Positions 1-43,774 of a DNA stretch of 43,774 nucleotides are shown here, piece after piece. The DNA comes from Betaproteobacteria bacterium (GTDB taxonomy: Bacteria; Pseudomonadota; Gammaproteobacteria; Burkholderiales; SG8-41). Under the pieces are notes generated by a model, which made no database searches, had not been told where the DNA came from, and saw nothing but the letters and a program-made list of their open reading frames with translations. Each line of letters begins with the position of its first letter. Position 1 is the stretch's first letter. The DNA lies in contig JAKFUS010000054.1 of assembly GCA_021732605.1 (NCBI GenBank), forward strand, positions 1-43,774, given 5' to 3'. Position numbers and translations under genes: made by a program.

Positions 1-34
1 CGCGGTTTTATGAGAGTCCACAGTGGTGAGTGGG

Positions 35-547
35 TCACAGTCCGGTGACGTTTGCCGCGAGCGGCGGGCCGGAGCAGTCCTGGATTTCGCTGAAACGCTC
101 GATCAGTTGCTGGGCGTTGACGGCATCGTGCATGCCCTGGGCCGCCCGCATGTGGTTGTAATGAAAACGGTGCACATAGTGGCTGCCGTCAAAAATGACA
201 AATGGATCAGCAGCTTGTTTGGCGCCGCGCAGGGTTTCGCGGATGACAAAGGCATGACTGAACTGCTGCGCCAGATTGACCAGGCGCGGGCATTCTGTAG
301 CGAGTGGCTGGGTATCGTGGAGCAGGATCAACAGCCGGTTGACGCGATTGGCCAGCAGGAACTGCCGCAACAGTTCAATACGTGTCCTGCTGTTCCAGGC
401 ACGGCCCGCCGTTTTATCAAAAGTTTTGTCGAACACGCGGATGATGTTCTGGGTCAGCGGAATCATCCGGTCGATAATCTCCTCGTATTCGCGGAAGCTT
501 TCGAAACGCCGGTATTCGGCGTTGGGCGGGTTGCCGGTCAGTTCCAT
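35..547 (-). CDS. Conserved hypothetical protein downstream of roxA
   Basis: A 170-residue soluble protein with no signal peptide or membrane segment. I do not recognise a catalytic motif. The middle alternates hydrophobic strands with charged helices, and the C-terminal half has a segment rich in His, Tyr and Arg (HYVHRFHYNHMR). The overall pattern resembles short uncharacterised proteins common in betaproteobacteria, possibly related to nucleotidyl- or phospholipase D-like folds, but that is a guess. It begins 12 bp after the roxA stop on the same strand, so the two are probably co-transcribed. The ATG gives the only long reading frame here. The gene is complete in the window; nothing more can be said of its function. 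Confidence 0.7.
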   Translation of the reverse strand: MELTGNPPNAEYRRFESFREYEEIIDRMIPLTQNIIRVFDKTFDKTAGRAWNSRTRIELLRQFLLANRVNRLLILLHDTQPLATECPRLVNLAQQFSHAFVIRETLRGAKQAADPFVIFDGSHYVHRFHYNHMRAAQGMHDAVNAQQLIERFSEIQDCSGPPLAANVTGL

Positions 548-559
548 CGTGGCCTGCCG

Positions 560-1672
560 TCAGAACACCGCATAACCTGCGCGGTACCAGGCGTACAGCA
601 CATCCATGCCTGCTGCCGGTGCGGCTGCCGGCGGCAACAGGCGGCGGTCGGCGAATTGCCGCATGCGTGGTCGCGCGCGCGCCGGCACGGTCCAGTGTTC
701 GCCGTTGATGTAAAACGCGGTGTTGTCATAGAGCAGTATCGATTGCGGCGCGAGGCGCAGCCCCTGCTTGCCTACGCCCTTGGCAAACCCTGTCAACGAC
801 AGTGCGCGCTGCGGCGCGGCGTAGACCACATGGTCTTTGGGCGCACTGAGATCTTCGCCGATGAAACGCAGCAGGTCGTCACGGTTCCAGCGCGCGCCGT
901 CAAGCAGGCGGAGCAGGCTCTGCGTCAGTTGGCTGTTGATCTCTGCAGGGTGGCGGGTGGGTTTGAGTTGCGGATCGGTATAGAGCTCAGGTGCATCGAG
1001 CCGGTCCTGCAGAAAGTCGAGAAAACGGCTGCACAGATCCTGTGCCGATGGTGCGCGAAAACCGATCGAGTAAGTAATACATTCATCGAGCGCGACACCG
1101 TCGTGCGCGCAGCGTGGCGGCAGGTAGAGCAGGTCACCTGCAGCCAGCGTCCATCCCTTGCTGGCGCGGAAGCGGCTGAGTATTTTCAGCGGTGCATCGG
1201 GGACCAGCGCCAGGTCGCGCTGGCCGCTGATCTGCCAGCGGCGCCGGCCTTCCCCCTGCAGCAGGAACACATCGTAGCTGTCGAAATGCGCGCCGACGCC
1301 GCCGCCGGGCGGTGCGTAACTGACCATCAGATCGTCGAGGCGCGCGTAGGGGATGAAAGCAAATTGCGCCAGCAGGGAGGAGGCCTCGGGCAGCACGTGA
1401 TTCACGCCCTGCACCAGCAGCGTCCAGTTGCGGGCGGGCAGCTTTGCGAAATCACGCTTGCTGAACGGGCCGTGGCTGACCTGCCAGCGTCCTCCCTTGC
1501 GTACGATCAGCCGCGATTCGGTATCCGCGGATCCGGCCATGTCCTGCAGGTCGCGGCGCGTCACCAACGGCGCGAACTGCGGCAGGCTGGCGCGGGCCAG
1601 CAGCGGCTTTTTCTGCCAGTGCCGGCGCAGGAATTGCGCCGGGGTCAGGTCGTTGAGCAAGGGGTTACGCAT
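560..1672 (-). CDS. roxA: Ribosomal oxygenase RoxA/YcfD (50S L16 arginine hydroxylase), JmjC-type cupin
   Basis: A 370-residue 2-oxoglutarate/Fe(II)-dependent oxygenase of the YcfD family, which hydroxylates an arginine of ribosomal protein L16. The iron-binding triad is readable: H129 and D131 in AHFDSYDVF, and H190 in RCAHDGV. These positions lie close to those of E. coli YcfD, and the length fits the family. The N-terminus (LTPAQFLRRHWQKKPLL) is the typical opening of the cupin domain, supporting the chosen start. The C-terminal third, from about residue 210, corresponds to the dimerisation and winged-helix part. It is divergent from slyD, with about 120 bp between the starts, and is followed closely by the hypothetical gene at 35-547. 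Confidence 0.93.
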   Translation of the reverse strand: MRNPLLNDLTPAQFLRRHWQKKPLLARASLPQFAPLVTRRDLQDMAGSADTESRLIVRKGGRWQVSHGPFSKRDFAKLPARNWTLLVQGVNHVLPEASSLLAQFAFIPYARLDDLMVSYAPPGGGVGAHFDSYDVFLLQGEGRRRWQISGQRDLALVPDAPLKILSRFRASKGWTLAAGDLLYLPPRCAHDGVALDECITYSIGFRAPSAQDLCSRFLDFLQDRLDAPELYTDPQLKPTRHPAEINSQLTQSLLRLLDGARWNRDDLLRFIGEDLSAPKDHVVYAAPQRALSLTGFAKGVGKQGLRLAPQSILLYDNTAFYINGEHWTVPARARPRMRQFADRRLLPPAAAPAAGMDVLYAWYRAGYAVF

Positions 1673-1794
1673 GCCACCCGATTATAAATTGCCCGTGCTT
1701 GACCGGAAGACGCTTTGTTTAGAAAATCCGGCATCGGGCGCCGTGCGGCGCGGGCCCGCTGGAATCCGCCGCCACAATTGACCAAGGAACGTTG

Positions 1795-2274
1795 ATGCAA
1801 ATTGCAAAAAACACGGTGGTGACCCTGACTTTTGAACTACTGGACGCGCAGGGCAACATGATCGAGAAAGCGGAGGATCCGATTGTCTATCTGCATGGCG
1901 GCTTCCACGGTATTTTTCCGCTGGTCGAGCAGGCGCTCGACGGCAAAAAAACCGGTGACAGTTGCGAAGTTCGTCTCGCGCCGAATGACGCGTTCGGCGA
2001 ATACGATGCCAAGCTGGTGCAGGTCGAGACGCGCGACAAGTTTCCGCCGGAATTGGCTGTCGGCATGCAGTTCGAAGGCCGTGGTGAAGAGTCCGGCCAT
2101 ACCATCGTGTACACGGTGACCGATGTCGCAGCGGACAAGGTGGTGGTTGACGGCAATCATCCGCTGGCCGGGCAGACGCTGAATTTCAATTGCACCGTGA
2201 CCGATGTGCGCGTCGCGACGGGCGAGGAAATGGAGCACGGGCATGTGCATGGGGCGCACGGCCACCACCATTGA
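1795..2274 (+). CDS. slyD: FKBP-type peptidyl-prolyl isomerase SlyD
   Basis: A 159-residue cytoplasmic prolyl isomerase and chaperone. The N-terminal FKBP part (about residues 1-70) carries the AFGEYDAKL segment, followed by the insert-in-flap domain and a return to FKBP strands. The C-terminus is His-rich (HGHVHGAHGHHH), the nickel/zinc-binding tail of SlyD used in metal delivery, for example to hydrogenase. A TTG lies directly before the ATG, but AAGGA at 1785-1789 is better spaced for the ATG at 1795, so I start there. It is convergent with mutS, with 76 bp between the stops and no obvious terminator hairpin in that gap. Confidence 0.93.
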   Translation: MQIAKNTVVTLTFELLDAQGNMIEKAEDPIVYLHGGFHGIFPLVEQALDGKKTGDSCEVRLAPNDAFGEYDAKLVQVETRDKFPPELAVGMQFEGRGEESGHTIVYTVTDVAADKVVVDGNHPLAGQTLNFNCTVTDVRVATGEEMEHGHVHGAHGHHH

Positions 2275-2350
2275 GCGCAGTGCGGAATGATGAGTGCGGA
2301 GCATAAGTCGCCCCCTGACGATTAGTTAAAATACCAATAAAAACAAATAC

Positions 2351-4963
2351 TTAGTGTTTTTTGCCGGGATCGCCTTGCGCCAGTTCGCGCAGCCGGTAGA
2401 GCAGATCCAGCGCGTCCCGCGGCGTCAGCGCATCGGGGTCGCAATCGCGCAGGGCATCTACGGCCGGATGCGGTTCCGGCACAGTGGGTTCATTCGCAGG
2501 CATGGAACCCGAGAACAAATCCCCTTGTGGCACTTGCGCCGCAGCCGCGGCTTCAAGATCGGCCAGGCGTTTTTTCGCGCTGCGGATCACGGCACCCGGT
2601 ACGCCCGCGAGTTGCGCGACCTGCAGGCCGTAACTGCGGCTTGCAGGTCCTTCCTCGACGCTGTGCAGGAACACGATGCGATCCTTGTGTTCGACGGCAT
2701 CAAGATGCACGTTCGCCACATGCTTGAATTCCACCGCAAGTTGCGTCAGTTCGAAATAGTGTGTCGCAAACAGCGTGTAACAGGCATTGCGTTCGATCAG
2801 GTGGCGCGCAATGGCCCAGGCCAGCGCGAGGCCATCGTAGGTTGAGGTGCCACGGCCGATTTCATCCATCAGCACCAAACTCTGTTCCGTGGCGTGATGC
2901 AGGATGTAAGCGGCCTCAGTCATCTCGACCATGAACGTCGAGCGGCCGCCGGCCAGATCATCGGCAGCGCCGATACGCGTGAATATGCGGTCCAATGGTC
3001 CGAGCTTTGCGCTTGTTGCCGGCACGAACGATCCGCAATGCGCGAGCAGCGCAATCAGTGCGGTCTGCCGCATGTAGGTTGATTTACCGCCCATATTCGG
3101 GCCGGTGATCAGCAGCATGCGGCGCGCCGCCGATAGGCGCGCGTCGTTGGCGATGAACGGGCTGGGCTGTGCTTCAACCACCGGGTGCCGTCCGCCGCTG
3201 ATGTCGATCACCGCTTCATCGGTGAATTCCGGCGCCGACCAGTTGAGTGCGACCGCGCGTTCGGCGAAGGTCGCCAGCATGTCGAGTTCGGCCAGTGCCG
3301 CCGCGACGCGTTGCAGTGCCGGCACCTCCGGTGCGAGTTTGACCAGCAGCTGATCGTAGAGCAGCTTTTCGCGCGCCAGTGCGCGATCCTGCGCCGACAG
3401 CGCCTTGTCTTCGAAGGTCTTCAGCTCCGGCGTGATGTAACGCTCGGCATTTTTCAGCGTCTGCCGGCGGCGGTAATCGTCGGGCACTTTTTCCGACTGT
3501 GCGCGTGTGACTTCAATGTAAAAGCCGTGTACGCGGTTGAATTCGACCTTCAGCGTGGTGATGCCGGTGCGCGCTCGCTCGCGTAATTCGAGTTCGGCGA
3601 GAAAGGCACCGCAGTTGTCCTGGATGCCGCGCAGTTCATCGAGATCGGCGTCGTAGCCGTCGGCGATCACACCGCCTTCGCGGATTACCGACGATGGTTC
3701 CGGTCTGACCGCTGCGATCAACAGTGCCGCCAGCTCGTGCTGCGGGGCGAGGTCAGTGGCCAGTGCGCGCAGGCGGGCGGTGCTGGCCGCAGTTTCGATA
3801 TTTTCCAATGCCTGCACCAGTTCCGGCAGGCGTTGCAGTGAGCTGCGCAGCCCGGACAGGTCGCGCGGCCGCGCGGTGGCGAGGGCGATACGTGCGGCGA
3901 TGCGCTCGACGTCGGCAAAATGTTTCAGCGCGTTGCGGGCGGCGGCATGGCGTTCGTTATCGATCAGCTCGGCAACGGCCTGATGCATGGACTGCACCAG
4001 CGCACGGTCGGTCAGCGGGTGGTGCAGGGCGTGGCGCAACCGGCGGCTGCCCATGCCGGTGGCACAGGTATCGAGCAGCGACAGCAGCGTCGGTGCCGGC
4101 TCGCCGCGGATGGTTTCGGTGAGTTCCAGATTGCGCCGCGTCGCCGGATCCATGCGCAGATAAGCGCGCTCGGATTCCACGGTCAGCGCGCGGACATGGG
4201 CAATGGCCGATCCCTGCGTGGATTTGGCGTAGTCGAGCAGGGCGCCGGCAGCAGCGACAGCAACATCCAGTGCTTGGGCGCCAAAACCGCTCAAGTCATG
4301 GGTTTCAAACTGCATACACAAGCTGCGCCGCGCGGTGTCGGTATCAAAGCGCCACGGCGGCAGGCGACGGACGGCAGTGCCGTCGTCGATCATGTCCAGT
4401 GTCGCGCCGTCAGCGATCAGGATTTCCGCCGGACGCAGGCGTTCAATCTCGGCAGCAAAATTCGCCGGTGCGGTTTCCATCACGCAAAAACGCCCTGAAG
4501 CCAGCGACAGCCAGGCCAGCCCCAGCAGATTTCCGGCACGGTGCGCGGCGAGCAGCAGGTTTTCGCTTTTTTCGTCGAGCAGCGCCGATTCGGTCAGCGT
4601 GCCCGGCGTGACAATGCGCATCACCTTGCGCTCGACGGGGCCTTTGGACGTGGCGGGGTCGCCGATCTGCTCGCAGATCGCAACGGACTCACCGAGTTTT
4701 ACCAGCTTGGCCAGATACGGATCCAGCGCATGGAAGGGCACACCGGCCATCTTGATCGGCGTGCCGGCCGATTCGCCGCGTGAGGTCAGTGTGATGTCGA
4801 GCAGCCGTGCCGCGCGTTCGGCATCGTCGAAAAACAGCTCGTAGAAATCGCCCATGCGGTAGAGCACCAGCTGATCGGGATGCTCCGATTTGATGCGGAG
4901 ATATTGCTGCATCATGGGACTATGTTTAGCGAGCGTGGTGTTCGTTAAATCAATGTTCTTCAT
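2351..4963 (-). CDS. mutS: DNA mismatch repair ATPase MutS
   Basis: An 870-residue MutS that recognises mismatches and small loops. The N-terminal mismatch-reading motif is intact (F40-Y-E42 in RMGDFYELF). The C-terminal ABC-type ATPase has Walker [10 protein letters not shown], Walker [13 protein letters not shown] and the downstream ATHYFELT segment. The length is slightly above E. coli MutS (853). The start at 4963 leaves 16 residues before MMQQYL, close to the E. coli arrangement; no good Shine-Dalgarno precedes it. It diverges from the methyltransferase at 5086 with 122 bp between them. The restriction-modification-like island starts immediately upstream, and one island gene is a Vsr-type nuclease, whose classical pathway uses MutS and MutL. 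Confidence 0.97.
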
Positions 4964-5085
4964 GAAATTATTACTAAATCGTTGATGCAGAAACCGTGCT
5001 CGGTGTTTTGGTTGCCGACTAACGGGTGCTCAATTAGAGCCTCACTGAAACATCTTTCGGGTTTTTAGTTTACTATGCGACTATT

Positions 5086-6234
5086 ATGGCCGCGAAAAAG
5101 TCTCTTGTTTCCAAAAAGTTACCGGCGACCATCGACGTTTGTTCAGGGGCCGGCGGGCTTTCCTTAGGCGCCGCTAGAGCGGGTTTTTCAGTGGCGGGTG
5201 CGATCGAGATCGATCACCGTGCGATGGCCACGCACCGTATGAACTTTGCAGGCACTGCACATTTCGAGACCAGCGCGACGCGTCTTTCCGGAAGCGACAT
5301 CTTAGCCGGCGCAGGACTCAAAAAAGGCGAGCTGATCGGTTTGGTCGGCGGTACGCCCTGCCAGGGGTTCAGTCGCATCGGCGCGCGAAAAGCGTACGAT
5401 CCGCGAAGCTTGGTGTTTCGTCACTTCATGCGCTTGGTGCGTGAAACTAAGCCAGTTTTTTTTCTCGCTGAAAATGTACCGGGTATATTGGACAAGCGGC
5501 ATTCGCGCCGCGTTGCCTCCGCGCTCGATCTGGTGCCGCGAAAGTACAGAATCCTTGAACCGTTCACGTTGCGAGCGAGCGATTACGGAGCGCCGACGAA
5601 TAGGGAGCGGGTGATTTTCTTCGGTTACGACCCTTCTCGCCTGAAGGATGTAGACGCCGACGACTTCAAAGCGGCGCAGGTGGGCGAGGCGGTGACGGTG
5701 AGGGAGGCGTTACACGGGCTACCGTTGGATATTATGCCCGAGTGGATCGACGAGGCGGATAGTTGGAGACCTGTTCACGTCACGAAGTCGGGGTATTTTT
5801 TCGACCGGATCGTCGGAGCTGTTCCCGAAGGGTTGGGTGAACCCACAGCCATGAAAAGATTCTTCGACGAGGACCGGGTTCACGGAAATTTCGGCACCCG
5901 GCATTCCGAGACTATCATCCGGCGATACGGCGCTCTGGAATACGGCGAAGCCGATCCGATTACAAAATCGATTCGCCTTAATCCGTCTGGGCTGTGCCCC
6001 ACCCTGCGCGCCGGCACCGGCCCGGATGCCGGTTCGTTTCAGGCGGTGCGTCCGATACATTATTTGCGGCCTCGCGTGATAACGCCGCGAGAAGCTGCCC
6101 GATTGCAAGGGTTTCCCGACTGGTTTCGGTTTGACCGTACCAAATGGCACAGCTTCCGCCAGATTGGCAACAGCGTCAGTCCGTTGCTCGCAGAGGCGAT
6201 AATGCAGGTAGTGGCGAAGGCAGTTAAAATCTGA
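5086..6234 (+). CDS. DNA (cytosine-5) methyltransferase
   Basis: A 382-residue C5-cytosine methyltransferase. Motifs run in the canonical order: motif I DVCSGAGGLSLG (17-28), motif IV GGTPCQGFS with nucleophile C92, motif VI ENVPG (129-133), motif VIII around NRERVIFFG (171-179), a target-recognition region at about 200-310, then motif IX/X RLQGFPDWF and QIGNSVSPLL. It should methylate cytosine in a short specific site that the sequence does not reveal. No Shine-Dalgarno is visible before the ATG, and I see no good promoter. Its stop lies 3 bp from the stop of the opposing operon, so the two units are tail to tail. The genes from here to 8991 use more AT-rich codons than their neighbours, suggesting transfer. 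Partner candidates are the vsr, ATPase and unknown genes at 6238-8991. Confidence 0.95.
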   Translation: MAAKKSLVSKKLPATIDVCSGAGGLSLGAARAGFSVAGAIEIDHRAMATHRMNFAGTAHFETSATRLSGSDILAGAGLKKGELIGLVGGTPCQGFSRIGARKAYDPRSLVFRHFMRLVRETKPVFFLAENVPGILDKRHSRRVASALDLVPRKYRILEPFTLRASDYGAPTNRERVIFFGYDPSRLKDVDADDFKAAQVGEAVTVREALHGLPLDIMPEWIDEADSWRPVHVTKSGYFFDRIVGAVPEGLGEPTAMKRFFDEDRVHGNFGTRHSETIIRRYGALEYGEADPITKSIRLNPSGLCPTLRAGTGPDAGSFQAVRPIHYLRPRVITPREAARLQGFPDWFRFDRTKWHSFRQIGNSVSPLLAEAIMQVVAKAVKI

Positions 6235-6237
6235 TGG

Positions 6238-7194
6238 TCATTCCTCGATATTGGCGAAGGACGGGAAGTAGCGGTAAACACTTGCGAAACTATTTATTAG
6301 GTCGCTCGTAATGTGAGCCGGATCGAGCGGGAATTCAGCGGGGTCGACGGGATCCGGTAAGCGTCCCTTCAAGTAAGCAATCTCTTTGAAAGTCAATGTC
6401 GGAGCGTCGATTTTCACGGCTCGCTCGTCGTTTGAAATATTTGCTGTTTGCAGTAACTTCGGCTCTCTATTCAGATGTTCATCCTGTTCTTCGGAGGGGA
6501 ACAACCAACCGTAAGTTGCCATCTGCATGCCGTCGCGATAACGAAAATTAAATATCTGTCGCATTCGAACCGCGTGGACCTCCCCCGCAAATCGATCGGA
6601 CAGAGCGGATTGCAACCGCATGGTAATAGCGTTTCGGCACAACTCTCCGAATTTGTCGTCGCTTGCCAGCGATGTCCCGTATGTGGCTGGTCGGTAATTT
6701 TTGGACAGCGCTGCCTCGAATTCTTTTAATTTTCCTTTGTTCGTACCAGGAGTGCCTCCATTGACCGTCACAATAAGTGCGCTGCCGGCCTGACATTTCG
6801 ATGCGATGAGCCCTATATCTCCGAGTTTGAGGTCGTCTAGATAGCCGTAGTAATCGAGCCATACGATCACAGGTCGCTCATCGAACACAGCCAACTCCGG
6901 CAAAACTTTATAAGTCGTGCCGAATTTCATTTGAATACAATTGAATGGCCGGTTCCAAGTGTAACGCGTCGGGTTTTCAGGATCTTGTTCGATGCTGAAC
7001 ATGTTGTTTATGCCAAGCACCTTATGCATTAATATGAAGTCCGAAAAGTAGTAGGCACCCATGCCGATATAGGCGTAGCGCGCCGGATCTTCGAATCGCA
7101 CTAGCCGTAGTAGCGCCTCGACGATCATTTGGCGTTCGATGCGTTTGGCTGGCCGCAGATTGAAATTCAGCCAATCGTGAATGACAGGCATCAT
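6238..7194 (-). CDS. Unknown Rossmann-like protein of the methylation island (putative methyltransferase fold)
   Basis: A 318-residue protein, third gene of the vsr-ATPase operon; its ATG overlaps the ATPase stop by 4 bp (ATGA), implying translational coupling. I do not recognise it with certainty. A Rossmann or class I methyltransferase fold is suggested by AYIGMGAYYFSDF (41-53, glycine loop G44-M-G46), an acidic residue after the next strand (SIEQD, E69), a strand ending in WLDYYGYL (112-119), and a hydrophobic strand SALIVTVN (138-145). A DPPY/NPPY motif and a PC motif are absent, so it is not a standard DNA amino- or C5-methyltransferase. The fixed operon position suggests a core component. 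Alternatives are an O-methyltransferase-like enzyme, a SAM sensor, or a nuclease too divergent to recognise. Confidence 0.8.
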   Translation of the reverse strand: MMPVIHDWLNFNLRPAKRIERQMIVEALLRLVRFEDPARYAYIGMGAYYFSDFILMHKVLGINNMFSIEQDPENPTRYTWNRPFNCIQMKFGTTYKVLPELAVFDERPVIVWLDYYGYLDDLKLGDIGLIASKCQAGSALIVTVNGGTPGTNKGKLKEFEAALSKNYRPATYGTSLASDDKFGELCRNAITMRLQSALSDRFAGEVHAVRMRQIFNFRYRDGMQMATYGWLFPSEEQDEHLNREPKLLQTANISNDERAVKIDAPTLTFKEIAYLKGRLPDPVDPAEFPLDPAHITSDLINSFASVYRYFPSFANIEE

Positions 7195-8546
7195 CTACCC
7201 TTGATGCCGGTATTTAGGTAAAGATCGAATGTCATCCCGCCGGCCTCCGCGGGTGTATCGGCGTCCAAATGCTTCATGACCGCCTTGACGCTGCGGGTGT
7301 CGCGGCGGTACTTGATATACGTCCACTGAGCTTCCTTAGCGGGGGCGCCCGCCTTAGGGCGCACGAATTTCACGCTTGCCGCCACTGATGTTAACGCTAC
7401 GGTTTTCGCTTTTTCTAAAGTTTCCGTTAACGGTTGGGTGTCTTGTTTGATTTCTTTGTCCAAGTCGTCTAAAAAGCCGAACACGTCTTTCATCGCAGCG
7501 ATCATTCTTAAACGGAATCGCCGATACAGCGGATGCTCGACGTCTACGCCCGTCTTGGTGGTGTTCCAAGGAAGTAAATTAGGATCGTCGGATTCGAAAT
7601 ACACGAAGCCCCTGAACCTAGAATACTGATGATGGTAATTCGGAATCTTGTCGCCCTGTTCCTTGTTACCCCATCCTGTGATCGCGGAGGTGTCGCACCG
7701 TAATATTGTTCGGCCATTGCAAACGATATTCCACCCTGCGAGATCGTTGTCCTTGTCGGATACACCTGCGAAAAGGCTGACTGTAACTATGCCACCGTCT
7801 AGGGTGATTTTTTCCGTCGTATGTATCGGCTTGATCGCTTTAGATTGGTATACCTGCACAGCTTCGCTAGCAGCCGGCACCTTATTTAGCGATATCGACA
7901 ACCCCGCCGTCAACGCAACGGATTGCTTATCTTCGATCAGGCCTTTCAAATCTACTGCGAATTGTGCTAATCCGAATCTATCCGCCACGCCGGATCGTAA
8001 GGCTGTTACTTCGATTTTAGTGCCTACCTTCTCAACGCCAGATACGGCCTTGCCATGCGTCTGAAATTGGAATGTCCATGGCTTTGTTTTGTCGTCGTCG
8101 GCAAGCCACCTATCCACTGGGATCTCAAGAGTAAAAAAATCCGCTTTGGTGCGCGACTCGACCTTGATTTGTTTCCCCATTTTTAGAAGCGCTCTCTTCA
8201 TACCTACACCGAAGTTTCCGATGGTGTTTTTGGGTCCGTCGAGCGGCGCGTAATCGCCCGCTCGGCCAAAGCGGAAGGCGTAATCCCGTGCGAGATCTAA
8301 TGGGATGCCGCCGCAGTTGTCCACGATCGAAAACCGGGTTTTGTCGAAAGTGATTTCTACCCAATATTTTGCCATGCTGCCTTTGCCGCCCACCCTGCGC
8401 GCGCCGTCGACCGCGTTGTCCACCAAATCCAGTATGGCGTCTTCGAGGCTTATGTCCTTCGTAAGAACATAAGCAACTAAGCGCTTGCTGGGGCTGGCAT
8501 CGACGATATCGTCGTCGTCATCATTGACTACCGATTTTTTTGCCAT
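7191..8546 (-). CDS. GHKL-family ATPase (MORC/MutL-like, HATPase_c_3 type)
   Basis: A 451-residue protein with an N-terminal GHKL ATPase fold. The N box is AILDLVDNAVDGA (37-49), with N44 as the magnesium-binding Asn and D40 where MutL, GyrB and Hsp90 have the catalytic Glu. The G1 box is IVDNCGGI (74-81) and the G2 box TIGNFGVGMKRAL (108-120). The acidic N-tail (DDDDD near residue 10) and the C-terminal half have no motif I can name. GHKL ATPases of this kind act as ATP-gated clamps on DNA. Prokaryotic MORC/MutL-like relatives are known in restriction-modification neighbourhoods (Iyer, Abhiman and Aravind). The start overlaps the vsr 3' end by 26 bp, and the stop overlaps the next gene by 4 bp. 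Confidence 0.9.
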   Translation of the reverse strand: MAKKSVVNDDDDDIVDASPSKRLVAYVLTKDISLEDAILDLVDNAVDGARRVGGKGSMAKYWVEITFDKTRFSIVDNCGGIPLDLARDYAFRFGRAGDYAPLDGPKNTIGNFGVGMKRALLKMGKQIKVESRTKADFFTLEIPVDRWLADDDKTKPWTFQFQTHGKAVSGVEKVGTKIEVTALRSGVADRFGLAQFAVDLKGLIEDKQSVALTAGLSISLNKVPAASEAVQVYQSKAIKPIHTTEKITLDGGIVTVSLFAGVSDKDNDLAGWNIVCNGRTILRCDTSAITGWGNKEQGDKIPNYHHQYSRFRGFVYFESDDPNLLPWNTTKTGVDVEHPLYRRFRLRMIAAMKDVFGFLDDLDKEIKQDTQPLTETLEKAKTVALTSVAASVKFVRPKAGAPAKEAQWTYIKYRRDTRSVKAVMKHLDADTPAEAGGMTFDLYLNTGIKGR

Positions 8547-8991
8547 CAGGGTTGCTCCCTTGATTCAGACGCATTGTTTTCTTTATATCGTCGAGCCGTT
8601 TCGCCAGCCTTATGGTTAGCGTATCGACCTTCCGTGTCGCGCACTCCCAAACTACGATCCCCTGCCAGTCGAGCGCGGACAATTTTCGCACAGCCTGCCT
8701 GTCCCGCTTTTTATTCGCGGCGACCTTCGGTTCCCCACTACGCGATGTTCGACTTCGGTAGCTTTCTTCGTCACAACTGTGGCCATGCCATAAACACTTA
8801 TTCAAGAACACAACGGTCTTCAAGCGCGGCAGCACGATATCAGGCCTGCCGGGTAGGTCGGCGCGATGCAGTAGGAACCGAAAACCCAAACCGTGGTTCA
8901 TCCGCCTTACCAATATTTCGCCAGCCGTATGTTTGGTACGCACCCGCGACAACAACGCGCTGCGTCTCTCCCGTGTCAGGTGATCGGCCAT
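8521..8991 (-). CDS. vsr: Very-short-patch repair (Vsr) family endonuclease
   Basis: A 156-residue Vsr-fold nuclease, first gene of a three-gene operon. Family features are the opening DHLTRERRSALLSRVRTK, E25, LHRADLPGRPDIVLP with D51 (metal-binding Asp), W68-H69, N93 and D97. The four zinc ligands are at C66, H71, C73 and C117, the same numbering as I recall for E. coli V.EcoKDcm. The metal-site loop differs: FLNKCLWHGH replaces the usual FTHGCFWH form, so T63 becomes Leu and H64 becomes Asn. Classical Vsr nicks beside T:G mismatches made by deamination of 5-methylcytosine, which fits the methyltransferase opposite. Co-transcription with a GHKL ATPase suggests a restriction role instead or as well. 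Confidence 0.93.
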   Translation of the reverse strand: MADHLTRERRSALLSRVRTKHTAGEILVRRMNHGLGFRFLLHRADLPGRPDIVLPRLKTVVFLNKCLWHGHSCDEESYRSRTSRSGEPKVAANKKRDRQAVRKLSALDWQGIVVWECATRKVDTLTIRLAKRLDDIKKTMRLNQGSNPDGKKIGSQ

Positions 8992-9080
8992 AGACTAAAG
9001 TGCGCGCCTGTTGCCTTGGAGTCGATGTCGAACCCGAGTTTGCCACATTTTTGAGCAGTACATCTCGACTGCAGCATTGT

Positions 9081-9104
9081 GGCGGGGCATCGACGGTCCC
9101 CGCC
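9081..9104 (+). other. GC-rich hairpin in the leader of the DadA-like gene
   Basis: GGCGGGG at 9081-9087 pairs with CCCCGCC at 9098-9104 around a 10-nt loop. It lies 38 bp before the ATG at 9142 and has no following T tract, so a simple intrinsic terminator is unlikely. It could be a leader structure or chance in GC-rich DNA. Confidence 0.35.
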
Positions 9105-9141
9105 GCAGTTGTGTTGTAGCATCGGCAGCCATACAGCTTGA

Positions 9142-10428
9142 ATGGCACAGGATAATTCCGTAGTGAAAGAGATCACCATAGTTGGCGCAGGCATTGTCGG
9201 CATCGTGACCGCAATTTACCTGCAGCGTGAAGGACATCGGGTCACGGTGGTCGACCGTCAGGCCCCCGGCGAAGGCACTTCCTTCGGCAATGCCGGTTCG
9301 GTGGCGCCCGGTTCGATCATTCCCGTCGCCATGCCTGGCACGCTGAAGCAGGTGCCGAAGTGGCTCAGCGATCCGTTGGGGCCGCTGTCGCTGTCCTGGC
9401 GCCAATTGCCGTTCATGCTGCCCTGGTTCCTGCATTTTCAGCGTGCCTGCAATGCCGACCGGGTACGGCTTGGCGCAGCCATTCTGCGGTCGCTGAATGC
9501 GCCGGCCGTCGAGGCTTATGCCGACCTGCTGACTGCTGCCGGTGCGCCGGAGCTGCTGCGGCGTGAGGGCATGCTGCACGTCTACAAAACCGAAGCCGGG
9601 TTCAAGGCCAGTGCTTTTGGCCGCCAGTTGCGCACGGATAACGGCTGCGTGGTGGAACTGGTCGATGTCGACAAAATCCGCGAACTCGCGCCGGGACTCT
9701 CTGCCGGCTATCGCTGGGGCTTTAACCTGCCGGACAATGCGCATGTGCACAGCCCGCTGGGTGTGGTGCAGGCGCTGGCTGCGCATTTCAAAAACAACGG
9801 CGGCACACTCATTCGAGCGACCGTGACCGATATTCGCTGTGATGCTGGCGGTACTGTCAGGTTGCACACCGACGGCATGACCTTATCCACCGAGTGCGTG
9901 GTCATCGCGGCCGGTTATGCCTCCGCCAACCTTGCAGCAAAACTCGGCACCCGGGTGCCGCTGGCACCGGAGCGTGGTTACCACATCGAAATTCCAGGTG
10001 CCGCACTGGCACAGCACTGTCCGGTCACTGACGGCGAATCGCGTTTTGTCGCGACAACGATGGCGGGTGGTTTGAGGATTGCCGGCACCTCCGAATTCCA
10101 GGCCGCCGATGCGGCGCCGAACTGGGCCCGTGCCGCGGCACTGGCGACGCTGGCCGAAGGCATGTTCCCCGGCATCAAGGCAGTGAACTACAGCCGGTGG
10201 ATGGGCGTGCGTCCGTCAACGCCGGATTCCACGCCGATCATCGGCCGTTCAACACGGCACCAGCAAGTGGTGTTTGCCTTCGGCCACGGCCACTGGGGGC
10301 TGATGGCAGCGCCGGTCACCGGTCAACTGGTGGCTGACCTTGTGGCCGACCGCGTGCCGCGCATTGATATCTCGCCGTTCCGGCCGGAACGGTTCCGGTT
10401 TATTGGGTCTGGATCCCGGCCTGCTTGA
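9142..10428 (+). CDS. FAD-dependent D-amino-acid dehydrogenase-like oxidoreductase (DadA family)
   Basis: A 428-residue DAO/DadA-family flavoprotein that should oxidatively deaminate a D-amino acid or a related imino compound. The dinucleotide-binding motif is ITIVGAGIVG (11-20), followed by the typical DadA stretch GTSFGNAGSVAPGS. Near the C-terminus, GVRPSTPDSTPIIG and GHGHWGLMAAP complete the FAD-binding half. The length fits DadA (about 430). The 3' end overlaps by 29 bp the convergent Bug receptor at 10400-11359. The substrate cannot be read from the sequence; the neighbouring racemase-family protein would fit amino acid metabolism. Confidence 0.88.
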   Translation: MAQDNSVVKEITIVGAGIVGIVTAIYLQREGHRVTVVDRQAPGEGTSFGNAGSVAPGSIIPVAMPGTLKQVPKWLSDPLGPLSLSWRQLPFMLPWFLHFQRACNADRVRLGAAILRSLNAPAVEAYADLLTAAGAPELLRREGMLHVYKTEAGFKASAFGRQLRTDNGCVVELVDVDKIRELAPGLSAGYRWGFNLPDNAHVHSPLGVVQALAAHFKNNGGTLIRATVTDIRCDAGGTVRLHTDGMTLSTECVVIAAGYASANLAAKLGTRVPLAPERGYHIEIPGAALAQHCPVTDGESRFVATTMAGGLRIAGTSEFQAADAAPNWARAAALATLAEGMFPGIKAVNYSRWMGVRPSTPDSTPIIGRSTRHQQVVFAFGHGHWGLMAAPVTGQLVADLVADRVPRIDISPFRPERFRFIGSGSRPA

Positions 10429-11359
10429 CGATTTTTGCCCAGCGCGCCATTTCTGCTTTCTGGAACACATCAAACTCGGCACTGCTGTTGGCGACGGGTT
10501 CACCGCCCATGTCGATGATGCGCTGACGCACGTCCGGAAGATTGATGATGCGCACAATTTCTGTATTTAACCTTGAGACGATGGCCTGCGGCGTTTTTGC
10601 CGGTACCCAGATGCCATACCAGGAGCCGGTGACCATGTCCTTGTAGCCGGTCTCGACGAAGGTCGGCACGTCCGGCCATTGCGGCAGACGTTTTTGAGAG
10701 GTGATCGCGAGCGTGCGCAGACGACCGGCCTTGATGAATTCGCCGACGGCCGACGGACTGTTGAACATGAACTGGATCTGGCCGGTGATGACGTCGGTGA
10801 TGGCTTGTCCCTGTCCCTTGTAGGGGATGTGGACCATGTTGGTGCCGGTGACGGACTTCAGCAGTTCCGCGGTGAGGTGGGTGGAGGAGCCCGGGCCCGA
10901 GGAGCCAAAACTCATTTCGCCAGGGCGTGCCTTTGCAAGGGCAATGAATCCCTTGACGGTTTTGGCGGGCAGCGCCGGCGTGACCACCAGCATCAATGGC
11001 GAGGAAGACGCCACCGTGACCGGAATGAAATCACGGATCGGATCGTAGGCCATTTTGGAAAACAGACTCGGCACGATCACGTGTATCGATGCGTTGGCGA
11101 GCAGCATGTGGCCGTCGGGGGGACTTTTCGCCACCAGCTCCGCGCCGATCATGCCGCTGGCGCCAGCGCGGTTTTCCACGAGTACCGTCTGACCGAGTGC
11201 TTCGCCAAGTTTTTGCGCGATGATCCTTGCCGTGATGTCGACCGGGCCGCCGGGAGAAAAAGGCGCCATGATGCGCAGGGGTTTTGACGGATAGGTTTGA
11301 GCCAGCGCGGGCATTGCGAACACACTGGACATTGCAAGCAGCAAGGCGGTACGTAACAT
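10400..11359 (-). CDS. Bug/TctC-family periplasmic tricarboxylate-type substrate-binding protein
   Basis: A 319-residue exported receptor. The signal peptide spans about residues 1-20 (LLLAMSSVFAMPALAQ, cleavage after ALA). The mature protein begins YPSKPLRIMAPFSPGGPVDITAR, the hallmark of Bug receptors; PGGPVD forms the ligand loop for a carboxylate. GASGMIGAELVAKSPPDG and the later DVPTFVETGY are further family signatures. Bug proteins feed tripartite tricarboxylate transporters, but no TctA or TctB permease gene lies in the window, as is common for the many orphan Bug genes in Burkholderiales. It is divergent from the racemase-family gene at 11574, with a 214-bp shared upstream region. Confidence 0.93.
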   Translation of the reverse strand: MLRTALLLAMSSVFAMPALAQTYPSKPLRIMAPFSPGGPVDITARIIAQKLGEALGQTVLVENRAGASGMIGAELVAKSPPDGHMLLANASIHVIVPSLFSKMAYDPIRDFIPVTVASSSPLMLVVTPALPAKTVKGFIALAKARPGEMSFGSSGPGSSTHLTAELLKSVTGTNMVHIPYKGQGQAITDVITGQIQFMFNSPSAVGEFIKAGRLRTLAITSQKRLPQWPDVPTFVETGYKDMVTGSWYGIWVPAKTPQAIVSRLNTEIVRIINLPDVRQRIIDMGGEPVANSSAEFDVFQKAEMARWAKIVKQAGIQTQ

Positions 11360-11528
11360 CAGAGTCTCCCAATTTTGCGGACTGCATCACGAAGCATTCG
11401 CAATGATTATAGTCAGTTCTTCAGTCACAAAACTGATATTCACCAGAAAGCGGATGGGCACCAGAAAATTGCATGCGGACAGATTGAGTGCGTTTTGTTC
11501 GCCGGAAAGAGCACTGAAAGTTGGTGTG

Positions 11529-11534
11529 TATAAT
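11529..11534 (+). promoter_or_regulatory. Candidate -10 element before the racemase-family gene
   Basis: A perfect TATAAT lies 39 bp before the ATG at 11574. I found no good -35 at 16-18 bp spacing, so this may be activator-dependent. The following stretch (11532-11558) is an imperfect inverted repeat (AATCA to TGATT with inner CACT/AGTG) that could be an operator or a leader hairpin. Apart from this, the 214-bp divergent region 11360-11573 shows nothing I can name. Confidence 0.4.
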
Positions 11535-11573
11535 CATTTCACTTCATCAATAGTGATTCAGGAGCAGTTGGCA

Positions 11574-12332
11574 ATGGCAAGAAAGGGCTACGGCGGTAAA
11601 ACGATTTATGGCGCGCGCGTCGGCATTCTGATGCTGGACACCAAGTGGCCGCGCCCGCCCGGCGACACCGGCAATGCCTATACATGGCCGTTCCCGGTGC
11701 TCTACAAGGTGGTTCCCGGCGCGAGTGCGCGAGTCGTCATTCACGAGCAAGGCAAAGGCCTCGGCCCGGCATTTCTGAAGGCTGCCGAGGAGCTCGTCAA
11801 GGAGGGCGCCGATGGCATTACGACCACCGGCGGCTTTCTCGCGATTTTCCAGAAACAACTCGCAGCGCATGTCAACGTGCCGGTGGCCAGTTCATCGCTG
11901 TTCCAGATTCCAATGGTGCAACGCCTGCTGCCGCCCGGCAAACGCGTGGGGGTGTTGTCGGTGCACGGTGATCGTCTGACGGCAGAGCATTGGGATGCCG
12001 TCGGCGCGCCGCATGACACGCCGGTGATGGGCACCGAAGGCGGGCGCGAGTTCACGCGGGTGATGCTCGGAGACACCATCGACATGGATTACGAAATGGC
12101 GGAGCAGGACATCATGGAGGCGGGGGATGAGCTGCTGCGGCGTCATCCCGAAGTCGGTGCCATCGTCTGCGAGAACCACAACATGGCGCCTTACGCCGCG
12201 GCACTCAATGCGCGGCTGCGGATTCCGATTTACACCGTTTACACCTTTGTCACCTGGTTTCACTCCGGCCTGGCACCACGCGATTTCGGATTCCCCGGAT
12301 CGGCTACACCGGAAATGTGGCGCGAGCGTTAG
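11574..12332 (+). CDS. Aspartate/glutamate racemase-superfamily protein lacking both catalytic cysteines
   Basis: A 252-residue cytoplasmic protein with the fold signatures of the Asp/Glu/hydantoin racemase superfamily (VGILMLDTKWPRPPGD, PMVQRLLPPGKRVGVLS, GTEGGREF, EVGAIV..NMAPYAAAL). As I recall, relatives have one catalytic Cys in TSCGF and one in ECTN. Here these read TTGGF (Gly86) and ENHN (Asn201); the nearest Cys, C199, is two residues away. Simple two-cysteine racemisation is therefore unlikely, and it may be a decarboxylase- or isomerase-like enzyme or a binding protein. The frame stays open upstream to 11403, but ATG 11574 has GGAG at 11561-11564 and matches the family N-terminus. 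The SDR start follows 14 bp after its stop, so they form an operon. Confidence 0.85.
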   Translation: MARKGYGGKTIYGARVGILMLDTKWPRPPGDTGNAYTWPFPVLYKVVPGASARVVIHEQGKGLGPAFLKAAEELVKEGADGITTTGGFLAIFQKQLAAHVNVPVASSSLFQIPMVQRLLPPGKRVGVLSVHGDRLTAEHWDAVGAPHDTPVMGTEGGREFTRVMLGDTIDMDYEMAEQDIMEAGDELLRRHPEVGAIVCENHNMAPYAAALNARLRIPIYTVYTFVTWFHSGLAPRDFGFPGSATPEMWRER

Positions 12333-12346
12333 AGCCTGCCCTAACC

Positions 12347-13120
12347 ATGGAGCTGGGGCTACGCGGCAAGGTCGCGGCGATCACCGGTGGCAGTGAGGGC
12401 ATAGGCCGGGCCACTGCAATCCGGTTTGTCCATGAGGGCGTCAAGCTCGCACTGTGCGCGCGCCGCAGCGAAGTACTCAACGCGTTTGCTGAAGAATTGC
12501 GCGCCCTGGGTGGTGAAGTGTTGGCGCTGACGGTGGATGCTTCACTACCCGGCGAGATGGAGCGTTTCATCGCTGAAACCGTGCGCCACTATGGCCGCAT
12601 CGACATCCTGGTCAACAATGCCGGCAGTACGGCGCAGGGCCCGTTCCTGAAAGCCGGGGACCCAGTCTGGAAATACGACCTCAGTGTCAAACTGATGGCG
12701 CAGGTGCGTGCCGCCCGCGCCGCGATTCCGCATATGAAAAAACAGGGCGACGGACGCATCATCAATATCAGCATGGCCGGTGCCAAGCAGCCGCATGCGG
12801 CCTCGTTTCCGACCAGTGTCAGTCGCGCCGCCGGTCTGGCATTCACCAAGGGGCTGTCCCAGGAAGTGGCGGGCGACGGCATACGCGTCAACGCGATCGG
12901 CCTCGGCTGGATCAAATCCCGGCAGCAGGAGCGACGTGCTGAAATCGCCGGACTGACCCTTGAAGGGCATTACAAAAAACTGAGTCCCAATGTTCCCCTG
13001 GGCCGTCTGGGTGAGCCCGATGAAGTCGCTGCGGTCATTGTGTTTCTGGCGTCAGACGCGGCGGGTTATGTCACCGGCACCTGTGTCAATGTCGACGGTG
13101 GTCATTCAGGTGTGTTGTAG
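12347..13120 (+). CDS. Short-chain dehydrogenase/reductase (SDR) with altered catalytic tetrad
   Basis: A 257-residue classical-length SDR. The cofactor motif TGGSEGIG (13-20) and NNAGS (90-94) are intact, as are the C-terminal SDR strands (ASDAAGYVTGTCVNVDGGHSG). An Arg near the end of strand 2 (CARRSE) suggests NADP(H) preference. The catalytic YxxxK is replaced by T156-S-V-S-R160: Tyr becomes Thr and Lys becomes Arg, verified at the codon level (ACC AGT GTC AGT CGC). Ordinary SDR acid-base catalysis is therefore doubtful. A GTG start at 12317 is possible, but ATG 12347 fits the family start (MELGLRGKVAAITGG). It lies 14 bp after the racemase-family gene and is co-directional with it. Confidence 0.9.
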   Translation: MELGLRGKVAAITGGSEGIGRATAIRFVHEGVKLALCARRSEVLNAFAEELRALGGEVLALTVDASLPGEMERFIAETVRHYGRIDILVNNAGSTAQGPFLKAGDPVWKYDLSVKLMAQVRAARAAIPHMKKQGDGRIINISMAGAKQPHAASFPTSVSRAAGLAFTKGLSQEVAGDGIRVNAIGLGWIKSRQQERRAEIAGLTLEGHYKKLSPNVPLGRLGEPDEVAAVIVFLASDAAGYVTGTCVNVDGGHSGVL

Positions 13121-13808
13121 CCGTCTGCAGGCCGCGCGCCGCCTGCTGGCGTGTGGCTTTGCCGTGTTCTGTTTTGGCTGCACGCCGCAGCAGATGCTGC
13201 TGAATGCGCTGATTCCCGATGGCACGACCTCGATGCTGTTGTCGCATTTGCAGACCGTCGAAGACGGCAACCGCCGGCGCGTCATCGACATGGAACAGAA
13301 GGGCGACTGGGTCGGGCTCAGCCGGTTCGCCGACAGCAATATCGCCACCGACCCCTTCAGCCCCGAATGGCGGATGATCGGCGGTTATGCGCAGTTGCAG
13401 TTGCGTGATTATCCCAAGGCCATGGCTTATTTCGGCGAAATGATCCGTATCTCACCGGACGATGCCACGGGGTATCACTTTCTCGCCGAAACCCAGCGTG
13501 CCGCGGGTCAGCCAGAGCGTGCGGTGACCACGCTGGAACGCGCGCTGCTGGTGGTGCGCGAATCGCCGCTGACCCATCAATTGCTGGGCGAGGCGTACGG
13601 CGACCTGGGGCGTTTCCGTCCGGCTGCCGAATCTTACAAGCGCGCGCTGGCGCTGGATCCGATGATGGCTGATGCCTGGTTCGGCATGGGGCGCGCGTCC
13701 CTGCAATTGGGGCGCGCTGCGGATGCGCGGGATGCGCTGACGGAATTGGAGCGCTTGCGCTCGCCGCGTGCGACGGATTTGCGCACGCTGATTGCGAAAC
13801 AGCAGTAA
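13089..13808 (+). CDS. TPR-repeat protein, probable lipoprotein or exported protein
   Basis: About 239 residues if started at ATG 13089, which overlaps the SDR 3' end by 32 bp; GTG codons at 13101 and 13110 are alternatives. The N-terminus has two arginines and a hydrophobic run (RRLLACGFAVFCFGC) ending at C31. It resembles a lipoprotein signal, but the residues before the Cys are a poor lipobox. Residues from about 100 to 235 hold three or more tetratricopeptide repeats (YPKAMAYFGEMIRISPDD, PERAVTTLERALLV, FRPAAESYKRALALDP, AADARDALTELERL). TPR domains mediate protein contacts; no partner can be read from context. It is convergent with the CocE hydrolase gene, with only 4 bp between the stops. 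Confidence 0.75.
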   Translation: MSTVVIQVCCSRLQAARRLLACGFAVFCFGCTPQQMLLNALIPDGTTSMLLSHLQTVEDGNRRRVIDMEQKGDWVGLSRFADSNIATDPFSPEWRMIGGYAQLQLRDYPKAMAYFGEMIRISPDDATGYHFLAETQRAAGQPERAVTTLERALLVVRESPLTHQLLGEAYGDLGRFRPAAESYKRALALDPMMADAWFGMGRASLQLGRAADARDALTELERLRSPRATDLRTLIAKQQ

Positions 13809-13812
13809 AGAT

Positions 13813-15570
13813 TCAGCGTGCGGGGATTACCGGCAGTAGCAGCGTGGATGGCTGCTCGGGTCCGATGTGCAGTGTGACCTTGCCGCCGAATATTGCCGGT
13901 GGCCTGTCGGTTTCATCGTCGTGTTCAAAGGGACCGCAGCCGCGCATTGGATGTTTCATGTTCGACAGCGTGGTTGCCGCGCCATCCCAGACATAGTCCT
14001 TGCCGCGGATGGTCAGTGCGACGCGGTAGCCTTTGGGCACAACGATGCAGGTCGGCCAGATTTCAATGTCCAGCGTATACACGGTGTCCGGTGTCAGCAG
14101 TTGTTTCTCGTCGTGGGTATGCCACGGCCGGTACGGCAGTGAGCGCGCAGCATCGAGTTTACGGTGCGACGCGCGCAGCCAGCCCTGACTGACAGGAGTG
14201 TGCGGATCAAGCGCACCCTGGAATACCACTTCTTTGTTTTCCGGATCAAATACCCGCAGCACCACGAACAGATCGGCATCGACGGTCGATGAGGACATAA
14301 ACAGGCGCAGCGCTGACGGGCCGGTGATCTCCGTGTCCTCGGACATCGGCGGCGTGCTGAAGGTGACGCCGTCGCCCATGGCGTCGTAGCTTAAGGTCTG
14401 TGCCGTAGTCACCGGCGTTGGCGACAAGGCCATGTTGCGTGGATCCAGATGCAGGGTCGTCCAGCGCGTGCGCGCCAGCGGCCATTCCTGTTCATGGCGC
14501 TCGACAAAACGCTCTTTGCCGTTTTGCGGCACATGCCGCACCTGCAGCAGCACGCGTGCTTGCTGCACCCAGCCGGTGTTCTCGCCCTTGAGGAAATGTC
14601 CGAAGAATTTTTTCTGCAGATTGACGCCGTAGTCGGTGTAGAACGGCGCCCAGTGCGAACCGCCGTGGACTTCCAGCCATTTGTCGCGCGATGCAGCACG
14701 CAGGAAACCTTCGAAGTTGCCGCGGGAATGCAGGCCGAGCCCGCCCCAGTTCGCGGCCGACAGCAGCGGCACCGTGACCTTGGCCAGATCCGGCGTGCGT
14801 TCGCGGTAGTACCCGTCTTCCATTTCGCGCGCCGAAATTTCCTGCCACATGTTTTCGCGATTGGCGGCGAGTTCGGCTTCACTCAGGGTTTCCGGGCCAC
14901 ACACCAGTTCACCGGTGATGAGGTTGCGTGCGCCGCGTTCGCCGACACCGTGCTGCACGGTCTTGACCTGCATGTCCTGCCAGTTTTTGCGAAACACGCA
15001 GACAATGCCGCCGTGGCGGTTGCCGTCGCGGTAAGAGTCCGACCAGCCTTCCCACACGCAGATCGCAGCGAGATGCGGCGGTTGTGCGGCCGCGGCGCGC
15101 CATTGGTTGGAAGCGTAATAGGAAATGCCGTTCAGCCCGACCTTGCCGCTGCACCAAGGCTGCGCGGCTGCCCATTCGACGCAGTGATAAATATCCTGCG
15201 TTTCACGCGTGTTGTTATGACGCAGAAAACCGGGCGAACGGCCGGCGCCGCGCGAATCGACGCGAATCACCGCGTAACCGTCAGGCACCCACTTTTCCGG
15301 ATCAACGACTTCCCAGTTGGCGTAACGGTTGCTGGTGTTGGCGACGGCGTCGGGATTGTCGCGGCACATGATCTCCCACGCGGTTTTATAACCTTCCTGG
15401 AAGGCGAGACCCTTGCCGTAGGGGCCGTAGGAGAGCAGCGCGGGATAACGACCCGGGGTCGCTGGCAGGAATACATCGGCGCGCAGCACCAGACCGTCGT
15501 TCATGGTGACCGGAACATCCCAGGCGATGCGCATGTCGTCGCGTGATTCGGTTTTTAAGTCCTCTGACAT
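13813..15570 (-). CDS. CocE/NonD-family alpha/beta hydrolase (X-Pro dipeptidyl-peptidase S15 type)
   Basis: A 585-residue hydrolase with no signal peptide. The N-terminal alpha/beta domain carries VPVTMNDGLVLRADVFLP, SRGAGRSPG and the nucleophile elbow GLNGISYYA with S150. The C-terminal half (from about residue 370) is the beta-sandwich typical of CocE and S15 enzymes (GPSALRLFMSSSTVDADLFVVL). Family members cleave esters or amides, including cocaine-type esters and acyl-peptides; the substrate here is unknown. It sits in the same orientation as suhB, 30 bp downstream of the SuhB stop, so they may share a transcript. Confidence 0.9.
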   Translation of the reverse strand: MSEDLKTESRDDMRIAWDVPVTMNDGLVLRADVFLPATPGRYPALLSYGPYGKGLAFQEGYKTAWEIMCRDNPDAVANTSNRYANWEVVDPEKWVPDGYAVIRVDSRGAGRSPGFLRHNNTRETQDIYHCVEWAAAQPWCSGKVGLNGISYYASNQWRAAAAQPPHLAAICVWEGWSDSYRDGNRHGGIVCVFRKNWQDMQVKTVQHGVGERGARNLITGELVCGPETLSEAELAANRENMWQEISAREMEDGYYRERTPDLAKVTVPLLSAANWGGLGLHSRGNFEGFLRAASRDKWLEVHGGSHWAPFYTDYGVNLQKKFFGHFLKGENTGWVQQARVLLQVRHVPQNGKERFVERHEQEWPLARTRWTTLHLDPRNMALSPTPVTTAQTLSYDAMGDGVTFSTPPMSEDTEITGPSALRLFMSSSTVDADLFVVLRVFDPENKEVVFQGALDPHTPVSQGWLRASHRKLDAARSLPYRPWHTHDEKQLLTPDTVYTLDIEIWPTCIVVPKGYRVALTIRGKDYVWDGAATTLSNMKHPMRGCGPFEHDDETDRPPAIFGGKVTLHIGPEQPSTLLLPVIPAR

Positions 15571-15600
15571 GCGCGAACTCCCGGGAATGATATCGGTGGA

Positions 15601-16401
15601 TCAGGCTTTCTTCAGCGCCGGTGTCAGATGCGGCGCCAGCAGCGGCAGCAGTTGCGCAAACACTTTTGGCGCACCGGCGACGATGTTGCCGCTGTCGAGG
15701 TAATGGTCGTTGCCCTGCAGGTCGCCGACCAGGCCGCCGGCTTCGGTGATCAGCAGCGCGCCGGCGGCAATGTCCCACTTGCTCAGACCGATCTCCCAGA
15801 AAGCGTCGAGGCGCCCGGCGGCGACGTAGGCAAGATCAAGGGAGGCTGCACCCGGGCGACGAATCCCGGCAGTGTGTTTGATGACGTCGCGCATCATGCC
15901 GAGGTAGGCCTCGAGATGATCGAGTTGGCGGTACGGGAAACCGGTGCCGATCAGGCAAGGTTTCAAATGATCGCGCTTGCTCACACGGAGCCGGGATTCG
16001 TTGAGAAAGGCGCCGCGACCCCGGGTTGCCGTGTACAGGTCATTGCGGATCGGGTCGTAGACCACGGCCTGGGTGATGATGCCTTTGTGGGAAAGCGCGA
16101 TCGACACCGCGTACTGCGGAAAACCGTGCAGGAAGTTGGTGGTGCCGTCGAGCGGATCGATGATCCACTGGAATTCGGAAGTGCCGGAGGCGCCGGACTC
16201 CTCTGCTAAAATCGCATGCGTCGGATAGGCTTCGCGCAGCGTGCGGATGATCGCCTGTTCGGCTTCGCGGTCCACTTCGGTGACAAAATCATTTGCGGCC
16301 TTTTCCCTGGCAACGATGACATCCAGATTGCGCCCTGCACGGACGATGATGCCGCCGGCGCGGCGCGCGGCCTTGACCGCAATAGTGAGCATGGGATGCA
16401 T
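15601..16401 (-). CDS. suhB: Inositol-1-monophosphatase family protein SuhB
   Basis: A 266-residue lithium-sensitive phosphatase family member. The metal-site motifs are present: AEESG near residue 67, [10 protein letters not shown] (81-90) with both aspartates, and [15 protein letters not shown] near residue 215. In enterobacteria SuhB also acts as an accessory factor in ribosomal RNA transcription antitermination. The frame continues upstream to 16467, but the extra N-terminus derives from a low-complexity intergenic stretch. The ATG at 16401 ([17 protein letters not shown]) is the family start. It is divergent from trmJ. Confidence 0.94.
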
Positions 16402-16555
16402 GATGGTCAGCGATTTAAAGTGGGCAGTGATCAGTAAAGAGCGGGTAATGTGCAAACAGCAGTGCAAACCAGCAGAGCAAACCGCTGAGCAATCTGCAGT
16501 CTGATGCAGATCCAGGAATATTTTCCGAGGCCGGCATGACCGGACGGTATTTTAC

Positions 16556-17296
16556 GTGAACACCACAGACCCGCTCAAAAATATTCGTATCGTGCTCTGC
16601 GGCACCGCGCATCCGGGCAACATCGGCGGCGCGGCGCGCGCCATGCGCACCATGGGTATCACCGACCTCGCGCTGGTCAATCCGCAGCGTTATCCCGATC
16701 CGCAGGCGGTGTGGCTGGCGGCGGGCGCCACCGATGTGCTGGAGGCCGCGCGGGTGTGCACGAGTCTCGGCGAAGCGCTGTCCGGTGTGGCGTTCGCGGT
16801 GGCGTGTTCGGCGCGTCGGCGCGATGTCGCGGTGCCGATGGTTGATGCGCGCACTGCGGCAGGGCAGGTGGTGGCGATTGCGCAGGAGCGTCCGGTGGCG
16901 CTGGTGTTCGGCAACGAAACCTCGGGTCTCAGCAATGATGAAGTCGGCTGCTGCGGACTGCTGGCGAGTATTCCGGTCAATCCGGATTTTTCATCGCTGA
17001 ACGTGGCAGCTGCCGTGCAAGTGTTTTGTTATGAGTTGCGCATGGCTTGCGGTGCGGGGCTGCAGCCGGACAAGGCGCAGGAACTGGCGACCCATGACGA
17101 GGTGGAGGCTTTTTACGACCACCTTGAACGCACCATCACTGAAACCGGCTTTTTGAATCCTGCGCATCCGCGCAAGTTGATGTATCGCTTGCGCCGGATG
17201 TTCGCCCGCACCCGCCTGCAGGTGGAGGAGGTCAATATCCTGCGCGGCATTCTCAGCAGCCTGATAACGCGCAAGGGGCCGCGCAAAGGTGAATGA
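16556..17296 (+). CDS. trmJ: tRNA (cytidine/uridine-32-2'-O)-methyltransferase TrmJ
   Basis: A 246-residue SPOUT-class RNA methyltransferase. The N-terminal domain has IRIVLCGTAHPGNIGGAARAM (about 10-30), the trefoil-knot SAM site includes LVFGNETSGLSNDEV, and IPVNPDFSSLNVAAAVQV completes the fold. The C-terminal part (MYRLRRMFARTRLQVEEVNILRGIL) is typical of TrmJ. The start is a GTG at 16556. It lies immediately upstream of the cysE regulatory region, in the same direction as the Fe-S operon. A trmJ, cysE, iscR order is, as I recall, also seen in other proteobacteria. Confidence 0.93.
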   Translation: MNTTDPLKNIRIVLCGTAHPGNIGGAARAMRTMGITDLALVNPQRYPDPQAVWLAAGATDVLEAARVCTSLGEALSGVAFAVACSARRRDVAVPMVDARTAAGQVVAIAQERPVALVFGNETSGLSNDEVGCCGLLASIPVNPDFSSLNVAAAVQVFCYELRMACGAGLQPDKAQELATHDEVEAFYDHLERTITETGFLNPAHPRKLMYRLRRMFARTRLQVEEVNILRGILSSLITRKGPRKGE

Positions 17297-17310
17297 ACAC
17301 CAGATTGTCG

Positions 17311-17330
17311 ATATAAACAATTGTTTATAT
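17311..17330. promoter_or_regulatory. Perfect 20-bp palindrome upstream of cysE
   Basis: ATATAAACAA followed directly by TTGTTTATAT is a perfect 20-bp palindrome, 76 bp before the cysE ATG. A near copy, identical at 17 of 20 positions, lies before iscR at 18218-18237. The sequence is far more AT-rich than its surroundings and looks like a dimeric regulator operator. It does not match the IscR type 1 or type 2 consensus. There is no T tract after it. Confidence 0.6.
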
Positions 17331-17351
17331 TGGGTTATTCCACTTCGCTTT

Positions 17352-17376
17352 ATTCTTGATTAAAATAGTCGGTCAT
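17352..17376 (+). promoter_or_regulatory. Candidate IscR type-1 binding site upstream of cysE
   Basis: This 25-bp stretch begins ATTCTTGATT, continues AAAAT and ends AGTCGGTCAT. It matches 21 of 25 positions of the E. coli IscR type-1 consensus as I remember it (half-sites ATASYYGACT and AGTCRRSTAT around a degenerate core). A TAAAAT at 17361-17366 could be a -10, in which case Fe-S-loaded IscR would repress cysE. No convincing -35 is present. Confidence 0.6.
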
Positions 17377-17405
17377 CATGGCCGCTAACCCATCAGGCAA
17401 CGCTA

Positions 17406-18131
17406 ATGTTTGAACGCATCCAGGAAGAAATTGCCGTTGTTTTTGAGCGCGACCCCGCGGCGCGCAGCACCTGGGAAGTGGTGACCTGTTACCCGGGTTT
17501 TCATGCCTTGCTGGCGCATCGTTTGTCGCACGGCCTGTGGACGCACGGCTTCAAATGGCTGGGACGCTGGATTGCGCATGGCGCTCGCTGGCTCACCGGT
17601 ATCGAAATCCATCCCGGTGCCACCATCGGCCGGCGTTTTTTCATCGATCACGGCATGGGCGTGGTGATTGGCGAAACCGCCGAGATCGGGGACGACTGCA
17701 CGCTGTACCACGGTGTTACGCTGGGCGGCACCACCTGGAGCAAGGGCAAGCGCCATCCGACGCTGAAAAACGGCGTGGTGATCGGTGCCGGTGCCAAAGT
17801 CCTCGGTCCGATCACCATCGGCGAAAACGCCAAAATCGGTTCGAATGCGGTAGTGGTGAAGGACGTGCCGGACGGTGCGACGGCCATCGGCATACCAGCG
17901 CGCCTGGTGGAAAGCAGCCAGGAAACCGATGGCCGTTTTGCCGCGTATGCCGTGGCGCGTGATGCCAATGATCCGGTGGCCAAGGCCATGCATGCCTTGA
18001 TCGACCACAGTGTTGATACCGACAAACGCATCGCGCAGATCCTCGCCGAGTTGAAGCGCCTCGGCTTGCAGGTCGAGTGTGCGGAGACTGAAAGCTTCGA
18101 TGCCGGGAAGCTGAACCGGATTGTTGATTGA
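17406..18131 (+). CDS. cysE: Serine O-acetyltransferase CysE (EpsC-like)
   Basis: A 241-residue enzyme that converts L-serine and acetyl-CoA to O-acetylserine, the cysteine precursor. The N-terminal helical region (about 1-60) leads to the left-handed beta-helix with hexapeptide repeats ([47 protein letters not shown]). The active-site segment [12 protein letters not shown] and the loop [15 protein letters not shown] are present. It is shorter than E. coli CysE (273), like EpsC-type enzymes. Its position directly before the IscR-SUF operon supplies the sulfur donor for the desulfurases encoded downstream. The stop codon lies inside a candidate IscR site for the iscR promoter. Confidence 0.96.
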
Positions 18132-18144
18132 ATTACTCGGGTAA
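18120..18144 (+). promoter_or_regulatory. Candidate IscR type-1 site A at the iscR promoter
   Basis: A 25-bp stretch beginning ATTGTTGATT and ending TACTCGGGTAA. It matches about 21 of 25 positions of the IscR type-1 consensus, overlaps the cysE stop codon, and covers the -35 of the candidate iscR promoter. A second site follows 28 bp downstream, giving the tandem arrangement known for autorepression of E. coli iscR. Confidence 0.62.
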
Positions 18145-18152
18145 GGTATACT
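18124..18152 (+). promoter_or_regulatory. Candidate sigma70 promoter of the iscR-suf operon
   Basis: TTGATT at 18124-18129 and TATACT at 18147-18152 are separated by exactly 17 bp. Transcription would start near 18159, giving a leader of about 105 nt before iscR. Both hexamers overlap candidate IscR sites, which explains how holo-IscR could repress it. This is the best-formed promoter I found in the window. Confidence 0.65.
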
Positions 18153-18172
18153 TGAGTAACTTTAGAGGGTAT
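18148..18172 (+). promoter_or_regulatory. Candidate IscR type-1 site B at the iscR promoter
   Basis: A 25-bp stretch beginning ATACTTGAG and ending GAGGGTAT. It matches about 19 of 25 consensus positions; the left half-site is strong and the right half weak. It covers the -10 and the expected start of transcription. Together with site A it makes a tandem operator. Confidence 0.5.
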
Positions 18173-18217
18173 TGGGTTGTGGGTTTTGCGGGTTATTTGC
18201 TGATTATAAGCGTTTTC

Positions 18218-18244
18218 ATATAAATCATTGTTTATAAATGATTT
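18218..18244. promoter_or_regulatory. AT-rich palindromic element in the iscR leader
   Basis: Positions 18218-18237 match the cysE palindrome (17311-17330) at 17 of 20 bases. The overlapping segment 18222-18244 is itself a perfect inverted repeat: AAATCATT and AATGATTT around a 7-nt spacer. It lies 19 bp before the iscR ATG. It could be a second operator shared with cysE or a leader hairpin close to the ribosome-binding site (AGAGG at 18253-18257). Confidence 0.55.
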
Positions 18245-18263
18245 TTTAGCTTAGAGGTGCGAC

Positions 18264-18740
18264 ATGAGACTGACGACCAAAGGCCGTTTTGCAGTAACCG
18301 CAATAGTGGATCTGGGCTTGCGCCATGGCAGTGGCCCGGTCACGCTGGCAGAAATCAGCGGCCGGCAGAAAATTTCGCTGTCGTACCTGGAGCAGCTCTT
18401 TGGCAAGCTGCGCCGGCGCGGCATTGTCGATTCGGTGCGCGGTCCCGGCGGCGGTTATTGCCTCGCCCGTGACATGGCGCAACTGACCGTCGCCGAAATC
18501 ATCCTCGCGGTGGATGAGCCGATTGATGCCACGCAATGCGCTGGCAAGGAAAACTGCAAGGACGAAGAAAAATGCCTGACTCACGATCTGTGGGCCACGT
18601 TGAACGAGCGCATTTTTGATTACCTCGGTTCGGTCACGCTGCGGCACCTGGTGGAAAACCAGCGCGCCAAGGAAGCCGGCGTTGCGCCGATGCATGACAT
18701 GCGCGTGGTGACGCGCAAGCGCGATCCGGCCACGGTCTGA
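18264..18740 (+). CDS. iscR: Fe-S-sensing transcriptional regulator IscR (Rrf2 family)
   Basis: A 158-residue winged-helix regulator. The N-terminus MRLTTKGRFAVTAIVDL and the wing segment VRGPGGGYCLAR (58-69) are typical. The [2Fe-2S] ligands are C92, C98, C104 and H107 (QCAGKENC..KCLTH), at the same numbers as in E. coli IscR. Holo-IscR represses type-1 promoters and apo-IscR acts at type-2 sites, so the operon should rise under Fe-S demand. A shortened wing helix and a C-terminal tail rich in basic residues follow. It is the first gene of the operon; the desulfurase start follows 28 bp after its stop. Confidence 0.96.
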   Translation: MRLTTKGRFAVTAIVDLGLRHGSGPVTLAEISGRQKISLSYLEQLFGKLRRRGIVDSVRGPGGGYCLARDMAQLTVAEIILAVDEPIDATQCAGKENCKDEEKCLTHDLWATLNERIFDYLGSVTLRHLVENQRAKEAGVAPMHDMRVVTRKRDPATV

Positions 18741-18768
18741 CCGGATACGGATACTGCGAGACTCCGCT

Positions 18769-19914
18769 TTGGACCCTATTTACTTCGACCATAACGCCAC
18801 CACGCCGCTCAATGAGCTTGTGCTGGCCGCCATGCTGCCTTTTCTGAAGGATCAGCATGGCAATGCGTCGAGCCGCCATGAATTCGGCACGGTCGCGCGT
18901 AAGGCCGTGGATGACGCGCGCGAACAGGTCGCGGCGCTGGTGGGCGTGCAGCCGGTGCAGGTGGTATTTACCGGGGGCGGTACTGAAGCGAACAATTTGT
19001 TGATCAAGGGCGCCGCCGGCTATCTGAAACCGGCGCAGGTTGCGGTCAGTGCGATTGAACATCCCTGTGTAGCGAAGCCGGCACAGGAACTGGTTCGTCA
19101 GGGCTGGACGCTGCGCAAGCTGGCAGTCACGCGTCAGGGCACGATTGATCTCGCGGATGTCGATGCCGCGCTGGCGACGAATACCGGCATTGTTTCGGTG
19201 ATGCTGGCGAATAACGAAACCGGCGTGATCCAGGACGTCGCCGCGGTGGGCGAACGTGCGCGGCGCGCGAAGGCGGTCATGCACACCGATGCAGTGCAGG
19301 CGCTGGGCAAGATCGCGGTGGACTTCAATGCGCTGAATGTCAGCGCGATGACGCTGTCGGCGCACAAGATTTACGGACCCAAGGGCGTCGGGGCATTGGT
19401 TGTCGATAAGCGGCTGGAGTTGCGGCCGCTGCTGTCCGGCGGCGGGCACGAACGCGGAATGCGTTCCGGCACTGAGAACGTGCCGGCCATCGTCGGTTTT
19501 GGCGCGGCCTGTGAGCTGGCTGCTGCGCGCATGAGTGATTTGGGCAAACAAGTACAGATTCTGCGCGGGCAACTGGAGCACGGCCTGACTGGCATGGGCG
19601 CGACGATCTTCGGAGCAGCTGCAGTCCGTGTGCCGAACACCAGTTATTTCGCGCTGCAGGGTATCGACGGCGAAGCGCTGGTGATCGAGCTCGACAAGGT
19701 CGGTTATGCAGTGGCGGCGGGTGCGGCCTGCTCCAGCACCAGTTCCGAACCATCGGCCACTTTGCTGGCGATGGGCGTGCCGCCGGCAGTGGCACGTGGC
19801 GCAGTGCGGTTTTCACTGGGTGCCGGCAATACGACGGAACAAGTGGACGGATTTTTGACGGCGCTGGCAGTGGTTGCGCAGCGTCTGCGGCAGATGACTG
19901 CCGTTGCAGTGTAA
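18769..19914 (+). CDS. Cysteine desulfurase of the NifS/IscS class
   Basis: A 381-residue class V aminotransferase-fold enzyme that takes sulfur from cysteine as a persulfide. The N-terminus is MDPIYFDHNATTPLN; K200 in SAHKIYGPKG binds PLP, and C321 in GAACSSTSS is the persulfide cysteine on a long mobile loop, the mark of group I (NifS/IscS) enzymes. The start is a TTG at 18769, chosen because the family begins at this residue and no ATG or GTG fits. It is one of two desulfurases in the operon; the other is SufS at 24018. The N-terminal LNELVLAAMLPFL differs slightly from canonical IscS, so I give no symbol. Confidence 0.93.
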   Translation: MDPIYFDHNATTPLNELVLAAMLPFLKDQHGNASSRHEFGTVARKAVDDAREQVAALVGVQPVQVVFTGGGTEANNLLIKGAAGYLKPAQVAVSAIEHPCVAKPAQELVRQGWTLRKLAVTRQGTIDLADVDAALATNTGIVSVMLANNETGVIQDVAAVGERARRAKAVMHTDAVQALGKIAVDFNALNVSAMTLSAHKIYGPKGVGALVVDKRLELRPLLSGGGHERGMRSGTENVPAIVGFGAACELAAARMSDLGKQVQILRGQLEHGLTGMGATIFGAAAVRVPNTSYFALQGIDGEALVIELDKVGYAVAAGAACSSTSSEPSATLLAMGVPPAVARGAVRFSLGAGNTTEQVDGFLTALAVVAQRLRQMTAVAV

Positions 19915-19959
19915 ATATTGAGCGTTTCATAAATGACAACGCCCAATCCCTCTCCCCGA

Positions 19960-19980
19960 CCCTCTCCCGAGGGGAGAGGG
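19960..19980. repeat. CCCTCTCC-type dispersed palindromic repeat
   Basis: CCCTCTCCC at 19960-19968 pairs with GGGAGAGGG at 19972-19980 around a 3-nt loop, preceded by a partial copy (CCCTCTCCCC near 19948). Repeats of this type are widespread between genes in many proteobacteria. It lies in the 126-bp gap between the desulfurase and HesB genes and could form a stable RNA hairpin inside the operon. Confidence 0.7.
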
Positions 19981-19990
19981 TGAGAATGGC

Positions 19991-20014
19991 CCTGATTCAC
20001 TGTAGTGAATCAGG
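19991..20014. repeat. Perfect 10-bp inverted repeat before the HesB/IscA gene
   Basis: CCTGATTCAC and GTGAATCAGG flank the tetraloop TGTA, giving a perfect 10-bp stem. No T tract follows, so it is not a classical intrinsic terminator. It sits 13 bp before the ribosome-binding AAGGAG (20028-20033) and, with the preceding palindrome, could set mRNA processing or stability within the operon. Confidence 0.65.
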
Positions 20015-20040
20015 GAAAGATTGATCGAAGGAGCAATGAC

Positions 20041-20376
20041 ATGGCGATACTACTGACGGAAAACGCGGCACTGCAGATCAAGAGCCAGCTGGCGAAACGC
20101 GGCAAAGGCCTCGGCCTGCGCGTGGGCGTGAAGAAAAATGGCTGCTCGGGCTGGGCCTATACCTATGACTATGCCGACGCGGTGAAATCGGAAGACCAGG
20201 TCTTCGAAGCGCACGACACCAGGCTGGTGGTGGACGGCGAAAGTCTCGAGGTTCTCGACGGCTCGACGCTGGATTTCGTCAAGGACGGGCTGAAACAGGT
20301 GTTCAAGTTCAGCAATCCCAATGTCGATGCCACTTGCGGCTGCGGTGAGAGCTTCAGCGTGAAAGAGATTCGGTGA
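20041..20376 (+). CDS. HesB/IscA/SufA-family Fe-S carrier
   Basis: A 111-residue A-type carrier that accepts clusters from SufBCD or SufU and passes them to apoproteins. The three conserved cysteines are C35 (KKNGCSGWAY), C99 and C101 (ATCGCGESF). ATG 20041 is chosen over the open frame back to 20005 because it follows AAGGAG at 8-bp spacing and matches the family start. Alternatives within the family are SufA, IscA or ErpA; the operon position favours a SufA-like role. Confidence 0.94.
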   Translation: MAILLTENAALQIKSQLAKRGKGLGLRVGVKKNGCSGWAYTYDYADAVKSEDQVFEAHDTRLVVDGESLEVLDGSTLDFVKDGLKQVFKFSNPNVDATCGCGESFSVKEIR

Positions 20377-20379
20377 TTG

Positions 20380-20445
20380 GTAACTGGTAACTGGTAATTG
20401 GTAGACCGGTGTTAGCAGGCAGCTTTTAACCAATTACCAGTTACC
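20380..20445. repeat. Inverted GGTAACT-family repeat between hesB and sufB
   Basis: GGTAACTGGTAATTGGT at 20386-20402 is perfectly complementary to 20429-20445, a 17-bp stem with a 26-nt loop. Extra copies of the same heptamer-like unit extend on both sides (to about 20375 and 20460). The same unit forms a tandem array at 27894-27970 and inverted copies at 28064-28097. It fills most of the 101-bp gap before sufB. Confidence 0.75.
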
Positions 20446-20477
20446 AATCACCAATTACCGCTTTAACGGAATATGAA

Positions 20478-21911
20478 ATGAGCACAGTTCTCGACAATCT
20501 AGTCAGCCAGCCCTACAAGCACGGTTTCGTCACGGACATCGAGTCCGAGTCGGCGCCCAAGGGTTTGAGCGAAGACACCATCCGCATGATTTCGGAGAAA
20601 AAGAACGAGCCGGAATGGCTGCTGGAATTCCGCCTGCAGGCCTATCGTCACTGGCTGACGATGACCGAGCCGCAGTGGCCTAACGTGCATTACCCGAAGA
20701 TCGACTTTCAGGCGATCAGCTATTACGCCGCGCCCAAGCCCAAGCTGAAGAAAAGCATGGACGAGGTTGATCCGGAACTGCTGCGGACGTTCGAGAAACT
20801 TGGTGTGCCGATGCACGAACGCGCTGCACTGGCGGGTGTGGCGGTGGACGTCATTTTCGACTCGGTGTCGGTGACCACCACCTACAAGGAAAAACTCGCC
20901 GAAGTCGGCATCATTTTCGGTTCGATTTCCGATGCGGTGCGCGAACATCCGGAACTGGTGCGCAAATACATGGGTTCGGTGGTGCCGGTCGGCGACAACT
21001 ACTACGCGGCGCTGAATTCTGCGGTGTTCACCGATGGTTCGTTCTGCTTTATCCCCAAGGGCGTCAAATGCCCGATGGAGCTGTCGACCTATTTCCGCAT
21101 TAATACCCAGGACTCGGGGCAGTTCGAGCGCACGCTGATCATCGCCGAAGAGGGCGCGCAGGTGTCGTACCTCGAAGGTTGCACTGCGCCGAAGTTCGAC
21201 ACCAACCAGTTGCACGCGGCCGTGGTCGAACTGGTGGCGCTGGACGATGCCGATATTAAATACTCGACGGTGCAGAACTGGTACGCGGGTGACGAGAACG
21301 GCGTCGGCGGCATCTACAACTTCGTCACCAAGCGCGGCCTGTGCAAGGGCCGCAATTCGAAGATTTCCTGGACCCAGGTCGAAACCGGTTCGGCGATTAC
21401 CTGGAAATACCCGTCCTGCGTGTTGCTCGGCGACAACTCGATCGGCGAGTTCTACTCGGTGGCGCTCACCAACCACAAGCAGCAGGCCGATACCGGCACC
21501 AAGATGATCCACATCGGCAAAAACACCAAAAGCACGATCATCAGCAAGGGTATTTCCGCCGGGCATTCCAATAACAGTTACCGCGGGCTGGTAAAAATCG
21601 GACCGCGGGCCGAGGGTGCGCGCAATTTCTCGCAGTGCGATTCGATGCTGATCGGCACGCAATGCGGCGCCAACACCTTCCCCTATATCCAGGTCAACAA
21701 TCCGACGGCTAAGGTCGAGCACGAAGCGACTACGTCAAAAATCGGCGAAGACCAGCTGTTTTATTTCCAGAGCCGCGGCATCCCCACCGAAGAAGCGGTG
21801 TCGATGATCATCAACGGTTTCTGCAAAGATGTTTTCCAGCAACTGCCGATGGAGTTCGCCGTCGAGGCGACCAAACTCCTCGGCCTGAAACTTGAAGGTA
21901 GTGTCGGATGA
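20478..21911 (+). CDS. sufB: Fe-S scaffold subunit SufB
   Basis: A 477-residue SufB, the main scaffold of the SufBCD complex. Typical segments are SYYAAPKPK near residue 77, [19 protein letters not shown], the beta-helix core, and the C-terminal NFSQCDSML Cys with [10 protein letters not shown] and [12 protein letters not shown]. These residues correspond to the Cys and the Glu/His region proposed to assemble the cluster at the SufB-SufD interface. The stop overlaps the sufC ATG by 4 bp. An intergenic inverted repeat precedes it. Confidence 0.98.
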
Positions 21912-22702
21912 TTCAGCCCAAAGCCAAAACCCTGCTTGAAGTACGCAACCTCACCGCCGCCGTGGCGGGCGTGGAGATATTGAAAGGCATCAACCTGACG
22001 GTGCGCGCCGGTGAAGTGCACGCCATCATGGGGCCCAACGGCTCCGGTAAAAGCACCTTCGCCAAGGTGCTCGCCGGCCATCCGGCCTACACCGTCAAGG
22101 GTGGCGAAGTGCTGTTCCAGGGCAAGGATCTGTTTGCACTGGCCTCGGACGAGCGCGCCCGCGCAGGCATTTTCTTGGGCTTCCAATACCCGGTGGAAAT
22201 TCCCGGCGTCACCAACAGCGCCTTCCTGCGCCTCGCCTACAACACCGTGCAGAGTGGTCGTGGCAAGGACGAGCTTGATCCGCTGGAGTTCGACGATCTG
22301 GTGCGCGAAAAAATGAAACTGCTGGAAATGAGCCCGGAGTTTTTGAGCCGTAGCATCAACGACGGATTTTCCGGTGGCGAGAAAAAGCGCAATGAAATTC
22401 TGCAAATGGCTTTGCTTGAGCCGGTACTGGCCTTGCTCGACGAGACTGACTCGGGTCTGGATATTGACGCACTGCGTGTGGTCGCCGGTGGCGTCAATCA
22501 ACTGCTGACGCCCGACAATGCCTGCGTGCTGGTGACGCATTACCAGCGCCTGCTCAATTACATTACCCCGGATTATGTGCACGTGATGTCAGCCGGCCGC
22601 ATCATCAAATCCGGCGATAAGTCACTGGCGCTGGAGCTCGAAGAGCGCGGTTACGACTGGCTGCTCGACGGGAAAGAAGCGGCCAAAAAGGCGGCAGCGT
22701 GA
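21908..22702 (+). CDS. sufC: SufBCD complex ATPase SufC
   Basis: A 264-residue ABC-type ATPase, cytoplasmic and without membrane domains. Walker A GPNGSGKS is at 42-49, the signature FSGGEKK at 154-160, Walker B LALLDE at 174-179, with DSGLDID following as usual for SufC. SufC dimerises on ATP binding and opens the SufB-SufD interface. The ATG overlaps the sufB stop and its stop overlaps the sufD GTG by 4 bp, giving strict translational coupling across sufBCD. Confidence 0.98.
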
Positions 22703-24021
22703 CCGTTACAGCCGCATCTCATCCCGCTTCTAATGCCTACGTGGCCTCGCTCTTGGCCGGCAGTACTGCCGTGCCGAAAAGTCCGGCAGCATGGCTGGAC
22801 GCGCGCCGCGCTGCTGCGCTGGAGCGCGCCAATGCACTGGCCGTGCCGACCACGCGTGACGAGGAGTGGCGCTTCACCGATCTGACGCCGCTGACCAAAC
22901 TGACGTTCCAACCGGTGACGACAGCGACAGCCGTATCCGCCACTGACATCGCGGCTTATGCGGTGGCCGAGGCCGCGGTGCGGCTGGTATTCGTCGACGG
23001 GATTTATGCGCCGGCGCTGTCTCAGCGCAGTGCGCTGCCTGCGGGCATTACGGTAGAGCTTCTGGCTGATGCGTTGAAAAGCCATGGCGCCTTGATCGAG
23101 CCGCATCTGACACAGCTGGTGAAGAACGAGAATGATCTGTTCGCGTCGCTGAACACTGCATTCCTGCAGCACGGCGTATTCATCCATGCCGCGAAGAATG
23201 CAGCACTGAAAGCACCGATCCATTTGCTGTTTGTCGCGACCCGCAAGGGCGCTGCGGCCTACCCGCGCTGCCTGATCGTCGCTGACATGGGCGGTGAGTG
23301 CTGTGTGATCGAGGATTACGTGGCGCTGGGCGGCGAAGCCTATCTGACCAATGCCGTGACCGAAGTTGCGGTCGCGCCGAATGCCTCGGTGCGCCATATC
23401 AAGCTGCAGCGCGAAAGTGACCAGGCTTTTCATATCGGCAGCTGCGCGGTGACGCTGGCAAAAGATGCCCGTTATCTGGCGCATGCCGTGACTTTCGGCG
23501 CACGTTTATCGCGCAACAATCTGACGGTGACCCAGCAGGGCGAGGGCGCGCATGCGCAGATCGACGGCATTGCGCTGATCGGTGGTCGCCAACTGGCCGA
23601 TACGCATACGCTGATGGACCATACCCAACCCCACGGCACCTGCGAGCAGTCGCACAAGACCATTGTCGGCGGCGCGGGACATGCGGTGTTCAACGGCAAG
23701 GTGTTCGTTCGCCAGGGCGCACAACAGACCGATTCTTCGCAGCAAAGCCGCAACCTGCTGCTGTCGGACAAGGCGCATGTCGACACCAAGCCGCAGCTGG
23801 AAATTTTTGCCGATGACGTCAAATGCGCGCACGGCGCGACCGTCGGCCAGCTCGATGCCGATCATCTGTTCTACCTGAAAAGCCGCGGCCTGCCGGAAGC
23901 GCAGGCGCGCAATCTGCTGACTTATGCGTTTGGCGCCGAGATCATCGACCGCATTCCGGTGCCGTCGCTGGTGGCGCAGTTGGAGAAGAGCGTCATGGCC
24001 CGCACCGAGATTGCCTCATGA
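22699..24021 (+). CDS. sufD: Fe-S assembly subunit SufD
   Basis: A 440-residue SufB paralogue that forms the SufBCD complex and helps iron acquisition. [11 protein letters not shown] in the N-terminal region and [12 protein letters not shown] near residue 377 are characteristic; the latter contains the conserved His at the SufB interface. The start is a GTG overlapping the sufC stop (GTGA), and the stop overlaps the sufS ATG (ATGA). Identity to SufB is low, as usual for SufD. Confidence 0.96.
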
Positions 24022-25274
24022 GCAGCCACGGCAAACTGGCGACCACGCCGGCCGCAGCGCTGGACATTGAACGTCTGCGCCGTGATTTCCCTATCCTCGA
24101 TCTGAAGGTCAATGGTAAGCCATTGATTTTCTTGGACAATGCGGCATCGAGCCAGATGCCGCGTCAGGTCATGGAGCGTTGGGTGAAGTACCGCTCGGAG
24201 CAGCACGCCAACATCCATCGAGCGGTGCATTACCTGTCGGAGACCGCGACTGCCGAATACGAGAAGGCGCGGCACAAGGTGCAGGCCTTCATCAATGCCG
24301 GCGAATTGCGCGAGTGCATCTTCACCAGCGGCACCACCGACGGCATCAACCTGGTGGCGCATGGTTACGGCCGCAAGTTTTTTGCCGCCGGCGATGAAAT
24401 CATCCTGACCACGCTGGAGCATCACTCCAACATCGTTCCCTGGCAGATGGTTGCCGAAGAGAAGGGTGCAGTCATTCGTGTGGCACCCATCAACGACCGT
24501 GGTGAAATGCTGGTCGACGAATACCGCAAGTTGTTCAATGCGAAAACCAAATTTGTCGCGATGACCCATGTCTCGAATGCGCTGGGCACGATCACTCCCG
24601 TCAAGGAAATGATCGCCATCGCCCATGAGCACGGCGTGCCGGTGCTGGTCGATGGTGCGCAGGCGGCGCCGCATCTGAAAGTCGATGTGCAGGATCTCGA
24701 CTGCGATTTTTATGTGTTCTCCAGCCACAAGCTGTGCGGACCGACCGGCGTCGGCGTGCTGTACGGCAAGGCAGCGCTGCTGGAAAAAATGCAGCCCTTC
24801 AAAGGCGGCGGCGACATGATTCTGTCGGTCACCTTCGAAAAAACCACCTACGCGCCGATCCCCGCCAAGTTCGAGGCCGGCACGCCGCCCATCGGCGAAG
24901 CGATCACGCTGGGCGCCGCCATCGATTATCTGTCGGCCATCGGTATCGAGCGCATCGCGGCGCATGAAACCGATTTGCTTGATTACGCCACGGACCAGCT
25001 GAACCGCATGCCGGGCATACGCCTGATCGGCACTGCTGAGAAAAAAGCCGCGGTGCTGTCGTTCGCGGTGGAGGGTGTGCATCCGCATGACGTTGGTTCG
25101 CTGCTCAATGACGACGGTGTGGCGATCCGCACGGGGCACCACTGCGCACAGCCGGTGATGCAGCGCTTCAAGGTGCCGGCGACCTGCCGCGCGTCCTTTG
25201 CTTTTTACAACACCATGGCCGAAGTCGATGCACTGGCTGCTTCGATCGCCCGGGTGCAGAAACTGTTCGCATGA
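24018..25274 (+). CDS. sufS: Cysteine desulfurase SufS
   Basis: A 418-residue group II desulfurase. It begins DIERLRRDFPILDLKVNGKP, with LDNAASSQMP near residue 40; PLP lysine K238 lies in SSHKLCGPTG and the persulfide cysteine C376 in RTGHHCAQP. The frame is open further upstream but that region is sufD; ATG 24018 overlaps the sufD stop. SufS hands sulfur to a partner (SufE or SufU); here sufU follows and no sufE is present. Confidence 0.97.
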   Translation: MSSHGKLATTPAAALDIERLRRDFPILDLKVNGKPLIFLDNAASSQMPRQVMERWVKYRSEQHANIHRAVHYLSETATAEYEKARHKVQAFINAGELRECIFTSGTTDGINLVAHGYGRKFFAAGDEIILTTLEHHSNIVPWQMVAEEKGAVIRVAPINDRGEMLVDEYRKLFNAKTKFVAMTHVSNALGTITPVKEMIAIAHEHGVPVLVDGAQAAPHLKVDVQDLDCDFYVFSSHKLCGPTGVGVLYGKAALLEKMQPFKGGGDMILSVTFEKTTYAPIPAKFEAGTPPIGEAITLGAAIDYLSAIGIERIAAHETDLLDYATDQLNRMPGIRLIGTAEKKAAVLSFAVEGVHPHDVGSLLNDDGVAIRTGHHCAQPVMQRFKVPATCRASFAFYNTMAEVDALAASIARVQKLFA

Positions 25275-25291
25275 AAATCTTTAAAACCTTT

Positions 25292-25366
25292 AGCCACAGA
25301 GGTCACAGAGGACGCAGAGAACGGCAACCCCGGGTTTTCTCTGTGCTCTCTGTGACCTCTGTGGCT
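25292..25366. repeat. CACAGAGG-type inverted repeat between sufS and sufU
   Basis: Two 30-nt arms, 25292-25321 and 25337-25366, are reverse complements at 27 of 30 positions around a 15-nt loop. The core GAGGTCACAGAGG belongs to a repeat family I recall as dispersed in many proteobacterial genomes. It fills most of the 111-bp gap and could form a very stable hairpin that attenuates or processes the downstream sufU-nfu-Rieske mRNA. Confidence 0.8.
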
Positions 25367-25385
25367 GCTTTTAGTCTTTGATCTT

Positions 25386-25829
25386 ATGGACAGCCGCGAG
25401 CTTTATCAGGAGATGATTCTTGAGCACAACAAGAAGCCCCGCAACTGGGGTTTGCTTGCCGATGCCACGCACAAGGCGGAAGGACTGAATCCGCTGTGCG
25501 GCGATCATCTGCATCTGTCGCTGCGTGTCGCCGGTGACACCGTCGAAGCCGTGGGCTTTGAAGGTGAGGCCTGTGCGATCTGCAAGGCCTCGGCATCGAT
25601 GATGACTGCGATCGTTAAAGGCAAGAGCAAGGCTGATGCCGAGCAGATGGTGCAGGAGTTCCGCGACATGACCACCGGCAAGCTGGATCTGGCAGCGCCA
25701 CATCACCTCGGGCGGCTGACGGTGTTTGCGGGGGTGCGCGACCTGCCGACCCGCGTCAAATGCGCAATCCTGCCCTGGCATACGCTGCACGCGGCTTTTT
25801 CCGGTACCGACACCGCTTCCACTGAATAA
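25386..25829 (+). CDS. sufU: SufU/IscU-like scaffold or sulfur-transfer protein
   Basis: A 147-residue protein of the SufU branch. Conserved residues are C38 and D40 (NPLCGD), C63 and C66 (EACAICKAS) and C126 (RVKCAILPW). The insertion before the last Cys (about 95-122) and the absence of the IscU LPPVK chaperone motif mark it as SufU rather than IscU. SufU proteins are zinc-dependent sulfur acceptors of SufS. Cys66 is an extra cysteine where many relatives have Ser. It replaces SufE in this operon. Confidence 0.92.
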   Translation: MDSRELYQEMILEHNKKPRNWGLLADATHKAEGLNPLCGDHLHLSLRVAGDTVEAVGFEGEACAICKASASMMTAIVKGKSKADAEQMVQEFRDMTTGKLDLAAPHHLGRLTVFAGVRDLPTRVKCAILPWHTLHAAFSGTDTASTE

Positions 25830-25857
25830 TCTGTAATCGCATTTCCTAAATTAATTT

Positions 25858-26424
25858 ATGCCGAAAATCGCCGAAATCGAACCGACCCCCAATCCAAACG
25901 CGATGAAGTTCATCCTGCGCGAGCCGCTGACCTGGGGCATCACGCGTTCGTATGACAAGCCGGAGCAGGCGGTGGGTGATGCTCTGGCGATGAAGCTGTT
26001 CGACATCGAACATGTCACCAACGTGTTTTACGTCGATCACTGGGTGACTGTGACTCAGGACGGTGGCGCCGACTGGCAGGATCTGATGCGCGATCTGGCA
26101 GTGCCGATCCGTGAAGCCCCTTCGGCTGACGCCAATTCCGACAAACTCGCGGAGCAATCCAGCGAGGCCATGGATTCATCCAAACTGAACCCCGCAGACC
26201 GCGAGCGGCTGGACAAGATCAACGCCATCCTCGACGAACAGATCCGCCCCTATCTGCAGAACGACGGCGGTGATCTCTACGTGATCGGGCTCGAAGGCAA
26301 CAAACTGTCGGTGCATTACCAGGGTGCCTGCGGTAGCTGCCCCAGCTCGCTGTCGGGTACGCTGGCCGGCATCGAAAGCCTGGTGCGCCAGATCGAACCT
26401 GACATGGAAGTGGTCGCGGTTTAA
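25858..26424 (+). CDS. NifU-type Fe-S carrier (Nfu) with N-terminal Nfu_N domain
   Basis: A 188-residue protein. The N-terminal domain (about 1-85, TPNPNAMKFI) is the Nfu_N module of mitochondrial and bacterial Nfu proteins. A charged linker (85-110) leads to the C-terminal NifU domain, with the cluster-binding C158-G-S-C161 in GACGSCPSS. It probably delivers [4Fe-4S] clusters to target proteins. It starts 28 bp after sufU and ends 4 bp before the Rieske gene. Confidence 0.93.
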   Translation: MPKIAEIEPTPNPNAMKFILREPLTWGITRSYDKPEQAVGDALAMKLFDIEHVTNVFYVDHWVTVTQDGGADWQDLMRDLAVPIREAPSADANSDKLAEQSSEAMDSSKLNPADRERLDKINAILDEQIRPYLQNDGGDLYVIGLEGNKLSVHYQGACGSCPSSLSGTLAGIESLVRQIEPDMEVVAV

Positions 26425-26428
26425 AGTC

Positions 26429-26749
26429 ATGGCGGACTGGTTCAAGGTGGCTGCGGTCGGCGAGATCGCTCCCGGTTCCTGCAAGGTGGCCGATGTCGAT
26501 GGCACCGCGGTCGCGGTGTTCAATGTCGGTGGCGACTATTTCGCGATCGAGGATGTCTGTACTCACGACGGCGGCGAACTGGCAAGCGGGGTCATTGAAG
26601 GGGACCAGGTCGTCTGCCCGCGTCACGGCGCACGGTTCTGCATACGTACCGGCGAGGCGCTGTCGGCCCCGGCGTACGAGCCGACGGCAAAGTTTCCGCT
26701 GCGCATCGAGAACGGTGTCATTGAGGTTTGCGACGACCGCTGGGAATAG
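26429..26749 (+). CDS. Rieske-type [2Fe-2S] ferredoxin
   Basis: A 106-residue soluble Rieske protein. The cluster ligands are C44 and H46 (VCTHDGGE) and C63 and H66 (CPRHGARF), the ferredoxin-type Rieske arrangement of CxH followed by CxxH. No membrane anchor is present. As the last gene of the SUF operon it could supply electrons for cluster assembly, replacing the plant-type ferredoxin of isc operons; that role is inferred from position. ATG 26429 is taken as start; the open frame upstream runs inside nfu. Confidence 0.93.
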   Translation: MADWFKVAAVGEIAPGSCKVADVDGTAVAVFNVGGDYFAIEDVCTHDGGELASGVIEGDQVVCPRHGARFCIRTGEALSAPAYEPTAKFPLRIENGVIEVCDDRWE

Positions 26750-26889
26750 CAGGGCAGGATTGAGGAGTGAGGAGCGGGAGAATGCTGCATCTGTCACTTC
26801 CCGCCAGTGCCGCAGCGTTGCCAAACATGCGGTTGGCGGTCACAATTCCCCCGCAGGTAAGTCGGAAATTTCAACCGGGGGAGACCAGT

Positions 26890-27882
26890 ATGAAATCCAG
26901 TTCCGTTAGTCACGCTGTCGCGCGTGTTTGCTGTGCGGTGGCTGTCGTGCTGCCACTGGCGGCAGGCGCCCAGCAGTATCCGACGCGACCGCTGCTGATT
27001 GTCGCGCCGTTTGGCGCAGGGGGCGATTCGGACATCGCTGCCCGCAATCTGGCCGCGGTCATACCGAAATACCTCAAGCAGAACGCGGTGGTGCTCAACA
27101 AGGTCGGCGCCAGCGGCGCAATCGGCTCCGAGTACGTCAAGAACGCCTCCCCTGACGGGTACACTTTTTTGCTGGCTCGCGTCGGTTCGCAGGCGACGTT
27201 GCCGGCGCTGAAGCCGGACCTCAGCTACAAGTGGAACGACTTTTCCTTCCTCGGCATCCTCGAACTCAATCCTTATGTCTGCGCGGTGGTTGCAGATTCC
27301 CCGTTCAAGACATTCGGTGACCTGGTCGAGGGGATCCGCAGGAATCCGGGCAAGCTGAAATACAGCACGGCCGGCGTCGGTACCATCCATGAAATGGGGC
27401 CGCAACTGCTGTTCGACGCGCAGAAGCTGGGCAAGGACGCGGGCAACCAGATTCCGTACAAGAGCGGCGGTGAAGCGGCCACAGCGCTGCTCGGCCGTCA
27501 TGTCGATTTCAGCTGTTCCAACATCGGCACCGTGCTCGGCTTCATCAAGAACAAACAGATGCGCGCGCTGGTAACGACGACACCGGAGCGTTTCAGGGAC
27601 ATCCCCGACGTGCCGACAGCGAAAGAGGCGGGTTATCCGACGCTGGAGCGCATCATCGGCTGGAGTGCGCTCTACGGCCCGCCGAAAATGGACCCAAAGC
27701 TCATCGCCATCTGGGGCGACACGCTGCAGAAGGTCAGCAAGGATGCGCAGTGGGTCAACGCGACTGAAAAAATCGGCTCTGTGCCGCACATCAAGTCGCC
27801 GCAAGACACGGCGACGTATGTCAAAGAGCAGTATGAGACGTACTACAAGCTGGGCAAGTCGCTTAATATTGTGCTGCAGTGA
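26890..27882 (+). CDS. Bug/TctC-family periplasmic substrate-binding protein
   Basis: A 330-residue exported receptor. The signal peptide (about 1-25, CCAVAVVLPLAAGAQQ) is followed by YPTRPLLIVAPFGAGGDSDIAARN, the Bug N-terminal signature, then GASGAIGSEYVKNASPDGYT. The ATG at 26890 has a GGGGGAG at 26877-26883; the frame is open upstream, but those residues do not look like a signal peptide. The ligand loop is GAGGDSD rather than PGGxxD, a small variation. No permease genes are adjacent. It is an orphan receptor like the one at 10400. Confidence 0.92.
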   Translation: MKSSSVSHAVARVCCAVAVVLPLAAGAQQYPTRPLLIVAPFGAGGDSDIAARNLAAVIPKYLKQNAVVLNKVGASGAIGSEYVKNASPDGYTFLLARVGSQATLPALKPDLSYKWNDFSFLGILELNPYVCAVVADSPFKTFGDLVEGIRRNPGKLKYSTAGVGTIHEMGPQLLFDAQKLGKDAGNQIPYKSGGEAATALLGRHVDFSCSNIGTVLGFIKNKQMRALVTTTPERFRDIPDVPTAKEAGYPTLERIIGWSALYGPPKMDPKLIAIWGDTLQKVSKDAQWVNATEKIGSVPHIKSPQDTATYVKEQYETYYKLGKSLNIVLQ

Positions 27883-27893
27883 TTCTGGTGATT

Positions 27894-27970
27894 GGTGACT
27901 GGTAACTGGTAACTGGTAACTGGTAACTGGTAACTGGTAACTGGTAACTGGTAACTGGTAATTGGTGATT
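27894..27970. repeat. Tandem heptamer array GGTAACT
   Basis: Eight perfect tandem copies of GGTAACT run from 27901 to 27956, with degenerate units on both sides (GGTGACT at 27894-27900, GGTAATT and GGTGATT at 27957-27970). The array starts just after the stop of the Bug receptor gene. Perfect tandem units of this length are prone to copy-number change by slippage. Confidence 0.95.
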
Positions 27971-28063
27971 AGGTAATGGGTAATGGATGAGGGGGTTTAT
28001 TTGAAGGTTTTAATGTCAAAAAGGTGCGTCATGCCACTGGCTGTATGCCTCATACGATTGTTT

Positions 28064-28097
28064 TTACCAATCACCAATTACCAGTCACCAATTACCA
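28064..28097. repeat. Inverted copies of the GGTAACT-family repeat
   Basis: TTACCAATCACCAATTACC and CAGTCACCAATTACC follow one another here: four to five heptamer-like units in the opposite orientation to the array at 27894-27970. The two arms are separated by about 90 bp and can pair. The block ends 10 bp before the ATG of the YdjM-like gene. The remaining 27971-28063 holds nothing I recognise. Confidence 0.85.
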
Positions 28098-28107
28098 CCC
28101 TGCAGTA

Positions 28108-29154
28108 ATGGACACCCTGACCCACGCGCTGTCCGGCGCGCTGCTGGCACGCGCCACCACTGGACTCGAAAAACCTCCCCTGCCGATCGGCCGCCGCATG
28201 GCCATCGGTGCGCTGGTCGCGGCGTTTCCCGATATCGACTTTGTCGCGTCGTGGCTGTCGCCACTGGCTTATCTTTACCACCACCGAGGCGTTACCCATT
28301 CGCTGCTGATGCTGCCGCTGTGGACTGTGCTGCTGGCGTGGATTTTTGCGCTGATCTGGCGCGGCGGGCCCGGCTGGAAAACTTATGCGCCGGTGGTGGC
28401 GATGTCGCTGGCTGCGCATATCGCCGGCGACTGGATTACTACCTTCGGCACCATGATTTTTGCGCCGCTGTCGGATTACCGCCACGGTATCGGCACCACG
28501 TTCATCATCGACCTCTGGTTCTCCGGCATTATCATCGCCGGTCTGCTGCTGTCGCTGCTGTGGCGCCGGTCGCGCCTGCCGGCGGTGGCGGGGCTGGCCG
28601 TGCTGGTCGCTTACGTCGTGCTGCAATCGGTGCTGCTGCAACAGGCCGTGGAATTCGGCCGGGGCCATGCGCAGGCCGCAGGCATCACGCCGGCAAGGGT
28701 TAGCGCCATGCCGCGGCCGGTGTCACCATTCAACTGGATGGTTGTGATCGAGGATGACAAAGGTTATCACTACAGCCACATCAACCTGATCCGCAGGCAG
28801 GTGCTGCATACCGGTGACAATGCGGGGTTCATTGCGAAACTCGACGCGGTTTATCGTCCGCTCGATCAGGCTGTCTGGGAGACAGATGTGCGTTACGGTC
28901 GCGGTTCGCAGGGCGCCGTGGTGCGCGCGGTCTACGATCATCCGGAGTTTGCCTTTTTCCGCTGGTTCGCGGCATACCCGGCCCTGCACCGCATCGACAG
29001 CGAGGCCTTATCGCTGTGCGTCTGGTTCGAGGATCTGCGTTTCCTGACTCCCGGCCGTGACAGTTTCCCGTTCATCTACGGCATGTGCAGCGAGGGCTCG
29101 GGGGCCATGCGGCCTTACGGGCTCGATGGCGAGAGGCGGTTTCCCGTTTACTAA
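28108..29154 (+). CDS. YdjM/DUF457-type membrane-bound metal-dependent hydrolase
   Basis: A 348-residue inner-membrane protein. It begins MDTLTHALSGALLAR; conserved polar residues follow in AAFPDIDFVASW, HHRGVTHSLL and HIAGDWITTFG, the putative metal-binding His and Asp set of the family. About five membrane segments lie between residues 25 and 180. The soluble C-terminal part (from about 200) is an unrecognised domain rich in aromatic residues. ATG 28108 is chosen because the open frame upstream is repeat sequence. The function is unproven in the family; E. coli YdjM is LexA-controlled. Confidence 0.85.
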   Translation: MDTLTHALSGALLARATTGLEKPPLPIGRRMAIGALVAAFPDIDFVASWLSPLAYLYHHRGVTHSLLMLPLWTVLLAWIFALIWRGGPGWKTYAPVVAMSLAAHIAGDWITTFGTMIFAPLSDYRHGIGTTFIIDLWFSGIIIAGLLLSLLWRRSRLPAVAGLAVLVAYVVLQSVLLQQAVEFGRGHAQAAGITPARVSAMPRPVSPFNWMVVIEDDKGYHYSHINLIRRQVLHTGDNAGFIAKLDAVYRPLDQAVWETDVRYGRGSQGAVVRAVYDHPEFAFFRWFAAYPALHRIDSEALSLCVWFEDLRFLTPGRDSFPFIYGMCSEGSGAMRPYGLDGERRFPVY

Positions 29155-29363
29155 GCACCAAGTAATTGCCCGCTTGCAGTGCACCCCGGGAATCTGTGCA
29201 CCCGCGCGATGCGTCATCACAAGCAGCTGATTACCGCCTAGCCCGGCGGAAGCGGCGTTTCCGGATTGGCATTCAAATTGCTGGTGATCACTGCGTAGTC
29301 CCCAGTAGCGCCTTCATGGGGAGGGGCATGAGGGTCTCATCCATCTTTATGGAGATGCAGACC

Positions 29364-29588
29364 ATGATCAATGCCGGATTTGTCGACTTTCTCTTCACCG
29401 GGGCAGCCATCCTGCCCCAGATCCTTCTGTTCACCGGTTATATCGGCCCCGCCTTGTTGCTGTTCATTCCGCTGCTGATCGCAGCCTGCCTGATCAGCAT
29501 GTACCACGAGCAGACCAGCAAGGTGTCGGAAACCAGCGAAGAGAACGGTGCAGATATGGAATTGCCGCTGACGACTGCTAAGCGGTAA
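29364..29588 (+). CDS. Small hydrophobic membrane protein, unknown function
   Basis: A 74-residue candidate. The ATG at 29364 has GGAG at 29351-29354, spacing 9 bp. Residues 7-46 are strongly hydrophobic (FVDFLFTGAAILPQILLFTGYIGPA and LLLFIPLLIAACLI) and could form two short membrane helices. A hydrophilic acidic tail (SKVSETSEENGADME) follows. I do not recognise it. Longer versions of the frame begin upstream at 29166, but those residues look non-coding. It lies between the YdjM-like gene and convergent serB. The 209-bp stretch 29155-29363 shows no further gene. Confidence 0.55.
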   Translation: MINAGFVDFLFTGAAILPQILLFTGYIGPALLLFIPLLIAACLISMYHEQTSKVSETSEENGADMELPLTTAKR

Positions 29589-29626
29589 AAATTCGATATC
29601 TGATGTAAGTATTTGTTTTTATTTAA

Positions 29627-30469
29627 TTAATTAAACTCTGCTGAGAGCAACCAGAGCATCGCGTCGAGTCCTGAGTGGTTCAGCGCATAGGTCGTCTTGT
29701 CGCGCACCACCGGTTTCGCGCGCCAGGCGACGCTGACGCCACACTCCGCCATGAATTTCAGGTCGTTGGCGCCGTCGCCGACACCGGCAATCTGCTCCCG
29801 TGTGATGCCGAGTTCCGTTGCCACGCGCAGCAAGGTCGTGCGCTTCATGTCGGCATTAACGATGTCGCCGATGACTTTCCCGGTTAATTGTCCATTGCTG
29901 ATTTCAAGTACGTTGGAATGTGTGTAGTCGAGTTCGATACGTGGCTTCAGTCTGTCTGTCATGTAGCTGAAGCCGCCGGAAACCAGCAGGGTTCTGATGC
30001 CTGCCGCGCGGATTTTTTCGAGCAGCGTTTCCGCGCCTGGTGAGAAGCGCAGCCGTTCGTCGTAGACGCTTTGCAATGCGCTTTCATTGAGGCCCTTCAG
30101 CAATGCCAGACGCCGCCGCAGGCTTTCGTCGTATTCGATTTCACCGCGCATCGCGCTTTCGGTTATTTTTGCGACTTCGGCCTTGATGCCGACCATATCG
30201 GCGAGTTCATCGATGGTTTCCATGGTGATCAGCGTCGAATCCATGTCCATCACCAGCAGTTTGAAATCGCCTAGCTTGCGGTCTTCGGGTACGAAGCCAT
30301 GATCCAGGTTGGAGCTGTTGCACAGCTCGGTGATGCCTGCTGCAGGCTGTGCATTGCACAGGCGGAACGCCGTGTCCGACAGGCGGTCGATGGCGCTGGC
30401 AGCGGAGATTTTGGCGAGCTGTTTGAGATCGGCAGTTTCGACCTCGGTACCCTGGATGATGAGATGCAT
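29627..30469 (-). CDS. serB: Phosphoserine phosphatase SerB
   Basis: A 280-residue HAD-family phosphatase completing serine biosynthesis. The nucleophile motif is MDMDSTLIT with D75 and D77; later motifs are LLVSGGFSYMT and GVGDGANDLKFM. The N-terminal 70 residues form the short ACT-like regulatory part, reduced compared with E. coli SerB (322). Its product serine is the substrate of CysE, encoded in the same window. It is convergent with the small membrane protein gene. Confidence 0.95.
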   Translation of the reverse strand: MHLIIQGTEVETADLKQLAKISAASAIDRLSDTAFRLCNAQPAAGITELCNSSNLDHGFVPEDRKLGDFKLLVMDMDSTLITMETIDELADMVGIKAEVAKITESAMRGEIEYDESLRRRLALLKGLNESALQSVYDERLRFSPGAETLLEKIRAAGIRTLLVSGGFSYMTDRLKPRIELDYTHSNVLEISNGQLTGKVIGDIVNADMKRTTLLRVATELGITREQIAGVGDGANDLKFMAECGVSVAWRAKPVVRDKTTYALNHSGLDAMLWLLSAEFN

Positions 30470-30558
30470 GCTGGTTCGGCAATAAGGCGCCGGCTAATAT
30501 TTCGAAAGAGGCGCGATTGTAGCGGAGGCAACAATGCAAACAGCATGTCGTCGCCACA

Positions 30559-31347
30559 TCAGGGCGCTGTGATCCACGCTGCAATGCGCTGAACGACTTC
30601 GCCTTCGATGCCGTTGAAGCCGTGATAGGCGCGTGCCTCGCAGGGGTCCCCGGTGCTGATGCCGCCGTCGAAGGTGATCAACTCCTTGCGTGGCGGCGTG
30701 GTCAGCCGCTCCATCAGACGCGGCACGTCGCTGTAGAGGCAGGCACGGCAACTGTCCTGGCGATGATGCGCGACCAGCACGGGAATGCGGATGCGGTCCA
30801 GCGCCATCTCCGGCACTGCCCGGCTGCGTGGATCACTGAGGATGGTGGCGGTGAGCACGATGCCGTCGGGGCCGCCGTCATTCAGCGGCAGGCGTGTGGC
30901 GATGTGGGCGGCCGACTGGGTGCCGCGGCTGGTGCCGATCAGCCACACGGGGATATTTGATTGCTGTCGCAGCCAGACGAGGACCGCCTTGACGTCGGCA
31001 ACGTGGTCGTCGGTCTGGCGATAGCCGGACAAGTACGGATACGACTGCTTGTCGGACGGCGCGTCGATGACCACCGTGGTCAGGCCCTGATCAGAGAAAA
31101 GTTGTCGCGATCGCACCAGGAAATTGCCCGCCAGTTTTGGAATACGGCCATCGGCCTCCAGCGTCAGCCCGCCGTCGCCGCCGGCGAACAGGATCACCGC
31201 GGCCTTGGGTTTGTCCGGAGTGATGACGAGAATACGTTGCATGACGCCGGATCGCGAAGGCACATCAACCGTCCGCGATGTTTGAGCGTTGGCGGCGCAG
31301 CATGCGACCAGCAATAAAACGTGGGCTAAGGCAGCTCTCATCGGCAT
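30559..31347 (-). CDS. Secreted alpha/beta hydrolase
   Basis: A 262-residue probable periplasmic hydrolase. The signal peptide is about residues 1-21 (HVLLLVACCAANAQ). The nucleophile elbow is LIGTSRGTQ with S140; the likely acid and His lie near VAHHRQDSC and RAYHGFNG. The strand-turn FAGGDGGL (54-61) may form the oxyanion hole. Two cysteines near residue 208 could form a disulfide. The substrate is unknown. The start may be 31347 or 31341. The gap before serB (30470-30558) holds nothing I recognise. Confidence 0.82.
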   Translation of the reverse strand: MPMRAALAHVLLLVACCAANAQTSRTVDVPSRSGVMQRILVITPDKPKAAVILFAGGDGGLTLEADGRIPKLAGNFLVRSRQLFSDQGLTTVVIDAPSDKQSYPYLSGYRQTDDHVADVKAVLVWLRQQSNIPVWLIGTSRGTQSAAHIATRLPLNDGGPDGIVLTATILSDPRSRAVPEMALDRIRIPVLVAHHRQDSCRACLYSDVPRLMERLTTPPRKELITFDGGISTGDPCEARAYHGFNGIEGEVVQRIAAWITAP

Positions 31348-31485
31348 TCAGGTTTTTTTGGCTGGAGATCCAATCATACCCCGGTATTTGATGAGGCAGC
31401 CCGGGAGGTACCGGTGAGCGGAACGTGCCGACGGCTGAACCCGGTTTATCAAGTAAGGATTCCAGCCTGACTCCGACATTGCAAT

Positions 31486-33615
31486 ATGAGTCCCGTCACT
31501 AAAGCTCCAGGTACTAGAGAGGAGGCAAGTTTTTTGCCCGAGTTCCTGAATCGATTGCGCAACTGCCGCCTGTGCTGGACGCTGACACGCTATGTTTTCC
31601 TGCTGATCCTGGTGATCGAAAGCGTGATCCTGCTGCCATCAGCTTACAATTTTCGCGCAAATACGCTGATCGTGCTGGAACGTACCGCGATGTCGGCGGT
31701 GCGGGCTGCAGGGCGTATCGACACTGCTCATTTTGATCAACGGATATTGGCGGAGCGTCTTGTCGGCCTGCACGGTTTAAGTGGCATCGTGGGGGCAGGC
31801 ATCGCGATCAATGACGGCACAGTGCGGATGTTGTTCGGGGAAACGCCATTCGACGAAGCGGTGAGTCCGGCCACGATCATCCGCAAACCCGGAACGATCA
31901 CGCGCAGCAGTGCTGCGGACGGGGCGCGGCGCGACATTGCATGGACCGATGCGCCTGCGGGAGGATTGGTGACTTTCATGGTGCGAATCGACAGCTCCGG
32001 TGTCAATGCCGAACTGGCGGCATTCATATTGCGCATCGCCGGTCTTGTGGCGATTCTTGTGGTGTTTGTCACGGTGGGCACGATGTTTTTGATGGACCGA
32101 TTTGTGCTGGCGCCGATTATCCGGCTCAGAGACAGCATGCTGGGGGCTGGAGCTGATCCAGACAATGCGACACGCTATCGTGTGGAGCTTGCCGCCCGCG
32201 ATGAACTGGCCGATGTCCTGTTTGCGCATAACGCATTGCTGCAGGATATGGCAGACAGCAAGCGCCTCGACCGGGCCAACGCTGAAGAGCGTGCGCGTTT
32301 TCTGGTGCGCCATGACCCGCTGACCGGGCTGCCCAACCGCGATTACTTTCTGGAAACCCTGCGTCACGCGCTCGAACACCGCAATAGCGGTCATGCAATG
32401 GTCCATGCTTTTGTGCTGAATTTTTCCGGGTTCAGCGCGATCAATGATGCGCTTGGCCAGCACGTTGGCGACCAGACATTGATTCATGTGGGCAAAACAC
32501 TCAGCGAGCTCGTGCGCCAGCAGCGATTTGTCGCACGCATCGGAGGCGATGAATTTGCCATTATTGACCAGTCGTCGGATGGGCCGACACCGGCTGCGCT
32601 GCTGGCGGAGCGTATTCTGGGGGTTGTCGAAAAGCCGCTGGTACTGGAAGGCAAAATTATCCGGTTGCGCAGCCGGTTGGGCATCGCCTGCGCGCAAGCG
32701 GAAAATGACACCGTGCCGGAGCAACTGTTGCACGATGCCCAGGTTGCACTGAATCTGATCCGTGCCGATAACGATGCGAAGGTCCGCTACCGGTTTTATT
32801 CGGCAGAAATGATGCAGGCGGTCGTGCATCGGCAGGACACGGAGAGGGAGCTTGTTGAAGCGTTGCGGTCGGGCCAGTTGCATCTGTTTTATCAGCCCAA
32901 GATTGTCGTGGCTGAAAGTGGTATGGGTGTGGGCGTGTCCTCCTGTGAAGCGCTCATACGCTGGAAGCATCCAAGTCGCGGATGGGTGTCTCCGGGAGAG
33001 TTCATTCCAGTTGCCGAGTCTTCGGAACTGATATTCGAGATCGGTGAGTGGGTGCTGCAGGAAGCTTGTGCCCAGGTCGGACGCTGGCGGGATGCGGGAT
33101 TGGTGCCGCCACGGGTGGCAGTGAATATTGCGGCCCGGCAGTTCCAGGACGTTGCGCTGCCGGACCTCGTCTACCAGACGGTCACGCGCGCCGGAATCGA
33201 ACCCGACGCCCTGGAGCTGGAAATCACGGAGACCGCTGCGATGAGTAACGTGACGCTGAGTATCAACGTGATCAGTTCATTGCGGAAAATCGGTGTGCGG
33301 CTGTCGATCGATGATTTCGGGACGGGTTATTCCTCGCTGAGCTATTTGCGGCAATTCGAGGTTGATTCCATCAAGATCGATAAATCATTTATTGATGATG
33401 TCACCGAAGATCGCAATGCGGCATCGGTTTGCGATGCCATTATTCGACTGGGTCACAGCCTTGGTAAAAAAATCATTGCGGAAGGCGTGGAAACAGAAGC
33501 ACAGCTGGAGTTTCTGCGTCGTCGTCAATGCGACGAGGCGCAGGGTTTTTTGTTTGCACGACCGATGCCCGCAGAAGATTTGACGAAGATACTGGAGCGG
33601 AGTCTGGCCGCTTAA
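31486..33615 (+). CDS. Membrane GGDEF/EAL protein, probably mainly a c-di-GMP phosphodiesterase
   Basis: A 709-residue inner-membrane signalling protein. Two membrane helices (about 36-54 and 178-203) bracket a periplasmic sensor of about 120 residues, followed by a HAMP-like linker (205-255). The GGDEF domain (270-435) keeps GGDEF at 353-357 but has NFSGFSAIND (312-321) where active cyclases have DxDxFKxIND: the first metal Asp is Asn312 and the Lys is Ser317. The EAL domain (455-705) keeps EAL (488-490), N547, DDFGTGYSSL (609-618), K633 and AEGVET (665-670), so phosphodiesterase activity is expected. The GGDEF domain may bind GTP as a regulator. Confidence 0.94.
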   Translation: MSPVTKAPGTREEASFLPEFLNRLRNCRLCWTLTRYVFLLILVIESVILLPSAYNFRANTLIVLERTAMSAVRAAGRIDTAHFDQRILAERLVGLHGLSGIVGAGIAINDGTVRMLFGETPFDEAVSPATIIRKPGTITRSSAADGARRDIAWTDAPAGGLVTFMVRIDSSGVNAELAAFILRIAGLVAILVVFVTVGTMFLMDRFVLAPIIRLRDSMLGAGADPDNATRYRVELAARDELADVLFAHNALLQDMADSKRLDRANAEERARFLVRHDPLTGLPNRDYFLETLRHALEHRNSGHAMVHAFVLNFSGFSAINDALGQHVGDQTLIHVGKTLSELVRQQRFVARIGGDEFAIIDQSSDGPTPAALLAERILGVVEKPLVLEGKIIRLRSRLGIACAQAENDTVPEQLLHDAQVALNLIRADNDAKVRYRFYSAEMMQAVVHRQDTERELVEALRSGQLHLFYQPKIVVAESGMGVGVSSCEALIRWKHPSRGWVSPGEFIPVAESSELIFEIGEWVLQEACAQVGRWRDAGLVPPRVAVNIAARQFQDVALPDLVYQTVTRAGIEPDALELEITETAAMSNVTLSINVISSLRKIGVRLSIDDFGTGYSSLSYLRQFEVDSIKIDKSFIDDVTEDRNAASVCDAIIRLGHSLGKKIIAEGVETEAQLEFLRRRQCDEAQGFLFARPMPAEDLTKILERSLAA

Positions 33616-33671
33616 GCGCATTCCGGCGTAAGGGTCGTGCGTGAGCGAACCATTGGTCAATTTCAGAAAAA

Positions 33672-34007
33672 TCAGCCTGCCGTTCGCGGTGCAAACAGGA
33701 TAATCGCCATGCCGGCGACGGCGACACTGGCACCAGTCAGGTCCCACACCGTCGGCCGGATACCGTCGATAGCCCACAACCACAGGATGGCGACGGCGAC
33801 ATACACGCCGCCGTACGCGGCATAGACCCGGCCCGCTGCAGCCGGATGCAGCGACAGCAGCCAGACGAACATGGCCAGCGACATGGCGGCCGGCGCCAGC
33901 ACCCATACCGGTGCGCCCTTGTTGAGCCATAAATAAGGCAGGTAACAGCCGACGATTTCGGCAAGGGCCGTGGCGATGAACAGCGCCGCAGTTTTGAGCT
34001 CAAACAT
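33672..34007 (-). CDS. YnfA/UPF0060-family small membrane protein
   Basis: A 111-residue protein with four membrane helices, resembling small multidrug resistance transporters in topology. Family segments include [36 protein letters not shown] and [13 protein letters not shown] 34007 is the family start (MFELKTAAL); the frame is open upstream, overlapping the next gene. Its start overlaps by 8 bp the stop of the hypothetical gene at 34000-34299. The function is uncertain; efflux has been proposed for YnfA. Confidence 0.9.
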
Positions 34008-34299
34008 GGCCGGCCCTGTCGTTGTCGATGCTTTCGCGTCGATATTGATAGATGACGGCGTAGGCCTGCTCGGCGACTGCGTCATCAATCAGGCAAGCGA
34101 CCGCTTCAATCAATTCGCGGGGCGCCCCGGCAATGATCAGATCGCTCACCCAGCTGCGCACGACGCCCTGGCGCTGCGCATCGGGCATCGCCAGCAGGCG
34201 TTCCAGCGTGGCATTGATCTGCGGGTTTTCGCAGGCGGCTTTGAGCAGGCCGACAAAGCCTTCGATGTCGGCGACGGAGCGGGGTGCGGGTGAGATCAT
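34000..34299 (-). CDS. Hypothetical protein upstream of the YnfA-like gene
   Basis: A 99-residue soluble, mainly helical protein ([20 protein letters not shown]...) with no motif I recognise. Its stop overlaps the ynfA-like start, so the two are co-transcribed. The frame is open back to 34575 but that is the prfC shadow; ATG 34299 is the likely start. Repeated leucine and alanine helices ([31 protein letters not shown]) suggest a small helical bundle. Confidence 0.65.
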
Positions 34300-34376
34300 G
34301 GCAATATTGTAGCCGCGGGCGACACCCTCTGAAGCCACAGCATATCTATTTGATTTTATTGATAAAATAAATCGCT

Positions 34377-34382
34377 TATAAT
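34377..34382 (+). promoter_or_regulatory. Candidate -10 element before prfC
   Basis: A perfect TATAAT lies 53 bp before the prfC ATG, in an AT-rich patch (34341-34382) between two GC-rich genes. The best -35 at 17-bp spacing is only TTTATT (34354-34359); TTGATA at 34359-34364 is too close. Confidence 0.5.
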
Positions 34383-34435
34383 GCGCGCCGCAATGCGCTC
34401 GGTGCATTCCGCCCGGGCCGCGCACAAGGTTTCCG

Positions 34436-36049
34436 ATGAGCATAGCCAAAGAAGTTTCGCGGCGACGTACCTTCGCCATCATTTCGCATCCGGACGCGGG
34501 TAAAACCACGCTGACCGAAAAACTGCTGCTGTTCGCCGGCGCGATCCATATCGCCGGCAGCGTCAAGTCGCGCAAGGCCTCGCGTTACGCGACCTCGGAC
34601 TGGATGGAAATCGAAAAGCAGCGCGGCATTTCAGTGGCGAGTTCGGTGATGCAGATGGAGTACCGCGATTGCGTGATCAACCTGCTCGACACCCCCGGCC
34701 ACCGCGATTTCTCTGAAGATACCTATCGTGTGCTGACTGCGGTGGATGCTGCGCTGATGGTGATCGACGCCGCTAACGGTATCGAGCCGCAGACTTTGCG
34801 TCTGCTGCAGGTCTGCCGCGCGCAGAACACGCCGGTGATCACCTTCATCAACAAGATGGATCGCGAAGTGCGCGAGCCGACCGATCTCGTCGACGAGATT
34901 GAGCGCACGCTGGGCATGCCGGTGGTGCCCTGCACCTGGCCGGTCGGCATGGGCAAACAGTTCAAGGGCGTGTTCGATCTCCGCAACGACCGCATGCGCG
35001 TGTTTACCGCCGGCGAAGACCGTGTCGGTGCCAATGACGATGAAATCATCTCCGGCATAAACAACCCGGAATGTGTCGCTCGTTACGGCGACACCTTTGT
35101 TCACGCCCGCCAGGAAATCGAGCTGGTGCAGGGCGTGTCGCCGACCTACGACCGAGAGACCTTCCTTGCCGGCAAGCAGACGCCGCTGTTTTTTGGTTCG
35201 GCGATCAACAACTTCGGCGTGCAGGAAGTGCTCGATGCGGTGATCGACTTTGCGTCGCCGCCGCGGCCGCACAAGGCTTTGCAGCGTGCCGTGGATCCGG
35301 TGGAGCCCAAATTCTCCGGCGTGGTGTTCAAGATCCAGGCCAATATGGATCCGGGGCACCGCGACCGCGTCGCCTTCATTCGGGTCTGCTCCGGCCGTTT
35401 TGAACGCAGCATGCGGCTGAAAAACTGCCGCACCGACAAGTTTTTTCGCCCCAGCAGCGTGGTGTCTTTCCTGTCGCAACGCCGTGACCAGGTCGAGGAT
35501 GCCTACGCCGGTGACATCATCGGCATTCCCAATCATGGTGTGCTGCAATTGGGCGATACGCTGACCGAAGGCGAAGACCTGCAATTCACCGGGCTGCCGT
35601 TTTTTGCACCGGAACTGTTTCAGACGGTCGAGGTGGCCGATCCGCTGCGCAGCAAGCAGTTGCGTACCGGACTGGCGCAATTGGGTGAAGAGGGCGCGAT
35701 CCAGGTGTTCAAGCCGGTGGCGGGCACGCTGCTGCTGCTCGGTGCCGTCGGCCAGCTGCAGTTCGAGGTGGTCGCGCACCGCTTGAAACATGAATACGGC
35801 TGCGAAGCGCGGCTGGCGCCGGCGCGTTATGTCGCGGCGCGCTGGGTGACCTGCGATGACGAACGGGAGTTGCAGCGTTTCATCGATGCCAATTCGCACC
35901 GCGTGGCGCACGATGCGGTGGGCGCACCCGCTTTTCTTGCTTCAAATTTGATTGAGATCGATGTTGCTGCCGAGCAGTGGCCGAAAATCAAATTTCACGC
36001 GCTGCGTGAGCACGCCGGGCTGATTTTTCACTCGAATGCGGTCAACTGA
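34436..36049 (+). CDS. prfC: Peptide chain release factor 3 (RF3)
   Basis: A 537-residue translational GTPase that recycles RF1 and RF2. The G motifs are ISHPDAGKTT (G1), the switch region with GISVASSVM, DTPGHRDFSEDTYR (G3) and NKMDRE (G4), followed by RF3-specific domains (FFGSAINNFGVQEVLD, LPFFAPELFQTV). It starts at ATG 34436 with a weak AAGGT 5 bp upstream. It is divergent from the gene pair at 33672-34299. Length and motifs are standard. Confidence 0.97.
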   Translation: MSIAKEVSRRRTFAIISHPDAGKTTLTEKLLLFAGAIHIAGSVKSRKASRYATSDWMEIEKQRGISVASSVMQMEYRDCVINLLDTPGHRDFSEDTYRVLTAVDAALMVIDAANGIEPQTLRLLQVCRAQNTPVITFINKMDREVREPTDLVDEIERTLGMPVVPCTWPVGMGKQFKGVFDLRNDRMRVFTAGEDRVGANDDEIISGINNPECVARYGDTFVHARQEIELVQGVSPTYDRETFLAGKQTPLFFGSAINNFGVQEVLDAVIDFASPPRPHKALQRAVDPVEPKFSGVVFKIQANMDPGHRDRVAFIRVCSGRFERSMRLKNCRTDKFFRPSSVVSFLSQRRDQVEDAYAGDIIGIPNHGVLQLGDTLTEGEDLQFTGLPFFAPELFQTVEVADPLRSKQLRTGLAQLGEEGAIQVFKPVAGTLLLLGAVGQLQFEVVAHRLKHEYGCEARLAPARYVAARWVTCDDERELQRFIDANSHRVAHDAVGAPAFLASNLIEIDVAAEQWPKIKFHALREHAGLIFHSNAVN

Positions 36050-36072
36050 GGCTGTCAGTTAGACCGCAAGCG

Positions 36073-36870
36073 TTAACGTACCGCGACTTCTGCAGTCCAA
36101 CGCAGGATTTCGTCAATGGATGCACGCGGGGCGCCGCGATGATCGGCATTCGGTTCGTAGAGCCGGGTCAGCGGATCAGCGGGGAGAGCGGCGAAGGTCG
36201 CCTGTTTGGTCCGCAGCAGGGCGGGGTAATCGGAAGTCGGTGCCACGTGCAGCACCGGCAGTGTTTTCGCCAGAGATCGCGAGGATTTTTCCTGATTCAT
36301 CGCGCCTTCAGGATCGAACCACGCCAGATAAATCGCAGCTGTTGTGCTGATGGCCCATTTGCCTTTGGCGCCTTCGTATTCATCAAATTCGCCACGCTCG
36401 TCGCCTTTGCCCGATGCGACCAGGCTGCGCGCACGCGCGACCGAGGCGCCGACTTGTTGTTGGTAGAAGCTCGTGGCGACATTACCGCCGGGTGCGATGA
36501 TGATCAGGCCGTCCAGCGGTTTTTTGCTGGCGTAGTGCAGCGCAAACACGGCGCCCTGGCTATGGCCGGCGACAAACACTTTTTTCGCGCCCTTGCTGCG
36601 CAGTTCGCTCAGTGCAGCCGTCACTTCCTGTTCTGCGGCAGCCACATCCTTGTCGTAATGGCGCTTACCTGACCAGGGCATTTCCAGGTTGGCGACCAGA
36701 TAAGCTTTGTCGGCCAGGCCGGAGGCGAGATCGCTGACCAGTCGGTCCGGTGAGCCGCCTTTGCCGTGCATGACGACGATGCCGATGGCAGGCGCAGAAG
36801 GCTGGGCCCAGGAGGCAAACGGCAGCATGAGTGCCAGAATCAACAAGTGCATGGATTTAACCCGAGTCAT
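36073..36870 (-). CDS. Secreted alpha/beta hydrolase
   Basis: A 265-residue probable periplasmic hydrolase. The signal peptide spans about 1-22 (LLILALMLPFASWAQ). The core has VVMHGKGGSPDRL (33-45) and the nucleophile elbow VAGHSQGAVFA with S104; the likely His is in NADHRGAP. It resembles DUF3530-like or dienelactone hydrolase-type folds; the substrate is unknown. It is convergent with prfC, 23 bp apart. A second secreted hydrolase of similar size lies at 30559-31347 but shares little sequence. Confidence 0.82.
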   Translation of the reverse strand: MTRVKSMHLLILALMLPFASWAQPSAPAIGIVVMHGKGGSPDRLVSDLASGLADKAYLVANLEMPWSGKRHYDKDVAAAEQEVTAALSELRSKGAKKVFVAGHSQGAVFALHYASKKPLDGLIIIAPGGNVATSFYQQQVGASVARARSLVASGKGDERGEFDEYEGAKGKWAISTTAAIYLAWFDPEGAMNQEKSSRSLAKTLPVLHVAPTSDYPALLRTKQATFAALPADPLTRLYEPNADHRGAPRASIDEILRWTAEVAVR

Positions 36871-36921
36871 TCCTGAAGTCTAGCGCAAGGCCCCGCCGGG
36901 TAAACGGTGCAGAAAAAATAC

Positions 36922-37545
36922 CTAGGCCGGTGTGTAGATCACGATCAGCGCCTTGGCGTCTGCCCCGAGGCCCCGGCCGCGATGGGGAATACGTGATTCA
37001 AAGTACAGGCTGTCGCCGGTTTCCAGTACCCATTTTTTCGACTCGCCATCCATCACCATTTCCCATTCGACCCGCCCGCTGAGGATGAACAGGAATTCCT
37101 CGCCCTCGTGTTCGAAATGTACTTCCTTGCTGATGTCGGTCGGGAACGTAAACAGGAACGGCTCCATGTGTTTGTGGCGTTTTTTGTGGGCAAGGCTGAT
37201 GTAGTCGTAACCGAAGGCGCTGGCACCGCGTACCGCCGGCTGGCGTTTATCGACGCGCACGATGCTCGCTGCATCTTCGTTACTGTCACCGCTGGCCTTG
37301 AGGAAATCGGTGACCTCGACCTGCAGGGCATGAGCGATTTTCACCAGCGTGCCGATCGGCGGCACGATGTGCCCGTTCTCGATTTTCGAGACATAACCCT
37401 TGGTCACGCCGATGGCCTCGGCGAGCTGTTCCTGGGTCAGGCTGCGTTCTCCGCGCAATGCGGCGACGCGGCTGCCGATATAACGTTCAATATCGGTGGC
37501 TGTAGCGGTGGGGGCGAAAGCGGCGGGCGTGGGATTGGCGGTCAT
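36922..37545 (-). CDS. XRE-family regulator with C-terminal cupin domain
   Basis: A 207-residue one-component regulator. The HTH (about 25-80, SLTQEQLAEAIGVTKGYVSKIENG) is a standard XRE type. The C-terminal cupin (about 125-205) has HFEHEGEEFLFILSG and LYFESRIPHRGRG and could bind a small ligand. The ATG at 37545 is chosen; the open frame upstream overlaps the DJ-1 gene. It lies 5 bp downstream of the DJ-1/PfpI gene in the same direction, so the two form an operon. A target could be the nearby TRAP receptor promoter, whose region carries a palindrome. Confidence 0.9.
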   Translation of the reverse strand: MTANPTPAAFAPTATATDIERYIGSRVAALRGERSLTQEQLAEAIGVTKGYVSKIENGHIVPPIGTLVKIAHALQVEVTDFLKASGDSNEDAASIVRVDKRQPAVRGASAFGYDYISLAHKKRHKHMEPFLFTFPTDISKEVHFEHEGEEFLFILSGRVEWEMVMDGESKKWVLETGDSLYFESRIPHRGRGLGADAKALIVIYTPA

Positions 37546-37550
37546 GTGGA

Positions 37551-38177
37551 TCAGCGGACGATGCTTTGCAGTTGAGAGCGGTTGGCGGCGCGGGCCGTCG
37601 TGTATTCCATGATACGTGCTGTTTCTGCGGCGACATCCGCCCCCAGCATGCGTTCGAGCAGGTGCAGCGTCAGGTCGATGCACAGGGTAACGCCGCCGCC
37701 GGTGACGATGTGACCGCTATCGACCAGCAGGGCGATCTGCGCTTCGATCTTCGGATGTTCCTTGCGCATGCGCAGCAGCGGCGGAATTTCTTTGCCCTCA
37801 ATCACTTCTTTTTTGGTGGTGGCGCTGAGTCCGTCCAGCACGCCGCTGGCGGCGAGGATCATGGCGCCGGTGCAGACTGAGGCAAGGATGGTGTTTCCTG
37901 TTGCCGTACGCCGCAGGTAGTCGAGTGTCGGCGCATGTTTGCACTGCGCTTCCCAGCCGGGGCCGCCGGTGACGATCAGCGCGTCGAATGCCGGTGCGTT
38001 GTTCACGCTGAAATTCGCGTTGACCTCGAGATCATTGGACAGTCGCACCAGTCCCTGCACCGGTGCGACGGTTGACATGCGCAACTGCGGCGCGACGCGA
38101 CGCGCCATCGACAGTACGCCGAAGGTGGCGAGGTCTATGGGTTCGACGCCTTCGTAGATGAAAATTCCGAAGTGCAT
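37551..38177 (-). CDS. DJ-1/PfpI-family protein (isonitrile hydratase-like)
   Basis: A 208-residue single-domain protein of the class I glutamine amidotransferase-like fold. The nucleophile elbow is ASVCTGAMIL with C102; the N-terminal IYEGVEPIDLATFG carries conserved acidic residues (E12, D15) like those of isonitrile hydratase and related proteins. No AraC-type HTH follows, so this is the enzyme-like branch. It is divergent from the TRAP receptor gene, with 266 bp between them. Confidence 0.9.
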   Translation of the reverse strand: MHFGIFIYEGVEPIDLATFGVLSMARRVAPQLRMSTVAPVQGLVRLSNDLEVNANFSVNNAPAFDALIVTGGPGWEAQCKHAPTLDYLRRTATGNTILASVCTGAMILAASGVLDGLSATTKKEVIEGKEIPPLLRMRKEHPKIEAQIALLVDSGHIVTGGGVTLCIDLTLHLLERMLGADVAAETARIMEYTTARAANRSQLQSIVR

Positions 38178-38322
38178 ATGACAGCTCCCTGTCGTCGCAC
38201 CTTTTCAGTGCGGTTGTTTCCTGAAAAGAAACTTTTGGGTGTATTAAAAATGACGCAATGCACTACTGCAAGGCCATTTCCCTATGAAAATTAGCGGCTT
38301 AAAACAATAATACAGGATTCCA

Positions 38323-38351
38323 TTGACTGAATTGTTTCCTGTCAGGATACT
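38323..38351 (+). promoter_or_regulatory. Candidate promoter and operator of the TRAP receptor gene
   Basis: TTGACT (38323-38328) and GATACT (38346-38351) are spaced by 17 bp. A perfect 11-bp palindrome TCCTG-T-CAGGA (38337-38347) overlaps the -10. The motif TTGTTTCCTG occurs both here (38332-38341) and upstream at about 38213-38222. This suggests repressor control, possibly by the adjacent XRE-cupin protein. Transcription would start near 38358, leaving a leader of about 85 nt before the ATG at 38444. The rest of 38178-38322 shows nothing else I can name. Confidence 0.55.
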
Positions 38352-38443
38352 TTAAGGGCAGACGGGACAGGTTGTTCTCAAGCCAACAATACAACCCGAA
38401 GCGATAACGGAGGAGTCGTGGCCCATTTAAGGAGCGCAGACCA

Positions 38444-39589
38444 ATGAAACAGCACGACTCGAAGCAAGACAGCGCAGCGGTCGCCGCACGTCCGGCGCGC
38501 CGCCGTTTCCTGGGCGCCGCCGCGGCCGCCGGCACCGCAGCACTGGGTTTCCCGGCGATTGCCCGCGCACAGACTGTCACCAACTGGCGTTTCCAGAGTA
38601 CCTGGCCGGCCAAGTTCCTCTACCAGGAATTCGCCGTTGACTGGATCAAGAAGGTCGCCGAGTTGTCGGGCGGTAAACTCAAAATCGACATGCTGCCGGC
38701 GGGTGCGGTGGTGCCGGCGCTGCAGATCGTTGACGCCACCAGCAAAGGTGTCATCGACGGCGGCCACGGTCTGCCGGGATTCTGGTTCGGCAAGAACACC
38801 GCCTTCGGCCTGTTCGGCGCCGGTCCCGATTTCGGCATGGACGGTAATCAGTTGCTGGGTTGGATCGAGTATGGCGGCGGTAAGGAGCTCTATGCCGAGG
38901 TGCAGGCCGCGGCGCAGCTCGACATCGTCAGCTTTCTTTTTGCGCCGGTGCCCTGCGAGCCGATGGGTTGGTTCAAAAAGGAAATCAAATCCACCGCCGA
39001 CCTGAAGGGCCTCAAGTTCCGCACCGCCGGGCTCGCGGTGGACATGTTCAAGGAGCTGGGTGTATCCGCGGTGCAGATGGCGCCGCCTGATATCGTGCCG
39101 GCGCTCGACCGCGGCCTGCTCGACGGCGCGGAGTTCGCCAGCGCCTCGGACGACAGGATCATGGGTTTTCCCGACGTGGCCCGGTTCTACTTGCAGCAGA
39201 GTTACCACATGTCCAACAATTTCTGCGAGGTGATGGTCAACCGCAGGAAGTATGAAGCGCTGCCCGAAGAACTGAAGATCGTGTTGAAGCTCGCCTCGCA
39301 GGCGGCCAGCGCCGACATGACCTGGAAGGCGATGAATCGCATGTCGCAGGACTACCTGGAACTGAAAAAGAACGCGAAGCTGCGCATCTACAAGACGCCG
39401 CGCCCGATTCTCGACGCGCAGCTCAAGGCGTGGAGTGCTGTGATCAAGCGCCGCTCGGCGGAGAATGCGCTGTTCGCCAAGGTGGTGGAATCGCAGATGA
39501 ACTGGGCGAAACGGGTGATGTTCTGGCATAACGAAGTGCAGGTCGGTCAGGCTGCGGCCTACGCGCATTATTTCGGGCGCGGTGCCTGA
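38444..39589 (+). CDS. TRAP transporter substrate-binding protein (DctP family), Tat-exported
   Basis: A 381-residue periplasmic receptor. The N-terminus carries a twin-arginine signal (PARRRFLGAAAAAG, cleavage near AIARAQ). The mature protein has the DctP-type fold, with WRFQSTWPAKFLYQEFA near its start and LKGLKFRTAGLAVDMFKELGVS as the conserved central segment. Relatives bind 2-oxo acids or mannitol-like ligands; conserved Arg in LKFRTAG usually holds the carboxylate. No DctQ or DctM membrane genes lie nearby, so the permease must be elsewhere. A strong hairpin follows the gene. Confidence 0.93.
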   Translation: MKQHDSKQDSAAVAARPARRRFLGAAAAAGTAALGFPAIARAQTVTNWRFQSTWPAKFLYQEFAVDWIKKVAELSGGKLKIDMLPAGAVVPALQIVDATSKGVIDGGHGLPGFWFGKNTAFGLFGAGPDFGMDGNQLLGWIEYGGGKELYAEVQAAAQLDIVSFLFAPVPCEPMGWFKKEIKSTADLKGLKFRTAGLAVDMFKELGVSAVQMAPPDIVPALDRGLLDGAEFASASDDRIMGFPDVARFYLQQSYHMSNNFCEVMVNRRKYEALPEELKIVLKLASQAASADMTWKAMNRMSQDYLELKKNAKLRIYKTPRPILDAQLKAWSAVIKRRSAENALFAKVVESQMNWAKRVMFWHNEVQVGQAAAYAHYFGRGA

Positions 39590-39608
39590 GCCTGGGCTTG
39601 GGATTGAA

Positions 39609-39636
39609 GGCGGCCGTCGCGTAAGCGGTGGCCGCC
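39609..39636 (+). terminator. GC-rich hairpin after the TRAP receptor gene
   Basis: GGCGGCC (39609-39615) pairs with GGCCGCC (39630-39636). The stem continues through two G-T wobbles to CGC/GCG, closed by a GTAA tetraloop of the GNRA type. It starts 20 bp after the stop. No T run follows, so it may be a stabilising or pausing hairpin rather than an intrinsic terminator. Confidence 0.55.
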
Positions 39637-39699
39637 AGTATTGTCGAAAAGTACAATCGAAAAATAGATTGAGGCAACAACCTGGGAGGGAAAACAAGC

Positions 39700-40167
39700 A
39701 TGGCTGATTATGACAAGCGGGTTCAGGAACTGGGCATCATCCTGCCGGTGGCGGCTGCGCCAGTGGGCAATTACGTCGGGTACACGGTGTCCGGCAACAT
39801 GGTGTTTGTGTCCGGGCAACTGCCGTTCGAAGGCGGCAAAGTCGGCGTGCAGGGTCGTGTCGGCGACCAGCTGACCATAGACGACGGCTACCGCGCCGGA
39901 CGGCTGTGCGCGCTGAACATCATCGCTCAGCTGAAGGCCGCCTGCGGCGGCAGTCTGAATAAGGTCAGCCGCGTGCTGCGCCTTGGCGGCTTTGTCTGCG
40001 TTGCACCGGATTTTTACGACGCACCAAAGTGTGTGAATGGTGCTTCTGATTTGATGGTCGAGATTTTCGGTGATGCCGGGCGCCATGCGCGCTTTGCAGT
40101 GGGCGTGGCGACTTTGCCGGCGAATGCAGCGGTCGAAGTCGACGCCACTTTCGAGATCAAGGCCTGA
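39700..40167 (+). CDS. RidA/YjgF-family protein
   Basis: A 155-residue member of the RidA superfamily. RidA proteins hydrolyse reactive enamines and imines formed by PLP enzymes. The segment LPVAAAPVGNYVGYTVSGNMVFVSGQLPF and the C-terminal AVEVDATFEIKA are typical of a longer RidA subgroup (about 150 residues). The catalytic Arg of archetypal RidA is not obvious: the region near residue 105 reads RVLRLGGFVCVA, with Arg present in a similar strand. It lies 43 bp upstream of the MBL-fold gene in the same direction. Confidence 0.9.
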   Translation: MADYDKRVQELGIILPVAAAPVGNYVGYTVSGNMVFVSGQLPFEGGKVGVQGRVGDQLTIDDGYRAGRLCALNIIAQLKAACGGSLNKVSRVLRLGGFVCVAPDFYDAPKCVNGASDLMVEIFGDAGRHARFAVGVATLPANAAVEVDATFEIKA

Positions 40168-40210
40168 CCGGCATCGGGATGCGAGCCGGCTTTTTATCGA
40201 GGACTACAGC

Positions 40211-41056
40211 ATGAACGATCCGATCATCCGCTACTTCGGCTGGTCCGGTTTGTCGATCGAGACGCCGGATGGCGCGTTGTTTTTCGACCCGTTCTTTCGC
40301 CACTACTGCGGCGCGCAGTGGTTCGGACTGGAAGATTTCCGACATGCCAAATACATCTGCGTGACCCACGGCCACGAGGAGCACTTTCTCGACGTGCCGG
40401 TGATTGCCAAACGTACCGGGGCGACAGTGATCGGGCCGCGTTCGGTGACCGACTTCCTCGCCTGGCGCAGCCGCATTTCGCGGGAGAAGTTGGTGACGGT
40501 GGACATCCGTGAGGCGCAGCAGGTGCCGGGCTTCAAGATCAGTTCATTCCACTGGAAACACCGCGACATCAACCTGGTGAAGGCGCTGTCGAAAGCGGTG
40601 TTCCACGGCAATGCGACCCAGCTCGCCTGGGCGTGGAGCAGCGCGACCAATGCGCCGTTTTATTCACCGTACACCGGTTACCACGTTGAACTGCCCGGCG
40701 GCCTGACCATCCTGAACTACAACGAAGGTTTCAATACCAAGATGACCGACGCCGAGATCACGGCGCTGGGCAAACGTTTCCGCACCGATGTGCTGCTCGC
40801 CGGCATGCAGCTGGACTTCATGGCCGACGTCGCGCGTGGCGCCGCGGCACTGAATCCCAAAATGGTGATTCTCTATCCGCCGCACGACAAGTTTCACGAA
40901 ATGATGGGGGTAACGTCGCACCCCTGGCCTGAATTTGCGGCGGCTGTCAGCAAAGCCTTGCCTGCAGCCAAAGTGCTGATTGCCGAGCCCGGGTTTGGCA
41001 TCAATGCGCTGACCGGTGAGTTGTTGCCTTCGCAGCGCGGCAGCATCGCGGCATAG
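40211..41056 (+). CDS. Metallo-beta-lactamase-fold hydrolase (UlaG-like)
   Basis: A 281-residue MBL-fold protein. It begins IIRYFGWSGLSIETPDGALFFDPFF, as in UlaG-like lactonases and phosphodiesterases. The metal motif is H53-x-H55-x-E57-H58 (VTHGHEEHF): Glu replaces the usual Asp of HxHxDH. Further ligand candidates are in HWKHRD and YPPHDK. ATG 40211 is chosen over the frame open into ridA. The likely function is hydrolysis of a small phosphoester or lactone. It is convergent with mfd. Confidence 0.86.
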   Translation: MNDPIIRYFGWSGLSIETPDGALFFDPFFRHYCGAQWFGLEDFRHAKYICVTHGHEEHFLDVPVIAKRTGATVIGPRSVTDFLAWRSRISREKLVTVDIREAQQVPGFKISSFHWKHRDINLVKALSKAVFHGNATQLAWAWSSATNAPFYSPYTGYHVELPGGLTILNYNEGFNTKMTDAEITALGKRFRTDVLLAGMQLDFMADVARGAAALNPKMVILYPPHDKFHEMMGVTSHPWPEFAAAVSKALPAAKVLIAEPGFGINALTGELLPSQRGSIAA

Positions 41057-41108
41057 TAAAACCCCACTACCGTCACTCCTGCGCGCCCCGGAATGACGAG
41101 ATGAACTG

Positions 41109-43774
41109 TCAGCCGAGTTCTGCGAAAACCTTGCGGATCTCGGCGACGCGCGCTTTGAGTTCCGGGATTTTGATGTCGATGCGCAAGCGATCCCGGCCGG
41201 CAAGTTTGTAATTGCGCCTGGTCTGAATCAGCTTGATGATTTTCATCGGGTCGATCGGCGGGTTGGGCACGAACTGCAATTGGATCGCGTTATCGCTGGC
41301 GTCGATGCGCGCGATGCCCAGCGGTTTGCCGTGGATGCGCAGGCGGTGGCTGTCGATCAGGATGCGCGTCGGATCCGGCAGGTCGCCGAAACGGTCGATC
41401 AGTTCTTCCTGCAGCAGTTGGAGCTGGTCATCGGTACCGCAGTTCGCCAGCCGTTTGTAGAGCACCAGCCGCTCATGCACGTCGCTGCAATAGGCATCGG
41501 GCAGCAGGGCGGGCGCGTGCAGGTTGATTTCGGTGGTGACGCCGAGCGGCGCGTTTAAGTCCGGTTCCTTGCCGGCTTTCAAGGCCTTCACTGCGGTGTC
41601 GAGCATCGCGCAATACAGATTGAAACCGATTTCCTGCATCTCGCCTGACTGCGAATCGCCCAGCACTTCGCCGGCGCCGCGGATTTCGAGGTCGTGCATG
41701 GCGAGGAAAAATCCGGAACCGAGTTCTTCCATCGCCTGGATCGCCTCCAGCCGTTTTTTGGCGCCAGTGGTGATGTTGCCTTCATCGGGCAGCAGCAGAT
41801 AGGCATAAGCCTGGTGGTGCGAGCGGCCGACGCGTCCACGCAGCTGGTGCAATTGTGCCAGGCCGAAACGGTCGGCGCGGTTGATGATGATGGTGTTGGC
41901 GGTGGGGATGTCGATGCCGGTTTCGATGATGGTGGTGCACAGCAATACGTTGAAACGACCCTGATAAAAGTCGCGCATCGCAAGCTCCAGATCGCGTTCG
42001 CGCATCTGGCCGTGCGCGATGCGTATCCGCGCTTCCGGCAGCAGCCGGGTCAGCTCTTCCTCGATATTACGGATGGTGTCGATGTCGTTGTGCAGGAAAT
42101 ACACCTGGCCGCCGCGTTTCAGTTCGCGCAGGACAGCCTCGCGGATCAGTGACTTGGCGTAGCGGGCGACGAAAGTCTTTATCGCAAGCCGCCGCTGCGG
42201 CGCAGTGGCGATCACCGAAAAATCGCGCAGGCCTTCCAGCGACATCGCCAGCGTGCGCGGGATCGGTGTCGCGGTCAGCGTCAGCACATCGACTTCTGCG
42301 CGCAGCGCTTTCAGCCGTTCCTTCTGGTGCACGCCGAAGCGGTGTTCCTCGTCGATGATCACCAGGCCGAGGTTCTTGAACTTGATGTCGCGGCCGATCA
42401 GCTTGTGCGTGCCGATGGCGATATCGACACGGCCAGCGGCGATGCCGGCCAGCGCATCATTGGTTTCGGCGGTGGTGCGGAAGCGCGACAGCTCGGCGAT
42501 TTTCACCGGCCACGCATCCTGTACATGAGCGAAACGGTCGGAGAAGGTATTGAAATGCTGTTCGGCCAGCAGCGTGGTCGGCACCAGCACGGCGACCTGT
42601 TTGCCGTCAGCGACTGCAACGAAAGCGGCGCGCAAGGCAACTTCGGTCTTGCCGAAACCGACATCGCCGCAGACCAGGCGGTCCATCGGCTTACTGCTTT
42701 TGAGATCGTCGAGGGTGGCGGTGATCGCCGCGGCCTGATCCGGGGTTTCTTCGAACGGGAAACCTTCGGCAAAGGCATCGTAGTCATGCTGCTTCAGATT
42801 GAAGGCATAACCCTCGCGCGCCGCGCGCTGCGCGTACAGAGCCAGCAGTTCGGCAGCGGTATCGCGCACCTGGGCCGCGGCTTTTTTCTTCGCCTTGTCC
42901 CATTGCCCGCTGCCGAGTTGATGCAACGGCGCCTGTTCCGCTGACGCGCCGCTGTAACGGCTGATCAGATGCAGGCTGGATACGGGGACATAGAGTTTGT
43001 CGGCGTTGGCGTATTCCAAGACTAGGAACTCGCTCATTTGCGAAATGCGGCCTTCGCCGAGATCCAGCGTCTGCAGGCCGACGTAGCGGCCGATACCATG
43101 GGTTTCGTGCACCACCGGATCGCCGATCTTGACCTCGGACAGGTCGCGCAGCATGTTTTCCGGGGCGGTGCGCTTGGCCTCGCGCGCCGCGCGCTGACGC
43201 ACCTGCGCCGCATAGAGTTCGTTTTCAGTGATGACCGCAATACGCGCCGCAGTATCGATGTAGCCGGTCTGCAGCGGTGCGACGCTCAGCACAAAGCGCG
43301 CATCACCGGCTTTGAACTGCGCATAGTCCGCGGCCTGCGCCGGCTTCAGGTCGTATTCCGCGAAATACTCGAGCATGGTTTCGCGGCGGCCCAGACTTTC
43401 GGCGAGCACCAGTACGCGGCCGTCGAAGCCGGCGATGAAGGCGCGCAGCCGGTGCAGCGGATCGTCGGCGCGGCGCTCGACGTTCAGCAGCGGCAGTGAT
43501 GCAGTGGCGGAGATATCTTGTAAGTTATTGTTTTTACTAATATTTTCAGCGGCCTCTGCGGGCGAGCCAGCCATCGCCGGTATCGCTGCAGTGAGATCAA
43601 TGCGCGCAAAGGGTTTGATCGCGCCGAAGAATGCGTCTTCAGTGAGGAATAATTCCTGCGGCGGCAGCACCGGATTGGCGAGGTCGCCGCGCACCATCGC
43701 ATGCCGGCCGCGGGTGTCGGCCCAGAATTCATCGATGGCCTCACTGACGCCGGGACGCAGGCACAGCGTGGTGT
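41109..43774 (-). CDS. mfd: Transcription-repair coupling factor Mfd (partial, N-terminus beyond the window)
   Basis: The C-terminal 888 or so residues of Mfd, which dislodges stalled RNA polymerase and recruits UvrA. The frame has no stop up to the right edge, so the gene continues past 43774; an ATG at 43697 is internal. Visible parts are the end of the UvrB-like region, the polymerase-interacting domain (GDPVVHETHGIGRYVGLQ), and the RecG-like translocase with Walker A CGDVGFGKTE, DEEHRFG, TATPIPRTL and LLCTTIIETGIDIP. The C-terminal UvrA-inhibiting domain follows. It is convergent with the MBL-fold gene. Confidence 0.97.
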   Translation of the reverse strand, partial: TTLCLRPGVSEAIDEFWADTRGRHAMVRGDLANPVLPPQELFLTEDAFFGAIKPFARIDLTAAIPAMAGSPAEAAENISKNNNLQDISATASLPLLNVERRADDPLHRLRAFIAGFDGRVLVLAESLGRRETMLEYFAEYDLKPAQAADYAQFKAGDARFVLSVAPLQTGYIDTAARIAVITENELYAAQVRQRAAREAKRTAPENMLRDLSEVKIGDPVVHETHGIGRYVGLQTLDLGEGRISQMSEFLVLEYANADKLYVPVSSLHLISRYSGASAEQAPLHQLGSGQWDKAKKKAAAQVRDTAAELLALYAQRAAREGYAFNLKQHDYDAFAEGFPFEETPDQAAAITATLDDLKSSKPMDRLVCGDVGFGKTEVALRAAFVAVADGKQVAVLVPTTLLAEQHFNTFSDRFAHVQDAWPVKIAELSRFRTTAETNDALAGIAAGRVDIAIGTHKLIGRDIKFKNLGLVIIDEEHRFGVHQKERLKALRAEVDVLTLTATPIPRTLAMSLEGLRDFSVIATAPQRRLAIKTFVARYAKSLIREAVLRELKRGGQVYFLHNDIDTIRNIEEELTRLLPEARIRIAHGQMRERDLELAMRDFYQGRFNVLLCTTIIETGIDIPTANTIIINRADRFGLAQLHQLRGRVGRSHHQAYAYLLLPDEGNITTGAKKRLEAIQAMEELGSGFFLAMHDLEIRGAGEVLGDSQSGEMQEIGFNLYCAMLDTAVKALKAGKEPDLNAPLGVTTEINLHAPALLPDAYCSDVHERLVLYKRLANCGTDDQLQLLQEELIDRFGDLPDPTRILIDSHRLRIHGKPLGIARIDASDNAIQLQFVPNPPIDPMKIIKLIQTRRNYKLAGRDRLRIDIKIPELKARVAEIRKVFAELG

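Follow-up and report, generated by a model that had tools for sequence, protein, structure and literature searches.

Phosphorothioate systems of the Dnd, Pbe and Ssp types join a DNA modification module to an exchangeable restriction module. In prokaryotic MORC and paraMORC restriction-modification neighborhoods, as described by Iyer, Abhiman and Aravind (2008, PMC2292703), a GHKL ATPase bearing the MORC signature lies beside genes for cytosine methylases, Vsr and HNH proteins; ~70% of the prokaryotic MORC neighborhoods contain an SFII helicase, and a minority hold a methylase or a nuclease and no helicase. Those authors proposed DNA looping with a nuclease and a helicase; sections 4-6 of their paper describe no methyltransferase-fold partner, and its main text contains neither 'phosphorothio-' nor 'prophage'. 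The HEF_HK/Response_reg_2 loci likewise place HATPase_c_3 proteins beside C5 methyltransferases, Vsr and HNH_2, and were interpreted in the report of Bellieny-Rabelo (2021, PMC8011034) as a two-component system. The Shedu protein VcSduA, as described in PMC12137116, needs its GHKL ATPase domain for phage defense, and is a single protein with a fused PD-(D/E)xK nuclease. Here we describe an island within a stretch of 43,774 nucleotides (the window, meaning the whole stretch analyzed) that shares the ATPase, the C5 methyltransferase and Vsr with these neighborhoods (Table 1). Its ATPase is partnered by a separate PF20553 protein rather than by Response_reg_2, and in the minimal cassette described below we recognized neither a nuclease nor a helicase.

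Table 1. Features of the island and their positions in the window.
Feature	Position	Strand	Evidence	Remark
C5-cytosine DNA methyltransferase, 382 aa	5086..6234	+	PF00145 2.5e-50; TIGR00675 dcm 5e-41; PADLOC MTase_II 9.6e-88	modification component
PF20553 methyltransferase-fold protein, 318 aa	6238..7194	-		constant partner of the GHKL ATPase
MORC-type GHKL ATPase, 451 aa	7191..8546	-	PF13589; profile match to MORC4; GWxhhCNxR signature	
Vsr-type T:G mismatch endonuclease, 156 aa	8521..8991	-	PF03852 6.5e-24	accessory
Inserted island	4919..9108		blastn against L188 (congener G373); GC content	replaces ~110 bp of the congener's mutS-DAO spacer

The C5 methyltransferase and PF20553 genes converge with 3 bp between them, and the three minus-strand genes form an operon with overlaps of 4 and 26 bp, in agreement with the tail-to-tail layout reported in the initial annotation of this DNA. 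The island is a mobile insertion of low GC content. The blastn match to contig L188 of congener G373 stopped at window position 4918 and restarted at 9109, the GC content was 0.51-0.56 inside the island versus 0.57-0.65 outside it (within 1-14 kb), and in the congener mutS directly neighbors the DAO gene, an empty site without the island. PF20553 was found in one of the 21 genomes of the genus, namely the window's own. Since the full set recurs with identical gene order and orientation in a Hydrogenophilales locus (L023) and a Variovorax locus (L030), the arrangement is not a product of chance, and the four-gene set proposed in the initial annotation does occur elsewhere. No larger defense island surrounds the set in the window: ten additional large ORFs that we checked, from 13.8 to 43.8 kb, were housekeeping or metabolic genes or gave no strong match. 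As had also been noted earlier, the island provides the DNA methyltransferase of a type II restriction-modification system without a recognizable cognate restriction endonuclease; besides Vsr, the Pfam, NCBIfam and PADLOC listings for the four proteins contained no restriction-endonuclease family (for the C5 protein, among the best 25 of 62 PADLOC matches). A novel nuclease among these proteins is conceivable. The island and its flanking mutS and DAO-family genes contained no SFII helicase and no drm genes, including the drmA and drmB core of DISARM. Unlike the phosphorothioate systems, the island lacks sulfur genes; DndC and DndD profiles matched nothing in the whole window, and the two DndA matches in the window were cysteine desulfurases near SUF genes.

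The window's ATPase matched HATPase_c_3 (PF13589) at 6.1e-11, above the cut-off, and across 70 ATPase sequences the GHKL motif residues N44, D76, G80, G110 and G115 were invariant and D40 nearly so. The GWxhhCNxR signature was present in 155 of the 166 ATPases of at least 400 aa versus 0 of 315 control ORFs, while a loosened form of the S5-domain motif (GhXhhpXXRhl) was found in 157/166 of these ATPases versus 6/315 control ORFs and 19/1660 shuffles. The corresponding motif in the window is GWNIVCNGRTI, with T at one position where the strict motif wants a hydrophobic residue. When a profile of the 70 sequences was compared with the PDB, human MORC4 (7k7t) ranked first among the matches listed, as the sole match below 0.1, with a whole-sequence E of 0.0034 and a best single stretch of 0.081, a weak pointer toward MORC; Hsp75 (0.26), a ribosomal protein (0.33), SMCHD1 (0.34), a topoisomerase (0.35) and MORC2 (0.48) came next. 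Judged by sequence, the protein bears a prokaryotic MORC signature. For proteins of this kind the SFII helicase neighbor missing at the island is usual but not required, and the helicase-free minority described in 2008 probably includes loci of this kind. A scan of the genome contigs with the window's ATPase as single query gave no match; its relatives came from an alignment-based search. For seven of the larger GHKL proteins that lack PF20553, Pfam shows the ATPase domain alone, and a HEPN domain in such proteins was rejected after no HEPN family was listed for the C-terminal slices of six of them.

The initial annotation treated the 318-residue protein as an unknown third core part. Its core status held up, as shown below, whereas 'unknown' no longer applies: the protein belongs to PF20553 (Methyltransf_35, putative methyltransferase; 6.7e-80, 269 bits versus a cut-off of 27), and the profile matched all 66 members of our alignment, the window's included. 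AlphaFold modeled it confidently as a class I SAM-methyltransferase fold in which the SAM site is intact; of the site residues, Y42, G46, E69, D114 and Y115 were invariant (66/66) and G44 nearly so (65/66). By fold and SAM-site residues it is a putative class I SAM-dependent methyltransferase. The family was found in 0 of 14 control genomes, and a full-text search (covering those preprints held in PMC) returned no paper naming Methyltransf_35 or PF20553. A second methyltransferase would be an odd restriction effector, and the pair might help modification instead.

We surveyed the best 80 of 407 relatives from genomes, together with 75 highly redundant viral loci. The ATPase and PF20553 genes lay at most 73 bp apart in all 80 genome loci and were both present in 70/75 viral loci. 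In the reciprocal direction, an ATPase was found beside or near PF20553 in five further PF20553-positive genomes from the class and phylum samples and in three records retrieved with the PF20553 protein; as exceptions, the genes are broken in L204, and in L006 a 3-kb interval containing IS genes separates them. In contrast to this constant pairing, the modification partner varied. Within windows of 6 kb for C5, Vsr, HNH and SspD-like genes and 9 kb for Dnd genes, the best 80 of 407 comprised 58 loci with a C5 enzyme, 13 with Dnd genes plus 2 partial ones, 4 with an SspD-like sulfur enzyme and 3 in which no partner was found. Dnd-type partners were named from the matches of PADLOC DndA, DndC, DndD/PbeC, PbeA and DndH/DndE to one representative per neighbor family, and profiles were built from those families; the partial Dnd locus L072 is a weak call, since it was made on DndA alone, whose profile picks up ordinary cysteine desulfurases as well. 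On the ATPase tree the partner label switches 5 times, and starred branches force at least 3 of these switches; this 'quick' tree has 92 rows, several of them long (79 of the 80 genome loci, L015 being too short, plus the window, ten viral loci, L005 and L007). Divergence of the ATPase correlated more closely with that of PF20553 (rho 0.64) than with that of the C5 enzyme (rho 0.35), and PF20553 and the C5 enzyme gave a rho of 0.20 (57 loci including the window, 199 permutations). The two family alignments comprised the window plus 65 PF20553 proteins and the window plus 69 ATPases, drawn from 75 relatives each after pairs more than 80% identical were removed. Locus L202 carries the pair and no recognized modification gene; its neighbor is a divergent SNF2-helicase/NOV_C operon. 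In L040 the PF20553 gene is split and the partner is missing.

Several relatives reside in mobile elements or in defense loci. A cassette lacking Vsr occupies the gpQ-gpA site of P2-like prophages, with E. coli among the hosts, in 21/21 of the viral loci there that hold both genes, and a cassette of the same content is also cargo of the Pf inovirus PfAC20. No nuclease was recognized in this minimal cassette in the P2-like prophages or the Pf phage. Rousset et al. (PMC9122126) showed that the P2 gpQ-gpA site carries anti-phage systems, and the cassette may already be among the 169 systems of their Table S5B. A DISARM locus of Microvirga pR24_2 holds Dcm, Vsr, the ATPase and PF20553 among its drm genes, which the window's island lacks, and L100 is DISARM-like. 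With regard to Mza, the ATPase of L022, a Dnd-type relative, matched PADLOC MzaB over residues 14-144 (E 3.2e-5), unlike those of the window and L105, which had no PADLOC match. The mobility and defense setting that the initial annotation asked about are supported by the empty site and by relatives in P2, Pf, DISARM and Dnd contexts, but not by a larger defense island around the window's own set. A full-text search (again with those preprints held in PMC) found no literature joining Vsr and HATPase with anti-phage defense.

We infer, with somewhat better than even confidence, that the island is a DNA-modification-gated, restriction-like defense module with the MORC-PF20553 pair as its restriction arm. 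The pair is probably the attacking arm because the DNA-marking enzyme next to it differs between loci and because it is also found in an established prophage defense site. By analogy with its family, the C5 methyltransferase would mark host DNA at its own sites. The MORC-type ATPase, which by family would close as a dimer round DNA on ATP binding, would sense or engage unmarked DNA and, with its PF20553 partner, would disable that DNA or the infected cell. Given that the minimal cassette holds no recognizable nuclease, the effect would be trapping or compaction of unmarked DNA together with a second methylation, effector methylation of another target, or recruitment of host nucleases. More tentatively, and with perhaps a one-in-three feel to it, the attack may involve no nuclease at all: the ATPase and a second SAM methyltransferase might act on DNA lacking the host mark, be it 5-methylcytosine or the chemically unrelated phosphorothioate, perhaps by the compaction or silencing that has been proposed for eukaryotic MORC proteins.

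The initial annotation instead suggested that the GHKL ATPase may be a clamp licensing the Vsr-like nuclease for restriction of unmethylated or foreign DNA. Vsr shares an operon with the ATPase in the window (where it is not beside the C5 gene), L023 and L030, its divergence follows the ATPase (rho 0.55) more than the C5 enzyme (rho 0.29; 32 loci), and MutL stimulates Vsr. Moreover, ARMADA helicases, as described in PMC12458937, end in a Vsr-type nuclease, so such a nuclease can serve defense. Nevertheless, Vsr was absent from 48 of the 80 genome loci (best 80 of 407), from 65/75 viral loci and from the cassettes in P2-like prophages. It accompanied 31/58 C5 loci versus 0/19 sulfur-type loci (Fisher p 8.7e-6, kinship ignored; best 80 of 407; 0/17 once the two partial Dnd loci are dropped), and among the 70 rows with a C5 enzyme in the ATPase tree its presence switches 16 times (14 among the 59 genome rows including the window). 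On these absences and frequent changes we rejected Vsr as the core nuclease, and the licensing model is improbable. In addition, Vsr lies within 150 bp of the C5 gene in 34/43 loci versus 20/43 for the ATPase-PF20553 pair, and it resembles a true mismatch enzyme. Residues 7-134 align with E. coli Vsr (1cw0, 1e-19), the score against TIGR00632 falls just below the cut-off (97.8 versus 97.85 bits), and D51, C66, H69, C73 and C117, which with position 64 we take to be the catalytic and zinc residues of that enzyme, are kept, as is W68, with N instead of H at position 64; D51, W68 and H69 were kept in 45/45 sequences. PADLOC describes Vsr as a nicking endonuclease. Like Dcm/Vsr very-short-patch repair, the window combines a C5 enzyme with a Vsr of conserved active site; unlike it, two extra genes are constant and Vsr is optional. 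Vsr is best read as optional help for the C5 enzyme, acting on the T:G mismatches that deamination of its product would create; at loci that carry both, the ATPase might work together with Vsr. A hidden Vsr in ORF4 of PfAC20 was rejected (19% identity in alignment, Vsr core missing). The conserved Vsr active site and the adjoining mutS might also suggest a DNA-repair module of C5 methyltransferase, Vsr and MutL-like ATPase, the alternative raised in the initial annotation. We regard this as very improbable: mutS is the older neighbor, and given the empty site in G373 and the rarity of PF20553 in the genus we rejected a repair module tied to it. The pair also occurs with Dnd genes and, without Vsr, in the prophage defense site.

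A less remote, though still unlikely, alternative places the pair on the modification side, where it would load, remodel or further modify DNA and thereby enable the writing or reading of the C5 or phosphorothioate mark, in epigenetic regulation with no restriction. This would fit the methyltransferase fold and intact SAM site of PF20553, the presence of a modification enzyme beside the pair in 77/80 loci (2 of them partial; best 80 of 407) and the lack of a recognized nuclease in the minimal cassette. However, Dnd and C5 enzymes are known to work on DNA in the absence of such partners, a pure helper would not account for the gpQ-gpA and Pf cargo sites, and in L202 no modification enzyme was recognized beside the pair. 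The pair could also mediate abortive infection, with the ATPase sensing unmarked or phage DNA and switching on the methyltransferase-fold protein, which would methylate a host target such as RNA and stop growth. The widest structural match of the PF20553 model was the tRNA methyltransferase Trm1 (222 residues; its Foldseek TMq of 0.45 was the top value in the 50 matches listed), and other GHKL defense proteins bear exchanged effector domains: TIR and nuclease extensions in the account of PMC2292703, HEPN in that of PMC3710099, and PD-(D/E)xK in VcSduA (PMC12137116). Even so, we consider abortive infection of this kind a long shot beside the restriction-like module favored above.

How MORC ATPases repress transposons is still debated. 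Such repression is described in both plants and animals (PMC4268658), and a compact, phage-borne cassette of three genes in E. coli prophages would allow a MORC mechanism to be tested in a bacterium. Should the pair restrict DNA with no cutting involved, and under two unrelated marks, self/non-self marking would be separated from nuclease attack, unlike in standard restriction-modification. Neither the ATPase nor the PF20553 protein of the window matched anything at E 0.1 in the PADLOC copy used, and therefore at least one defense catalog misses the pair. The 45 E. coli copies of the cassette were at least 99% identical.

The layout of the island proposed in the initial annotation, a C5 cytosine methyltransferase gene facing an operon with a Vsr-type nuclease, a GHKL ATPase and a third gene, was verified for both coordinates and gene order. 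The C5 gene ends 3 bp from the minus-strand operon, whose three genes overlap. The 318-residue product, initially regarded as unknown, was assigned by Pfam to a named family, PF20553; its family names had no match in one full-text literature search, and the protein is therefore a member of a named, yet, as far as that search shows, unstudied family. PADLOC models exist for the C5 enzyme and Vsr of the window, while none matched its ATPase or PF20553 protein.

Genes of the island and minimal cassettes of the Clostridia-type loci
Feature	Position	Strand	Assignment or content
C5 methyltransferase	5086-6234	+	Pfam C5 methylase
Putative O-methyltransferase, 318 aa	minus-strand operon	-	Pfam PF20553
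ATPase, 451 aa	minus-strand operon	-	Pfam HATPase_c_3
Vsr, 156 aa	minus-strand operon	-	Pfam Vsr
Clostridia-type minimal cassette	L081:299-2591		330-aa PAPS-reductase/SspD-like protein, ATPase, PF20553
Clostridia-type minimal cassette	L082:8983-11308		same three genes
Clostridia-type minimal cassette	L087:992-3338		same three genes
Clostridia-type minimal cassette	L090:8993-11317		same three genes

The island is an insertion. The window and the congener genome G373, which lacks the island, have a common gene order (mutS, DAO oxidoreductase, TctC, amdA-like, SDR, TPR, CocE); their homology ends at 4918 and restarts at 9109, with ~110 bp in G373 occupying the island's place between the homologous flanks. 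GC content is 0.51-0.56 inside the island (0.49-0.58 gene by gene); elsewhere within the first 14 kb the range is 0.57-0.65, and most values exceed 0.60. Counting the window's own genome, PF20553 was present in 1 of 21 genus, 3 of 369 class and 5 of 398 phylum genomes. The stretch beside mutS is variable within the genus, since a second congener, G375, has TPR and CocE genes directly after mutS with no DAO block, and eight other fetched congener regions either do not have the DAO gene at the same place or stop too early. At the spacer upstream of mutS (window 4919-9108), G375 lacks the whole DAO-to-SDR block common to G373 and the window.

The four-gene set is real and mobile. Using an alignment of five ATPases, we fetched relatives and scored gene families in their loci with purpose-built profiles; the genome set comprised the best 80 of 407 bacterial and archaeal relatives, spanning 14 named phyla (one archaeal), and the viral set 75 relatives in viral contigs. 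Recurrence of the set was borne out: a PF20553 gene lay beside the ATPase in 80/80 of these best genome loci, with a gap of at most 73 bp, and both genes were found in 70/75 viral loci, the remaining five having longer ATPases (~580 aa). A C5 enzyme was present anywhere in the locus in 58/80 and 74/75, respectively, and Vsr in 32/80 and 10/75. Reciprocal seeding from PF20553 found an adjoining ATPase in all five further positive genomes (L200-L204, wider regions), of which L204 is Dnd-type with genes split over several frames. The nearest relative of the window ATPase (L011, Rhodoferax, from 9977) lies in a locus where the pair and a C5 gene are accompanied by another PF20553/ATPase pair in inverted orientation. 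On Sinorhizobium meliloti KH46 pSymA (L006:8205-13350), transposase-like ORFs fill a 3-kb distance between the ATPase and a PF20553 ORF that is shortened, which suggests an interrupted copy.

Loci without a C5 enzyme had phosphorothioate genes as neighbours. Representatives matched DndC (1.7e-191), DndA, DndD/PbeC, PbeA and a DndE domain with HerA-like ATPase, a frequent order being DndC, DndD, DndE-HerA, ATPase, PF20553. In four Clostridia-type loci the gene immediately before the pair is PAPS-reductase/SspD-like, as called by Pfam and PADLOC in two and by our own profile in the other two; no Dnd genes were recognised in these four loci, whose cassette is possibly a minimal sulfur-based DNA modification system. 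Among the best 80 of 407 loci, the partner was C5 in 58, Dnd in 13 plus 2 partial, SspD-like in 4 and none in 3. One partial locus (L072) was called on a DndA-like gene alone, and the DndA profile also matches ordinary cysteine desulfurases; two partnerless loci (L031, L076) are close to the end of a contig, and in the third (L040) the PF20553 gene is split. A clear exception to the partner rule is L202 (6780-13345), found via PF20553: the operon divergent to the pair encodes an unknown protein of 469 aa, an SNF2-type helicase and a NOV_C protein, and the locus has no recognised modification gene. The C5/sulfur label changed 5 times on the ATPase tree, at least 3 of them forced by starred branches, compared to a shuffled mean of 16.6. 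Thus, the partner was replaced repeatedly, yet inherited over long stretches. HNH_2-type genes accompany the set in a few loci and are an optional extra.

Vsr is accessory. The initial annotation had suggested that it may be the restriction nuclease, licensed by an ATPase clamp, a role at odds with its presence in 31/58 C5 loci and 0/19 sulfur-type loci among the best 80 of 407 (Fisher p 8.7e-6, uncorrected for kinship) and with its frequent changes on the tree, 16 over 70 C5 rows and 14 over the 59 genome and window rows. MutL interacts with Vsr. By analogy, it is possible that Vsr acts together with the ATPase, because across 32 loci its divergence follows that of the ATPase (0.55) more than that of the C5 enzyme (0.29), the window Vsr gene shares an operon with the ATPase, and nuclease domains of the Vsr type are described as serving in ARMADA defence (PMC12458937). 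With respect to position, the C5 gene is found within 150 bp of Vsr in 34/43 loci, and the pair within that distance in 20/43. Residues D51, C66, W68, H69 and C73 were kept in 45/45 sequences and H64 in 29/45; the window protein has N64 and aligns gap-free with E. coli Vsr (1cw0) over this stretch. This is the picture expected of a T:G mismatch enzyme that works for a 5-methylcytosine system; alongside phosphorothioate modification such an enzyme would serve no purpose.

A defence setting was evident elsewhere. In 21/21 viral contigs with both flanking genes, the genes for the ATPase, the PF20553 protein and the C5 enzyme lie in the P2-type portal-replication gene interval, where every other ORF is below 200 aa; for the two families on its flanks, 22/22 and 21/21 members matched the annotated E. 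coli genes. This P2-site version of the cassette is carried by 45/5426 complete E. coli genomes, all at 99% identity or above. The gpQ-gpA interval was shown to be an anti-phage system hotspot by Rousset et al. 2022 (PMC9122126), the main text of which does not contain the word "methyltransferase". The Pf inovirus PfAC20 begins with the same three genes, of which its authors commented on just one, a cytosine methyltransferase, as part of an incomplete system (PMC11878078), and a Microvirga plasmid has Dcm, Vsr, ATPase and PF20553 inside a DISARM locus. The expected defence setting thus held in these places but not in the window, where no larger defence island was found around the four genes among ten further large ORFs tested at 13.8-43.8 kb: nine had matches (Mfd-type helicase, GGDEF/EAL, release factor 3, CocE-type hydrolase, SUF, two cysteine desulfurases, YdjM, TctC) and one had no strong match.

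A modification enzyme that travels with a constant pair as cargo of a phage defence site would follow the logic of restriction-modification, the pair presumably occupying the place of restriction. No nuclease is recognisable in the ATPase or PF20553. The ATPase may engage DNA without the host mark, and its methyltransferase-fold partner would be needed for the outcome, for which the candidates are that the DNA is trapped, that it is methylated a second time, that an abortive effector acts, or that host nucleases are recruited. VcSduA is a GHKL defence protein with a PD-(D/E)xK effector domain (PMC12137116), another has a HEPN effector domain (PMC3710099), and further GHKL proteins are reported with TIR and nuclease extensions (PMC2292703). 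Since effector domains are exchanged among GHKL defence proteins, a methyltransferase effector, if such it is, would be a new entry within a known plan. Taken together, these findings indicate that the four-gene set is likely a defence module and likely a new form of MORC-associated restriction; what stands of the original proposal is the gene set and its setting elsewhere, and not Vsr as core nuclease.

Several other families were observed around these loci. A ~306-aa family lies near the cassette in eight loci (L006:13454, L041, L050, L052, L053, L070, L101, L102), and its L052 representative had no Pfam match. A longer GHKL family (~580 aa; viral L150, L152, L153, L158, L159 and L044:13756-15486) has a similar GWxxxCNxR signature and lies beside C5 enzymes; its C-terminal slices matched no Pfam family above cut-off, and it occurs without PF20553 in the viral loci, L044 having both kinds. 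Distantly related haloarchaeal plasmid GHKL ATPases of ~620 aa (L008:8971-10821, L009:8926-10794) adjoin one or two Dam-type adenine methyltransferases, that of L009 being near DptF/DptG. Finally, the ATPase of one Dnd-type locus (L022:9968-11302) gave a weak PADLOC match to MzaB (E 3.2e-5), a hint that it may be related to the Mza GHKL proteins.
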